A stretch of DNA of 64,000 bases from contig JABLTG010000042.1 of the NCBI GenBank assembly GCA_016618085.1, positions 52,749 to 116,748 of the forward strand. Direction: 5' to 3'. Below the pieces are notes generated by a model. The model was not told the DNA's origin, searched no databases, and saw only the letters and a program-made list of their open reading frames with translations. Every line of letters begins with the position of its first letter. Position 1 is the first letter of the stretch. Below, piece by piece: positions 1-64,000 of this stretch. The position numbers were made by a program, and so were the translations under genes. The stretch comes from Neovahlkampfia damariscottae (lineage: Eukaryota; Heterolobosea; Selenaionea; Neovahlkampfiida; Neovahlkampfiidae).

Positions 1-2
1 CA

Positions 3-74
3 GATTCAAGTGATTCAGATTCAGATTCAAGTGATTCAGATTCAAGTGATAGTGAAAATGATCAAAAAAAATGA
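3..74 (+). CDS. C-terminal tail of an acidic Ser/Asp-rich protein (partial)
   Basis: Only the last 23 codons of a gene entering from the left edge are present. The frame starting at base 3 reads alternating Ser and Asp, then Glu-Asn-Asp-Gln-Lys-Lys and a TGA stop. Such tails are typical casein kinase 2 substrates in nucleolar and RNA-associated proteins. The family cannot be named from this fragment. The other two forward frames are less plausible because one stops at once and the other gives no recognisable composition. Confidence 0.45.
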   Translation, partial: DSSDSDSDSSDSDSSDSENDQKK

Positions 75-151
75 AAAAACAAAAATAAATAATTTCATTG
101 GTGGTTTTTTGTCCAATTATTTCCTAAACTGCTTCATTCGAACAATTCGTT

Positions 152-1578
152 ATGACTGACCTTGATGAACTAGAAGCTTTAATTGAAGCACCTTTTAAAC
201 AACAACAAGATCAAAAAGAACCTGAAGTAAGTTACCAAACAATAGTTAATTGTTTTCAAAATAGAAAGAAGACGAAAAATCTAAAAAGCGTTCAAGAAGT
301 GAAGACGAACAATTTGAAAAATATAAAAAGAGAGAATACTCAAAATCACCTGAAAGAAGAAGAAGTCGAGAAAACTATAATTCAAGAGACAGATATTCTC
401 ACTCCAGAAGAAGCGACGATAGAGATTATAGACGTGAAAGAGATGATAGACATCGTAGCAGCAGAAGACATTCTAGAGAAAGATATGATTCTAGAAATAA
501 ATACTCTAGAAGAGATGACAGAAGAGAAGAAAGAAGACGTTCAAAATCACCTAAAGAAAGAGGTTTAAATTTCAAATATGAAGAATCTTCAAGAAGAAAA
601 AGAAGAGATTCTGAAGAATTTGAGTATGCTCCTGCTGATCATACACTAACAGATGAACAACGTGAAAAAAGAACAATATTCGTTTATAATTTATCTGTAG
701 AAACGAATGAAAAACAAATTGCTCTGTTCTTCAATAAAGTTGGAAGAATAAGAGATGTAAAACTTATAAAAGATCGTTTTACTAATCGTTCGAAAGGTTT
801 TGGTTTTGTTGAATTCACAGAAGCATCTTCTGTGGAGGAAGCATTAAGATTAACAGGAAAAAAACTCGATGATCATACAGTAATGGTGAAAACATCAGAT
901 GCAGACAAAAATTTAACTCACGGTAAAGATCCTAATGCTGTTGTTTTACCACAAAAAACTGCTCGTCGTATTACACAACTCTTTGTCTCTGGTATTCCAA
1001 GTTGTATCACAGAAGAGGATTTAAAGAATCTTTTTGAAACATTAGGAAAAGTAGTTTATGTTAGCATTGACAAAAGTGAAGAAGAAACAAAAACTGGATG
1101 GATAAAATATAAAACACCTGAAGATGCAAAGAAAGGATTGATTAAAATCAATAATTTGGATCTTGGTGGTGGATTTTTAATCAATGTAAGTTTAGCACAA
1201 TTGCCAAATGAATTTGAAGATGTTGAACAAAAAGAAAACATTCAAAAAAAAGCCAACAAATTACTTGAAAAAATGGAATTGGAAAATATTCAATCAAAAT
1301 GTGTAATGTTAACAAATATGTTTGATCCAATGACTGAAGAAAATCCAAACTTTGAACTTGAAATTGAAGAAGATGTTAAAGAAGGATGTTCTGATTGTGG
1401 AAAAATTGAACATATTTATGTTGACAAAAAATCAAAAGGAAATGTTTATGTGAAATTTGATTCAATTGAATCTGCAGCAAAAGCAAAAAATGAATTACAT
1501 GGAAGATATTTTGATGGAAAAATGATTGTTGTTCATTATATTGTTGAAAAAATTTATGACTCAAAATTTATGAAATAA
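152..1578 (+). CDS. RBM39/CAPER-like SR-type splicing factor, RS domain plus three RRMs
   Basis: A nuclear RNA-binding splicing factor. One 38-nt intron (227-264, phase 0) joins a 25-codon first exon to a long second exon, giving about 462 aa. Residues 30-140 are Arg/Ser/Asp/Glu-rich (RS domain). RRM1 (about 160-240) has the RNP2-like IFVYNL and RNP1 KGFGFVEF. RRM2 (about 263-336) begins LFVSGIP. The last RRM (about 372-460) begins VMLTNMFDP and ends near RYFDGK, the degenerate U2AF-homology form typical of RBM39 and the U2AF large subunit. RBM39 fits better than U2AF65 because of the VMLTNMFDP signature. A CCAAT at 113-117 lies 39 nt before the ATG. Confidence 0.9.
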
Positions 1579-1621
1579 ATTTTAAAATTTAATTTTTTGT
1601 TTTATTATTGGTCCATTCAAG

Positions 1622-3037
1622 ATGAAAAAAAGAAAAGTAATGGCAATGGGAGAAAACAAAGGTCAATTGGGATCACTTCGAGAAAGTATGAAAATACCTT
1701 CAATATCTATTCCAACAGAAATAAAAATTGAAGAAAATATAAAAAAAGTAGTTGGTAACTGAAACAATTATTTTTAATTTTTTAGGAGGATTTTCTTCCA
1801 CCATTATAATAACAAATGATGGAAAGATTTATGGTTTTGGTGAATCAAGTTCTGGTCAACTTGGAATTAAAAGTGATTCAATCATTTATGAACCAACAGA
1901 AATATTATCTGTGAAAAATTTGAATATAATTGATGTTGCTTGTGGATATAGTCACACTTTATTATTAGATAATCAATTTAATGTATGGTCTTTTGGTAAT
2001 AATGGAAGTAAATATATTATCATTTTTATTTTTGAAATTAAAGATGGACAGTTGGGAAGAAATCTTTTTAATGTTTCAAAAACAGAAAAAATAGATAAAA
2101 TTAAAATTAACATAAGGTTTAAATCGATATTTTGTGGATATTATCATAGTTTAATACTTTCTGGTTTTTTGTTATAAAAATAGGTTCTAACAAATTTAAA
2201 TAGAAAATAATGAATTATTCACATTTGGATCTGGTTCATCTGGTCAACTCGGACTTGGTGATGATTCAGATCAATTTTTTCCACAAAAGATTGGATTTTT
2301 TTCGAATAATGTAAAATGTTGTGGAGCTGGAAGAAATCACTCTATTGGTATTGTTTTTAATTTCTAACATTACAAAGTAATTTTGAAATCAGGTGAATGT
2401 TACTCTTTTGGATCAAGTAAGATCTTTAATTTTAAACCATGAAAGATATTGAAGGTCAATTAGGTCAACCTGAAACAATTAGTCAAACTGATATGCCAAT
2501 GAAAATTGAATTATTTGGTATTAATAAATGTATTGCAAAAAATTCATCTGCAGGCTATTATTTTAGTGGTATAACAACAGAATGTGGGAAATTATTTATG
2601 TTTGGAAACAATGCATATCATCGTCTTGGTCTACACAAGTTTGGGAATTATTTTGAACCTATTTTTGTTGATTTTTTTAAAGATATTCAAATTGATGATG
2701 TAAAATGTGGTGGATATCATACTCTGTGCAGAACAAGTATTCCATTTCATACATTTAATTTATTTAGAAAATGGTAAGGTATTTACCTTTGGAAATGGTG
2801 GATTTGGTCAAATTGGTAATGGTGAAACAAAAAATCAGTATCCTCCCTTTAAGATTGATTTGGATGAATTTTGTGGTTCAATTTCTGTTGGAGGTAATTT
2901 TTGATTTATTGATTTTGAAATAAGGTTGGCATTCTCTGATGTTAATTGGTGAAGAGTATGATCATTTTATTGACTCACTGCATATAAAATTAAAATCAAA
3001 TGTATTTTGTGACATTAAAATAAATTTGGAGAATTGA
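1622..3037 (+). CDS. RCC1-repeat (beta-propeller) protein
   Basis: Seven short introns (1755-1785, 2008-2043, 2164-2203, 2348-2392, 2417-2445, 2737-2767, 2894-2924) join exons into one frame ending at TGA. The spliced protein carries at least six copies of the RCC1 signature, such as FGESSSGQLG, FGSGSSGQLG, FGNGGFGQIG, and C-G-(Y/G)-x-H-(S/T)-L. RCC1 propellers act as guanine-nucleotide exchange factors or protein scaffolds, but the partner here cannot be told. The C-terminus after the propeller (ending DIKINLEN) may be the start of a truncated BTB-like region. An ATTGG box at 1607-1611 lies 11 nt before the start. Confidence 0.85.
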
Positions 3038-3083
3038 TTATTTCCCTCTTTTTTTTTTTGTCCAATTAAATTAAGTGAAGAAA

Positions 3084-3404
3084 ATGTCTGGATCAATTAG
3101 AACCGTTATAAGTGTGGCTTCATTAAGTCTTGCTGGATACTATTATCATAAATACTCAGACCTCTCTGTTAGATATGAAAAATTACAACAAAAACATAAA
3201 CTGGAATTTGAAAACTTAAAAAACTATTTTATTGAAAAACTTGAAACAGAGGAGAATGAACCAAAAATCGAAAAATTGGATAAAAAAGAAATTAAAAGTG
3301 AATTTAAAATAGATGTTAAGGTTGAAAAAGACCTAACTTATTCCGAAAAAGCTAAAAATCTTTTATTTGATGAGAATTTTAGAATAAAACGAAGATTTAT
3401 TTAA
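3084..3404 (+). CDS. Small membrane protein with N-terminal helix and charged coil
   Basis: A 106-aa protein of no family I recognise. Residues 8-21 (TVISVASLSLAGYY) form a single hydrophobic segment close to the N-terminus. This is followed by a Lys/Glu-rich region predicted to be coiled coil and a basic end (IKRRFI). This is the look of a membrane-anchored, possibly mitochondrial, accessory protein. The start is the ATG at 3084; an in-frame GTG upstream is not needed. CCAAT at 3062-3066 lies 22 nt upstream. The stop codon is separated by one base from the stop of the convergent gene at 3406. Confidence 0.7.
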   Translation: MSGSIRTVISVASLSLAGYYYHKYSDLSVRYEKLQQKHKLEFENLKNYFIEKLETEENEPKIEKLDKKEIKSEFKIDVKVEKDLTYSEKAKNLLFDENFRIKRRFI

Positions 3405-3405
3405 T

Positions 3406-3789
3406 TCAGTTTTTTTTCTTTAGTAATTCCAATTCTTTTCTTTCCTTTTCCAATTCTATTTGTAATTCTTCATATTTCTTGTCATAAGTAAATTCTACTC
3501 TCTTGAGAAAAATAAATGAAAAAAAGTGTTGACTTACTTTCTCTGGGTCATTTGAAAAAACTAAAGTATAAAATTTAGATTATAAAATTCTATTACATCT
3601 TAAATATAATACAACACCACAAGTCATTAAAGTTGAAGTAGCATACCATAGATATTTTCTTTTCGAAATGGAATGTATTTGTGTTGTATTTAAAGTAGAA
3701 TTCAAATTACCTGACATTCCAATATTTAAATAATTCTTCAAACTTTTTTTCAAAAATTTAAAAATGGATTCCTTTTTTTCTTCAACCAT
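3406..3789 (-). CDS. Small single-pass membrane protein with C-terminal coil
   Basis: Three exons on the minus strand. The first encodes MVEEKKESIFKFLKKSLKN and a hydrophobic segment around YATSTLMTCGVVLYL. An intron whose donor lies in the codon after LR (about 3552-3587) and another at about 3500-3537 lead to a charged coiled-coil tail rich in Glu, Lys and Leu, ending KKKN and TGA. Ignoring the introns would leave a 69-aa protein. No family is recognised. Size, one membrane segment and coil resemble the converging neighbour at 3084-3404 in design, though not clearly in sequence. An ATTGG box at 3812-3816 precedes the start. Confidence 0.6.
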
Positions 3790-3844
3790 TTTTTGATGAT
3801 GAAGAATGATTATTGGTTGAATTCAATAAGTTAGATCTTTTTAT

Positions 3845-4819
3845 TTAATAATTTTTAGGTAATTCATTTATTAATTGATTTATAAAATCCATTGTATTTA
3901 AATCATTTTTTAATTTTATTTTATGAGATAAGACATTTGACGAAATTAAATTTACATCTGAATAGGTAACAAAAGATTTTGAATTTAAAACAGCAAATGA
4001 TTTTGATGCTATTTCTAAAGATTTAATTGAACTTGTTAATGGTTTTATTATAACATCATTTTGTAAACGAATTGAAACTATAATATCTCTACAATATTGT
4101 TCAATTAAATTTGATAATTTTAAATTTTGAAAAGATGATTGTAATGATTTTAATTGTAAATTATTTGAAATATCTTTTGATTCTTTATTACAAAATAATA
4201 AAAATTGATTTAATAAATTTAAATTTAAATTTGATATTGAATTAAAAGTTGAAAAGAACATTAAATTTGGATTTAATAAAAAGGTCTTTCCTTTAATTTC
4301 AAACTTTTTATGAATCATAATTTCCATTAAAATATTTTGTGTTTTTTTATTTAATTTATCAATATTATATAGAATAGAAATATTATTTTGTAAATATGGT
4401 GGTGTATTATCATCTTTAATATCTTCTTCACTTGATTCAATATTTTTATTTTTTTGAAAATTATGTTTTGCTGATACTAAAATACGATTCTTTGTTGGTT
4501 TTTTTGATAATATTATTTCCGTTATCGTTTCTTCATCTTCATCATCTTCATCATCTTCTTCTTGTTGTTCATCATAATCACCACTACGTAAACTATTTGT
4601 TTCTTTTTTTCTAAATTTTGGTATTGGATTTGGTGGTTGAATAAAAAATATGAACAATTCATCAGCTGTTGTATTCTTTGAACAATATAAAATTGAACAT
4701 GTTTCAGTATAAAGTGATATTATATTTTGTATAATTTCAATATTCTTAAATTTTGATGTGTCAACTAATAATGATTCTTGACAAGCAAAACAACTCAATA
4801 AACATTCACTCAAATTCAT
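3845..4819 (-). CDS. Divergent AAA+-like protein (MoxR/Mg-chelatase-type fold, no Walker A seen)
   Basis: A single-exon 324-aa protein. The centre (about 150-215) reads like the second half of a AAA+ domain: ILYNIDKLN where Walker B should be, then ILMEIMIHKKFEIKG and LMFFSTFNS, matching the sensor-1 region of MoxR/chelatase proteins. The last 60 residues (SFVTYSDVNLISSNVLSHKI) resemble the helical lid of that group. No P-loop GxxGxGK is visible, so it is either a nucleotide-independent relative or was assigned too generously. Residues 80-100 are an acidic Glu/Asp run. The start codon overlaps a CCAATG on the minus strand. Confidence 0.45.
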   Translation of the reverse strand: MNLSECLLSCFACQESLLVDTSKFKNIEIIQNIISLYTETCSILYCSKNTTADELFIFFIQPPNPIPKFRKKETNSLRSGDYDEQQEEDDEDDEDEETITEIILSKKPTKNRILVSAKHNFQKNKNIESSEEDIKDDNTPPYLQNNISILYNIDKLNKKTQNILMEIMIHKKFEIKGKTFLLNPNLMFFSTFNSISNLNLNLLNQFLLFCNKESKDISNNLQLKSLQSSFQNLKLSNLIEQYCRDIIVSIRLQNDVIIKPLTSSIKSLEIASKSFAVLNSKSFVTYSDVNLISSNVLSHKIKLKNDLNTMDFINQLINELPKNY

Positions 4820-4862
4820 TGGTTGAATTTTTTAAAGATTTGATTGGATAATTATAGTTTAT

Positions 4863-6023
4863 TTATAATTTTGATTTTTTTAATATTTGATTTATTTTTT
4901 CAAGAATCATTTGTGCTGAACCTAATGATAATGTAACACCTGCACCACCATGACCATAATTATGAATTACTTTTGAATCATTTATTATTTCCAATTCCAA
5001 TCTAACTTTTGATCTAACAGGTCTCAAACCAACAGCACTTGATATAATTTGACCATTTTGAATTTCTGGAAATAAATTTGATGCTGCTTTTTTTATAATT
5101 CTTTCTTGATCATCTTTATTTATTTCTAAATTTAATGAATATTTTGACATTCCACCAACAATTATTGTATTATTTAATCTTGGAATTACATATGGAATTA
5201 TTTCAGGATCATCAATATCAAAATCTTCTTGACAATGAAATTCATTAATATTTGATTTCATTATTAATACATGTCCTTTTTTTGGCGTCATTTCTTTATC
5301 ATTTGGACCTACAAGAAATGAGAAATATTTGTTGAGATTTACATAAATCAACTGCACCTGAACCACAACAATTAACAATTAAATCAAATTTTTTTAAAAA
5401 TGTTTCTTCTTTCAATGGTTTTAATTCTTTAATCAATAATTTTCCATTTAAATTTAAGAATCTTTTTAAAAGAAATTCTAAAAAAATTGGACTATCAATA
5501 CAAGGTGATGTAAATTCTATTCCATAATCATATAAATTATGTAGAGATTTCTTTAAAATATCATTTTTATCATTTGATTGATTTATATATTTTGGTTGAA
5601 ATTTATTGGTCATCCAAACTAATTATTCAATAATTTAAATATTCATTGTTTACTTGGTATTTCAAGAAAATTCTTTGTCAAAGAATATCCTTTTCTTAAA
5701 ATAATACCTGTTTCATTTGATGGAAATTTCTTTCGAAGAAGTTCAAATTCATCAAATGAAATATCAACCATTCTTTGTATTTCATTATCAATAGTACAAA
5801 AAGCAGGTTCAAATAAAGCTCCTTCCCATTTTTGAATTTAAATTATATTTTGACAAACCTGCCACTTGAGAACATGATTTAGATAAACTCTTTGTAACAA
5901 TAGTGACGTTATGATAACCATTTTCTAAAAGTTTAACACCTGTTGATAATCCAATAACACCTTTGTTTAAGTTTAATATAGTTTACCTGAACCAATGATT
6001 AGAATGTTCACTTCACTCTTCAT
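4863..6023 (-). CDS. D-amino-acid oxidase / D-aspartate oxidase family FAD enzyme
   Basis: Oxidative deamination of D-amino acids, usually peroxisomal. Five exons, spliced through short introns, give about 340 aa. The N-terminus carries the FAD Rossmann motif (ILIIGSGVIGLSTG). The middle has LIVNCCGSGA followed by a GHVLI stretch. The C-terminal half has the diagnostic GLRPVRSKVRLE and NYGHGGAGVTLSLGSA, which bind FAD and substrate carboxylate. Introns fall near 5308-5341, 5603-5640, 5832-5867 and 5965-5986. No clear C-terminal SKL is present; the end is KKSKL, which could still act as a weak PTS1. CCAAT at 6042-6046 is just upstream. Confidence 0.88.
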
Positions 6024-6069
6024 TCAATAATTTTGTTTTAACCAATAAAAAGAAAAAAAGAATTGTTCT

Positions 6070-7233
6070 TTATTGTATTTTTGATTTTTCAACTGATTCA
6101 AATAATTTATCAAAACTGTCTCCAACTCCATTTATTGGTGTTGGAGAAAGTTTTGGTTCTGAATTAAAATTTGGATAATAATCAGCAGATAACTTGTTTT
6201 CGATTTGTTCAGATTGTTCGTTTTCTTTTGTTACATCAACGTTGGAATTTAATTCATTATGAATAGGTGAACTAATGTTTAATTTTTCTTGTTCAGGTAA
6301 TGAAGCATTTGTTGATTGAAAACTTGTTTCCAACAGTAAAGGTTCAGGCATATGATTTAATGGTTGTGGTGCCATTGTTGTTGAATTATTAAGATCTTGA
6401 GAAAAATTTTCAACAACAGGAGCATTTGGTAATTGACTGATTCCTGTAGAAATATCTGACAATGGTAAGTCATTTGGTAAATTATCTACAATGTTTGATA
6501 GAACAGAGAACTTTGAAGAATCAATGTTTTGATCAGTTTCGTTTGGTTGTTGTTCTCCATGTTTTGTATCATTTATATTTAGAGTAGTTTCACTATTATG
6601 ATCTAAATTAGGTGTTTGAGGTGTTATAATATATTCCATTCCTCCTTGTTGAGTTGGATTCAATAAATCTTTTTGAGGTAAAACTAATTCAGATAAAGTT
6701 GGTTCTGTTAATTTTGAAACTTCTTCAATAATTTTATCAGTTTTTGGAACTATTTCTCCATTTTCATTTTGATTTAATAAACTTGATTTTATATTCATTC
6801 TTTCATTGCATCTTGAAATTGAATTTGAAACATTGATCGAGGTATTTATTAAAACATTTTCGTTTGTTGAATTTGTTGGTACATACTGATTGATGTTCAA
6901 TATTTTTGGTAGTTGAACTTGATTCTTTTTGACTGAATTAAACTGTTTCACCAGTACAGTTCCATTTTGAAATGGTGGCAATAAATTAGGCTTTTGAATT
7001 TTTTGAATCGCTGGAAATATTTTAGACGGTTTTGGCTGTGAATAATTGCTGTCTCTACATTCAATACCTGCTTCTTTGCAGTGTTTGCAAGGTCTTTCAA
7101 ATCCACATCGTTGATGTCTTGAACGACAACTCAAGCATGCTTTTGACACTCTAACTCTTCCATTTGTATTTGGATGAATTTTCTTCTTTTTTTTTAAGTT
7201 TTTTCTATTTCTTGTTTCACTTTCCACTTCCAT
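6070..7233 (-). CDS. Zn(2)-Cys(6) binuclear cluster (GAL4-type) transcription factor
   Basis: A single-exon, 387-aa protein. Cysteines at 33, 36, 43, 49, 52 and 59 have the spacing CX2CX6CX5CX2CX6C, exactly the GAL4-type DNA-binding cluster. They are preceded by a basic stretch (KKKKK, RVRVSK) and include the usual R-x-R-H-x-R and RPC. The remaining 320 residues are Asn, Ser, Pro and Gln-rich with no other fold visible, like an activation domain. No fungal_trans middle homology domain and no linker coiled coil are apparent. The family is best known from fungi but also occurs in amoebae. Confidence 0.8.
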   Translation of the reverse strand: MEVESETRNRKNLKKKKKIHPNTNGRVRVSKACLSCRSRHQRCGFERPCKHCKEAGIECRDSNYSQPKPSKIFPAIQKIQKPNLLPPFQNGTVLVKQFNSVKKNQVQLPKILNINQYVPTNSTNENVLINTSINVSNSISRCNERMNIKSSLLNQNENGEIVPKTDKIIEEVSKLTEPTLSELVLPQKDLLNPTQQGGMEYIITPQTPNLDHNSETTLNINDTKHGEQQPNETDQNIDSSKFSVLSNIVDNLPNDLPLSDISTGISQLPNAPVVENFSQDLNNSTTMAPQPLNHMPEPLLLETSFQSTNASLPEQEKLNISSPIHNELNSNVDVTKENEQSEQIENKLSADYYPNFNSEPKLSPTPINGVGDSFDKLFESVEKSKIQ

Positions 7234-7322
7234 CTTCTCTTCAAATTATAAAATTCCGATTGGTTTAATAACCGGAATAAAAAGTCCGAACCAATCAAAT
7301 ATTTTCCTCAAAATTTTTATTA

Positions 7323-9155
7323 TTATTCTTGTTCCAAATACTCAAAGTCTTCATCATCTTCTTCTTCTTCTTTTTCTTTTTCTTTTGCTTTCAATTGAAA
7401 TACGTAATATGTTAATAAACCAATCACCACTAAAAGTATAACAGTGGTTGCAGAATACAATGTGATAAAGAAATATAAATCAACAACTGGTTTATCATCA
7501 GGGTCTTCATAAACACCATTATATAAATCAGCAACACCAAAATATTTAAAATTGGATTCTGGTTCTCCTCTGAATGAGATTGGTAATAAAAGTGATAAAC
7601 ATCCATTTGATGGTTCAACATCTGGATTTTGTAAAAATGACATTAAAATTTGCATTCCACAATCATCATTTGTTCCATTTGTTGATGACACAGGTGAATT
7701 CATAATTACAAAATGATTTGCATTTGAAATAATATAGGAGTATTTGTTTTTTGAAATAATATTTTTTGAAAATTCTTCTGCATACTTCAATGGTGTTTGT
7801 GAATCAATTTTTGAACTTAAAATTAAAACCGAAACATCATTATCCGAAAAAGTTTTGTTAAAGAATTCATTTTTTTCTGAAATTGGCCATTGATTAATTA
7901 AGTCAAATGATTTATAAGAATTTCCAAATCCAAAATAACTATCTTTGTATTTTTGTTTTAATTCTTCACTTGAAGGTATATTATTCATTGTACCCCAAAG
8001 TTCAGAATAAAATACATGTCTTTTCATTATGGAAGAATGTTGTGGTGTTGATAATGGAACTGAATTTCTTTCTTCATACAATTCAATTGATTTATGTAAA
8101 ACTGGTACATCATATTCATCACATCTATCTAAACGAAATAATAAAGCAGGTAACACATCTCTACTATAATAATTCATTGTTAATTCAGCCATAAAATTTC
8201 TCCAAAAATCAATGTTATGCTCTGTTGTGACTTCTGAACAAGTGCCATTCAAAAATACTCTTTCAAAAACTTTTGAAACATATTCTTTCACATTTTTTTG
8301 AAATAATTCTCCTGATGGTCCGGTTTCAAGGGTTTCTTTTGAACAGTAATAATTTTTTTGACATTCTTTTAAAATTTCAATTCCAGCTTCATTTATATTT
8401 TCGTCTTGGTGGTAAAAAAGTGTTCTATTTTTGTCATCGCCTGATGGTGAAAAAGGACTATCAAGAATAACAGCTGAAACTAAACTTGGCTTCATTTGCA
8501 TCAATTGATTGATTACTAAACTTCCATATGACAATCCATAAATAAAAACTTTTTTGTTAGATTTAATATTTTTTAAAATTTCATAAATGTCTTTTGCAAT
8601 AGTGCTGGTTGAAAATCCATTAACTTCATTTTTTGGATAATTTTCTTTGAATTCTTCAATACAAGATGGAAATTCTTCTTCAGTTATTCTTACACCTCCT
8701 TCGGAGCCAGATGTTTCTGCTTGTGTATGGATACATGATAAACGTTCAGATCTACCAACACCTCGATGTTCAATACTATAAATATCAAAGTCTCCTTTTA
8801 ATTTTGTAAAAAGAGTATCCATTAAAAAATCTAATTCTGAGCTTGATTTTCCTAAAGAACCACCAGAAAGAAACAAAATATTATTTGAACTGGTTGATAT
8901 CTTTCTTTTCAAGTGAACTTTAATTTTTTTTTCTCCAGTAGTGCCATTTAGTAAGTTGGTTTTAAAAATTGAACATTCTGCTTGTTCGATTAATTTTTTA
9001 TCAATAGAATTTATGGTTTTTTGATAATTTTTTCCACCAGAAACTGAAAATGTTTTGGTTTTGATTATATTTGTGTACAGATTACATTGTTTCCATGTAA
9101 GTTGAGAAGAGCAAACTCCGAAGAAAAAAACCGCAACAAATAATTTCCAAATCAT
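7323..9155 (-). CDS. Membrane-anchored alpha/beta-hydrolase, prolyl/tripeptidyl peptidase-like (TAP/S33 type)
   Basis: A 610-aa protein, probably a secreted-face serine exopeptidase. The ATG at 9155 opens a signal peptide (MIWKLFVAVFFFGVCSSQ). The fold shows an oxyanion region FLSGGSLG, the nucleophile elbow GLSYGS, a catalytic Asp region (VLILSSKIDSQTP) and a His in NANHFV. This spacing and the late Asp-His pair match TAP-like C-terminal hydrolases. One transmembrane helix (TTVILLVVIGLLTYYVF) and an acidic cytosolic tail end the protein, making it type I. Several NxS/T sites fit a glycosylated ectodomain. S28 peptidases are a less likely alternative. Confidence 0.75.
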   Translation of the reverse strand: MIWKLFVAVFFFGVCSSQLTWKQCNLYTNIIKTKTFSVSGGKNYQKTINSIDKKLIEQAECSIFKTNLLNGTTGEKKIKVHLKRKISTSSNNILFLSGGSLGKSSSELDFLMDTLFTKLKGDFDIYSIEHRGVGRSERLSCIHTQAETSGSEGGVRITEEEFPSCIEEFKENYPKNEVNGFSTSTIAKDIYEILKNIKSNKKVFIYGLSYGSLVINQLMQMKPSLVSAVILDSPFSPSGDDKNRTLFYHQDENINEAGIEILKECQKNYYCSKETLETGPSGELFQKNVKEYVSKVFERVFLNGTCSEVTTEHNIDFWRNFMAELTMNYYSRDVLPALLFRLDRCDEYDVPVLHKSIELYEERNSVPLSTPQHSSIMKRHVFYSELWGTMNNIPSSEELKQKYKDSYFGFGNSYKSFDLINQWPISEKNEFFNKTFSDNDVSVLILSSKIDSQTPLKYAEEFSKNIISKNKYSYIISNANHFVIMNSPVSSTNGTNDDCGMQILMSFLQNPDVEPSNGCLSLLLPISFRGEPESNFKYFGVADLYNGVYEDPDDKPVVDLYFFITLYSATTVILLVVIGLLTYYVFQLKAKEKEKEEEEDDEDFEYLEQE

Positions 9156-9311
9156 TTCCAAAACAAATGATTGGACCAAATAAACCTATAATAAATCTAC
9201 TTGTCCAGTTAAAAATTTTTCAGAAGAAGTGAAAAAAAAATTAAAAAAAAAATTGGACATTTATCCAATCAATATTCATTGACCGTTAGCCAATCAAACA
9301 GTTCTTGTACA

Positions 9312-11065
9312 ATGTCAAACAAAAATCGGCAGTTTGTAGAGATTCAAGCTTCACACATTGAGAATCCTTTGGACATTCACACCTTCAAACTAGAATATGG
9401 ATCATATTGGAAAGATTTTTTTGAACTTGCAGAAATCAAATTTAAACGTGGATGTTCAAGAGTATTTTGGAACACACACCAATCCACAGGAGAAATATAT
9501 TTTGATGCAATTGTAACTGAAGGTTTCTTTAAAGATAACAACCAAGTTTTATTTACGGGTCAATTTGGGTACAAACCACCACAAAAAATAAAAAAAAAAA
9601 ATAGTGGAAGTTTTTTTGGAAATAATTTAATATCTTCAAAAAATACAAACCGAGGATCAAAAGATTCACCAAGAGAACTTGAAATTAATGAATTTGCTGA
9701 AATTAGTTACCCAGTAAAAAAAAAAAAAAAAAAATTAATGTATTTTGAAGATAAACTTTAAATCTGGTATAAGTATAAAAACCGATTCAAAAGATGGGTC
9801 TTTAACTGGTGTTCCTTCAAGTTGGCAAGGTATGATTGGAGAAGAAGACAATATCAAGCATATGAAATTAGACGAAGAAGTTCAAATACCTGAACAATTA
9901 AAAGTACAAAGAAAATATGAAACTAATGGATTTAATCCTAATGGTGAAATATCTAGACCTCAAGGAATGATAAGAACAACAACTGATACTATGAAAATAT
10001 TACCACCTGAGATTAGAAGACTATTAGAAGATAAACAAAGTCAACCTTCAAATTTTATAATAAAATCAAATACAAATGAAGAAGATGACCAAAAAGTTGA
10101 AGACTCTTCAAGAGGTTCAGGTGAATCAAAGAAACCACATTTACAAGATTATCTTTCAATTGAAGATCCTTCAGAATTATTTTTAGATATTAAAAAAATT
10201 GAAAATACAGATAATCATTTTCAAGCTATAAATGCAAAAGATGGTTGGATATGTTGTATTGAAGTAATTCCTATTGACGAACGTACAAATATTGAAGCAT
10301 TAGAAAATCAACTATTTATCAACGATGAACTTTCAAGTAAAGTCAATTTACCAAAACTTTATGGTTGTTATTGTAATGCGCAAGATTTATGGGTTAGATT
10401 TTTTTAACTTTAATTCACATAATTTAGATTGTAACAGAATTTATTGAAGGTGAAACTTTAGAACAAAAATTGAAAAAAGAAAAAGAATTTAAAGAAGAAG
10501 ATATAAGAAAAATAGCAAAATCTATTTTAGAAAATTTGAAAATATTTGAAGAAAATTTGCTGGTATATGGTAATTTAGCTTGTAGAAATATTTTGATCAC
10601 CGAAGATAAAATGTATTTCAGTAAGAAAAAATTATTTAAAAAAAAAAAAAAAAAAATAGCTAGCTTATTATATTCTGTAATTTTGAATCAAAAAGGTGAT
10701 AAAATATTCTCAGATCAAGGAAATCCATGTATTATTCAATTTTGTTTATTAACCATTTATTCATAGATTACATGGCACCAGAAATAATAATAGGGAAGAG
10801 TGGATATGATATGAGTGCAGATATTTGGAGTTTTGGGTTAATTATGATTGTTTTAGCGAAGGGTGTACATCCATATTCACTTTTAACACCAATGGAAGCT
10901 ATGATTGAAATTGTAACAAAATCACCCCCTTCATTGGATGACGAAACTCAATTTTCTTCAGCTTTTATCAATTTTGTTTCGTGTTGTTTATCACCAAAAC
11001 CAAAAAAAAGAGCAAATGTTTCTGTATTATTAAATCATCCTTTTATAACAAATGGTGATAAATAA
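9312..11065 (+). CDS. PAK-like protein with CRIB domain and degenerate kinase domain (pseudokinase)
   Basis: Five exons. The start is the ATG at 9312, after CCAAT at 9290-9294. An N-terminal region of about 90 aa is followed, across the intron at about 9718-9755, by a CRIB/PBD signature: EISYP, then INFKSGISI, GSLTGVPSSWQGMI. This binds Rac/Cdc42-GTP. The C-terminal kinase fold keeps YYMAPEIIIGKSGYDMSADIWSFG and a DxWSxG helix. However, the VAIK lysine is replaced (ICCIEVIP), HRDLKxxN reads YGNLACRNIL, and DFG is replaced in SLLYSVIL. It should therefore be catalytically dead. It lies 207 bp upstream of a Rac gene. Introns fall near 10407-10430, 10621-10659 and 10731-10768. Confidence 0.75.
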
Positions 11066-11272
11066 ATCTTCTATTTATTCATTTTTTTTTAAAAAAATAA
11101 AATAAAAAAAAATAACGGTCAAATTAAATTTTTAACATTGTAGAGAGAATAAATGATAATATCACTTTTAAAATTGAATGAATGAAAAAAAAAAGAGTAC
11201 ATCAACACAAACCAATCAAAACAATCCTAATAATTCATTGGTCAATTCTCTAAAAAACAACAACACTCAAGA

Positions 11273-11887
11273 ATGACGGCTCAGAAAGTTAAATGTGTTG
11301 TAGTAGGAGATGGAGCTGTCGGTAAAACTTGTCTTCTGTGGGTCTACCAAAACGATCAATTTCCAGAGGAATATGTGCCAACAGTTTTTACGAATACAGT
11401 AATTGCGAACATTCTTGTTGACGGAAATGTCACATCTTTAGGTAAGAAAAATTTCAAAGTAAAAAAAAAAGCTTTATGGGATACTGCTGGTCAAGAAGAA
11501 TATGATAGATTACGTCCTTTAAGTTATCCTCAAACAAACGTTTTTTTGGTTTGTTTTTCCGTTGTCAGCAAAACTTCTTATCAAAATATTCTGGATAAAT
11601 GGTTACCTGAAATAAGACACCATATGCCTTATGCTCCACTTGTTTTAGTTGGTACAAAAACTGATTTAAGAGAAGACCAAAAATTTTTAGAATCAAATAT
11701 AGAAGGCACAGTTACTTCTTCAGAAGGATTAGATTTGAAAAATAAGATAAAAGCCTTTGGTTATGTTGAATGTTCCGCAAAGATAAAATCTGGAGTAAAA
11801 GAAGTTTTCGAAGAAGCTATTAGAGCTGGTACCTCAGGTAAAAAACAATCAACAACAGGTGGAAAGAAACCGTGTTCTCTGTTGTAA
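11273..11887 (+). CDS. Rho/Rac family small GTPase
   Basis: Controls actin through effectors such as PAK. It contains P-loop GDGAVGKT, effector loop YVPTVF, switch [27 protein letters not shown] and a C-terminal CSLL CAAX box for prenylation. An unspliced reading adds ten residues between SL and LWDTAGQ. These come from a 30-nt intron (11442-11471, GTAAG...AAAG) that happens to stay open in frame. Removing it gives 194 aa and the expected [12 protein letters not shown] Trp follows CLL where most Rho proteins have Leu/Ile. ATTGGTC lies about 38 nt upstream. Confidence 0.93.
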
Positions 11888-11953
11888 ATTAAGAATTGAA
11901 AAAATTAAAAAAATTTAATTTTTTAAAAAAAAGAAAAAAAAAAAAATTAAAAT

Positions 11954-13235
11954 TTAAAACGTTTTTAAAATTTGAACTTTTTCTTCTTGTGATAAATCTT
12001 TTTCTTCAATTGATAAAAATTCATTGTATTTTTTATTTCTTTTTTTTAAAACTTCTAAAATGATTTCTTTATCTAAGTTTTTAAATTTTTCATCAAAGAT
12101 TAATTCATTTGAGAAATTAACAAATGAATCTATAAATGCCTGTTTTAAACTTTCTTTTTTTCCATTTATTATTAATTTTTTGTACGAATCAAAAATGTTA
12201 TCCATAGAAAGTGATTCGTTAATTGATTGATTACATAATTCATTTAATTTAAATAATTTTAATTTTTTTGATACTTCTGATAATTCAATAATTTGATTTA
12301 ATTCAATTTTATCAATACTAAAAAATATTAATTTTTTTCGTTTTATTTTTACTAATCACCATTGTAAATAAATTGTAAAACTAAATTAAAAATTTCTTCT
12401 GATATATCTTTAATTTCAATTTCATTCTTAAATAATTAATATTTAAATATTGAACAAACTTTTTGATTTTCAAACATTTCTTTAAATATTTCTGATTTCA
12501 TTGATAATAACATTTTATGACCAAATATAATTTTATCATTTATTTTAAATGAAACATCACTATAATCTTTTTGAAAAAGTAATTTTGAGAATATAGTATC
12601 TTCTTTTGGTTCTTTTTATTTAATATTTTCTTTCAATGTTTTTTACTTTTTCCAATTTTATTTAAATCAATATAACCATCTTTTCCTGAGATTGAAATTG
12701 TATTTATTTCAATATTAGAACCACCATTATTTTGATGTGAATCAATAAATAAAAAACTCAAATACTTTCCTTTTAATGTTTTACCTTTTTTTAAAAATAT
12801 TTCAAATCTTGCATCTTCAACTTTGGTTTCGAAAAACTATCATCAATAATGAAATGGTTTCTACTTACTATAAATGGTATATTAGGTGGATTTAAATGAA
12901 TTGTATTATTTGAATAATCTTTATATTTTAAAATATCTTCTGGACTTGGTTTAGTTTCAGTTACAAATACAATTCTATTTTTTTATTTTTATTTTTTGAA
13001 TTTACCCTGATTTTATAGGTGAATCTTCATAATCATAAGAATAAATTAAAAAGTTTGTCATTTCAAATCCATTACTATTCTCTGATTGATACTCACAAAT
13101 TAAAACAAAATTATTTCCATCAATAGATTCATGTTCATAGGAATCCTTGAAAACATTTTCAACTGGAGAATCCTTATTTGTACCAGTGTAAGATAAAACT
13201 TTAAATTTTTGTGATAAGTCTTTAACTTGGTCCAT
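11954..13235 (-). CDS. BTB/POZ domain protein
   Basis: Seven exons and six introns of about 31-38 nt, reconstructed on the minus strand. The start is at 13235 (MDQVKDLSQKFK). The N-terminal half has no named domain but includes a beta-rich segment (RFEIFLKKGKTLKGKYLSF) reminiscent of galactose-binding or DOC-like folds. The BTB domain follows: KDYSDVSFKI, then FGHKMLLSMKSEIFKEMF, and EIKDISEEIFNLVLQFIY. A helical BACK-like tail ends QEEKVQILKTF. BTB proteins are usually cullin-3 adaptors or dimerising scaffolds. It shares a 48-bp divergent intergenic region with the invertase gene. Confidence 0.75.
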
Positions 13236-13247
13236 TTTTAATTCTAA

Positions 13248-13252
13248 CCAAT
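13248..13252 (+). promoter_or_regulatory. CCAAT box in a 48-bp divergent promoter
   Basis: The start codons at 13235 (minus) and 13284 (plus) are only 48 bp apart, and one CCAAT lies between them, 12 nt from one ATG and 31 nt from the other. The same pentamer, in either orientation, precedes almost all genes here, which supports a promoter role. Confidence 0.5.
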
Positions 13253-13283
13253 AATATAGATTCTTCAAAAATTGTAAACACAA

Positions 13284-14950
13284 ATGAAGTTGATACTTTT
13301 TTTAAGTTTAATTTTAATATGTTATGCAAATCATAAACCAATATATCATATTACACCTGAAAAGAATTGGATGAACGACCCAAATGCACCAATATATTAT
13401 AGAAATAATTATCACTTCTTTTATCAACATAATCCAAATGAAACATTTTGGGGTAAAATATCATGGGGTCATGTGTAAATTTTATACATTTTTTTTTTTT
13501 ACTTTTTTCAAGTTATTCATCTGATTTAATACATTGGAAAAGATTACCAATTGCAATATCACCTACAGATCATTCTTATGATTCTTATGGAATTTGGAGT
13601 TATAAAAAATATATAACTAAAATATATATAGGTGGTATGGGTGTTATTGAAGAAGGAGAATTTATTGCATTTTATACTGGTGTTACTCAAATTAATGAAA
13701 CATTTCCATTTAAAGAAGTTCAATGTATTGCAAGTTCAAAAGATCCACTTTTATTAAAATTTAAAAAATATGAAACTAATCCTATTCTTTCAAATAAACC
13801 AATAGGAAATGAATTATCATTTAGAGATCCATTCATTTTTAAAGAAAATAAAAAATGGAAAATGTTACTTTCAAGTGGATATAATGATACAGGTGGGAAT
13901 GTTATTATTTATGAAAGTGATATTTTAAAATCAAATAATTGGAAATATAAAGGTAAACTTATTGATGACGAATATACAATAAAATATAAAAATATAACTG
14001 GTACTATTTGGGAGTGTCCAATTTTAATTTCTTTTGAAAATCATCATCAATCAGTTTTATTTTTAAGCGCAGATAAAACTGAACCTCATCAATCTCAATG
14101 GTATTCATTAGGTATTTTAAAAAATAAAAAGTTCATACCAGAAAGAATGAGATTAATGGATTCAGGTTATTTATATGCTGTTAATTCATTTAAACATTCA
14201 AATGGAAATGATTTATTAATTGGATGGATAAAAGAATCAAGATCAAGAGATGATCAAATTAAAGATGGTTGGTCAGGTTCATTAAGTTTACCATCTAATT
14301 TTAAAATATCAAATGATGGTTATTTAGAATTTGAACCTATAAAAGAAATAGAGTCTTTAAGAAAATCTTTAGTTTCTTCATTCAGAAATTCAAAATTATT
14401 GGAAAAAACATTAATTTTAGAAAAAGGAAATTTTATTGAAATTTATTCAACATTTTTACTAAAAGATCAAATTTCAAATAAATTTGGATTTTATATAAAA
14501 AGTTCAAATGATTTTAAAGAGAATACAAAAATATATTTCGACAAAGCAAAATATCAAATTATTATTGAAAGAGAAGATTCTTCATTATCTTCTTCTGTTG
14601 AAAAATATAATCATATTGTTGATGTACCAAGATTAGTTGGAATAAATCAACCATTAGAAATTAGAATATTTATTGATGCTTCAGTAATTGAAGTTTTTGT
14701 AAATAAAAAAGTTCGAATCGCGACTAGAGTTTATCCATTATTATCAAATAGTATATCAGTATATTCATATTCGGACAGAGAAAGTATAAATGTTAATTCT
14801 TTATTTATTTGGGAAATGAACTCAATTTGGAATGATACAATTGACGAAGAACAATCAATTTTAGTATTGATAATTTCAAATTTGATTTCTTCAGTATTTT
14901 TATTCTCTTTCATTTTACTTATTTATTTAATATCAAAAATTAAAAAATAA
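13284..14950 (+). CDS. GH32 beta-fructofuranosidase (invertase/fructanase), membrane-anchored
   Basis: Hydrolyses sucrose or fructans. A signal peptide ([15 protein letters not shown]) is followed by the GH32 nucleophile motif WMNDPNAP, then FRDPF (transition-state stabiliser Asp) and WECPIL (acid/base Glu). A C-terminal beta-sandwich has [16 protein letters not shown]. One 36-nt class intron interrupts the [11 protein letters not shown] join (about 13477-13511). A second 33-nt in-frame intron (13599-13631) must be removed to restore GIWSGMGV, the family's GIWSG motif. The extreme C-terminus is a hydrophobic helix ([17 protein letters not shown]) plus KIKK, so the enzyme is probably a cell-surface or endolysosomal type I membrane protein rather than freely secreted. 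Confidence 0.88.
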
Positions 14951-14996
14951 TAATATTATTTTTATTTTTCCAATTTAATTTTATCCAATCACAGAC

Positions 14997-16057
14997 ATGT
15001 GTTCAACAAACAAAGAAATATTCGACACAGAGGAAGAAAAAGAAATTCAAGCTTTGAGACAATTAAAAAAATGGTCAGATCTTTTTAGATTTGTTGAAAA
15101 TAAAACAAGTTTATTGTGTAAAGTATACAAGGCAGAGAGTTTACTAAAAATGAATTTTCAACAAGAAGGAGAAAAAATTTTAAAATCATTAATAAAAAAA
15201 GATATAAACAAAACCAACAACTCAAAAGAAATATTTTTGATTGCAAAATGTTATGACCTTCTTGAAGATCCAAAACAAATAATTTGGTACGAAAAAGCTA
15301 GTCAATTAGGTATGGTCACTACTTTTAAAATTCAAAAGGTGAATATGTTGCTCAACATAATTTAGCAATATGCTATGAAAATGGTTGTTTCGTTCCACAA
15401 AATTATGATTTAGCATTTAAATGGTACGAAAGAGCAGCAAATCGAGGACATGCAAAATCAATAAATAATTTAGCATTATGTTATGAAAGAGGATTAGGTA
15501 CAGAACAGAGTTTCACCAAAGCCTTTTCCTATTATTTAAAATCAGCTGAATTGGGTAATTTGATTGCTCAAGAAAATGTAGCAATTTGTTATGAAAATGG
15601 TGATGGAACAACACAAAATCTTGAAAAAGCATTTTATTGGTATTTACAATCAGCGAAGGGAGGTAGTTCCCAAGGAATGTTTTTTCTGGGTATGGCTTAT
15701 TCATTTGGTAGTGGAGTCAAAAAAAATGAAAAAGAAGCATTCTATTGGTATAAAAAATCAAGTGAAAATCATTCAATTGGAGGTACATGTGAATTAGGAA
15801 ATTGTTATGAATTTGGTATTGGAACTGAAATTAATTTAGACAAAGCATATGAATGTTATTCTTTGATATCAAACGAAAAAGTTGAGGATTTATTTACAAA
15901 ATCATCAATTGAAAAAGCAAAAGAGAGATATGAATATTTTAGAAAAAATTCAATTACATTTCTATCTCATATTGAATCAAGAGGGATGTATTTAAAATTA
16001 ATTCCTACACAAAATTCATGTTTGAATGATGTTTTAATTTTTTGTTCAAATGAATAA
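14997..16057 (+). CDS. Sel1-like repeat protein
   Basis: Two exons (intron about 15310-15338). The N-terminal 100 residues are helical. From about residue 110 there are roughly five Sel1 repeats of 36 aa with the pattern A-x-x-x-L-A-x-C-Y-E-x-G-x-G-x-x-x-x-x-x-x-x-A-F-x-W-Y-x-x-A-A. Examples are NLALCYERGLGT, NVAICYENGDGT and GMAYSFGSGV. Sel1 solenoids scaffold protein complexes, for example in ERAD. A second Sel1 protein lies at 20069-21551, but the two are not adjacent or closely alike. Confidence 0.82.
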
Positions 16058-16181
16058 ATTTGAATACAAATTGTATTGAAAGTTAAAATATTTGGAAAAA
16101 CAAAAGAAATGATTAAAATCAAGTGATTACAATAAATTTGTTCGCTGCCTTAAATCAATTTCATTGGTCAAATACCCAAAC

Positions 16182-16862
16182 ATGAACAGATTAATTGTCT
16201 CCGTTGTACTAGGAACTAGTGGATATGCTGCATATTCCTTTCATTCAGAAAAGAAATTAGATGAAAATATTGGAGTAAAATCCAGTTCTAAAATATTTTT
16301 ACTATTGGGACCATCCGGTGTCGGAAAAGACACTTTAAAATATGGTGCAAGGGATAAATTACAAAAGAATAAAGATGAAAGTGTAGTATTCTGTCAAAGA
16401 GTAATTACAAGACCATTAAAAGAAGGTGATGCGGAAATACATGAAGTAATGGAAAAAGAAGAATTTTTGAAAGAAAAAGAAAAAGGAACATTTGGAATTG
16501 ATTGGGAAGCATATAATTTCTTTTATGGAATTAGAAATGATTTAATTTTAAATCCATTAAAAAATGGAAAGAATGTATTATTAAATATTTCAAGAAATAA
16601 AATTGAAGAAGCACAAAATAAATATGAATCTAAAGGATTTAATGTTGTAGTTTTAGAAATATCAGCTGACCCAGAAATTATAAAAAATAGATTAAAAAAA
16701 AGAGGAAGAGAAACAGAAGAACAAATAAATCAAAGAATACAAAGACATTTAGAACAAAGAAAAAAAGTGATAGAAGTATCAAATAAAATAGTAACAATAG
16801 AAAATAATGGTACTATTGAAGAAGGAATTGAAAAATTTATTAATGTTTTAAAGAGTAATTAA
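16182..16862 (+). CDS. PhnN-like ribose 1,5-bisphosphate phosphokinase / guanylate-kinase fold
   Basis: A 226-aa protein with an N-terminal hydrophobic segment (LIVSVVLGTSGYAAYSF). It then follows bacterial PhnN closely: LLGPSGVGKDTL (P-loop), QRVITRP, IHEVMEKEEF, GIDWEAYNFFYGI, and KRGRETEEQINQRIQRH. PhnN makes PRPP from ribose 1,5-bisphosphate at the end of phosphonate breakdown. No other phosphonate gene is in the window, so the substrate here is uncertain. Relationship to PhnN rather than true guanylate kinase is supported by the GPSGxGKD and ITRP motifs. Its stop overlaps by 4 bp the stop of the converging gene. ATTGGTCA lies about 20 nt upstream. Confidence 0.78.
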   Translation: MNRLIVSVVLGTSGYAAYSFHSEKKLDENIGVKSSSKIFLLLGPSGVGKDTLKYGARDKLQKNKDESVVFCQRVITRPLKEGDAEIHEVMEKEEFLKEKEKGTFGIDWEAYNFFYGIRNDLILNPLKNGKNVLLNISRNKIEEAQNKYESKGFNVVVLEISADPEIIKNRLKKRGRETEEQINQRIQRHLEQRKKVIEVSNKIVTIENNGTIEEGIEKFINVLKSN

Positions 16863-17563
16863 GGATTTATTCTTTTATTTTTTAAATCTTGTTTAAAACT
16901 ATTATTTGATTTATATTTGTCATCTAATTCATTCATATCTTTTTCATTATTTTCTAATTCTTTTTCTATTCTATTTTTTTTTTTTTTTTTTAATTCAACC
17001 ATTGATCTTTTTTTTTGATTTTTTTTCATTGTCAATAATAATAGTTCAGAATAGGATTCATTCTTTAAACCATTAACAAATATAACTTTTAAATATTTTA
17101 ATATTTTAATTCTTAAATCATTCTTCTTCCAATCAATTCTCAAATTATTTTTAAATTCTTCTTTAAAATGTTGTTCAAATAACTTTTTATTTTCTTCAAA
17201 ATGTAAATCAAATAAAACTAGAATATCAAAATATATTTCTTTTAAAATTAATTTGGTGATCTTTTCATGTTTTAAATGACTTTCAATAATAATATCAAAA
17301 AAGAAATCTAAAACTGAATTAATTTGAAGATTAATAATTTTGAAATGTTCAATGTTATTTGGAATAGGTAAAATCATCTTTGAGGAAAAGGGATGACTTT
17401 TTTGATAAGTTTCTTTCAATTTTGATATAAATTTACTTCTAATTTCAATTGAACTATCATTTAAAGGTGACTCTAAAAGAAACTTTAAAACTTTATGAAT
17501 AGAAATGATTATATCATCATTTTGTTTGAATAATTCATTTTCAGTTTTCATTTTATAGTTCAT
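16859..17563 (-). CDS. Hypothetical helical protein
   Basis: A 234-aa single-exon protein with no family I recognise. It is all-helical by composition. A central Leu/Ile-rich core around residues 75-165 includes NSVLDFFFDIII and FDILVLFDLHFEEN, and the C-terminal 60 residues are strongly basic and acidic (KKKKKNRIEKELENNEKD). No signal peptide or membrane segment is clear. It ends convergently with the PhnN-like gene, overlapping it by 4 bp. It shares an 88-bp divergent region with the dephospho-CoA kinase gene. Confidence 0.55.
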   Translation of the reverse strand: MNYKMKTENELFKQNDDIIISIHKVLKFLLESPLNDSSIEIRSKFISKLKETYQKSHPFSSKMILPIPNNIEHFKIINLQINSVLDFFFDIIIESHLKHEKITKLILKEIYFDILVLFDLHFEENKKLFEQHFKEEFKNNLRIDWKKNDLRIKILKYLKVIFVNGLKNESYSELLLLTMKKNQKKRSMVELKKKKKNRIEKELENNEKDMNELDDKYKSNNSFKQDLKNKRINP

Positions 17564-17651
17564 TTTTTTTTGATCTTTATTTTTCGTTTTGTTCGTTACA
17601 TCTCTTTAACCAACATTTAACGAATTTTCTAATATTCCGAACCAATCAACG

Positions 17652-18332
17652 ATGACTATTTTTGTTGGATTAACAGGAGGTATATCATGTGGTAAATCAA
17701 CAGTATCATCAATACTAGAGAAAAATGGATGTATAATTATTGATTTTGATAAAATAGCAAAACAAGCGTTGGAAGTTGGAGAGACTCCATATGAATCTAC
17801 TGTAAATTATTTTCAAAATGAATACAAGGATGTAAACGGAAACTCGGTCAATATTTTAAAAGAAGACTGTAAAAATATTGACAGAACAATTTTGGGTTCC
17901 ATTGTATTTTCTGATAAAGCAGCAAGAAAAAAACTTCAAAGTTTTACTGATCAATGGTGTTTTTGGAAAATATCCAAGGAAATATATTCACACTATTCTT
18001 TGTTTTCAAATGATAAAATTGTAATACTAGACGCGCCTCTCTTATATGAAACAAAAGTATTTTCATATATTACTTCTTGTAATATTGTTGTTGTATTGAA
18101 TTATGAAACACAATTAAAAAGGTTAATGGAAAGGAATGAACTATCAAAAGAAGAAGCAGAGAATAGAATAAAGTCTCAAATGTCTACAAAAGAAAAAATT
18201 GAAAAATCACAATTTGTAATTGAAAATGAAGGAGATTTAGAAAATTTAGAAAAGAAAACCTTATACATTTTAGGATGCATTAAATCTGGAGTTTTCAAGG
18301 AAGAATATATCCCAGATAAAATCAAATTTTAA
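17652..18332 (+). CDS. coaE: Dephospho-CoA kinase
   Basis: Last step of CoA synthesis, phosphorylating the 3' hydroxyl of dephospho-CoA. The 226-aa protein starts with the P-loop GLTGGISCGKST. Next come IIDFDKIAKQAL (the CoaE D-x-D-x-I/L-A region), an RTILGSIVFSD segment typical of CoaE, LDAPLLYET (lid/acceptor site) and NRIKSQMS (R-x-x-x-Q). Length matches single-domain CoaE, not the bifunctional animal CoA synthase. It is uninterrupted by introns. CCAATCA at 17643-17649 is only a few bases from the ATG, implying a very short leader. Confidence 0.93.
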   Translation: MTIFVGLTGGISCGKSTVSSILEKNGCIIIDFDKIAKQALEVGETPYESTVNYFQNEYKDVNGNSVNILKEDCKNIDRTILGSIVFSDKAARKKLQSFTDQWCFWKISKEIYSHYSLFSNDKIVILDAPLLYETKVFSYITSCNIVVVLNYETQLKRLMERNELSKEEAENRIKSQMSTKEKIEKSQFVIENEGDLENLEKKTLYILGCIKSGVFKEEYIPDKIKF

Positions 18333-18465
18333 TGAAAATAAATATTTGGTTACATCACTTTGGAAATGATCAAATCGTTTTAATTTCTAAATAAAAATGT
18401 TTCTTATTTTTTTATTATTGGTGCGGAGTTTAGTTCGGATTTTATTGTCCAATCCGAATCCACTA

Positions 18466-20008
18466 ATGGGAAAAGAAGAAGTTTTATCACAAGTACAAAA
18501 ACAAGTCGCTGAAAAAGCAAAAGAATATTTTAAAGCTTGTGACAGTGATGGAAATGGTTTTATTTCTAAAGAAGAATGGGTATCTGCAGAACAAACACTT
18601 GCAAGAGCAACAATGGGAGTAAATCTTGAAAAAGAAGTTGCTTTAGAAGAGTTTAGTGACTTTGATTTAAATAATGATGGTAAAATTTCAGAAGAAGAAT
18701 TTGTAGCTGTAAGTTTAAAAAGTTTAGAAGCACTTGCTCAAGAACTTCAAGATAGTGAAGTTGATGAATTAAATCTATTTGCTCAACTTTTTGCTGAAGA
18801 AATGGATGAAACAATTTCATTATTAAAAAACCCAGAAATGGTCAGTGAATGGTTTCAAAAAGTTAAAAAAACACTTATTGAAAAAACTGAAGAATATTTT
18901 AATGCATGTGATTTAGATGGAAATGGTTTTATTGAAAAAGATGAATTTGAAAAAACACAAAATATATTAGCTCAAGCAACAACTGGAATGAATCTTGATA
19001 AAGATGAATTAATGGGTGAATTTGAAGAATTTGATACAAATAATGATGGAAAGATTTCAAAAGAAGAATTTGTAACTGTTACAATGAAAGCTTTAAAACC
19101 TGTTGAAGATGAAATAAAAAATGCAACTGTATTTGAACTTCAACTTTTTCAACAAGTATTTATTGATCAAATGGATGAAACAATCAAGTTTGTTTTTTTT
19201 TTTTTTTTATTAAAATAATAAAAATAGATTATTAAAATATCCAGAATTTAGAGAAAAATGGTTTCAAAAAGTTAAAAAAACACTTCTTCAAAAAACAAAA
19301 GAATATTTTAAAGCATGTGATTTAGATGGAAATGGTTTTATTGAAAAAGATGAATTTATTAAATGTCAAGAAATATTAAATACTGCTACATCTGGATTTA
19401 CAGGTGAAAAATCAAAAATTGATAAAGATTCAATTCTTTCTGAATTTAAAAATTTTGATATTAATAATGATGGTAAAATTTCAGAAGAAGAATTTGTTAC
19501 AATTACAATGAAATCATTAAAACCTATTGAAGATGAAATTAAAGATGCTGATGTATTTGAACTTCAATTATTTGAACAACTTTTTAAAGAAGAAATGGAT
19601 CAAACTATTTATATTTTAAAGAATCCATTATCTGGATTAACTAAAGTTGAATTATTTTCAAAAATTATGAAAACATTTGAATCAAAAACAAAAGAATATT
19701 TTAAAGCATGTGATTTAGATGGAAATGGTTTTATTGAAAAAGAAGAATGGGAAAAATGTCAAGACGTTTTATCAAAAGCGACTTCAGATTTGAAAGTCAG
19801 TAAAGATGATCTTTTATCAGAATTTAAAAAAATGGATTTGAATAATGACGGAAAAGTATCAGAAGAAGAATTTGTAAAAGTTACATTGGAATCTTTAAAA
19901 CCAATTGAAATTGAAATTGAACAATTTGATATTATTCAACTTGAAGCATTTGAAAAAATATTTGCTCAAGGTATGGATGAAACAATTACTCTTTTAAAGA
20001 AAAAATAA
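18466..20008 (+). CDS. Multi-EF-hand calcium-binding protein (four modules, eight EF-hands)
   Basis: Two exons joined across a T-rich intron at 19198-19227. The protein (about 504 aa) is four tandem modules of roughly 125 aa. Each has one EF-hand like CDxDGNGFIxKxE, a second like DxNNDGKISEEEFV, and then a helical spacer ending EEMDETIxLLKNP. The loops have Asp at 1, 3 and 5 and Glu at 12, so most should bind calcium. The true start is taken as the ATG at 18466, since CCAAT sits at 18450-18454; an upstream ATG at 18397 would place the promoter inside the coding region. The modules look duplicated within the gene. Confidence 0.85.
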
Positions 20009-20068
20009 ATGTTCATTTTTTATTCCACCAATAAGATTTCAACGTACTGGGCCAACCTTAAGAAAAGA

Positions 20069-21551
20069 ATGTTGAACAATTTTAAAAGAAATTATTCATT
20101 ATATTTACAACAAGGATTAAAATATCATGAAAAACAAAATTATAAAGAAGCAATAAATTCATTCATCAAATCAAAAGAACCAACTGCATTCAAATTTATT
20201 GGTGAAATTTATTTGAATGAATTAAATAATCCAAAAGAATCATTTAAATATTTTAAAATTGCAACAGAAATGGGTGACATTGATTCATTAGCAATTGTTG
20301 GTCATTTTTATGAAGAAGGAATTATACCAGGTTTAAAAAAGAATTTATTAAAGTCAATTCAATATTATAAAAATGGTGTTGAGAAAAATAATACAAAATC
20401 AATGATTTATTTAGGAATAATGTATGAAATTGGAAATAAAATAATTCAAAAAAATGAAAATTTATCAAAAAAATATTATTTAAATGCATCAAAATTAGGT
20501 GATAGAAATGGATTTTATCATTTAGGTTTATTTTATTTAAAGAAAAAAGATTATAAAAAAGCTATAAATTATTTTGAAAAAGGATTAAAAAATGAGTCAA
20601 AAGATGTTGATAATGTTGATAATGTTGATGTTGATGATATTTCTGGTGAATGTTTATATAATTTAGGTTTAATTTATAAAAATGGAATTGGAGTTGAAAA
20701 AGATGTAATCAAAGCATTTAATTATTTTCAAAAATCATCAAGTCATGGAAATTCAAAATCAATGATTTTACTTGGTCAACTATTTAAAAATGGTTCTTCA
20801 TTTATTGAAAAGAATTTTAAAAAATCAATGAATTATTTTGAAAAATCAATTGAATTTAAGAATTGGGAAGGTTATTTTGAAATTGGAAATTTATATTTTG
20901 ATGGAATATTGTGTGATCAAAATATTGAATTAGCATTGATATATTTTAAAAAAGGAGAAGAAAAAAATGAATCAAATTGTTTAAATTCTATTGGTTATTT
21001 CTATGAAAATGGAATTATATTTGAAAAGTCAATAGATAAAGCAATAGAATACTATGAAAGATCATCAATATTAAAAAATGCATTTTCGTTTTTTAATTTA
21101 GGTTTAATCTATATGGATGAATATGAAAATAAATTAGATTTAAAAAAATCATATGATTACTTTTTAAAATCTGCAGATTTAGGTATTATTTATTTTTGAT
21201 ATCTCAAAATATTAGGTTATGCAAAAGCAATGACATTTATTGGTGAATTTTATCGATTTGGAAAAGTAGTTGAACAGAGTTTTGAAATTGCATCTTCTTG
21301 TTATCAAAGAGCAATTGATAGTATTTTAAAGATTGTTTTAATTTCTCTACAGTTGGTGATGATCCTTCTGCAATGATAAATTTAGGATTATTATATTTGA
21401 ATGGAAATGGAGTGAATCAAAAGTAAAATTGAAATACTCTAACTTTATAAGTGTTGAAACTGCAAAAGAGTTATTTAATTCTGCTTTTGAAAATGGGTTT
21501 TTTGAGAACGAAAAAGATTATAAAAATTTTTTAAAAGATTGTGAATTATAA
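20069..21551 (+). CDS. Sel1-like repeat protein
   Basis: Four exons with short introns near 21184-21214, 21322-21353 and 21424-21452. The spliced protein is about 460 aa and almost entirely Sel1/TPR-like repeats: LGIMYEIGN, NLGLIYKNGIGVE, EIGNLYFDGIL, NSIGYFYENG and NLGLLYLNGNGV. The ATG at 20069 is preferred over 20009 because a CCAAT at 20028-20032 would otherwise be coding. A DVDNVDNVDVDD run marks an insertion between repeats. The last codons overlap by 6 bp with the end of the gene at 21546 on the other strand. Confidence 0.78.
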
Positions 21552-21770
21552 AAGAAATAATTTAATGATTAAAAGTAAAATTATTGTTACAGATACAATT
21601 AAAGCTAAAAATTTCAATTCATTTATATTATTATTTAATAAACTCATATGAGCATTTGTTATTTGTATATTTTGATTCATTATTGTTAATTGTGTTCTTA
21701 ATGTTTCTGCATATTGTATAAAATCTAATTTCTTTGTTTGTACTTTTACGGACTCATGAAAATTCTTCAT
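21546..21770 (-). CDS. Small tail-anchored membrane protein
   Basis: About 74 aa. A polar, coil-like N-terminus (MKNFHESVKVQTKKL, then QNIQITNAHMSLLNNNIN) is followed by a C-terminal hydrophobic helix (FLALIVSVTIILLLIIKLFLL) with no lumenal tail, the arrangement of a tail-anchored protein. It could be a divergent SNARE-like or organelle adaptor protein, but I see no zero-layer residue to prove this. The ATG at 21770 is chosen over an upstream ATG because a CCAATC box lies at 21781-21786. The 3' end overlaps the convergent Sel1 gene by 6 bp. Confidence 0.55.
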   Translation of the reverse strand: MKNFHESVKVQTKKLDFIQYAETLRTQLTIMNQNIQITNAHMSLLNNNINELKFLALIVSVTIILLLIIKLFLL

Positions 21771-21826
21771 TGAAGAATATGATTGGTTTTTAAAAAAAAA
21801 AAATAAAAAACTGATCAATATATTTA

Positions 21827-23072
21827 TTAATCTAAAGGAATATTTTCAAGTGAAGATGTTTTATCAATATTATCTGATATTTCTATATTTTTTCTCAAAG
21901 AATCTTTTTTAAAATCATCCATTTCTTTTTCACCACCAGGGAGAGTAGTTGAATTAAATTCTTCATTTACATCATTTACAATCCAATTTGTTATTTCTTC
22001 ACCTCTCCAATAATCACCAAATATACCATCTTTACCATATACTTTATCTTTTAATCCATATCCAAAATTTCTAACAACCCAAATTCCAATAAAAATCATT
22101 GATAGTCTAATCACTAAAAATACAAGACAAAATAATGTGATAAGAATCTTTGCTTCTAATGGATCTTCATAATATGGATTAATTAATGGATCACCAATTG
22201 CCCAAATGACAACTATTTGATAAACTGCATGAATAGGTAATACAAAATTCCACAACATGTATGGAATTTGTATTATTTTTAATTCTCTCCTAACACCAAA
22301 ATAAATTGAAATTGGTGCTAAAATAACTGTTAATACTAATTCAATTGATGTTAAAACAGTTGTTATTTGATTTTGTATTTCTCCTAAATCTAACATAAAT
22401 AATTTGATTAACACTAATACAAGTGCACTCTCTAAATCTAATCTCATTATTGTTGTATAAATTTGATAGACTCTAAATGATTCTAAGAAGAAAATTAGGA
22501 ATAAAAAATGTGAATAAACTTAATTATTTAGAATGAGTGAATATCTCTTACCTTTTTAATTGTGGTGATGTTCCAACAATTCGAAATATTTTCCATTTGA
22601 AACTCCTAAATACAGGTATGGCAACAATAAATTGAAAAAATTGAATAGTACAATAAAGTGGTAAAAACATTGAAAACCACTAAAATTAATGAACTGGTCA
22701 ATATTATTGAACAACACTTACTTTTGGTTCTTCAGAATCAGTTAAAATATTGATTCTAATAAATTGAAATGCAGAACGAAATCTAATAATATTTACTTTA
22801 AATTATTATGTTTACATGACTATGATTGACATAAATATAAATCCAAGAAATTTATATTCGTTTCCTTTAATTATAGCTTCAAATGATAAAAATCCAATAG
22901 AAAGACAACCTAATATCATAATAGCACTAGATATTTGTTTGGAGTAAGATGGATCCGGATTTGATGCATTATAAAATAATGAAACTGTTTGACTCACCAT
23001 CATTGTGAGTAATTGTAGTGAAGTGAAAAATATGAATAATATGAACCAAAATTTAGAAAATTTCTGTTTCAT
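21827..23072 (-). CDS. Multi-pass membrane protein, unknown family
   Basis: Four exons with introns near 22474-22546, 22685-22725 and 22780-22816. The protein has about seven or eight hydrophobic segments: FWFILFIFFTSLQLLTMMVS, ISSAIMILGCLSIGFLSF, FLGFIFMSIIV, LPLYCTIQFFQFIVAIPV, ALVLVLIKLFML, TVLTSIELVLTVILAPISIYFG and ILITLFCLVFLVIRLSMIFIGIW. It then has a hydrophilic acidic C-terminal tail. No transporter or receptor signature is recognised. The pattern of loops is compatible with a seven-helix receptor-like or organizing solute carrier fold, which is only a guess. The join before VYQIYTTIM uses the acceptor at TTTAG because the earlier TTAG breaks the frame. Confidence 0.6.
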
Positions 23073-23250
23073 AATCAATTAGTTGATTCAGTATTTACCT
23101 TCCTTTGTTTTTTTTTGTGTTTCAGATTTTTCATGTTGTTCTAATTGGTCAAAAAGAGTATCTAAATTTGTTTATAAAATTGACAGACAGAAGAAATTTA
23201 AACTGAATGCAGAATGTAACAGAATTCAACTGTGTAAAATCATCCAATCA

Positions 23251-24352
23251 ATGTCTTCAAAAGTTCCGTCTTTTGAAGGTGTGAAAGAAGCTTATGAAAG
23301 AATAAAAAGTATTGTTCACAAAACACCAATTCTAACATGTGAATCACTTAATGAAATTGCTTCTGAGAATTGTTGTAACAAAAGAAAACTATTTTTCAAA
23401 TGTGAAAATTTTCAAAAAGGTAAATCACAGCATTCCTATTAAAGTATTCAGTTGGTGCCTTCAAATTTCGTGGTTTGAATTTTCATTTTATTTTATTCAA
23501 AAGGTGCTTGTAATGCTGTATTTTCACTTTCTGATGAGGACTCAAAAAAAGGGGTGATTACTCATTCATCAGGTAACTTTGCTCAAGCATTGAGCTTAGC
23601 AGCAAAAATTAAATGTATTCCTGCTCATATTATAATGCCTTCAAATTCACCATCAGTTAAAAAGAATGCTGTTCAAGATTCTTATAAAGGAATTGTTTAT
23701 GAATGTTCACCAGATGTGAACGACAGAGAAATTTTGTGCAAAAAAATACAAAAAGAAACAGGTTCAATAATGTTACACTCGTATAACCATATTGATATAA
23801 TACATGGACAAGGAACAATTGCAGTTGAATTGATGGAACAAATGGGCAGTAATGGAAAATATAACTTTGATACTTTATTATCTCCTATTGGTGGTGGTGG
23901 ACTCATGTCTGGACTTTGTGTTGGTTTGCATGGTTTTGATGATAGCATAAATATTTATGGTGCTGAACCGAAAGATGGTGATGATGCAAAACGTTCACTA
24001 GAATCTAATAAATTAATTAAAAATGAAAAAACACCAAATACCATTGCTGATGGTTTATTAACAAATCGTACATTTCTTTATGTTTTTAATTTTCATTTAA
24101 ATAGTTGGATCATTGACTTGGCCAATCATTCAAAAACATGTTAAAGATATTTTTACTGTTTCGGATGATGAAATTTTAAAAGCAATGAAATTAGTTTATG
24201 AAAGAATGAAAATAGTCATTGAACCTTCTTCTGCTGTAGCAATTGCTGTTGTTTTATGGAACGAAAAATTTAAAAAAATAAAAGAGGTGAAAGATATTGT
24301 AATTGTGATATCTGGAGGAAATGTAGATTTAAGTAAAATCTCATTCAAATAA
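23251..24352 (+). CDS. Serine racemase / L-threonine (serine) dehydratase, fold-type II PLP enzyme
   Basis: Four exons with three introns (about 23420-23451, 23473-23503 and 24071-24103). Spliced motifs match serine racemase and catabolic threonine dehydratase: TPILTCESLNE, VGAFKFRGA (Lys forms the PLP Schiff base), HSSGNFAQALS, GQGTIAVEL, the phosphate loop GGGGLMSG, and LTWPII. The end has the VISGGNVD motif. No ACT regulatory domain follows, so it resembles the racemase/catabolic form. It could make D-serine, and a D-amino-acid oxidase is encoded 17 kb away. CCAAT at 23244-23248 is just 2 nt before this ATG; another ATTGGTC lies at about 23139. Confidence 0.87.
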
Positions 24353-24355
24353 AAG

Positions 24356-24838
24356 TTAATTTCCATACCATTTTATTTCACTTTCAAAAAGACAATCCTC
24401 TAATTTTTTGGATTCATTTTTAATCTTTCTTTTAAACATTTCAACTTCTTCTCTTGATTGTTTTCCACCACCAACCCGAATTAAGACATCAATATAATCA
24501 ATAAAAGTCTGACTTTCATCGCCAAAATCTTTTCCAACAATAATTTCTTTGTTGACTTCAAAAACACCTCTTTTCACAAATTTGGCTCTGGTTGGGGCAA
24601 TTCCAATAGTTTTATATTTCATAGTCAGAGCATATTCATAAGATAATTTTGGAATTCCTTGATTAGTCAATCCAGAAACCTGATAAATGAATAAGTAAAA
24701 CAATATTACGATTTCCACTTCCTTTGGTTTATAAAAAGACACCATTTTTGAAATTAACAAATCAATATTTTCAATTGCCTCTTTTTTGTCATATTTTTCT
24801 CTTGAAAATCCAACAACACCAATTTTCAACAACTTCAT
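24356..24838 (-). CDS. SLOG-like Rossmann nucleotide-binding protein
   Basis: A 150-aa protein after removal of one in-frame intron of 30 nt (about 24680-24709). Removing it joins KEVEI to VSGLTNQGIP. Features include a glycine-poor Rossmann start (KIGVVGFSREKYD), SGLTNQGIPKLSYEYA, TIGIAPTRAKF, and a C-terminal LIRVGGGKQS segment. The pattern resembles small LOG/SLOG proteins that bind nucleotides, but the catalytic PGGxGTxxE motif of cytokinin-activating LOG is absent. Function is therefore unknown. It ends 3 bp from the serine racemase stop. Confidence 0.5.
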   Translation of the reverse strand: MKLLKIGVVGFSREKYDKKEAIENIDLLISKMVSFYKPKEVEIVILFYLFIYQVSGLTNQGIPKLSYEYALTMKYKTIGIAPTRAKFVKRGVFEVNKEIIVGKDFGDESQTFIDYIDVLIRVGGGKQSREEVEMFKRKIKNESKKLEDCLFESEIKWYGN

Positions 24839-25016
24839 TGTAGAAATGTCAAGTCATTAAAAAAAAAAGGTAAGTGATTGGATGAAAAAAAAAGAAACAA
24901 ATTTTTTAGAAAATAACTAGTTTTTGAGAAACAACCGTTTTCTTGATTTTAAAAAACAAAAAAAAATAATCCAATCATATTTAACTTTGACTCAGCCTGT
25001 ACTTTTGACAAGCGTG

Positions 25017-26595
25017 ATGAGTACAAAAACGTTTCCTTACAAAGGTGGGCAATACGAAGGTGAGGCTGCTGGAAAAACACCACATGGTACAGGAACGATA
25101 AAATACCCTACAGGTAAGAAATAAATCTCAAAAAAAAATTAATCCTAAAAAAAAAGGTGACTCATACACAGGACCTTGGAAATTTGGTGTTGCTCACGGA
25201 AATAATGGAACTTTTTTGTTAGAAAAAGGAAAAGCAAAATATCAAGGAGACATGTTAAATGGAACAATGACAGGAAAAGGAAGCTACACTTTTGCAAACG
25301 GTGATTTTTATGAAGGAGAATGGTTAGACGGAAAATTTCATGGTCATGGAATGTACAAATCTTCAAACGGTGATTTTTACACAGGTGAATGGGTTGCTAA
25401 CACAAAACAAGGTATGGGTTCTTATCAAAGTGTTGAAACCCAAATAAATTATCAAGGAGACTGGTTCAACAATATGAGACATGGAAAAGGTATTGAAAAT
25501 ATACCAAACAAAGGAAAATATGAAGGTTATTGGGTTGATGGTGTCAGACACGGAAAAGGTGTTTTTACAGATTCAACAATAAAAAAGAAAAGCTCTGGTA
25601 GCACATCCAATGTCATGTCAAGTAAAAAAATAATATTCTAACATATTTCAAAAAAAAAAATAGATTTGACTTTATTAATTTATCAAAATGGAAAATTACT
25701 TGAAGAAAAAAATGTCGAAAAAGTACCTTTCCTTGAAGCACCTGTAGAATTGAATCTTATTTCACAAGAAGAGGAAGATGAATTTTTGAAAGGTGAAGAA
25801 ATTTCAGATGAAGATGAAGAATTGATGAAAACATTTACAACAGCAATTATCAATATGAAAGAAAGAACATGGACAAATGTACAAGAAGCATTTATTAATA
25901 TTTCTGACATTAATATGGAACTAAAATTATGGAAAGAAAAATTAAAAGTTGAAGAAGATGTTTCAGAGATAAAAAAACAATCAGATGAATTGGATAAAAA
26001 GATTGAATCATTAGAAGCACTTTCAGATTCAGAAAATATTGAAGAAATTCAAAAAGCATTAAAAGAATATGATATAGATGTAACTGATTTAGATTTAGAT
26101 CGTACAAATATGAAATTAGCTGTTAAAATTGCAGAATTAAATAATCAAAAAGATGAATTTCAACCAAAATTAGAAAAATCAAAAGATATTGAAGAAACAA
26201 TTAGAATCATTGAAAAGAAATTATCAAATACAAATAATAGTATCACAACAACAAGTAATATGTTAATGAATTATGCTGCAACAGGTGTTTTTCAAGTTGA
26301 TCCAATGCATTCTTCTCATCCAAAATTAGTTGAAATTATTCATACACTTTTTACAAAAATAAGAAAACTTCAACAAAAACAATTCAATCTATTCTTGGAA
26401 GGAAAAGAATCTGAAACTATTACTTTAATTTTATCAAAGGCTGTTTCAGAATTTATTAAAGATGTCATGGCAAATGAACAAAGTTTCACAGAAAATCATG
26501 TTGATTGTGAAAAAATAATTGTTAAAGCAAGAGATCTTAAATCAATGGTTGAAAAGAAAAAAAGAAGTGACGAAGCAAAACAATTATTGAAATAA
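25017..26595 (+). CDS. MORN-repeat protein with coiled-coil C-terminus
   Basis: Three exons joined across introns at about 25114-25156 and 25622-25662. Residues 1-200 hold about seven MORN repeats, such as YEGEWLDGKFHGHG, YTGEWVANTKQGMG and YEGYWVDGVRHGKG. MORN repeats bind membranes or organise cytoskeletal plates. The rest (about 300 aa) is acidic then helical, with a coiled coil around EEDVSEIKKQSDELDKKIESL and a small folded end (VFQVDPMHSSHPKLVEIIH). ATG 25017 is chosen because CCAAT lies at 24971-24975 and upstream frame Mets are before it. Confidence 0.82.
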
Positions 26596-26670
26596 AACTT
26601 TTTAAAATAAAAAATAATTTATTTTTTTTTCTTGCTCCAATTAAAATCACCAAAAAAAAGGGACTGACCA

Positions 26671-27863
26671 ATGACAACAAAAATGAAAATCGAAGAAACA
26701 AACAAGAATTTGGAAGAAAAAGAACAAAAAAGTACTTCTAAATTAGACCTTGAATTAATAAAATCAAGACAAAAATTTATAAAAGATGAAATTGACAACG
26801 TAGAAAATTTGAAAAAAGAAATATCAAATAAATCAGCAAAATTAAAAGAAGATTTATTGAAATTAGTCAAAGAAGTTAGTGATAAAAATGATATTACCAT
26901 CAACAATTATGAAAAAGAGCTTAAACAAGATATTGAAACTCTTAATCTTGAACAAAAAGCGAGTTCAATGAAAGAAATTTTAGAAAAAGCAAAAAAAGCA
27001 GAAACTGTATTAAATAAAAAAACTATTCCATTCACTGTACATGGAGATATTAATAAAATTAGTTCTGATATTACTAAAATACTAGAAGATAATTTTAAAG
27101 CCGAAAAAGTATCAAATATTCAATCAGTGTCAAAAAGTCAATTACAAATTAAACTCAACACTGAATTTTCACCACTTTTTACATTCTTTGGAATTGAACC
27201 TTCTGATAACTTTTTAAAAGATTACATCAAACTTTATAAATATTCAAAAGAAGAAATTAATTTTACAGAACATATTTTAAAATATATTTTTGATTATTAT
27301 GATAAAGTAAAATAGAAAATATCTTTAAATTTTTATAAAAGGATGGAAATGGTACAATTGATAAAATTGAACTTAAATGTTTAATTGATGATTTCTTTGG
27401 TAGTATTGCTCCAAGATCAATCATAAAAATGAATGAATTATCTGAAGAATTAAAAGATAAATTACAAAAGACATGTAGATTTTTAGGAAAAGAAAAAACT
27501 ACAGAAGCACTTGAAAAGTATGAAGAAGAAATAAAAAAAGAGACATCACCAAATAATGTAATACCAAAAAATATTGAATCAATTGATGAAACATTTAAAA
27601 AAATTGATACAGATCAAAGTGGAACAATTGATTTTAATGAATTTAAAATATATTTTACTCAACAAATAAAACATATGGAAGATGAATTTAAATCAATTGA
27701 CAAAGAATCAAGGGCAAAATTGAAATCTTTCATTTCCGATATTTATATTTTGTCTGGGGAAACTTTTGATGATTCAGATTTTGATAATGATTTTGAAGAA
27801 TCAGATGATGATGATGAATCGTATGTAGGGAGTGAGGAATCAGATTATGATTATTATAAATAA
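26671..27863 (+). CDS. Coiled-coil plus EF-hand protein (tandem paralogue A)
   Basis: Two exons (intron about 27312-27340). The first 100 residues are a Lys/Glu coiled coil. A conserved middle segment includes FGIEPSDNFLKDYIKL and HILKYIFDYYDK, whose last Asp begins an EF-hand loop completed after the intron (DGNGTIDKIEL). A second EF-hand (DTDQSGTIDFNEF) follows, then an acidic tail (SDDDDESYVGSEESD). The gene is followed at once by a related copy (27939-29089) with the same order and intron position. The ATG overlaps a CCAATG, so the next ATG (26683) is an alternative start. Confidence 0.75.
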
Positions 27864-27938
27864 AATTGAAAATAAATAATTCCCGAAATATTTTTAATTG
27901 GTCAGTTAATTTTTCATCTGTTTGCAATTGGTTGAGAA

Positions 27939-29089
27939 ATGAGCGAAGAAAAAGTTGATGTTTTAGAAATAAAAAAAGAAGAAATTGAAAAAGAAGTAGA
28001 GAAGGTGAAAGAAATTAAAAACAAAATTGATGAAGAAGCTGAAAAATTAAAATTAGGACTACTTCAACTTATCAAAGAGAGTAAAGAAAAGAATTTAAAA
28101 TCAATTGAAAATTATGAAACTATTTTAAAAAAAGAATTAGAAATTCTTGATCCCAATCAAACTGCTTCAAATTTTAACGAAATTTTAGAAAAAGCAGAAA
28201 AAGTTGAAAATGTACTTTTAAAAGAAAGAAAAGAATATCAAATTAAAAGTTTTGATAATTTTAAAAAGTCAATTAAAAAATCAATTGAAGATAACTTTCA
28301 AATTGAAGAAGAATCAAAAATAGATAAATCCCGTAGAGTTCATCGAAAAATTAAATTGGAGTTTCATCCCATTCTTATTTTTTTTGATATTGTACCATCA
28401 AATAACTTCGCACAAGATTTTGCTAAACTAAAAGATATTGTTACTAAAGATGAAGATTTTTTTGATAGAGTAGCAAAATATATTTTCAATTATTATGATA
28501 AAGTAAGTACAGTAGAAAATATAACGATTGGAAATAGGATAAAAATGGAAAAATAGATAAAAAAGAATTGAAAGTTTTATTAAGTGATGTTTCAGATCTT
28601 ATATTTCCAAAAATGAAATCAGAATTTCATTCTTTAGTCAACAAACTTGAAGGAGAAACAAAAAAAACTATTTCAAAGTTTTTTACAGACGAAATGGATC
28701 AAATTAAAGAAGTTAAAGAAATTAAAAATTCTATTAAAGAAGTCAAAGGTAGTTTAAAAACAATAGAAGATGAATTTTCAACAGAACTCACTTCAACTAT
28801 GAATGAAGAATCACTTGAAGAAACATTTGATGAAATTGATGAAGATGGAAGTGGATCTATTGATTTTGAAGAATTTAAGGTAAACTACGAGTTATTGTTT
28901 CATTAATTAAAAAAATAGAATTATTTTAAAATGCAAACAAAAGGAATAAATCAAGCTTTAAGTGAATTTAAATTTGAAACAGATGGAATGATTGATTCTG
29001 TTTTAAAAGAAATTGAATTCTTTGGAAATGAAATAAAAAATGGAAATTTAAGTGAAACAGACTCTGATAAGAGTTATTCATTTTTATAA
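27939..29089 (+). CDS. Coiled-coil plus EF-hand protein (tandem paralogue B)
   Basis: Three exons, with the first intron at the same codon as in the upstream paralogue (after YYDK, about 28502-28534) and a second near 28880-28918. It shares the layout of the gene at 26671: N-terminal Lys/Glu coiled coil, FFDIVPSNNFAQDF, KYIFNYYDK, EF-hand DKNGKIDKKEL, then EF-hand DEDGSGSIDFEEF. The C-terminal tail differs (ends DSDKSYSFL). The shared order and intron position show a local gene duplication. The role is unknown; calcium-responsive structural proteins would fit. Confidence 0.75.
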
Positions 29090-29104
29090 ATAAAAAATTA
29101 ACTT

Positions 29105-29734
29105 TTATAAAAGTGAACAATCTTTTTTCTTTGGTTTTTTTGATGGGTCTGGAGTTCTATTTTTTAAAATTTCTTCCAAAGCAACGTTGAATACTTGTTC
29201 TAAATTTTCGGATGTTCTTGCACTACATTCAACATATTCAATTGCATAAATTTCTTTTTGTAATTTTTTGCCATCTTCTTCAGTCAATGGACTCTTATTT
29301 TGTTTCTCTAAATTTTTTAAAGTTTTTTCGTCTTTTCTCAAATCAGTTTTTGTTCCAACAAGTATCATCGGTGTATCTGGGCAATGATGCCTGATTTCAG
29401 GTGCCCATTTCGTTGAAACATTAGTATAACTCGTTCCATCTATTACAGAATAACAAATGATAAAACAGTCAGTATTCGGATAACTTAAAGGACGTAATCT
29501 GTCATAATCTTCTTGTCCTGCAGTATCCCATAATCCAAGCGATACCGTTTGTTTATTTATATTCACATTGGTATTATAACTCATTTGTTAAAAAAAAAAA
29601 GAAAAAGTTTACTTTTCGAAAACTGTTGGGATATAGTCCTCTGGAAATGACTTACAACTGTACACGATGAGCATACATGTCTTTCCAACAGCACCATCAC
29701 CTACAACTACAATCTTGTAATTTTCATCAGTCAT
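29105..29734 (-). CDS. Rho/Rac family small GTPase
   Basis: Two exons; the intron (about 29583-29612) falls inside switch I, after PTVFEN. Motifs: [40 protein letters not shown] and a CAAX box CSLL preceded by a KKPKKKD polybasic stretch. A short insertion follows TDLRKDEKT, as is usual for the Rho insert helix. It is a second Rac gene besides the one at 11273, and the two intron positions differ, so they are not a recent duplicate. Two starts are possible but the ATG at 29734 gives a standard length of about 199 aa. Confidence 0.92.
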
Positions 29735-29913
29735 TTTCTGTTAAGCTTTATTATTGGACAATAATTTTTTCAGTTCATAAATATCGCCAATTGGTCACGA
29801 TTCCTTTTCTCATTTTTTGAAAAAATTTACAAATTTTGAAGGAAAAATTGAAATAAAATATTCAAAGAAAAAACTGAAATGATTGGTCGATTTATTCCGA
29901 AACAGCTTTTGCG

Positions 29914-31763
29914 ATGAAAAACATTTTTGCAGCCAAAGAAAAATGTAAAAAATGCAACAAAACTGTTTATTTCATGGAAAAAGTATCCGCAAATGGTATC
30001 ATATTCCATAGTACTTGTTTCAGTGAGAAAAAAAAAATATCCTAAAAAGTGTAGAATGTGGTGTTTGCAAAAAAAAATTGAATGTTTCAAATTATCATTT
30101 ATTTGAAGGATCTCTTTATTGTAAAAATCATTATCAAGATATTCAGAAACAAGCTTTAGATAGAAAAAAAACAGTTTTTTCAAGTATCAAAGAAAACGAA
30201 AAAAGTAAAGTGATTCACTCAACTGATCATGAACCAAATGTGACAACAAAAGAAGAGGAAAAAAAACAAGAAGAAAAAAAAAAAGAAGAAAAATCAGAAC
30301 TTGTACAAAAAAAAGTGAACAAGCTCTTAAAAGTTAAGAATCATCATAAAGAAGATCATATTGAAACAAATGAAGAAGAACAACCAAAAAATGAACCAAA
30401 AAAAGTTGTTGAAGAACCAGTTGATCAAAAAATTACTGTTTCACAATTAGAAGAAGAAGATTCATCAAAATTTAAAAAAACTCATGATGCAACATTTGAA
30501 AATGATTTTGAAGAAGAAGAAATGGGTATACTTCCAGAAGAAGAAGAAAAAGAAGAAGAAAAAGAAAATGACAACCAAAATCAAATTCAAAAAAAGAAAA
30601 GAAGAACAGGAATCATTATTACAACTACAAAAGAAACTTGTGAAAATGGATTGGAAACTCCAACCATTTTTGAAAAAACTCATGATGCAACTTTTGAAAA
30701 TGACATGGATGAAGAAGATATGGGTATTCTTCCTGAAAGTAATAATTTACTTGAAGATTCAAATTTAGAAATGATTGAATCAAAAGATGAAACTAAAGAA
30801 ATAGATAATGTTGAATCAAAAGAAGAAAATGTTGAAGATAGTGTAAATTCAAATACAGAAGAACAACTAAACAATATTGAAGTTAAAGAACAAAATGAAA
30901 TGAATGAAGAATCTGTCAAACAAGATGAAAAGGAACAAACTGAAAATGTGGAATCAAAAATTGAAAATGAAGAAATTACAGTTGAAGAAAGTATTAAATC
31001 AAATAATGTTGAAATACAAGATGTAGATAGAAAAGAGGAGGAAGTAAATCCAAAAAAAAAAGAATATCCAATTTCAAATGAAACAGAAGAATTAATCAAC
31101 TTATCAGTTCCAAATAAATTACATCAATATTGCATAGGAAAAGGAGGATCAATAATTAAAGAAATTTCAAATAATTCAGGATGTAAATTAAATTTTGATA
31201 GTGATAATGTTGAAATTAAAGGAAATGATAAAAACAAAGCTATTGAATTAATAATGAATACTTTATCTGAAGTAGGATGGTTCTTTGAAAATAATGAATG
31301 GGTTGAAAGAACAAAACAAGATGAACTTTGGAAAAAATATCGTGGAGAAGCACAAAAAGAAGTTGAACTTAGAAATGAATGTTATGAAAAATCAAAAAAA
31401 GTATTTGAAGAAGGAGATAAAGAATTAGCAAAAAAATTATCAGAAGAAGGAAAAGAACATGATGAAAAATGGAAAGTATTAACAAAAGAAGCAGGAAAGA
31501 ATATTTTTAATGAAATGAATCAAAATAATGATAAAAATATAATTGATTTACATGGTTTATTTGTTGAAGAAGCAATAGAATTTGTTAAAGAAAGATTAAA
31601 TGAATTAAAAGGAAATGATATTACTTTATCAATTATTACAGGTGCTGGAAATCACTCATCTGCAGGTGCTCTTATTAAACCAAAAATACATGAATTATTG
31701 AAACAAGAAAATTTAAGTTTTACAGAAGAGAAAAATGGGCAAGTTGATGTTAAAATGAATTAA
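29914..31763 (+). CDS. LIM-KH-Smr domain fusion protein
   Basis: Two exons. A short intron (about 30023-30060, first exon after STCF) lets the N-terminal LIM domain close: CKKC...HSTCFKCGVCKKKLNVSNYHLF...CKNHY. A long acidic Lys/Glu region follows, with two copies of KTHDATFEND-(F/M)-(E/D)-EE-(E/D)-MGILPE. A KH domain carries the GKGG loop (YCIGKGGSIIKEI), and a C-terminal Smr domain has DLHGLFVEEA and ITGAGNHSSAG. LIM mediates protein contacts, KH binds RNA, and Smr binds or cuts nucleic acid. The three together are unusual. The LIM domain resembles that of the gene at 53843-56886. Confidence 0.8.
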
Positions 31764-32086
31764 ATATTTAAATTTTGATCATTTTTTTTTTTTTATTCTA
31801 AACATCTTTATTGAGAAAGTTGGCATGTATTAGCTGATAATTCTTAACATTAGACGAATCAGATTTTTATTTTCTTTTTTTTGAATTGAAGAAAATGATA
31901 TAGAAATCGATTGTCTACAATATTTTTGATGAGATGTTAAAAACTGGAAAGGAAACTATTATAGTCGATTCATTTGCAAGATTTAAACACTTTGAATCAC
32001 TTTTTGTCTGAAATTCATCACACTTCAAAAATGAATCAAAATATCATTTTTATTGGTTAATTTTTTATTTTACAAGTTTATTGAAC
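31764..32086. other. Intergenic region, no gene recognised
   Basis: These 323 bp lie between the LIM-KH-Smr and Tim22 genes, longer than most gaps here. It has no open frame worth naming. A TGATGAG at about 31925 and a CTGA at about 32009 recall C and D boxes of a snoRNA, but no terminal stem is evident. An ATTGGTT at about 32052 is the likely Tim22 promoter box. Confidence 0.4.
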
Positions 32087-32668
32087 ATGAACACAAATGA
32101 TAATGTAACACCTTCAAACAGAATTTTAGGTATAAAAATAACTGATGAACAAAAATTACAACAACAAAAAATTAGATATTATTCAAAATTGTTTTCCGAA
32201 TCTTGTGTAACAAAATCAGCATTTTCTGCTGTTGCAGGTTTTGGACTTGGAGGATTCTGGGGTTTATTTACTGCTGCTCTTGATTATGGTCAGCCTAGTA
32301 TTGAACAACCATTCAATAAAGTTACACCTACTTCTTCCATGAAATTTATTGATTTTATGAAGTTTACAGGACAAAAATGTTATTTTATGGCTAAAGTAAA
32401 ATTAAAATTGATTTTTGACAATATAAGTCTTTTGGTTTTGTTGGTATGATTTATGCAGGTGTTGAATGTACAATTGAAAAAGGAAGAGGAAAACATGATT
32501 TATACAGTTCGTTTTTATTTTTTGTTTAAAACTTTTTGAAAAGATCCAATTCTAGCTGGTTGTGTAACTGGAGGAGGACTTGGAGTGATGGCTGGTCCTC
32601 AGGCTGCTGCATTTGGATGTGTTGGTTTTGCTGCATTTTCTGGATTGATAGATTATTTTTTACAATAA
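32087..32668 (+). CDS. TIM22: Tim22 mitochondrial carrier-translocase subunit
   Basis: Inner-membrane channel for carrier-protein import. Three exons (introns about 32395-32426 and 32504-32536). The Tim17/22/23 fold is clear: AFSAVAGFGLGGFWG (first helix), then SFGFVGMIYAGVECTIEKGRGKHD, then NPILAGCVTGGGLGVMAGPQAAAFGC and GFAAFSGLIDYFLQ. The V-E-C-x-I-E-K and R-G-K-x-D motifs are Tim22 specific, and the two cysteines match those forming its intramembrane disulfide. The ATG at 32087 replaces a TTG six bases upstream. Together with the Cox17-like gene it indicates ordinary mitochondria. Confidence 0.92.
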
Positions 32669-32714
32669 AATTTTTTAAAAATAAAAAACTTTTATTTTAT
32701 GAAAAAACTACAAA

Positions 32715-34694
32715 TTATTTCTTTTTGATAATATTTTTTTTATCAACTTTTGTTGGTATTCTTATATTTACTCTTTTCAATTCAAATGGATTTGATTTCA
32801 ATTTTTGAAGTTTTTTAATTGTTGGTTTGAGTTTTACAAGTGGATTTTTAATAATTTGTTTCACATCTTCTTTTGTTGGTGAATTTGATTTTTTAACTTG
32901 AATCAAGCCAAATGGATTTCCTCCTCTTGATTTCTTTGCAACTTTTTTGAATGAACCAAATAATTTTTGAACTCGATAAACTGGTTTTTTAACAACTTTT
33001 TTAACAACTTTTTTTCTGACATTTTTGACTACTTTTTTACTAACTTTTTTACTAACATTTTTACTGACATTTTTAATAACTTTTGGAACAGTTTTATCAA
33101 CATTATTTTTTTTGTCTTCATCTTTTAATTTTTTATCTGGATTAAGATCAATATTAAGTTTTGAACTTTTTAAAGTTGCTTGAATTTGAGAATTTGAATA
33201 TCCTCTTTTTTTCATTGCATCACTACATCTTGAAATACATGTCATTTTCAAATTTTGCATATAAAAGTTTTGAAAATCAATATTATCTAATCCATAATAA
33301 GTATTTCTAACATTTGGACTTAATTTATTCATTAAATCAAAGAATCTACCATAATCTGAACATAAACAATATTCTTGTTGAATTTCATTTCCTTTTGCTA
33401 ATTTAATAAAACCATCTCTTAAAGATTTAAAAATTGATTCTAAAAGAGTGTGTCTATATTTAGCATTTTTGTTTGTATAAGATAATCTTTCTTGTTTTCT
33501 TCTATATTCTTTAATTTTTTTAAATGCTTTTGCAGTTGAATCTGCTTCAACACCTGATGTTTTAACTGATTGAGCAATTGAATTTGCTTCAAATGATCTT
33601 AAATTCTTTTCAATATCATTCATCCATTTTGGATTTTCTCTACAAATTTTTGAAAATCCAGATAAACCATCTTTATAATCATTTAAAATATCTAATATTT
33701 CCATATCACGTGGATCAGATGTTTGTCTAAGCCAATCTAAATATTGTTTATCATATTTAGTTTCAGAATAGTTTGGATTTCTTGCTTCAAATTCTTTATC
33801 TTCTTTATCTGTAACTCCAAAAGCAATTCTTCTAAATAATTTAGAAAGTTTACTATCTTTTTGACTTTTTCCAGAGAACATTGAATTTTTACAAACCCAT
33901 TTATATGCTGTTGTTTCTCTATTACTTGCTTTAACTCTATTTGTAATATCCATAAAACCATTAAATGTATTTGATTTAACTGGACATTGAATAAGTGTTC
34001 CACAATCATAATGACATACATATTTGGAAGCACAACCTCCTTTTTGTTTTGGACCAATATAATTTTTAAGAACTCTACGAACTTTTTTAGATTTGGAAAA
34101 TGCTTTTTTAGCTGCTTGATACATAGATACAAATGGTTTAGCAATAACTTTAGCCACTTTTTTAATAACTTTCCATGTTTTTTTTGCTACTCTTGCAATT
34201 CCACGTCCAACTCTTTTTGCTACTCTTCCAACTCCACGTGCTACATGTTTTATTCCACGTCCAACATGTCTTGCTACTCTTTTGAGTCCGCGACCAACTT
34301 TTCTAATTCCACGTCCAACATGTCTTGCTACTCTTTTGATTCCGCGACCAACTTTTTTAATTCCACGTCCAACATGTCTCACTGCTTTCTTAAATCCACG
34401 TCCAACTCCACGGGCAGCTTTTCTAAGTCCACGTCCAATGCCACGTGCTACTCTTCTAAAAGCTCTTCCAACACGACGGAAAAATAATACTCTAGGTGCA
34501 GAAAGTGGTTGTTCTTCATAATCTTGGGCAAAATAAAATTTGACACCGGTATTTTCTTCATTAAAAAATTCTTCTGCGTCAAAAGAAAGCATAGCACCTT
34601 GAGCACATTTAACAGTTGCTGACATTGTTGTATAAAACAATGTAAGGAATAAACATATTGTTAAAATTAATTTTTGTTTGTTTGACGAAAACAT
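32715..34694 (-). CDS. Secreted basic protein with 18-residue amphipathic cationic repeats
   Basis: A 659-aa single-exon protein. A signal peptide (LILTICLFLTLFYTTMSA) and a short acidic segment (DAEEFFNEENTG, to about 60) are followed by about 110 residues dominated by Arg/Lys, Gly and Val. The repeat unit is HVGRGIKKVGRGIKRVAR, with small changes. Eighteen residues equals five alpha-helical turns, so one face is hydrophobic and one cationic. A Cys-containing globular middle (about 220-480) and a Lys-rich, KNV-(S/R)KK repeat tail complete it. No homologue family is recognised. Proteolytic release of membrane-active peptides or nucleic acid binding are possible roles. The acidic segment could be a neutralising pro-region. 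Confidence 0.6.
   Translation of the reverse strand: MFSSNKQKLILTICLFLTLFYTTMSATVKCAQGAMLSFDAEEFFNEENTGVKFYFAQDYEEQPLSAPRVLFFRRVGRAFRRVARGIGRGLRKAARGVGRGFKKAVRHVGRGIKKVGRGIKRVARHVGRGIRKVGRGLKRVARHVGRGIKHVARGVGRVAKRVGRGIARVAKKTWKVIKKVAKVIAKPFVSMYQAAKKAFSKSKKVRRVLKNYIGPKQKGGCASKYVCHYDCGTLIQCPVKSNTFNGFMDITNRVKASNRETTAYKWVCKNSMFSGKSQKDSKLSKLFRRIAFGVTDKEDKEFEARNPNYSETKYDKQYLDWLRQTSDPRDMEILDILNDYKDGLSGFSKICRENPKWMNDIEKNLRSFEANSIAQSVKTSGVEADSTAKAFKKIKEYRRKQERLSYTNKNAKYRHTLLESIFKSLRDGFIKLAKGNEIQQEYCLCSDYGRFFDLMNKLSPNVRNTYYGLDNIDFQNFYMQNLKMTCISRCSDAMKKRGYSNSQIQATLKSSKLNIDLNPDKKLKDEDKKNNVDKTVPKVIKNVSKNVSKKVSKKVVKNVRKKVVKKVVKKPVYRVQKLFGSFKKVAKKSRGGNPFGLIQVKKSNSPTKEDVKQIIKNPLVKLKPTIKKLQKLKSNPFELKRVNIRIPTKVDKKNIIKKK
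34258..34420 (-). repeat. 54-bp coding tandem repeats (18 codons) in the cationic protein gene
   Basis: The words CCACGTCCAACATGTC, TTGCTACTCTTTTGA and CCGCGACCAACTTT recur about every 54 bp on the plus strand. This encodes the 18-aa unit on the minus strand. Third-position differences between copies show the repeats have aged, and it is not a CRISPR array. Confidence 0.75.
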
Positions 34695-34887
34695 AACAAA
34701 AAAAAAAATTAGTTTTTGATTGGTGGGTAATTTTGACTCAACAGTTTTTATTGGCTTTGACTCCCAAAAACTGGAAATTTATTTTTTTTACAAAAAAAAC
34801 CCTTTGAAATAACTATTACCATTTGTTTTCATCAAAATGATTTTATAATTTATCCAGTCCAATCATTTTTCTTCAGTTCTAAATTCA

Positions 34888-35433
34888 ATGTCCAAAGGTA
34901 AGTCACATTGTAAATAATTAATTTTAAAGTTCCAAGAAACTTCAAATTACTTGATGAATTAGAAAAATCTGAACATGGTCTCGGTAATTTCTTCGAAAAA
35001 AACTAAATCTTAAATTAAAGGTGATGGCTCTGTATCTTATGGATTAGAAAATATGGAAGATTCAACTTTAACTTATTGGGTTGCTTCTATAATTGGGCCT
35101 CATAACGTAATTTATTTTTTTTTTATTTATTCCACTCCAGACGAGTTTTGATTCAAAATTTTATTCTTTAAGATTTGTTTGTGACAAAGAATTTCCTCAA
35201 AAACCACCAATGTTTCAATTTGTATCAAAAGTTAATTTACCTTTTGTTGATAATAAAGGGAATGTACACTAAAATATTTATTTTAACTTTATTAGGTTAT
35301 TCCAGAAAAGTTTGCAATTCTTGGAAAAAAATATACAGAGAAAGTTTCATTTGAGGACATTATTAAAGAAATAAAGAATGAAATGGTTAAAAATAAAAAC
35401 CTCAAACAACCACAAGAAGGAAGTACATATTAA
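34888..35433 (+). CDS. Ubiquitin E2 variant (UEV/Mms2-like)
   Basis: Five exons with four introns (34899-34929, about 34986-35021, 35107-35142 and 35265-35294). The fold shows NFKLLDELEKSEHG, SVSYGLENMEDSTLTYW, IIGPH, SLRFVCDKEFPQKPP and NLPFVDNKGNV. The segment where E2 enzymes have the catalytic Cys (HPN...C) instead reads NVIPEKFAILGKKY, without Cys. This matches Mms2/Uev1, which pairs with Ubc13 to build Lys63 ubiquitin chains. The predicted length is about 138 aa, as expected. Five exons in 546 bp make it one of the most intron-dense genes here. Confidence 0.85.
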
Positions 35434-35614
35434 TTATTTTGAAATTAAATATTTCTCTTTTAACAATTTATATTCAATTTTTTTATCATCGTTCAATGAT
35501 CAGATAAATTTTTTGAAAAAAAAAAAAATAATTTTTTTTTTCCAGTGTTTGATAATTGGTTAAAATTAATCAATTTGATTGGTCACACAACACAGAAAAA
35601 AAAAAACATAAAAC

Positions 35615-37049
35615 ATGAGACAAAGTTTAAAGTTTCTCAACACTTCAATAAAAAGTAACACTTTATTTTTTATATTAAAACAAAAAAAGACGGTAGCTCA
35701 AAAGGTATGTTAAAACCTGTTTTTATTTCCAACGGTACACAAAAATATTCAACTTTTGCTTCACAAGAAGAAGAAGATGAATATCATCTCATAAAAAAAC
35801 AAAGAGAAGTTGATTTATTTTACTATCTCTTAGGTGATTTTGAAAATGAAGTTGTTACAGACAGATTAAGATTAGTTGCTGAATCTTTAAAAACAAAAGA
35901 TGACTTTGTTGATTTTTTGAAAAAAGCATCAGCTTATTCTGCAGAATTAAAATACAATGGATCAAACAAAGTTGGTACAATGTTCAAAAAAGAACCTATT
36001 AGAGTAGCTGTAACTGGAGCTGCTGGAAATATTGGTTATTCTTTAATTCCAAGAATTGCAAGGTAAACAAAAGTAATATTAAAAAAATATTTAGTGGTGA
36101 AGTATTTGGTGAAGACCAACCAGTCATTCTTCATCTTTTAGAAGTTAAACAAGCAGAAAAAGCACTTCAAGGTGTTAAAATGGAAATTGAAGATTGTGCT
36201 TTCAATTTAGTTCGTGGAATTGTTGCAACATCAGATATAAATGCAGGTTTTAAAGATGTTGATTATGCATTTTTAGTTGGTGCAAAACCAAGAGGACCAG
36301 GAATGGAAAGAAAAGATTTAATGAAAGACAACGCAAGTATTTTTGCTGTTCAAGGAAAAGCTTTAAGTGATAACGCAAAACCAACTTGTCTTTCTGTTGT
36401 TGTTGGAAATCCTGCAAACACAAATGCTCTTATTGCTGCTTCAAATGCTCCAAATATTCCACTTGAAAATTTTTCAGCAATGACAAGACTTGATCATGAC
36501 AGAGCTTTGGCACAAGTTAGTTTTTTCTTCTTTTTAACATTTTTTTAAAAGTTATCATTAAAACTTAATACTCATATTGATCAAATTAAAGACCTTTGTA
36601 TTTGGGGTAATCATAGTTTAACACAAGTACCTGATGTTTCAAATGCTACTGTAAACGGTCAAAAAGTTACAAAATTAGTTGATGGAAAATGGCTTGATAA
36701 TGAATTTATTCCAAGAGTACAAAAAAGAGGTGCTGAAATTATTGCTGCACGTTCACTTTCAAGTGCTGCTTCAGCTGCAGATGCTGCTCTCAAACACATG
36801 AAAGATTGGGTTCAAGGATCAGATAAAGTTGTTTCAATGGCTGTACCAAGTGATGGAAGTTATGGTGTTAAATCTGGTATCTATTGTTCATATCCAGTTG
36901 TCTGTAAAGGAAAAGGAAAATATGAAATTGTTCAAAACCTTCAATTAGACGAAAAAACAAAAAAAAGAATTGCTGAAAGTGTTAAAGAATTAGAACAAGA
37001 AAAATCAGATGTAAAAGATATGATTAAATCAAATCGTTTTAAAAAATAA
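35615..37049 (+). CDS. Malate dehydrogenase with N-terminal extension
   Basis: Interconverts malate and oxaloacetate. Four exons with introns at about 35655-35690, 36063-36092 and 36519-36552. The Rossmann motif [28 protein letters not shown] and catalytic WGNHS mark the cytosolic-type MDH family. About 130 residues precede the Rossmann motif. The first 14 ([14 protein letters not shown]) could be a mitochondrial presequence, while the following [18 protein letters not shown] and ESLKTKDDF form a helical domain also seen in some algal and protist MDHs. ATTGGTCAC lies about 35 nt upstream. Location (mitochondrial or cytosolic) is uncertain. Confidence 0.88.
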
Positions 37050-37088
37050 ATAAATAATTTTCACTCCGAACATTTGACCAATTAAAAA

Positions 37089-37412
37089 ATGTCTGATTGC
37101 AACGATTCTTTTGAAGCATATTCAAACTGCTTAAAAAAACAACTCACAGATAAAAATGTTGAATGTTCTTTTTTATTAAATGCTCATAATATGTGTTTGA
37201 AAAAGACTACATTTCAAAAAGAGGCAAAAACAATTTTGGAAAAATTAAAAATCAACCCAAAAACACCTACAAAGAAAATTTGTTGTGTTTGTCCTGAAAC
37301 AAAAAAAGTTAGAGATGAATGTCATATTCTTGGAGATGAATCAAAATGTAAGAAATATTATAATGCTCATAAATTATGTTTATTGAATGAAGGATTTAAA
37401 ATTGAAATGTAA
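37089..37412 (+). CDS. Cox17-like copper chaperone with an extra N-terminal twin-CX9C segment
   Basis: A 107-aa protein. The C-terminal 45 residues carry the Cox17 signature CCVCPETKKVRDEC, a CX8C, then CKKYYNAHKLC (CX9C). Cox17 delivers copper to Sco1 and Cox11 for cytochrome c oxidase in the intermembrane space. The first 40 residues hold their own pair of CX9C motifs (CNDSFEAYSNC and CSFLLNAHNMC), not part of ordinary 60-70-aa Cox17. The presence of a Cox17 homologue suggests the organism has cytochrome oxidase. Single exon. Confidence 0.85.
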   Translation: MSDCNDSFEAYSNCLKKQLTDKNVECSFLLNAHNMCLKKTTFQKEAKTILEKLKINPKTPTKKICCVCPETKKVRDECHILGDESKCKKYYNAHKLCLLNEGFKIEM

Positions 37413-37432
37413 AAATGAAATAAATAATTTTA

Positions 37433-39150
37433 TTACAAAATATGATCAGATTCTTTATTAAAAATGACATCAAATGTATTCCAATTCTTTTTTTCAACTA
37501 ATTTTTCTGCAAAATCAACACCTCTAACTGAATTTCCTTCATCATTAAGAGGAGGTGACCAAATACATATACCACATATTGAAGGAACAACAACAAATAC
37601 AGCACCTGCAACACCAGATTTTGCAGGTAATCCAACAGTACAAGCCCATTCACCAGAATAATCATACATTCCACATGAAAATAAAAGTTGCATTGTTCTT
37701 TTAACTGTATGTGAACTCATGCACTTTTTACCTGTCAAAGGACAAATACCATTATTAGAATATGTAGCTGCAACAGTTGCAAGTTTTTTATTTGTAACTT
37801 CAATTGAACATAATTGAAAATAAAAATCTAATGCATCTTGAACACTACATCCTGGTGGAAATCCATTTTTTGATGACATAAAGTATGCTAATGCATTATT
37901 ATTATATGCTGTTTCTCTTTCAGAAAGATAAACTGCTTGATCAAATCCAATTTTAGCTCCACCTGCATAATCACTTAAATTTTTTAATACTCTTTTGAAT
38001 TTTTCTGCAGTTTTAAGTTCAACATGATATGAACCTGATACAACAATTGCACCAGCATTAATACATGAATTATGAGGTTTATTCTGTTTATTAAGAGTAA
38101 ATGCATTAAAAGCAACTCCAGATGGTTCTTTTCCAACATATTGATGTATCCAATCATATCCAAGTTCTTCAATTGCCATTGCATAAACAATTGGTTTAAT
38201 ACAAGACTGAATTGAAAATGGTAAATCACAATCACCATGATCATATGTTTGTCCATCTGTTGTAATTATTGAAACACCAACTAAAAATTTTGAATTTAAA
38301 AAAAAAAATAATTTACACCAACTAATAACAATGTGAATTATTGAAGAAATATTACTCTGGATCTGCACATCCAAGTTCAGGTATATATGAAGCAGGTGCA
38401 CCTTTTTCATTTTTTCTAACAATATCATAAATTTCTCGAACTTCTTTTGAAAAATTATCCCAATTTTTAATGACTAAATCATTATTTAATGCTCTTTTAT
38501 AAATATTTAATCAATAATATTTGTCATACCTTTGAAGTAAATTTTCATTATTTCCTCTCATTAATTTCAAAAATGATTCCCAACCAATAGTTTTTGATCC
38601 ATTGGATAATTGTTGAATTTGTTCATATAAAACTTGATTTCTTTTTGAATCTAATCCTCTTTTTCTTAAAAAACGTTTCAAACTATCTGTTGTAATCTTA
38701 TCTTTTTCTTTTGTTGAAACCATCTTTTCAAATAAAATTCTTGTATTTTCAAGAAAACTTTCATCTTTTTCATCCTCTTTTTTTTTTTTAATCTCCTCAA
38801 ATTTTGTACGTGCACCTTTATCTCTTAAAAGTTCTGCAATTTTTCCATTGTCTTTATTCAAAGCTCCTCTTAGAGGTGTTACACCCTTTCAATAAATATT
38901 AAAATTTGAATATTTTTTTTTTTACCCATCTGTCTGTGACATTCACATCAGCATTTTTTGATAATAAATATTCAACAATTTCAATATGACCTTCTTCTGA
39001 AGCTAAATGTAATGCAGTTCTTTTATCATAGTCACCTTCGTTTAAATTTAAACTACTTTCTTCTACAACTTTTTTTAATGATTCCAAGTCACCATTTGCA
39101 CTAAAATGAATCATGTCATACACTGCATGATTATGTTTAATTTGATCCAT
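37433..39150 (-). CDS. Glutaminase with N-terminal ankyrin repeats, includes a 5-nt microexon
   Basis: Hydrolyses glutamine to glutamate and ammonia. The start is the ATG at 39150. The first 110 residues are ankyrin repeats (DKRTALHLASEEGHIEIVEYLLS, then VTPLRGALNKDNGKIAELL). A helical EF-hand-like region like that of animal kidney glutaminase follows (residues about 125-220). The catalytic part includes YIPELGCADP, TTDGQ, FSIQSCIKP, NAGAIVV, YVGKEPSG, and GLPAKSGVAG. To keep DPDWFGVSI in frame, a 5-nt exon (TTGGT, 38317-38321) must lie between introns 38322-38355 and 38281-38316. Animal GLS has ankyrins at the C-terminus, so the order differs here. Confidence 0.85.
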
Positions 39151-39281
39151 GATGATGAGAAAAACCAACAAAAAAATGCAAAAAAATGATTGGTTTATTG
39201 ACCCTTCCTAGTAAATCGAATTTACTTTTCTGGAAATTTTCTAAAAATCAATCCAATACTCCGTGGTTGATTGATTCATTG

Positions 39282-40706
39282 TTATTTTTCAAAAAATTGA
39301 TGTTTTATGGCATCTTCAACATCTATTCTTTTTACTGGATCAATCATTAAACATTTTTCTAATAAATCTGAAAGTAAATCCACCTTTTTCATTTCATCTT
39401 CATTTAAATTTTGAGAATTAATTAAAAGTGATTTTAAATCAGTCTTCTTTTTTATTGGTACTTTTCTAAATATTTTTTTTTCAGAAATCTCATCAATTTC
39501 GTCCAACAAAAAATTATTTTCATGATCAAAATAATTTTCAATAAAATTTGATCTTTTCATTAATTTTGTTGAAATTAAACCTTTTAATTCCATATGTAGT
39601 AATATCATATGATTATTTGAATTTGATGGAAATAAAACATTTCCAGTATATAATTCAAAAATAGTACACGCAGCAGACCATAAATCAGATTTATAATCAA
39701 AATCAATACCTAATGCAATTTCAGGTGATCTATAATATCTAGATCCAATAAAAGGTGTTTTGGTAATATTACATTCTGATATTGTTAAAACAGTACCAAA
39801 ATCAGTTAAAGATATTTCATTCTTTTTTTCATTTATTAAAATATTATCTGGTTTAATATCACAATGAAGAATTTGATTTCTTTTTAAAAGAATAAGTGAT
39901 AAAAATAATTGATATGCATATATTCTAACCACATCAATTTTAATACCAATATTCTTTCCATTTAATTTACCAAATTTTTCTAATATTTGTCTTAAATTCA
40001 TCATTTTGGCTTCAAAAACAATACAAAGATGATTTTTATGAAAAAAATTATCTTTCATTTTTACAATATGATGTTTATTTTCAATATCACTTTCATTCAA
40101 TTTTCTAATATATTCAATTTCTTCTAATCCTGATCTTTTCATTATATCATTATTTCGAATTATTTTAATTGCAATTTCTTCTTTTGTTGAAATATTCATT
40201 GCTTGAATAACAGTTGAATATGTTCCTTTTCCAAAAAATCCTTTTGAAACATAATTATTATTGAATACTTCACCATGCTTAAATATTAAATATCCTTCTT
40301 CGTCATCAAAATTATCTAAATAAGTTCCTTTTGATTCTTTTGGTATTAAATTGATAGAAATGTTATCATCATCACCAAACATATCATAATCATCTTCTTC
40401 TTCTTCTTTTTCTGCCTCTGTTGGTTGTATTTCTCCTTTTATTCCTTGTGGTTTGAATTTAGTATTTGTTTCTGAATATCTGGATATTTTTGATTCTTTT
40501 TCAAATTGTTCCAATTTCTTTTTTCTTTCTTCACGAATTTTTTGTATTTTTTCTTCTTCATTTAATTCTTCTAATTGTTCATTTACTTTTTTCAAATATT
40601 CTGCATCTAATTTTTCTTCTGAAAAAGTTTTCTTTTCCAATTTTATTTTTTTTGTTTTGTTGTTGTCTCTCTCATTGTTGTCATAACTTCTTTTATTCTG
40701 CGACAT
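39282..40706 (-). CDS. PRP4-type (PRPF4B) splicing protein kinase
   Basis: A 474-aa single-exon kinase of the CMGC/DYRK group. The N-terminal 150 residues are charged and disordered (including EKEEEEDDYDMFGDDD). Kinase motifs: GFFGKGTYSTV (P-loop), IAIKIIR, LHCDIKPDNIL (catalytic loop, HCD as in PRP4), LTDFG, SRYYRSPE (P+1 loop of PRP4/DYRK), and the CMGC insert with LFPSNSNNHMI. PRP4 phosphorylates tri-snRNP proteins for spliceosome activation, in keeping with an intron-rich genome. Confidence 0.88.
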   Translation of the reverse strand: MSQNKRSYDNNERDNNKTKKIKLEKKTFSEEKLDAEYLKKVNEQLEELNEEEKIQKIREERKKKLEQFEKESKISRYSETNTKFKPQGIKGEIQPTEAEKEEEEDDYDMFGDDDNISINLIPKESKGTYLDNFDDEEGYLIFKHGEVFNNNYVSKGFFGKGTYSTVIQAMNISTKEEIAIKIIRNNDIMKRSGLEEIEYIRKLNESDIENKHHIVKMKDNFFHKNHLCIVFEAKMMNLRQILEKFGKLNGKNIGIKIDVVRIYAYQLFLSLILLKRNQILHCDIKPDNILINEKKNEISLTDFGTVLTISECNITKTPFIGSRYYRSPEIALGIDFDYKSDLWSAACTIFELYTGNVLFPSNSNNHMILLHMELKGLISTKLMKRSNFIENYFDHENNFLLDEIDEISEKKIFRKVPIKKKTDLKSLLINSQNLNEDEMKKVDLLSDLLEKCLMIDPVKRIDVEDAIKHQFFEK

Positions 40707-40761
40707 CGTTGAATAATTGGGTGATTCTATTGGATGAATACTTTTTAAAAAAAGAGAAAAT

Positions 40762-41953
40762 TTATTTCTTCACCAAAGAAAGTATTTCACACATTATTTC
40801 AGAGAGATCATTCATTTGTGATTTAATATCAACAATATCATTTTTCATATCTTTTAATTCTTTTTGAACATTTTGAATATATTTCGGTAATTTAAGTTGA
40901 ATTTGAGCTGTAATATAATCTTGAAGTTCATTTTTTTGTTGATGAAATGGATCTAATTCATCAATTAAATCAAAATAATTCATATTTTTTTCATGATATT
41001 CAATTCTTTTTTCAAAATCAAAACCATGATCATAAAATGTTTTAAATATTTCTATTTGATCAGAATAATCACCATATCTTGAATTACAAATGATATAATG
41101 TAATGGATTTTTAAATTCAGAATCATTTGATTCAAAGAATGGATCAACATCAAAATCTAATAATACATTCAAATTATTTGAACTATTGACATAATAAATA
41201 GGTGTATAACCAAGTTTCTAGTTTTAAAAGTGAATTCAAATTTTAAACAAACATTTGGTTCATGAATATCAATTTTAAAATTTGATATCATCAATTCAAG
41301 AATTTCTTTACTAAAAAGAGTTGATGTTACAGCCATTTGTAAAATATTAAATGGAATGCCTTGTGATAATTTAAATTTATAAACATCAAAATTTTTGATT
41401 TTTGAAATGGAAAGGAACAACTTTAAGTATTCTTCAAAATGATCTGGATCATATCTTGAAAGAAATGGTATTTTTCCTTCAGGGAATATTTTCTAAAAAT
41501 ATTAATTCAAATTTTCTTTACGTCACAATCAAGTTCAAATGATTTAAATGGTTCTTCTTTCAATATATCAGGTTCACAGAATATTAAATAGGAAACTTGA
41601 ATCCATTCTTTGTCAGTTAGTTTTTCTAGTTTTTTATCTTCTATTGAAAAATTTTCATCCAAAATGAATGTTTCTCCTTTAATGAGAAATTGAAATTCTT
41701 CTTTTAATTTTGAACAAATGGAACTTAATTCTAGAAACTTAGTTTTATATTCTTCATCATCAATTTCTGATATGTCATGATCACCAACTAAAGTTTTGAT
41801 TTCAGAAAAAGGATCAACAGAGAATTTAGTAAAATGTTCGAAGGGGTATTCTGATTTTTGTAATACAAGAAGCTTCTTTTCAATTTTCTTAACTTCTGAG
41901 TTCATTTTTTCAAAAATTTCTTCAATTGATTCTGTCTTGTCTTCTGTTTTCAT
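40762..41953 (-). CDS. Ankyrin-like repeat protein
   Basis: Three exons (introns 41219-41252 and 41494-41520 approx.). Middle residues hold divergent ankyrin repeats: KEILELMISNFKIDIHEPN, KLGYTPIYYVN and NNLNVLLDFDVDPFF, then NPLHYIICNS. The N-terminal 100 residues and the C-terminal 60 (KELKDMKNDIVDIKSQMNDL) look coiled coil. No enzyme motif is seen. The start is uncertain: no good ATG lies at the end of the upstream open frame, so the ATG at 41953 was taken; an upstream exon is possible. Confidence 0.55.
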
Positions 41954-42127
41954 TGTTGTTTGTGTATTCAGTTTTGACAAATCAGAAACGACTTCAGTAT
42001 TTAGTTTTAATTTTTGGAAAAAATACTCAATAACATTTTCCAAGAGTAAAATTGTCAGCTCCTGAAATAAGTTCAATCAATTTAATTGACCAATCATGTA
42101 TTTTTTATTTTCGTCTTTCATAAAAAC

Positions 42128-42469
42128 ATGAGCACAAAGTTCATGCTGTTTTATGCCGTCGCCTTCATGATGACATATAAAATGGATAATATCTGGAAGA
42201 TAGATCCAGAGGACTTAACAGCGATGCCAGATCAAAGGTATCCAAAAATTCAAGACACTTTTCTTTCAAAGGTGACTTTTATGTTTCAAAAAGTCGTCAA
42301 TTTAAGCTCAAATTTTATGTTTTCAATCATATTATGGATATTTTTTGTTGAAGTATGGAGCATTATCAGATTTTTTGGATTTAAATTTCCAATTTTTGAC
42401 AATGAAGAAATTGGAAACCACAATCCAACAATTTCAAAAGTATTCAGACCCAGAATTTTAAGTAGATAA
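42128..42469 (+). CDS. Small membrane protein, unknown
   Basis: A 113-aa protein with a weakly hydrophobic N-terminus (FMLFYAVAFMMTYKM), an amphipathic middle, and one strong helix (FMFSIILWIFFVEVWSIIRFFGF). No family is recognised. The mixture of a possible presequence-like start and one strong helix would be consistent with a mitochondrial or ER accessory protein. It converges on the thioredoxin reductase gene, with an unusually long 250-bp gap that contains the SECIS. Confidence 0.55.
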   Translation: MSTKFMLFYAVAFMMTYKMDNIWKIDPEDLTAMPDQRYPKIQDTFLSKVTFMFQKVVNLSSNFMFSIILWIFFVEVWSIIRFFGFKFPIFDNEEIGNHNPTISKVFRPRILSR

Positions 42470-42582
42470 TCCTACTTATCATCATTCTTGTAAATAAAAT
42501 CATTGTACATTTCTTATTGTTTGGGTTTGGTTGCGTCATGTTCAAAATATTAAAAGTTAATTTTGTTTATTTATTTTTAGTT

Positions 42583-42650
42583 TTAAATATTTCTCATATC
42601 AAATTTTTTCCAGTGAGGAATTTTAAATTTCATTTTCATTCAACATTCAA
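42583..42650 (-). promoter_or_regulatory. SECIS element (form II) in the 3' UTR of thioredoxin reductase
   Basis: Read on the minus strand, this region folds as a selenocysteine insertion element. Helix I pairs 42642-42650 with 42583-42591 (nine consecutive pairs, two of them G-U). The quartet is ATGA (42639-42636) opposite TGA (42596-42594). Helix II has about nine pairs with one G-G and one A-A mismatch. An unpaired AAAA (42624-42621) lies 11 nt after ATGA, followed by a short upper stem TTCC/GGAA and a five-base loop. Form II is assigned because the unpaired adenines sit in an internal bulge below a mini-stem. The position, 70 to 138 nt after the TAA, is normal for a SECIS. Confidence 0.8.
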
Positions 42651-42686
42651 GAATAAATTACAAAATTGACTAGAAACTAATTATTT

Positions 42687-42720
42687 AGTTCCTTATTATC
42701 ATTTTAGATAATAAGGAACT
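42687..42720 (-). promoter_or_regulatory. 14-bp perfect hairpin directly after the Sec codon
   Basis: The arms AGTTCCTTATTATC and GATAATAAGGAACT are perfectly complementary, with a six-base loop. On the minus strand it begins at the last base of the TAA and eight bases after the TGA. A downstream stem-loop at this distance could aid UGA recoding or simply mark the 3' end. It is palindromic, so strand is inferred from context. Confidence 0.55.
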
Positions 42721-44507
42721 TATCCTCAACAACCAGTGTCTTCTGTCACACCAAATTCCAATTTGGTATAATTTTCAGCAACAGTTGGATGAATACCAAT
42801 GGTATTATCAAAGTCATCTTTAGTCGCTTTTAATTTCATAGCAATCGCAATTCCTTGAGTGACTTCACCAGCATTTGGACCAACATAATGAAAACCTACA
42901 ACTTGTTCATTTTCTTTTAAGCAAACCAATTTAAAGAAAGCTTGATCTAATCTATGAGGTAAGGCATGCTCTAAAATATTGCAATTCTTTTTATAAATGA
43001 TTAAATTATCTTCTCCAAATTTTTCAATAGCTTTTTCTTCAGAATAACCACATGCTCCATATTCACTTGGAGTGAAAACGGTAGTAGGAACATTAATATA
43101 ATCCATTTTCTTTGCACCATTTTCTTTATAGAGTCTTTCAGCTAATAATTTTCCAGCAGCAATAGCAACAGGTGTAAGTTCAAGACCTCCTTCAATAATA
43201 TCACCAATACCATAAATATGAGGTGCAGATGTTTGTTCATATTCATTTACAATAAGTTGACCTTTTTTATTAACTTTTACACCACACTTGTCCAATCCTA
43301 AGTTTTGTGTATCAGAATATCTTCCAATTGCCATCATGACAGTGTCAAATATTTCCTAGTCAAAAATAAATTCAAAAAATATTTTTACAGTATAAACTTT
43401 ATCTTCTTTTGTATTTTTATATTCAACTTTTAAACCATTATCAATTTTTTCAATTTTAAGAGGAATACAAGGTTGTAAGAATCTTGTTTTATGATTTTTT
43501 TCATCTTCTTCTGAAGTACCATTCTTCATGACTTCAACAATTTTTGAAACTGATTCTTGATCAAACTCTCTTAAAGGAGTACTTCTCACCATAATTGTTG
43601 TATCTAAACCAAGACTTGTCATAAATCCAGCACATTCCAAAGCAATATAACCAGCACCAATGATCAATGTTTTACCAGGTGATTTTTCCAATGAAAATAA
43701 GTCATCGCTTGTAATACATAATTCAGCACCTGGAATATTTAAAAGTGATGGTCTACCACCAACAGCAACAACAAATCTTCTTGCTGTGACTTTTGATTTT
43801 TCACCTTTGTTATCCAATAATTCAAGAGTGTGATCATCCAAAAAGGTTCCAAGAGCATTGAAATATTTAATTCCATTCTTTCTTAAATCTGATTTATAAC
43901 CAAAATTTAAAGATTTGATGTGTTGTTGAACCTTTTAAATCATTAAAATTGATCAAAAAATACATTTTCTCTCAAGGATTCCCATTCAAATTTGAATTCA
44001 GATTTTTCATGTTTCCAACCATAGTATTTGGATTGTTCCAAATAATCACCATATAAACCTCCTGTATGCATCACTAAAATATAATTAATTGAAACAAAAC
44101 ATATTTTACATTTTTTTGGAATACAACCAACCTAATATGTTAATAGATCTAAAAAATCAAACATTAACGCAGGTACCACCTTTCAGAGAAAAGTTATTTT
44201 ATAATGATTAGTATTACCTAAATTCCATGAGGTTCCATGGACAGTAGGCTTTACAAAATCTAAAACAGCAACAGTATTACCTATTGATTTTCTTTAGTCA
44301 TTTGGTGGAATTACCTTTATTTTTTTTTGTTGTTGCATTTGGATCTAAGTATCTTTGAGCTCTTTTAGCACATGCTAAGCCTCCACTTCCACCACCAATT
44401 ACTATAATATCAAAATCATATCCATGATTTGTTTCAGGTTTATCTGTGTCCTTCATGATGTTTTCCAATTTTTGTCGTTTTTTCTTTGGAGATTCTGAAG
44501 TTTTCAT
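42720..44507 (-). CDS. Thioredoxin reductase, selenoprotein (TGA at 42728-42726 read as Sec)
   Basis: NADPH-dependent flavoenzyme of the large, animal-type TrxR group. Several exons on the minus strand encode the FAD motif [41 protein letters not shown] (redox CVNVGC), IPKKLMHTGG, then GAGYIALECA and the GIGD region. The dimer interface closes with VGFHYVGPNAGEVTQG and the active-site His in GIHPTVAE. The last frame reads TEDTGC-TGA-GGA-TAA, which is the C-terminal Gly-Cys-Sec-Gly redox centre of TrxR, then a TAA stop. Reading TGA as a stop would remove the Sec-Gly. A SECIS lies downstream. The ATG at 44507 overlaps a CCAATG. Confidence 0.85.
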
Positions 44508-44694
44508 TGGTTCGGAGAGAAGGACCAAAAATATATGAAAAAGATACCAAATAAGTAGCAAAAAGAAGAAAGAATTCCTTTTAAAAAAAGATTCATTTTT
44601 CAGTTTGAATTTATTTTTTGCTTTCAACTAGGAGTTTGATTGGTCAATATTTCGCACAGTTTTGTTTCGCCGTTTATTTCATCACCTCAATCGT

Positions 44695-46202
44695 ATGTCA
44701 AAAAGTGGACAATTTGATAAAATTCAAAAGAAAGATATTCCTTCTGGTTATACATTAATAGAAGAAGGAACAGCCAAAATCTTACATTCTTCAAAAGATG
44801 AAGTATTTTATAATCCAGTACAAGTTTTCAATCGTGACTTGTCAACATTAGTGATAAATAAATACAATGAGCTATATTTAAAAGATCAAAAAGAAGGAAT
44901 GAAAATTTTAGAAGGATTATCAGCTACAGGTTATATTTTATAAACAATACTTAATTAAAATTGTTAAGGTCTTAGATCGATTAGATATTGGAAAGAAATA
45001 AAAAATGTAAAAGAGATTGTCGCAAATGATCTTTCTGAAGATGCAGTTGAAGAGATTAAAAGAAATTTACAATTTAACGAAGTTAGTGAAGAATATGTTC
45101 GTGCAAATCATGGTGACGCTACTGAATTCATGCATAAGAACAAAAAGTCATTTGATGTTATTGATCTTGATCCTTATGGTTCAGCATCTTTTCTATTAGA
45201 ATCAGCACTTCAAAGGTTTGTGGTTTTTTTTAATATAAATTATTTACTATTTTTAGCATAAAAAATGGAGGGTTAATGTGTGTCACATGTACAGACATGG
45301 CAGTTTTAGCAGGTAAAAATATGTCAGCTTGTTTTGCAAAATATGGAAGTGTACCATTCAAATCAAAATCTTGTCATGAAATGGCTTTAAGAATTCTTTT
45401 GAATACAATTCATCAAATTGCAAGTAGAAATGGAAAATATATTGAACCATTAATTTCATGTAGTATTGATTTTTATGTACGTATATTTTTTGTGGTCAAA
45501 GAATCTAATGCTGAAGCACTTTTATCAATGACAAAATTATCAAATGTTTATAAATGTTCTGGATGTGAAGCATTTCATTTTATTCCACTTGGATTAAAAA
45601 AAGAAACAAAATTTGGACTTTCTACAGTTAGAATTGATTCAAAATGTGAAGTTTGTGATTCAAATTTTAAAATGGCAGGACCATTTTACAATCAACCAAT
45701 TCATAATCAAGATTTTGTTAAACAAGTTATAAAACATGCAGAAGAGAACAAAGATAAATTTTCAACACATAAACGTATTATTGGTATGATGAGTGTGATT
45801 TCAGAAGAAGTTAAAGATCAACCTTTATTTTATGATTTACCTTCTCTATGTCAAACAATTAGATCAAAAACTCCACCAATTCATCTTATTAGAAGTGCAA
45901 TTTTAAATTCAAATTATCAAGTTTCTCAATCACATTGTGATCCAAATGCAATTAAAACAGATGCTCCAATTACATTTTTATATGATTTATTAAAAAGTTA
46001 TATCAAAAAAGAAGATTTAAAAATGAAAATTCAAAAAGATTCAGTTGCTGAAAAGATTTTATCAAAAGAACCAAAATATACAGATATTGATTGGACAATG
46101 AAAGATAACACAAAATTAAGTTCAAAAAAAACTGGAGTAGTTAAATTTCAACAAAATCCAACTGCAAATTGGGGTCCAAAAGCAAGAGCAAAAAAAAGGT
46201 AA
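44695..46202 (+). CDS. TRM1: tRNA (guanine26-N2)-dimethyltransferase Trm1
   Basis: Methylates G26 of tRNAs. Three exons (introns 44934-44969 and about 45218-45258). Motifs: the N-terminal EGTAKILH and NPVQVFNRDLS, the SAM-binding LEGLSATGLRSIRYW, DATEF, then DLDPYGSASF and GGLMCVTCTDMAVL. Cys-rich segments (KCSGCEAF and KCEVCDSNF) match the Trm1 zinc-binding region. It ends with a basic KARAKKR tail. The ATG at 44695 is preferred over an upstream TTG. It shares a 187-bp divergent promoter with the TrxR gene. Confidence 0.9.
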
Positions 46203-46366
46203 AAATATTGATATCTACTAAAAAAGAAGTAGAAAACTTGATGATATTGATGAAGAAGAAAAAATTGAAGAAAATAAATCAAAAAAATAAAATTTATATT
46301 TCCTTCTCAATTCTAAATTTAAAAATAGAAATTGATTTGATTGGACAACAAAGTTACAAAAAAACA

Positions 46367-48352
46367 ATGAATGTGAGTAAGTTTGTCACTGAACAAAAGA
46401 AATTATTGTTACTTGAAAAAGAAGCAGAAGCTGAAAAATCATCAAATTCTAAAAAAGTGAAAATAATTGTAGTTACAGAAGTATCAGTTGGTTTATCTGG
46501 CAGAACAGAAGGAAAATTTTTATTCAGAGGTTAAAATAAATTATTTATTTAAACCATTATCAAGGTGGGTCACAAGATTTAACTTTTAGAACTGGAGAAT
46601 CCATTCAATTAAAAACACAAGAAACAAAAGAAGAAAAATCAAGTGATCCAATCAATGGAGTAGTTTCCATTGTGACAGATAAAGATATTACAATTTCATT
46701 AGATGGTGAATTCAATGATGAATGGGAAACAAAAAAATTAATTTTATCAAAAATACCAAATGAAGTTACTTATAAAAGAATGTTTACAACTTTGGATTAT
46801 CTTCAACAAATTGAATCTGAATATTCACATCCAGCAAAAAAAATGATTAATGTTGCATTTTATGATAAAAAACCAGAAAGAATTGAAATTAAAGATTTGA
46901 ATTTTCATAATTCAAATTTGAATGATTCACAAAAAGAAGCTATTCAATTTTCATTGGAAACAAATGATATTTCTTTAATTTTAGGACCACCTGGTACAGG
47001 AAAAACAACAACGTATTTTAAAAAGTTTTTAACACTACTTTAAAGTTTAGTTGAAATTATTAGACAAGCTGTTGATTTAGGAATGAAAATATTGGTTTGT
47101 GGGCCTTCAAATATATCAATTGATAATATTGTTGAAAAATTGTCTGATATGAAAATGAAAAAAATGGTTAGATTAGGTCATCCAGCAAGTAATTTAATAA
47201 TATTTAACATTTTAGGAATAATGGATTCAATTATAAAACATTCATTAGATTATAATTTATTACATGGTGAAGGAAGTTCAATCGTTTCGAATATTAGAAA
47301 AGATATTGAAAAAGAATTCAAAAAATTGAAAAAATCAAAAAAGAGTGAAAAATCATCCATTTGGAATGAAATTAAAACTTTAAAAAAAGAATTGAGAAAA
47401 AATGAAAAAAAAGCAGTCTTTGATGTTTTAAAGTATTCAAATATTGTGTTAACTACATGTACTGGAGCAATGGATTATTCATTGAAAGATACAATTTTTG
47501 ATTTAATAATTATTGATGAAGCATGTCAATCTTTAGAAACATCTTGTTGGATACCCTTATTAAAAGGTAAGAAATGTATTTTAGCAGGAGATCCATTTCA
47601 ATTACCACCTACAATTTTGAATACAAAAGTTCAAAAGAAATTAGAAATTACTTTATTTGAAAGATTATATAAACAACATAAAAATGAAATTTCAAGAATG
47701 TTGAATCTTCAATATAGAATGAATGAAGAAATTATGAATTGGTCTTCAAATGAATTTTATGAAGGAAAATTAATTGCACATGATTCTGTTAAAGATAGAT
47801 TATTAATAGATTTTGAAGGGTTTGTTCATTGGATGATTAATTTTTGATAGAGTTGAAGATATTGATGAAACAATAACACCATTATTTATGATTGATACTG
47901 GTAGTTGTGGATTAGAAGAAAATGATATTGAAGAAGGTGAATCAAGATTTAATTTAGAAGAAGCAAAATTAGTAGTTAAACATGTTGAAAAATTAATTGA
48001 ATCTGGATTACATGAATCTTGTATTGCTATAATAACACCTTATTCTGCACAAGTTCATGCATTAAAATCATTATTATTAGAAAAGTATGAATTTATGGAA
48101 ATTGGAACAGTGGATGGATTTCAAGGTCGTGAAAAAGATGCAATTATTATATCAATGGTTAGATCAAATAAAAATGGTGATGTTGGTTTTTTGAGTGATG
48201 AAAGAAGAACAAATGTTGCAATTACAAGAGCTAAAAGACATGTCTGTATTATTGGTGACACAGACACACTGAGAACCAATCAATTTTTATCAAGAATGTC
48301 AAAATATTTTATTGATAATGCTGATGTAAGAAGTGCACAAGATTATGATTAA
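46367..48352 (+). CDS. UPF1-like SF1 helicase, IGHMBP2/SMUBP-2 type
   Basis: An ATP-dependent 5'-3' RNA/DNA helicase. Four or more exons. The N-terminus (NVSKFVTEQKKLLLLEKEAE) matches IGHMBP2. Helicase motifs: I GPPGTGKTTT, Ia (KILVCGPSNIS), II IDEACQ, III GDPFQLPP, IV QYRMN, V VDGFQGREKDA, and VI TNVAITRAKR. A 27-nt intron (47189-47215) stays in frame and removing it gives LGHPARIMDS, the expected family motif. Another intron (about 47819-47850) is needed in the RecA2 region. No R3H or AN1 finger is visible after the core. Start is the ATG at 46367. Confidence 0.87.
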
Positions 48353-48391
48353 GTTTATTTTTTTGCAATTAAAATTGGTTGATAAAAATCA

Positions 48392-49052
48392 TTAAAATTC
48401 CATAAAATTTATCCATAAATTTTCAATGATGATGAATTGATTAACTTCATAAATGTTCTGATTTTTTGATTTCTTCCAATCCCATATTTGGAATACAATT
48501 TTTCTTGTTTCATTTTCTTCAATGATTTTCATTGGGGTTTTAAAATAATCATCATTTAAATTTCTTTCTTTTAATACTTTATCATAATCGAATGGTAAGT
48601 AATAATATTCCATTATCTTTTAAAACATCATACATACTTTGTATTGAAAGTGTTAAATCATTTTCTGTGAATAAATGTGGTATAGAATTATCACATGATA
48701 TACAAATATCAAATGATTCATTTTTGTATAATTTTTTCATCTCTCTAATGTCTAAAGCATCTTCAAATTTGATATTTGTAATATTTCTTTTTTCTGCTTC
48801 TATTTTTTCTCTTTCTAGAGATGAAGGACTTAAATCTGATGCAGTGATATCAAAATTATATTTTGATAAACCAATAATTTGAGATCCAATTCCACAGGTA
48901 CAATCAAGTAATTTCGTTTTTTTTGTTTTGTTTTTGAGAACTTTGGAAAGACATTCTCCATTGTATTTGATAAATTTATCAAAATCTTTTAAGATTAAAT
49001 GGTAATGAGGTGATAGTTCTTCATAAAAATTGAGAGGTGATAATTCTTTCAA
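48392..49052 (-). CDS. Class I SAM-dependent methyltransferase, with a frameshift and no ATG start
   Basis: The fold is clear: LLDCTCGIGSQIIGL (motif I), ITASDLSPSSLE, FEDALDIREM, FDICISCDNSIPHL and DVLKDNGILLLTIR. The frame then hits TGA TAA, while the next frame continues DYDKVLKERNLNDDYF as expected for the family (I-R-D-Y-D-K). A shift of +1 (or a 2-base loss) at about 48594-48600 would restore it. The upstream end has no ATG: the first codons read Leu-Lys-Glu from a TTG at 49052. Two defects suggest assembly error or gene decay; no GT...AG intron explains the shift. Confidence 0.55.
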
Positions 49053-49218
49053 TATTTTGATTGGTTGTTAACACATTCGAATTTAATGGAAAAAATAGAC
49101 TATTTACCAGTTTTCAATGAACCTTCAAATCTGCAATTGAATCAAAAAAATCCTTTTTATAATTGACCAATCATCATTATTTTTTTCACCTCAAACTCAT
49201 GTTTCTGTATCATGCAAA

Positions 49219-50197
49219 ATGTTAAACGTAATCAGAAATCAAGAAGACACATTTTATCGTTATAAAATGGACAAACCAAACATCATTCACCAAAAAAAAC
49301 ATGGTGGAACTACTTGTTTCAGTAATTTAACAACAGTTACCAAACAATTAGGAACAGAACCAAAATGTAAATGATATTTTTAGAAACTAATCCAATTTTA
49401 GATTTTTGCAAATATTTAGAATTGACATTACAACGTAAAGCACAAATTAATGAACAAAATCAACTTATTATCAAATCCAATATTGAAGATTACAAGATTT
49501 TAGATATTATTTTTGATTTTGTTGAAAAATTCATTTTATGTCCAAGTTGTAAATCACCTGAAGGCAAAATGTATTTTGATAAAGAAAAGTTAAAGATAGC
49601 ATGTCCTTGTTGTGGTGATACAAACCCACTTCAAGTGAAAGATCAAAAATTCTATTCATTTCTTCAAAAGAATCCACCGTAGATACCTTTTATTTTTAAT
49701 TCTTTAGTAAATTTGAATCAAAATATAACATCAAACAAGTTATTCCAGAAGAAACTGAAGAAAGTGAAAGTGTTAAATTTTTATCAAATCATTTTAATGA
49801 AACAATGACAAATGAAGAATTGGAAAATTTAATTTTACAATCCTCAAAAAAATTTAAACTTACAGAAAAAGAAATTGTTTGTTTGTTATGTGAAACTTTT
49901 CTCAAAACAAACTTTTATTCAAATTTTATGAAAAATAGACTTGAAATACTTCAAAAATTCATAAAAAATGAAAAATTAGAAAAAGCCTTTTTAGAATATT
50001 TAACATTTTTCTGTTTTGAAGATGTTGAAATTCTTGAAAATTTAAGTTCAATTTTAAAATTTTTATTTGAAAATAGAGTTTTATCTTTAAAGGTTTTAGA
50101 CACTTGGAATGAAAAGAAAAAATATCAATTAGTTTCTTCACCAAAAAAAGTTCAAAAAGTTAAAAAAGCAGCAAAAGAATTTTTTGATGAAAAATAA
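49219..50197 (+). CDS. Translation initiation factor eIF5
   Basis: GTPase-activating protein for eIF2 in start-codon recognition. Three exons. The ATG at 49219 starts LNVIRNQEDTFYRYKM, the eIF5 N-terminus, then KKHGGTTCFSNLTTVTKQLG. The intron at about 49368-49402 joins EPKY to FCKYLELTLQRKAQ, as in eIF5. The zinc ribbon has CPSC...CPCC. A second intron (49678-49705 approx.) precedes an acidic linker (EETEESESV) and the C-terminal W2 HEAT region (LCETFLKTNFYSN, then KVLDTW). Arg15, the GAP residue, is present in RNQEDTFYRYKM. Confidence 0.85.
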
Positions 50198-50229
50198 AAT
50201 TCTCTTTTTATTTTTCCATCTTTAATTGT

Positions 50230-50856
50230 TTAAAAATAATATTCAACATTCTTTGCTAACCAGGTCAATCCATCATAAATACTTTTTTTTTTAATTTTAT
50301 TTTATCAAACCCTTCTCCATTTATTGCACAACAAGGTTGTATATAAAATTTTTGGTTAATATCATTCAATTCAAACTCAGTTTCAATATCTTTTGATGAT
50401 AAACAATTCTCTAAATCTTGTTTATTTGCAAGTATCAAAAGACATGCTTCAGACAGAAGAGGATCATCCAACATTCTTTTTAATTCTTCCTTGGCCTCTT
50501 TCAATCTTTCTCTATCACTTGAGTCCACTACAAATATTATAGCCTTAAAATTTAAATATTTTAATTAAAACTCACTTTTGAAGATGAATTATTTTTTAGT
50601 TTCTCTTACCCTGAGTATTATCGTAATAGTGCTTCCAGAATAATCTGGTTTTCTCTTGTCCTCCTACATCCATTATAGTGAATGTTAATCCTCCATAAGT
50701 TATTCTTTCGGAATTAAATCCAATTGTCGGAATTGTCGATACTGAAGTTCCAAGTTTTAAATAAAATAAAATTGTAGTTTTGCCAGCAGCATCAAGACCG
50801 ACCATTAAAATATTGGATTTTCTTTTTCCAAACATGAATTGAAAAAATTGACCCAT
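50230..50856 (-). CDS. Arf/Arl family small GTPase
   Basis: Membrane-traffic GTPase. N-terminal [10 protein letters not shown] has Gly2 for myristoylation. P-loop GLDAAGKTT, switch [15 protein letters not shown] and LANKQDL are all present. The last exon uses an intron (50281-50309 approx., donor GTTTG) and ends [17 protein letters not shown], matching Arf. The middle splice between NTQG and AIIFVVD cannot be resolved: the 66-nt gap has GTAAG and TTAAG ends but leaves the frame off by one, so either a microexon or an indel is involved. The C-terminal stop is TAA at 50230. Confidence 0.8.
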
Positions 50857-50928
50857 AACTTTGATGTTGGTTTGCCTTCAACTGGATTGTAAAAGTAGTA
50901 AGAGTTTGATTGGTGGAAAATAAATTTA

Positions 50929-52524
50929 TTATAATTTTTCAGTTAATTCTTCAATAGAAACACCTTTTGTTTCAGGAACAAAAAAGAATGTTAAAATTAT
51001 TGAAATAAAAATAATGAATGTGAAAGGTAAGAATGTAAATTCTTTTAACATGTTTGTAAAAGTTGGGAATGTTAAAGCAATTAAAAATGTTAATGCCCAA
51101 TTTAGACATGTGATAATTGAAGAAGCAAAACCTCTAACATCATTAGGATATAATTCACTGAGCATTACCCACTATTTTTTTTGTGTTAAAAATGAATATT
51201 TGTTATTTACTGGAATTGAACCTAATCCAATAGCAAATCCGACAATAAAAAATAAAACTGATGCAACTGATAAAATTTTGAAGAATTCAACTGCAAAATC
51301 TACATGTGCAATAAATATCATTGAAGTAGATAAAACTGTAAAAGAAAGAAAACAAATAATTTCACTTGCAAGTAGCAATACTCTTCTTCCAGCTCTTTCA
51401 ACAAGATAAACTGATACTAATGTCACTAAAACATTAACTAAACCAATAACTGCAGTAACAATATTTGCATTTTCAATACCAGCATCTTTGAAGATTTTTG
51501 TTGAATAAAAGAATATAGCATTTACACCTGAAAATTGTTGTGCCACATGTAATATTACACCAACTAATAATGGTTTAATTAGAGAGACTCTAAATATTCT
51601 TTTAAAGAAATTTCCTTCAGTTTTTGTTGATAATGATTTTTCAAGTTGATCAATTTCTGGATAAACATTATCAGAATTTCTAAGTCTTTTTAATGCATTT
51701 TCTGCAGCATTAGTAAAACCTTTTTGATATAACCATCTTGGACTCATTGGAACAAATGGTATTAATATCATTTGAATAATTGAAACTAAAATTGGAACTG
51801 TAAATAAAAATCTCCACATGTAAGGTGAAGAAAATGGAATTCCAAGAGATTGTGATGTTAAAATAGCAATAGTAAGGAATAATTGATGTAAAGTTGAAAT
51901 AGCTCCTCTGTATTTTGGTGGTGAAATTTCTGCTAAATAAACAGGTACAACAACAGATATAAGACCAACACCAAATCCTGCAATAAATCGACCAAGTAAA
52001 AAAATATAATAATTTGAAAAGAATCCAGTTAAAAAATTACCAAGAATAAAAAAAATATTTGAAATAAAAATAGTTGAACGACGTTCAATTAAATCTGAAA
52101 TTGGTCCACCTAATAAACTTCCTATTAAAGCAGAAACTATGAAAGATGAAACAAAAATTGACCATTGAACTTCATTTTGCTGAATACAAGGCTGAAAAAA
52201 TTCACCTGTTGAACATTGTGACCCATCATTCGGTTTATCAGTGACGTTAAAATAATCATATAAATAATTTTCAGTCATTGCAGTAATTGTTTCATTTTTC
52301 GTAACTCCAGTGATAGCTTCTTCAGGTGAATTGGTTACACCTAGAGTATCTTTGAAATTGTTTAAAAAAAAAATAAAAAAAGTACATCCGAATTGAAATG
52401 AGCTGAGAACCACAATAAGAGCAGAGAGTAACAATATTAAAGTGAATTTTTGTGGTTGTGAATCACCTTCAATGTCATTATATTCATCACCCATGAAAGG
52501 GCTTGTATCGTCCTCGTTACTCAT
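50929..52524 (-). CDS. Major-facilitator sugar transporter (GLUT/HXT type)
   Basis: Proton-coupled or facilitative hexose carrier, twelve helices. Motifs: LIERRST near GGPISDLIERR, GRFIAGFGVGLISVVVPVYLAEISPP, PMSPRWL, QQFSGVNAIFFYS, VERAGRR, then SELYPNDVRG and PETKG. Intron 52350-52385 (36 nt, in frame) removes an artefact segment and restores FGYTLGVTNSPEEAI. A second intron (about 51165-51200) joins GLGSIP to WVMLSELYP. A long extracellular loop with NxT sites lies after helix 1, usual for this family. Substrate cannot be told, but invertase at 13284 could supply glucose and fructose. Confidence 0.88.
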
Positions 52525-52686
52525 TGTGAATAGATTCTAATTACTTATTCCACCAATGAAAATTGAATTTGTTATTTTCTGTACATTTAGAAGATCCAAA
52601 AAGGCATTTTATTGGTTTTCAACTCCGAGGCTGAACAAATCGTTTCTCTAATGCATTATTCTCAACACAATTTTTGACCAATCATC

Positions 52687-53839
52687 ATGATGCAGTTTCC
52701 AACAAAACTTTTTGTCAAGAAAGTGAAAACTGATGAAATAGTTATAAAAAATGGATTTCGATTTATCAAACCATATACACATACATTTAAAATGTACGTA
52801 AAACAAAGGTGGATTGGAAAAACATTACAACAAGTTTATGAAGATGAATTTTCAATGCCAAACCAAATCGCAGTGAGTCATTTTTAAATGTAAAACTTTC
52901 AAAGGAAAAATTAATATTTGATGGAAAAATACTAATTAATGATGAAAAAACTTCAAATGATAAAATTTTAAAAAACAATGAATTAATTTCACTGGAAGAC
53001 AATGATAGAATAGAATTTCCAATTATCAATTTTGATTATGTTGAAGTACTTTATGAGAATGATGATATATTTGTAATTAATAAACCACCTTCAATGCCTA
53101 TTCATCCATCTGGAAGTTATTATAAAAATGCATTGATCAAAATTTTGAGAGATGAATTTGATTTGCCATTTTTGAAACGTAATTGAATCATAAATACTTT
53201 TTATATTTTAAAGTTATTCATAGACTAGATAAAGTAACTACAGGTGTTTTGATTTTTGCAAAGAATCCATCGAGGGCATTTGAAATTCAAACATTATTCA
53301 AAGAGCATAAAGTGACCAAAATGTATCTTGCAAAAGTTCATGGAAAATTTTCTGAAGAAAAAGAAGTTAAAGTTGATGTACCTCTTCAAAGATTAAACAT
53401 TAGAAAAGGTATTTGGAGAATTGCATCTCCCAACATTCTTTTAAATGACGGTTCAAAATTGAATAATGAGAATTTAATTGTCAAATCTGCGAATACAGTT
53501 TTTAAATTTGTTTCATATGATAACATAAATGATACATCCATTGTTTTATGTTTACCTAAAACTGGTCGAACTCATCAATTAAGAGAACATTTGAGATATT
53601 TAAATCATTCTATTGTTCATGATGAAGAAATTCAAAAATTAAAAGAATATAAACCAAGACATTGGGGAGAAGAAAGAAATTTTTTGAATGAAAAATATAC
53701 TGATATAACAAAAATGTTCATATATTTGCATGCAATTCAATATGAATTTGAGAATTTCAAATTTAAATGTTATCCAAATTGGATATCGAACAAAGATGAA
53801 ATGGAGATTATTGAAAGGTTAATAAATGAAGAGAAATGA
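52687..53839 (+). CDS. RluA-family RNA pseudouridine synthase
   Basis: Converts uridine to pseudouridine in RNA. Three exons (introns about 52875-52906 and 53180-53213). The N-terminal region resembles an S4-like or Rib2/RPUSD lead-in (RWIGKTLQQVYEDEF). The catalytic core has HRLDKVTTG (Asp is catalytic), FVSYDNIND and LPKTGRTHQLREHL, ending in HAIQYEF. No mitochondrial presequence is clear (MMQFPTKLFVKKVKT is basic, so one is possible). It ends 3 bp from the convergent LIM-RGS gene. Confidence 0.88.
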
Positions 53840-53842
53840 TAT

Positions 53843-56800
53843 TCAATAAATATTTTGAATTTTATTTATTGGATAAATTTGTTTCGAAAATTTTAAATTA
53901 ATTTTTCCATTTTTTGAAAGAATTTGGTTCAGCGAATCAATTAAATCATTATTTGAGATATTATTCATAATAAAATTTAAAACTTCTTCATTTGATTGAC
54001 CAAAATCTTTGAAAAACCAACGGAACAAAATGTCTAAAACGACTGTTCTTTTTTTTGAATTGATTCTAAGTTCGTTGTTTAAATAATTGCAAGTAATAGA
54101 ATTCAATTCTTTTTCAAATGAATTCAAAGAATAAAATTTAAATTTAAATTCTGATTTTGTTCCTGAAATTAAACAAAAATGTATTTTTGGTATTTTCTTT
54201 GTTAAAATAAAATCAATTCTTTTATCTTTATTTGAGAAATAAAAATTCTTATTTGAGTCAGGTATTGGTGAATTTGATCTTAAAATACCATGTTTTAAAT
54301 CATTTAAAGAATAAATTAAACCACCAATATTATATTTATAATCATTTAAAAATCTTAATCTTTCAAATGAATTGTTAATAGATTGACCAGTAATAATAAA
54401 AATATGAAGTAATAATGAATTATAAATGTTAATAAAAATGCATAATCTTTCATTTTCATTTAAACTATCAATACTTATCTAAATTTTAATTGGTTAAAAA
54501 AATCGACATACTGATTGAAATTCTATTGTAAAATTCAAATACTCTTTAAATTCCTGAGAGTGTTCAATATTTTCAGAATCTTTTAAAAATTTAAATTCTA
54601 ATGATTTAATTTTTTTTTCAAATTGTTTTTGAAAATGAATGATTGATGTTATTTGATTACCCATATATTTTTTATTTGAATTTAATATTTTAATATCATC
54701 ATCTAAATTAAATTTATAAATTGAATTATCTAATATCATTGATTCTTTATTAAATATATGATGTAAATAAGATTCATTGATGAACTGTTCTCCAATTTCA
54801 TTTATTTCTTTTGAATCTAAATTTGGATAATTATTCATCATCCATTCATTAAATGATGACCCTTTGAAACATTTTTCATATTTTTGAAATTTATGAAAAT
54901 AATTACCAAATCCTTTAATTCCATTTTTTGAGTTTTTCATTTTCATTTGAATTAAATTTAATAACTCAGATTCTTCTTTAATATTCAAATAAGAAAATAT
55001 TGGTCCTGTTATTTCTGTTGATTTTAAAATTGATTTTTGTTCAAATTCAAATATTTCTTTTTCCATTTCAAAATAAAAATCTGTTTCACTAAATATTTCA
55101 TGAACAATTTCAAAAAAATTTAAAATTAAATTTCCAATTGAATCAAACATTGTCAGTTCAATTTTATTATTTTTTAATAAAAAATCAACTTTCTTTAATG
55201 AATCAATCATATTTGTTGTATCTTCCTCTTTGATTGTTGATTCTGATTTGGAATTCATTTCAATAAGTAATAATTGTTTAACAAATATTTCATTATAAAC
55301 AAAATTATTTGAAATTACATTAATTATTTCATTTAACCTTAAATTATCATCATTAATTGTATCATTTGGACTTGATTCATCATCATCTTCTTCTATTTTA
55401 TTAATATATTCATTGTGACTATTTGAATCAATAAATGAATAATATTCCTTCATAAAATCAATTAACAATAAATTTGAATTTTGATCTGATTTTGAATTCA
55501 AATATTTTGTAAAGTATTTTCTTCCAATTTCACTTCGTAAAGTTGTTTCAATTTCATTTTCATTATAATCTTCCATTAATTCATCAAAATCTGTCATTGA
55601 ATTCATAATTACAAATTCATTTTCACTTAATAAATCATAATCTGATGTTAATGAAGACAATGACATTTTTGGACTTCCATGAGTTGAACTATAACCACCA
55701 CCTACTCTTGGACTACCATTAGTTCTTGGTGTTGAATTAGTTGAATTCAATTCTCTTGGGGTTGAATTTAATGATACATTCTTTGGAGTTGAATTATTAA
55801 AATTAAGACTATCTTTTCTTTTTTTTTGAAGTAATGCTTCCTCTCTTAAAGGTAAGAAATCAACAACTTCATTATCTAAATTTCCTAAATTTACATAATA
55901 ATCAGAAGAAATAAATCTTGAATAAGAATCATTGGATAATTCATGATACACTTTTTTTCTAATTGGATTAAATAATGATTCAAATGATTCATCCAACATC
56001 CAAACATCTTGAATGTATTTTTGATTTTTAATTTTTTCAAATAAATTATTCTTTAAATTTCCTGAAATATTAATTTCTTTTTTTGAATTATTTTCTAAAT
56101 ATGTGTCAATTAAATAAAACAATTTTTCAATATATTCACGGTCAGTGTGTTTAACTAAAGTGAATTCATCAATTTCTTTCAAAAACTCCCTTTTGAAAAA
56201 AATAAGAATAGAATTGAATACATACCATGGTTCAAGGTTGAATTCGGAACTTAAAAAGCTTTCAAATGCTACTTTTGTCTTCGAGTCATACTTTATGGCT
56301 TCAAATAATGAAGAATTAGCAACTTTCATGTTTTTATATTTTTTTTCTAAAATTTCTTGAGGATCCAATTCAGAAAGAGATGAATCTGATGCCGAATCAG
56401 GATTTGAATTCTTTCTTCCAGAAAATATCATTAATTTTGATTTATGAAATTCTTTTTTCGAGCTGAAATTTTTCGTATCTTGTTTTACTTTTTCTCCAAC
56501 GTTTTTGGCAAAATCAAAAAATTTTGGTTTCGCTATAAGTTGTTCTGATTTTGATTCTTCTGTTTCTTCTGTTTCTTCAGTTTCAGTTTCTTCTTCTATT
56601 TCAACTGCTTCAATTTTTTTTGGTTTGAAAGTCAAGCGAAATCGTTCATAATGAACTTTACAGAATAATTCATCATTATGCACATGATAATTTGAAGTAT
56701 TCAATTTAGTACCACATTTTGAACATTCTAAAGATTAATCGGAAAAGAAATTGTCAAACTTAGGCACCAATTATGAAATATCATTTCATTTATTGTTATT

Positions 56801-56886
56801 TTTTCCATTGTATATACAGTTTTATTACATTTGCAACATTTTTCTTTCACTTGTTTAAAGATTGAGAATAAGTTGCTTTTTTTCAT
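53843..56886 (-). CDS. LIM-RGS-DEP-DUF547 multidomain protein
   Basis: About 990 aa over three exons. LIM domain: CCKC...HNWC-LK-CSKC...CKVHYERF, closed by the intron at about 56706-56737. An Arg/Ser-rich linker with NSTPR and NGSPR follows. The RGS region (LFEAIKYDSKTKVAFESFLSSEF to DSYSRFISSDYY) would inactivate G-alpha. A second partial RGS-like segment (LRSEIGRKYFTKYLN) lies after it. A DEP domain follows (KCFKGSSFNEWMMNNY, then EQFINESYLHHIF). Past an intron near 54481-54511 the last exon has the DUF547 pattern: NIYNSLLLHIFIITG, YNIGGLIYSLNDLKHGILR. This combination is unusual. It ends 3 bp from the RluA gene. Confidence 0.78.
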
Positions 56887-57250
56887 TTTGTGCAACGTTT
56901 GGCACCAAATGTGGTCAAGAGATTTTTTATTTTGGCCAATCACACAGAATTGTATAAAATGAGCGAAACAATTTTTATTTTCCGACATTCCTTAAATCAG
57001 TCCATATAATTACTTCCTTTTCAGTATCCAAAATAAATAATTTTGATATTTTATTGACTGATTAATTCAGATGGAAGATTTGTGAAATTTGTATTTCATG
57101 AATGATTTCTTTTCACAACCTATCTCATGAGATTTATCCTGAGGATTTGAATTCTAATCAAAAAGTTCAAAAAACATCAACCAAACTTAAATAATTTGCT
57201 GGTTGGTGGAAAATAAATGACCAATCACCTTTTTTAACAACAAGGAAAAA
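56887..57250. other. Divergent intergenic region, nothing else recognised
   Basis: A 364-bp gap between start codons, about twice the usual divergent spacing here. It has a CCAATC at about 56936 and CCAATCACC at about 57221, plausible promoter boxes for the two genes. An ATG at 56988 is in frame with the LIM exon but lies upstream of the CCAAT box, so it is not used as the start. No RNA gene signature was found. Confidence 0.4.
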
Positions 57251-58083
57251 ATGAAGCAACTGAAAAATCATTTTTTAAAACAGATTTCAAGAAGTTATTC
57301 ATTGCTAAAGGGATCAAAATATGGTTTAGTCTTACAATACGAAAAATTTCTCGCAACACCAACCGAAGAAAATGAAATGACAATTGAATTTATGAAGGAT
57401 TTAAAGTATCCTTTTATAATTTATTTTGAAAATGAATCAATATTATCAAAATCAAAATTAATTTCTAAATTTAAAGAACAATATCCGTTGAGTGCAAAAA
57501 AAATAATAGATAATGAAATAATTTCTCAAGAAGAGTATTTCTTTTTTTTCAAATTTAATATATTCAAAGTGCTATTACTAGTATTATAAATGAATTTGAT
57601 TCAACTTTAATTTGTGGTGATTCTTTTGACAAAAATGAATCAGCTGAATACTTAGAAACAACCAAGAAAGAAGAATTTGATTCAGTTATATTCTTAAATC
57701 CAAAAGAAGAAAATTTTGAAAAATTGAATGAAATAATGAAAAAGAATCCAAAAATTCAAATATTTTCATGTAAAAATTTAGAATTATTTGAGAAATATAA
57801 ACAATTCCTTTCTTCAAAAAATGAAAATTCAAATATTCATGCCAGAGTGATCAATGAAAATTTATTGATTGAATTATTAATTAAACATAGAATTCAAGAA
57901 ATGAATACTAAACAACCATTACAAAAAATATATTTTATTTCTGATTCTCAAATATTCAAAGATAGACCAGATAACTTTATCAATGTTGTAATCAATCAAA
58001 AATCTGGAATTAAAAGTTTAAAGTCATTCATGATGTCTTTAATTTCACTTTCACAAGAAGAAAAAAAAATATTATCACAATAA
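57251..58083 (+). CDS. Hypothetical protein, possible mitochondrial presequence
   Basis: Two exons joined across the intron 57533-57567 (approx.), giving about 265 aa. The N-terminus (MKQLKNHFLKQISRSYSLLKG) is basic and amphipathic, like a mitochondrial presequence. The body alternates short hydrophobic strands and helices (STLICGDSF, DSVIFLNP, IQIFSCKN, KIYFISDSQIF), a Rossmann-like alternation, but no nucleotide motif appears. No family is recognised. CCAATCACC lies about 30 nt upstream. Confidence 0.5.
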
Positions 58084-58104
58084 GAATCTAAATTTTATTT
58101 TTTT

Positions 58105-58773
58105 TTAAATTTTTTCAAATGAATGTCCTTTTTCTATAAATCCTGATTCTTTTCTGTTTTTTAGTATTTTGTTAATTAGAGTTGTGAATGGTGTTTCAAC
58201 GTCTTTGAATTGTTCTGAACTTGTTTCAAAGTAAGGTGTTTTAAAAAATTTATCACTGATGGTTCCCAAACTTTTTGACATTCTAACTTCGTTTGTTACT
58301 TTATCTGATTTATTTCCAACTAAAATATAGTGCATGGGAATATCCTTATCATGAAAAGTAGTAATATTCTTAATAATCTTGTTCACTTCAGTATAACAAT
58401 TTGTGAGATCAGATGCATCAACTAATACTAAGTATCCTTCTGATTTTGAAATCATTTGTGGATGAAAAGCTTGTTTGCGATAATCATCTGAAGTTATTTC
58501 AAATACAGTACATGGAATATTAAGATTTTTAACTGTTCCATCTGTTATTACAGTTTCTTGTCCTTCTTCATAATTTTTTGTTTCATCATAAAAACAATCT
58601 TCGGTTCTATGAAGAAAAAGTTGAGCTTTGATGAACGTTGTCTTTCCAGATGATTCTGTGCCTAAAATAGATATGTATATCGGATCATCCATGTAACGTT
58701 TTATTTGTTGTTCACTTGGATCCAGTAATTCCAAAAATTCATCATTTTTTAAACTTTCTGACGACAAAAACAT
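58105..58773 (-). CDS. Divergent Ras-like GTPase
   Basis: A 222-aa protein. It has GTESSGKTTF (P-loop) and VGNKSDK (G4). The switch II DxxGQ motif is lost and reads FEITSDDYRKQ. There is no C-terminal Cys, so it is not prenylated; it ends KGHSFEKI. About 25 N-terminal residues precede the G domain. Loss of the DTAGQ Gln suggests slow or absent GTP hydrolysis. It could be a Rab-like, Ras-like or Rag-related protein; placement is uncertain. Confidence 0.65.
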   Translation of the reverse strand: MFLSSESLKNDEFLELLDPSEQQIKRYMDDPIYISILGTESSGKTTFIKAQLFLHRTEDCFYDETKNYEEGQETVITDGTVKNLNIPCTVFEITSDDYRKQAFHPQMISKSEGYLVLVDASDLTNCYTEVNKIIKNITTFHDKDIPMHYILVGNKSDKVTNEVRMSKSLGTISDKFFKTPYFETSSEQFKDVETPFTTLINKILKNRKESGFIEKGHSFEKI

Positions 58774-58947
58774 TTGTTGTGTGATCTGATTGGTTTACGT
58801 TTGACAAACTGAAGTACATGTATTGAAGGACAAAATTATTTTTGATTCTACATTTCTAAAAACAGAGAATATTTATTTTCGGTTGAAATAAATGTCAATT
58901 GACCAATTAACTTTATCAACTGACAAATCAAAAAAAAAAACCACACA

Positions 58948-59511
58948 ATGGTAGAATTCGGAGAAGGAAATCATTTTTCATTAAACAAAAAAATTGAACG
59001 TAAACCACACCCTAAAATGCCTGGATATGGACTTTTTGCTGTAGAACCTATAAAAACAGGAGAAGTTGTTTGGAGTGATAGTACAGAATATGCTTTAGTA
59101 GATTTTGAAACAATGAAAACATGGCCAAAAGAAAAATATGATGAATTTGTTCATTTTGCATATCAAGTTTCAGAAACACAACTCTTAGGACCTGTTTATA
59201 AAGATGGAAAATTAACACAAGACGATGATGCATCAAATTACATGAATCATTGTTGTGATGGAAATGCGTGGTATACAGACTTTAACACTATGACTGCAAG
59301 AATCGATATTGAAGTTGGTGACGAAGTTACATACGATTATGTTTTAAGTGAAATGAACCCTACAAAAGGAATCGATAATTGTTGTTGTGGAGCAAAATGT
59401 TGTCGTGGAAAATACACAGAAAATGATTGGAAAAGAAAAAGTCTTCAAGAAAAATATAAAGATCACTTTGTTCCTTATTTAAATGAAATTATAAAAAAAT
59501 TAGAACAATAA
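58948..59511 (+). CDS. SET-domain methyltransferase
   Basis: A 187-aa lysine methyltransferase with little besides the SET domain. Motifs: GYGLFAVEPIKTGEVVW (start of SET), SNYMNHCCDGNAWY (NHxCxxN-like SAM site), GDEVTYDY (catalytic Tyr), and a post-SET CCCGAKCCRG with several cysteines. The protein lacks pre-SET or other targeting domains. It could methylate a protein other than histone. ATG follows a CCAATTAAC box at about 58900. Confidence 0.82.
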   Translation: MVEFGEGNHFSLNKKIERKPHPKMPGYGLFAVEPIKTGEVVWSDSTEYALVDFETMKTWPKEKYDEFVHFAYQVSETQLLGPVYKDGKLTQDDDASNYMNHCCDGNAWYTDFNTMTARIDIEVGDEVTYDYVLSEMNPTKGIDNCCCGAKCCRGKYTENDWKRKSLQEKYKDHFVPYLNEIIKKLEQ

Positions 59512-59613
59512 ATTTGATTATTCAAACTTTAAACGATATACTTTTCATTTTTGACCGAAAATGCTTTGATTTTGGCTTGATTCAATCGAAAAAAAAATTG
59601 ACGAATTAGAATA

Positions 59614-59982
59614 ATGGAGATTGAGACTTACGAGGTGAGTCATTCATCAGAAAAAATCGAAAAATGGGAAATATTAGAACTACAAGGAAGGTTGGAATCT
59701 TCAGATACCAAAAATTCACAACAACTTGGTCATTTATTGATGAACGAAAACAAATGTGAATTAATCATTTCCAATAAATTGTTGGATGGAGAAAAAAAAG
59801 AAAAATTGAAAAAACCACTTGTATGTTTAAAAAAAATAGATGGAAAATATGTTATTCAATCCGTTGTTGAAGAAAAAATAGTTTTTAAAAAGAGACCACA
59901 ACCATTATCACCAAAAACTTTGGAAGAAAAAGTAGAAAAAATAGAAAAAGAAGATTTAGAAGCGAAAGAAATTAAATTTTAA
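59614..59982 (+). CDS. CTF8: Ctf8, subunit of the Ctf18 replication factor C clamp loader
   Basis: A 122-aa protein. KWEILELQGRLES, GHLLM, LKKPLVCLKKI and KIVFKKRPQPLSP match the compact Ctf8 fold. Ctf8 joins Ctf18 and Dcc1 in an alternative clamp loader for sister-chromatid cohesion. Length agrees with the family (about 120-135). It is single-exon. Confidence 0.82.
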   Translation: MEIETYEVSHSSEKIEKWEILELQGRLESSDTKNSQQLGHLLMNENKCELIISNKLLDGEKKEKLKKPLVCLKKIDGKYVIQSVVEEKIVFKKRPQPLSPKTLEEKVEKIEKEDLEAKEIKF

Positions 59983-60049
59983 ATAAAAAAAATTCAACCA
60001 ATAGCATTGTTTTTTTTTTTTTTTTTTTACAACTTGTGGACAACAAAGA

Positions 60050-61144
60050 ATGGATGAAAATATAAAACCATCAAAATTCAATTTTAGAGACAAAAATAGA
60101 AATATTAGTACTGATGGATTCATTTGCGAAAATATTAAAAACGAAATTGGACTTATAAGAACTGACTTTTCCATACAACCATTTGGTTATTTTTATTTTG
60201 AAATTGAAATATTAGAATATGAAAATAATAAAAGTAAAGTATCTGTAGGATGTTGTTTAAAATCAAATATTACTTCATCTTTACCAGGATTTGATAAGAA
60301 TTCATTTGGATACAAAAGTACAGATGGAAATAAATTATCAGATTCAATGAATGGAGAGATATATGGTTCATCCTATGAAGAAGGTGACACAGTCGGTGTA
60401 TTTTTAAATTTTATAACGAATTCAATTTTCTTTACAAAAAATGGAGTCGCTTTTCGAGACGCATTTTTTGGAATTTCAAAATTAAATTTATTTCCATCTG
60501 TTGGTTTATATAACGCAAAAATAAAAGGAAATTTTGGAAAAGAAAAATTTAAATTTGATATTGAACCAATATTAAGTGAATCAAAATTATTTGTTCATAA
60601 ATCAATTGAAAAAGAAAATATTTCAATTTCTGAAATTAATTATAAAGAAATTATTTTAGAATATTTATATAAAAATGGATATTTGAATACATGTGAAGTA
60701 TTAGGTAAAAAGTATGAAAATGATTTTAGAAAAGGTATTTTAGAATCAATTTTAAATGGAAATTACAATGAATCTATTAATTTAATTGAAAAATATTATC
60801 CTTTTTTATTAGATAAATTATTATTTCCTTTAAAATCTCAAATTTTTATTGAAATGAAAAAAGATGAAGATTCTTTGTCTTTTGCAAAAAAAGAATTATC
60901 AAAATATTTAAACACAAAATATGAAAAAGATTTAATGAAAATATTTTCTTTAATTTCTTTAAATCCATTATGTCAAATAAATGAATCAATTGAAATTCAA
61001 AGATTAAATTTATCAAATTTAGTAAATAAAACAATATTGGAAAATGAAAAAATTGAAGAAAAATCAAAATTATCAAAAATGTTAAAACATTTAAAATTAA
61101 TTTCATCTTTAAACTTTGATTTAGATATTACTGATGTTGATTAA
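60050..61144 (+). CDS. RanBPM-like (RANBP9/10) SPRY-LisH-CTLH-CRA protein
   Basis: Scaffold of the GID/CTLH E3 ubiquitin ligase complex. The SPRY domain runs from about residue 20 to 170 (GYFYFEIEI, VSVGCCLKS, FGYKSTDG, GDTVGVFLNF, FFTKNGVAF). After a short linker come LisH (YKEIILEYLYKNGYLNTCEVLGKK), CTLH (RKGILESILNGNYNESINLIEKYYP), and CRA. These match RanBPM order. The gene is single-exon. It overlaps the reading start of the next gene region without a large gap. Confidence 0.88.
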   Translation: MDENIKPSKFNFRDKNRNISTDGFICENIKNEIGLIRTDFSIQPFGYFYFEIEILEYENNKSKVSVGCCLKSNITSSLPGFDKNSFGYKSTDGNKLSDSMNGEIYGSSYEEGDTVGVFLNFITNSIFFTKNGVAFRDAFFGISKLNLFPSVGLYNAKIKGNFGKEKFKFDIEPILSESKLFVHKSIEKENISISEINYKEIILEYLYKNGYLNTCEVLGKKYENDFRKGILESILNGNYNESINLIEKYYPFLLDKLLFPLKSQIFIEMKKDEDSLSFAKKELSKYLNTKYEKDLMKIFSLISLNPLCQINESIEIQRLNLSNLVNKTILENEKIEEKSKLSKMLKHLKLISSLNFDLDITDVD

Positions 61145-61217
61145 AGTTCATTTATATTTTTTAGTTTTAGAACCTTCTATTGAAACACCAACCAATCAAA
61201 TCGTCAAATATTTCTCC

Positions 61218-62663
61218 ATGAAGTTTTTCAGTTTGCTCATCCTCGCTTTACTCTCTGTCGTTTTATGCAAAGAAGCCACCTATTCATTCTTTTCAGTTAA
61301 TATTGATAAAATTGGTTCACAAAAATTACAAGAGTTAAAATCATTCTTCAAAACTGAACCTTCGTTCACCATTGAACTTGATTCAAAACTTTTAATTCAC
61401 TCAAAACATGTCGACTTTGTTAAAAAAGTTTCAAAATTACCAGCTATTGAATATGAACTCTTAAGATCAAACGTTGTTTCACCAAGAATTTCAATTTTGA
61501 ATCACGTTCATTATTCAGAATTTTTAACATTGGAAAATGTTGATGTCTTATTATCAGGTTCAGGTTATGCTGTTTTAAATTCAAAATCTGAAAAAATGGC
61601 GAGTGCACTCTCAAAAAAAGAAAACTTTGTTCCTTTTGAATCAAATATGATTTTAGGTTTGACAAAGATAGATTGACTAAAAATTTGATAGTTAGACAAT
61701 CTGAAAACGAAAATTTAGTCTTCTCTGAAAAAGTGAATGACAAAGTTAAAAAAATGGTTTTTTTTTTTTATTTAACAAAGATGTAGGTTTCAAAAGTTAA
61801 AGAAGATAGATGGTTTAAAAAAGTTGAAGAATTATGTAAATTCAATAGATACTCATACAATGAACAAATTATTAAAGCTCAAGAATATGTAATTGAGAAA
61901 CTTAAAAAAATTGGAAAATTCAACGTTACAATTGAAAATTATCTGAGAGGATCAACAAAAGTGTGGAATATTCTCGCAGAACTTAAAGGAACTGAAAAAC
62001 CTGATGATATTTATATTGTTGCTGGACATATTGATTCTACTTCTAATTCTCCATCTACAGCGGCTCCTGGAGCTGTTGATGATGCAAGTGGATCTGCTTC
62101 AGTATTAGAAATTGCGAAAATCTTTGCTAAATATCCACCAAAACATACAATGCATTTCATGTAAACAACTTTTTTTTGTTAAATTTAATTTAGGTGGTAT
62201 TCATTTGAAGAACAAGGACTTATCGGTTCAACCTACTCAGCTGAAGCTTTAGTAAAAAGAGGTGACAAAGAAAAAGTTAAATTAATGTTACAACATGACA
62301 TGACTGGATTCAAAGTTGCATCAAATCCTTTGAAAGTGTTAATTGAAACTGATAGAAAATATGAAAGTATTGTTAAAGTATTTCAAGAGTCAGCACAAAA
62401 ATATTGTGATGGTCTTCAAACAGCTGTTAGTTATCGTCCTTTTGGATCAGATCATGGTTTGAAACAAATTCTTTTCTAACTTTGTTTAAGTTCCATATAT
62501 TAGAAGAGGTATGCCAGGCTTTTTGACAATTGATAATGACTATTCACGTTATCCACATTACCATAGAACTACAGATTTACCACAATATGTTGTGAAGAAA
62601 ATGGGATTTGAAATTATAAAAATGAATGTAGCTGTTCTTGCAACATTAATGGGATACGAATAA
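61218..62663 (+). CDS. Secreted M28-family aminopeptidase
   Basis: Zinc exopeptidase that removes N-terminal residues. The ATG at 61218 opens a signal peptide (FFSLLILALLSVVLC). Five exons with short introns at about 61655-61690, 61755-61784, 62162-62192 and 62459-62489. Metal-site motifs: VAGHIDS (His, first metal), APGAVDDASGSA (bridging Asp), FEEQGLIGS (Glu, catalytic and metal), DMTGF and a final PHYHRTTD (His). A long N-terminal pro-region (about 110 aa) precedes the catalytic domain, usual for this family. Confidence 0.87.
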
Positions 62664-63210
62664 ATTCTGATTCTATCAAACAAAATTATTTATTCAACAT
62701 TGAATTTCTTGGGAATTATGTACAATTGTTTGAGAGTTTGTTCTTGGCTGCAAGTCGTATTTAATTTTTTTTTGGAGCGAATGATTTTCTGAAGCATCAA
62801 TTTCTGAAGCATCAAAGGGTCAAATGGTTTTAAAAAACGAAGTTTTTTGAAACTCACAAAAACAAAAAACGAAGATGAAAATCCTGTTCGACATACCATT
62901 GTTATGGGAACCACAAAATAAAATCTCTAAAAATTTTACATGGTAAAATTAAATCATTGGGTAATTAATTCTCCTAACCAATAAGCTGCGTTTGTCTTAC
63001 TTCTAAACGCCGCTGTTTGGAAAGAAACGAAGAAAGTAATACCTACTATAAAGTGCCAAGATGAAGAATGTTAAAAAACCTAGGAGGCAAACCGTATATA
63101 TATGGAAAAATCGTTTTTAGTTTAACCAATGAAAAGTGCACCAAATTCGGTTTTTTGTTCGTGGCATGAAAGGAATTTAGCTCAGCTCAATTTAAAAACA
63201 GCAACCACCA
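62664..63210. other. Intergenic region with a 15-bp tandem repeat
   Basis: A 547-bp gap. It holds two exact copies of TTTCTGAAGCATCAA (62786-62815). From about 62980 the sequence is less AT-rich than flanking DNA and has CCAATAAG at about 62981. No protein gene or tRNA is recognisable. It may belong to the mobile-element remnant that carries the Fanzor-like gene at the window's end. Confidence 0.4.
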
Positions 63211-63447
63211 ATGGTCATTCAGAAGTTCAAAAAAAGTTTTATCTTTGGAGAATGTTGGCAGTTACAGGAGAATTTTTTTGTTTTCAGTGCACAGCTTTTT
63301 AAAAAAACATTTTCAAATCAAAGAGTTTTAAGAACTTTAAACATAGAAAAATGGAAATTTTATTTGCCTACAAAAAAAAGAAATCCCGGAACAACCAAAT
63401 TTCGTAGACTGTGGAATGTTCCTGATGCACTTTGCAAATTGCATTAG
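63211..63447 (+). CDS. Small hypothetical open frame
   Basis: A 78-aa frame with no recognised family. It is basic and aromatic (RVLRTLNIEKWKFYLPTKKR) with a CCAATGG at its start. It lies between the M28 peptidase and the TnpB/Fanzor-like remnant. It may be a short gene, part of the element, or chance. Confidence 0.25.
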   Translation: MVIQKFKKSFIFGECWQLQENFFVFSAQLFKKTFSNQRVLRTLNIEKWKFYLPTKKRNPGTTKFRRLWNVPDALCKLH

Positions 63448-63490
63448 TGTCAATGCTGAATTCGAATTCTCACGGTGATATACCGCTATC

Positions 63491-64000
63491 TTAAAACTGA
63501 CTTTTCCGTTCATTCTGATTAATCAGACCAGACATTAAAATCAAGGTTTCTTTCGGGATAGGACCGTCGCCAGCAGTACTGGCAGTTTTTGGATTTCCAA
63601 TAAAATTTTGTATATTCATCAGAAATATATTTCTTGCTCCATTATAATCTCTTGGAAGAGAAAAATTACAATATTTACAATTGAAATAATCTTTTTTTCC
63701 AAGTTTCCAATCTATTTTTCCATATGATCCACATGTACAACTGGTATAATGTTCTGAAACTTCATGTACTTGAACAGAATCTTTTTGAGCAAGATATTTT
63801 AGTGTTTGACGAAATTGAAAATGAGACCAATGAAGCATTTTTCTCACTGTTGTACTATGAATTTTTCTTTCCTATTTTTTAATCATTCCTTTGACTGGAA
63901 ATTTTGAAATCAAAATTTCATCATTATTTTCACAAAGATCTTTGGAAACACTTTTATGAAATGCTTCTTTCAATCCTTGAATTCGGTTTTGATATTTTTG
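63491..64000 (-). pseudogene. TnpB/Fanzor-like RNA-guided nuclease, C-terminal fragment with in-frame TAG
   Basis: Read from the window edge on the minus strand, the frame gives NRIQGLKEAFHKSVSKDL, then ENNDEILISKFPVKGM, TTVRKMLHWSHFQFRQTL, a zinc ribbon CTCG...CKYC, and RDYNGARNI. These match RuvC-II, the WSH helix, and the RuvC-III Asp of TnpB/Fanzor. A TAG (63872-63874) interrupts the frame between KK and ERK. The Glu of RuvC-II appears as Lys (ISKF rather than PEF). RDYNGARNI keeps the RuvC-III Asp. A 24-nt GT...AG intron could remove the TAG but would delete a conserved segment. It is best read as a decayed copy; the rest lies beyond the window. Confidence 0.65.

Follow-up and report, generated by a model that had tools for sequence, protein, structure and literature searches.

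The thioredoxin reductase gene and its frame end

In the window (the whole 64-kb stretch of DNA analysed here), a gene for a thioredoxin reductase (TrxR; TrxR1 where a second gene has to be told apart) is followed on the same strand by a hairpin and a SECIS-like element, and faces a converging open frame (Table 1). Intron ends were placed by hand with the conserved frame kept. The spliced product scored 595.7 bits with family TIGR01438, for which the cut-off is 475.85, and matched the rat-type TrxR chain 1h6v with 520.7 bits in an alignment that reaches the C-terminal tail, the Sec position having been entered as Cys in this query. The product is thus placed by its sequence among the large-type TrxRs, for which NADPH-dependent reduction of thioredoxin would be the function.

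Table 1. Features of the TrxR locus (window coordinates) and further genes carrying a selenocysteine (Sec) UGA in the same genome
Feature	Position	Strand	Remarks
TrxR (TrxR1) gene	44507 (ATG) to 42722-42720 (TAA)	-	Seven exons, 527 residues counting Sec; spliced translation
TrxR introns	44314-44281, 44217-44180, 44162-44132, 44109-44074, 43963-43932, 43388-43356	-	All GT..AG, 31-38 nt
Cys codon TGT	42731-42729	-	
Sec codon TGA	42728-42726	-	From the sequence; between TGT (Cys) and GGA-TAA
Gly codon GGA	42725-42723	-	
Stop codon TAA	42722-42720	-	
Hairpin	42720-42687	-	Perfect 14-bp stem, 6-nt loop; begins with the last A of TAA
SECIS core, form II	42639-42594	-	ATGA 42639-42636, AAAA 42624-42621, mini-stem TTCC/GGAA, TGA 42596-42594
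Converging open frame	42086-42469	+	127 aa
TrxR2 gene	Contig C143 (loci L009/L019)		Ends GNC-Sec-G
GPx1, GPx2 genes	Contigs C221, C55		Sec UGA
SelW-like gene	Contig C307		CSS-Sec
Three MsrA genes	Contigs C277, C26, C35 (loci L038, L039, L040)		TGA replaces the catalytic Cys

The frame ends GGT-TGT-TGA-GGA-TAA. A preliminary description of this DNA had given the end as Gly-Cys-Sec-Gly-stop, and this reading stands; only the Cys codon, given there as TGC, is in fact TGT, which specifies the same residue. A C-terminal Gly-Cys-Sec-Gly tail is therefore present, with Sec assigned on the strength of the decoding machinery found in the genome, and selenocysteine is very probably the last-but-one residue of the encoded thioredoxin reductase. 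TGA serves as a stop codon too, since 5 of the 32 window frames of at least 200 aa end in TGA, the TrxR frame among them.

The gap of 250 bp between the TrxR stop and the converging frame agrees with the value described previously. That it far exceeds the gaps at other convergent ends is borne out in part: when stop-to-stop frames of at least 200 aa were compared without gene models, two pairs lay within 3 bp of each other or overlapped, and the others were hundreds of bases apart. Inside the converging frame there is also a perfect 10-bp inverted repeat (window 42386-42417).

Relatives were searched with the protein up to the Cys before Sec; 8,000 candidates were scored and the best 120 listed. 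Among the matches listed, the best named relatives are the TrxRs of Willaertia magna (58% identity), Acrasis kona (56%) and Naegleria lovaniensis (56%). By these matches the genome, which is AT-rich, is probably that of a heterolobosean, a single-celled eukaryote related to Naegleria. In all 18 records fetched from these 120, the protein ends at the Cys before the Sec site. Annotation often truncates Sec proteins at the UGA, and the relatives may likewise carry a UGA after the terminal Cys; judged from these protein ends, the 18 records speak against a sequencing error at the TGA. The present gene suggests that public records of heterolobosean TrxRs may lack the catalytic Sec-Gly tail.

The Sec machinery and further Sec genes

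The genome (20.4 Mb, 307 contigs) was searched for the Sec-decoding set, and tRNA-Sec, SepSecS, PSTK, SPS2, EFSec and SBP2 were all present. The tRNA-Sec gene (C93:17926-18011) scored 54.4 bits against a cut-off of 47, with anticodon UCA taken from the alignment; it was missed by ARAGORN. Six further places reach 47.2 bits in the same search, and the one tested is a tRNA-Ser. SepSecS scored 352.5 bits and the fourth domain of EFSec 76.1 bits, the closest solved chains of the latter being eEFSec. PSTK was matched over one stretch (89.6 bits, below the whole-protein cut-off of 382.35), and SPS2 reached 127.8 bits when joined (cut-off 125) and has a TGA of its own in LKG-Sec-GCKIPQER. SBP2 is one of eight L7Ae-domain matches, and its closest solved chain is SBP2 (E 1.5e-26). 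The preliminary description had predicted a selenium-using protist, for which tRNA-Sec, EFSec, SBP2 and SPS2 were to be sought; all four were found. Because tRNA-Sec and EFSec are present, the objection that the machinery is absent fails.

Besides TrxR1, eight genes carry a Sec UGA: TrxR2, two GPx, three MsrA, a SelW-like gene and SPS2, the possible Sec protein families searched genome-wide being Rdx, GSHPx and PMSR. In MsrA, the position bearing the TGA is that of the catalytic Cys. The second of the Rdx genes, at C10:15052, carries Cys instead and is not a Sec form, and the MsrA matches on C221 and C98 have no TGA. The organism is thus a protist that likely uses selenium and has at least nine genes with a Sec UGA.

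The SPS2 frame (contig C99, locus L014) has TGA as its stop, and the frame that follows it, which we take to be OGFr-like, looks separate; for these two reasons a C-terminal fusion of SPS2 is not seen here.

The probable SECIS of the TrxR gene

A form II SECIS is defined by an ATGA/GA core, an AA 10-13 nt from the core, helix II and an extra mini-stem, and all these features are present on the minus strand downstream of TrxR. The element runs from ATGA through 11 nt to AAAA, then a 4-bp mini-stem (TTCC/GGAA) with the 5-nt loop TCACT, the 3' arm and TGA. Counted from the first base of the Sec codon, its ATGA lies 89 nt away, and the element starts 80 nt after the stop. Strand, ATGA and TGA, the spacing of AAAA and the mini-stem are as first described, and helix II, put there at about nine pairs, comes to 8 in the fold, which also shows a G.G mismatch and leaves two bases beside ATGA unpaired. 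In layout (11-nt arm, AAAA, mini-stem, 5-nt loop) the element equals that of TrxR2. In TrxR2, 51 nt separate the first base of the UGA from the SECIS downstream, and no hairpin follows that UGA.

The descriptor used for searching asks for ATGA, an arm of 11-12 nt, AA, no fewer than 8 pairs in the helix, TGA and an energy at or below -4.8; its thresholds are the TrxR element's own values, set after inspection of this element and three others. The TrxR element was the only match on both strands of the window (128 kb of strand), and also the sole match within 400 nt of the TrxR UGA. In simulated sequence with matching dinucleotide composition there were 969 matches in 53.1 Mb, or 1 per 55 kb. The chance of a match in the 250-bp gap would be about 0.005, which is a lower bound because the settings were chosen after those four elements had been seen.

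Outside the window the descriptor was applied to the fetched loci (245,082 bases of strand, overlaps counted and the window left out), where 13 matches were obtained: 10 fall on elements treated in this text, some of which recur in several overlapping loci, and 3 are unrelated. Altogether, a SECIS of the same architecture lies 3' of the stop in seven of the nine Sec UGA genes (TrxR1, TrxR2, SPS2, GPx1, GPx2, SelW and one MsrA). Genes found after the descriptor was fixed provide a fairer test of it. GPx1, GPx2 and SelW each have one strict match within 400 nt of the stop (3/3), their elements having appeared earlier among other matches in a looser scan. For the MsrA genes with TGA a strict match was found in one of three (MsrA3); MsrA1 and MsrA2 have no SECIS by the descriptor, their stops being taken from the open frame and possibly wrong. 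A weaker look-alike at MsrA2 was seen by eye, unreported by the looser scan; none was seen at MsrA1.

Around the TrxR 3' end, where the preliminary description had called for a covariance-model check, the Rfam SECIS families remained silent: neither the window, searched at curated cut-offs, nor 42300-42740, searched at E 10, produced a match. The best SECIS of the genome with Rfam SECIS_1, the best of three, itself scores 30.9 bits, below the cut-off of 35. Because even this element falls under the cut-off, the model is insensitive and its silence on the TrxR element is weak evidence.

That best-scoring element is an orphan (locus L008 1513-1558, contig C10, plus strand) with no recognisable selenoprotein gene upstream. 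A short frame near it reads MNNS-U-PSCYFALFF...ERKR and might encode a 37-aa membrane selenoprotein with U-x-x-C; no Pfam match to this frame (S-U-P-S-C) was found at E 1. Another Rfam SECIS match, on C197 (22.2 bits, locus L010), was taken as chance, as its frames show no known Sec gene.

A covariance model was also built from the TrxR2 SECIS alone (R1), a multi-sequence model being unavailable because a MAFFT alignment of four SECIS cores put the 3' arms wrongly. With R1 the TrxR element came only fifth in the window (E 0.65), and the top place was 8072-8121 (20.6 bits). The same model missed the SPS2 SECIS in locus L018, where its best match was 3173-3127.

By the descriptor, the TrxR element is the weakest of the seven gene SECIS (-4.8 kcal/mol, 8 pairs). 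In a fold of the whole 169-nt stretch its helix II has a probability of about 0.1, and with flanks of 20 and 60 nt the mean pair probability is 0.81 and 0.73, respectively. With the same flanks the values were 0.90 and 0.90 for TrxR2, 0.93 and 0.94 for both GPx1 and MsrA3, 0.96 and 0.84 for SelW, 0.81 and 0.81 for the C10 orphan, 0.72 and 0.72 for GPx2, and 0.07 and 0.44 for SPS2. In these computed folds the TrxR SECIS is weak among the elements tested, yet no outlier.

A hairpin after the Sec codon

Between the Sec codon and the SECIS, a hairpin starts 5 nt after the UGA and overlaps the stop codon, its stem including the last base of the true stop. It is the strongest RNA structure at this locus, and the preliminary description makes no mention of it. 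It is the longest perfect hairpin in the window for loops of 3-12 nt (the next has 11 bp), and the 40 nt holding the stem fold with -19.2 kcal/mol. Two more Sec genes have similar stems: a perfect 12-bp stem lies 7 nt after the UGA in the spliced mRNA of SPS2, and a perfect 10-bp stem 6 nt after that of GPx2. At the other six of the nine Sec UGAs (TrxR2, GPx1, SelW and the three MsrA) no such stem was found. As background, a stem of at least 10 bp follows 3-12 nt downstream at 98 of 42,608 window positions (0.23%, the surroundings of the TrxR hairpin counted) and at 3 of 4,132 positions near the nine Sec genes. The 10-bp line was chosen after the TrxR1, SPS2 and GPx2 stems had been seen, so that no exact p-value is given.

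By analogy with SelN, SelS and SPS2, we propose that the three stems may be Sec redefinition elements (SREs); a stable stem-loop a few nucleotides after the Sec UGA is what TrxR1 has. It is a tentative proposal, which we hold at slightly less than even odds, that three of the nine selenoprotein mRNAs found, those of TrxR1, SPS2 and GPx2, rely on a pair of signals for Sec insertion: besides the SECIS of the 3' UTR, a perfect stem of 10-14 bp located 5-7 nt past the UGA. In bacteria a hairpin follows the Sec codon, and if the two-signal proposal is true, the combination of SECIS and UGA-proximal stem might be seen as a modern analogue of that arrangement.

Interpretation

Gene, codon, tail, form of the SECIS, hairpin and machinery genes can all be read directly from the DNA. 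Together they point to a functional selenoprotein TrxR gene of a heterolobosean-like protist, in which the UGA would be decoded as Sec via the SECIS; we give this a probability of about 0.92. Sec incorporation is predicted to proceed as follows. Ribosomes would arrive at the UGA, where EFSec, recruited by SBP2 on the SECIS, would deliver Sec-tRNA-Sec, so that the UGA is read as selenocysteine; translation would then stop two codons later, at UAA. The resulting enzyme would have a Gly-Cys-Sec-Gly redox tail as in animal large TrxR. The hairpin may add a further effect: near the mRNA entry site, its 14-bp stem could slow a ribosome with the UGA in the A site, and the slowed ribosome might favour recoding over termination, as with the SelN SRE and SelS stem-loop 1.

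The hairpin might instead be unrelated to recoding, as an element of mRNA 3'-end formation or stability or as an inverted repeat of a mobile element, and this possibility has real weight, though we think it the less probable origin. It sits at the start of the 3' UTR, facing the converging frame, and such stems occur at only 3 of the 9 Sec UGAs, TrxR2 being without one. On the other hand, stems of at least 10 bp are rare both in the window and near the Sec genes, and yet TrxR1, SPS2 and GPx2 each have one 5-7 nt past the UGA, in two cases within the coding sequence. The mobile-element version was dropped because the hairpin arm is unique in the genome, occurring once per strand, which argues against a repeat family.

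It is improbable that the Sec TrxR is real and the element at 42639-42594 not its SECIS, the true one lying elsewhere or having another form. The weak helix, the missing Rfam match and the fifth place with the one-sequence model would fit such a case, but neither strand of the window holds another place that fits the descriptor, the 400 nt from the UGA included, and the element shares its layout with the TrxR2 SECIS. That the UGA simply ends translation and leaves a truncated, Sec-free reductase is very improbable: the 18 fetched records do end at the same Cys, but here an in-frame Gly codon and stop come next, followed by a SECIS-like element, in a genome with the Sec machinery and eight more Sec UGA genes.

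Comparison with known systems

In animal-type large TrxR, the X of the C-terminal Gly-Cys-X-Gly tail is Sec. The protist enzyme is, like this type (PDB 1h6v), a flavoenzyme with the CVNVGC motif and the tail, and differs in its gene by six tiny introns and a hairpin that overlaps the stop codon. Closer to hand, the TrxRs of Willaertia magna, Acrasis kona and Naegleria, compared as proteins only, are alike (56-58% identity), and their records stop at the same Cys.

A Sec TrxR has already been published for Acanthamoeba and, by citation, for Naegleria. The available text of PMC8038987 describes Acanthamoeba castellanii TrxR-L with a pre-terminal UGA that is followed by Gly and UAA, predicts a SECIS for its 3' UTR, and calls the TrxR of Naegleria alike to it. 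The SECIS there is of type 1 and lies 282-355 nt after the stop, whereas here it is of form II and starts from 80 nt. The Sec machinery of N. gruberi is cited as da Silva 2013 in the consulted parts of PMC8038987 and PMC4561486, and the latter reports that N. gruberi SPS2 is fused to a methyltransferase-domain polypeptide. The Sec TrxR itself is therefore of a known kind, and the hairpins are the novel part. No SRE in a TrxR or GPx gene was found among titles and abstract openings of papers listed on selenocysteine recoding and protist selenoproteomes, most subscription papers lying outside this set.

With three short, strong UGA-proximal stems, this one genome offers test cases for how SRE and SECIS share the work of recoding. 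As far as the accessible portions of the sources tell, the SREs of SelN and SPS2 (PMC4561486, PMC8704476, PMC3628699) are likewise stem-loops a few nucleotides past the Sec UGA. The SelN element starts 6 nt after it (PMC3628699), and one study reports an SRE in every eukaryotic SPS gene of its set that contains UGA (PMC4561486). These SREs lie in coding sequence, whereas the TrxR hairpin overlaps the stop. The hairpin resembles SelS stem-loop 1, as described in the same parts of PMC3628699: there, too, Sec is penultimate and the 3' UTR opens with a stem-loop near the UGA, where it promotes Sec insertion. The two differ in protein, in distance from the UGA (9 nt in SelS, 5 nt here) and in the nature of the evidence, the function having been tested in SelS and being predicted from sequence in TrxR.
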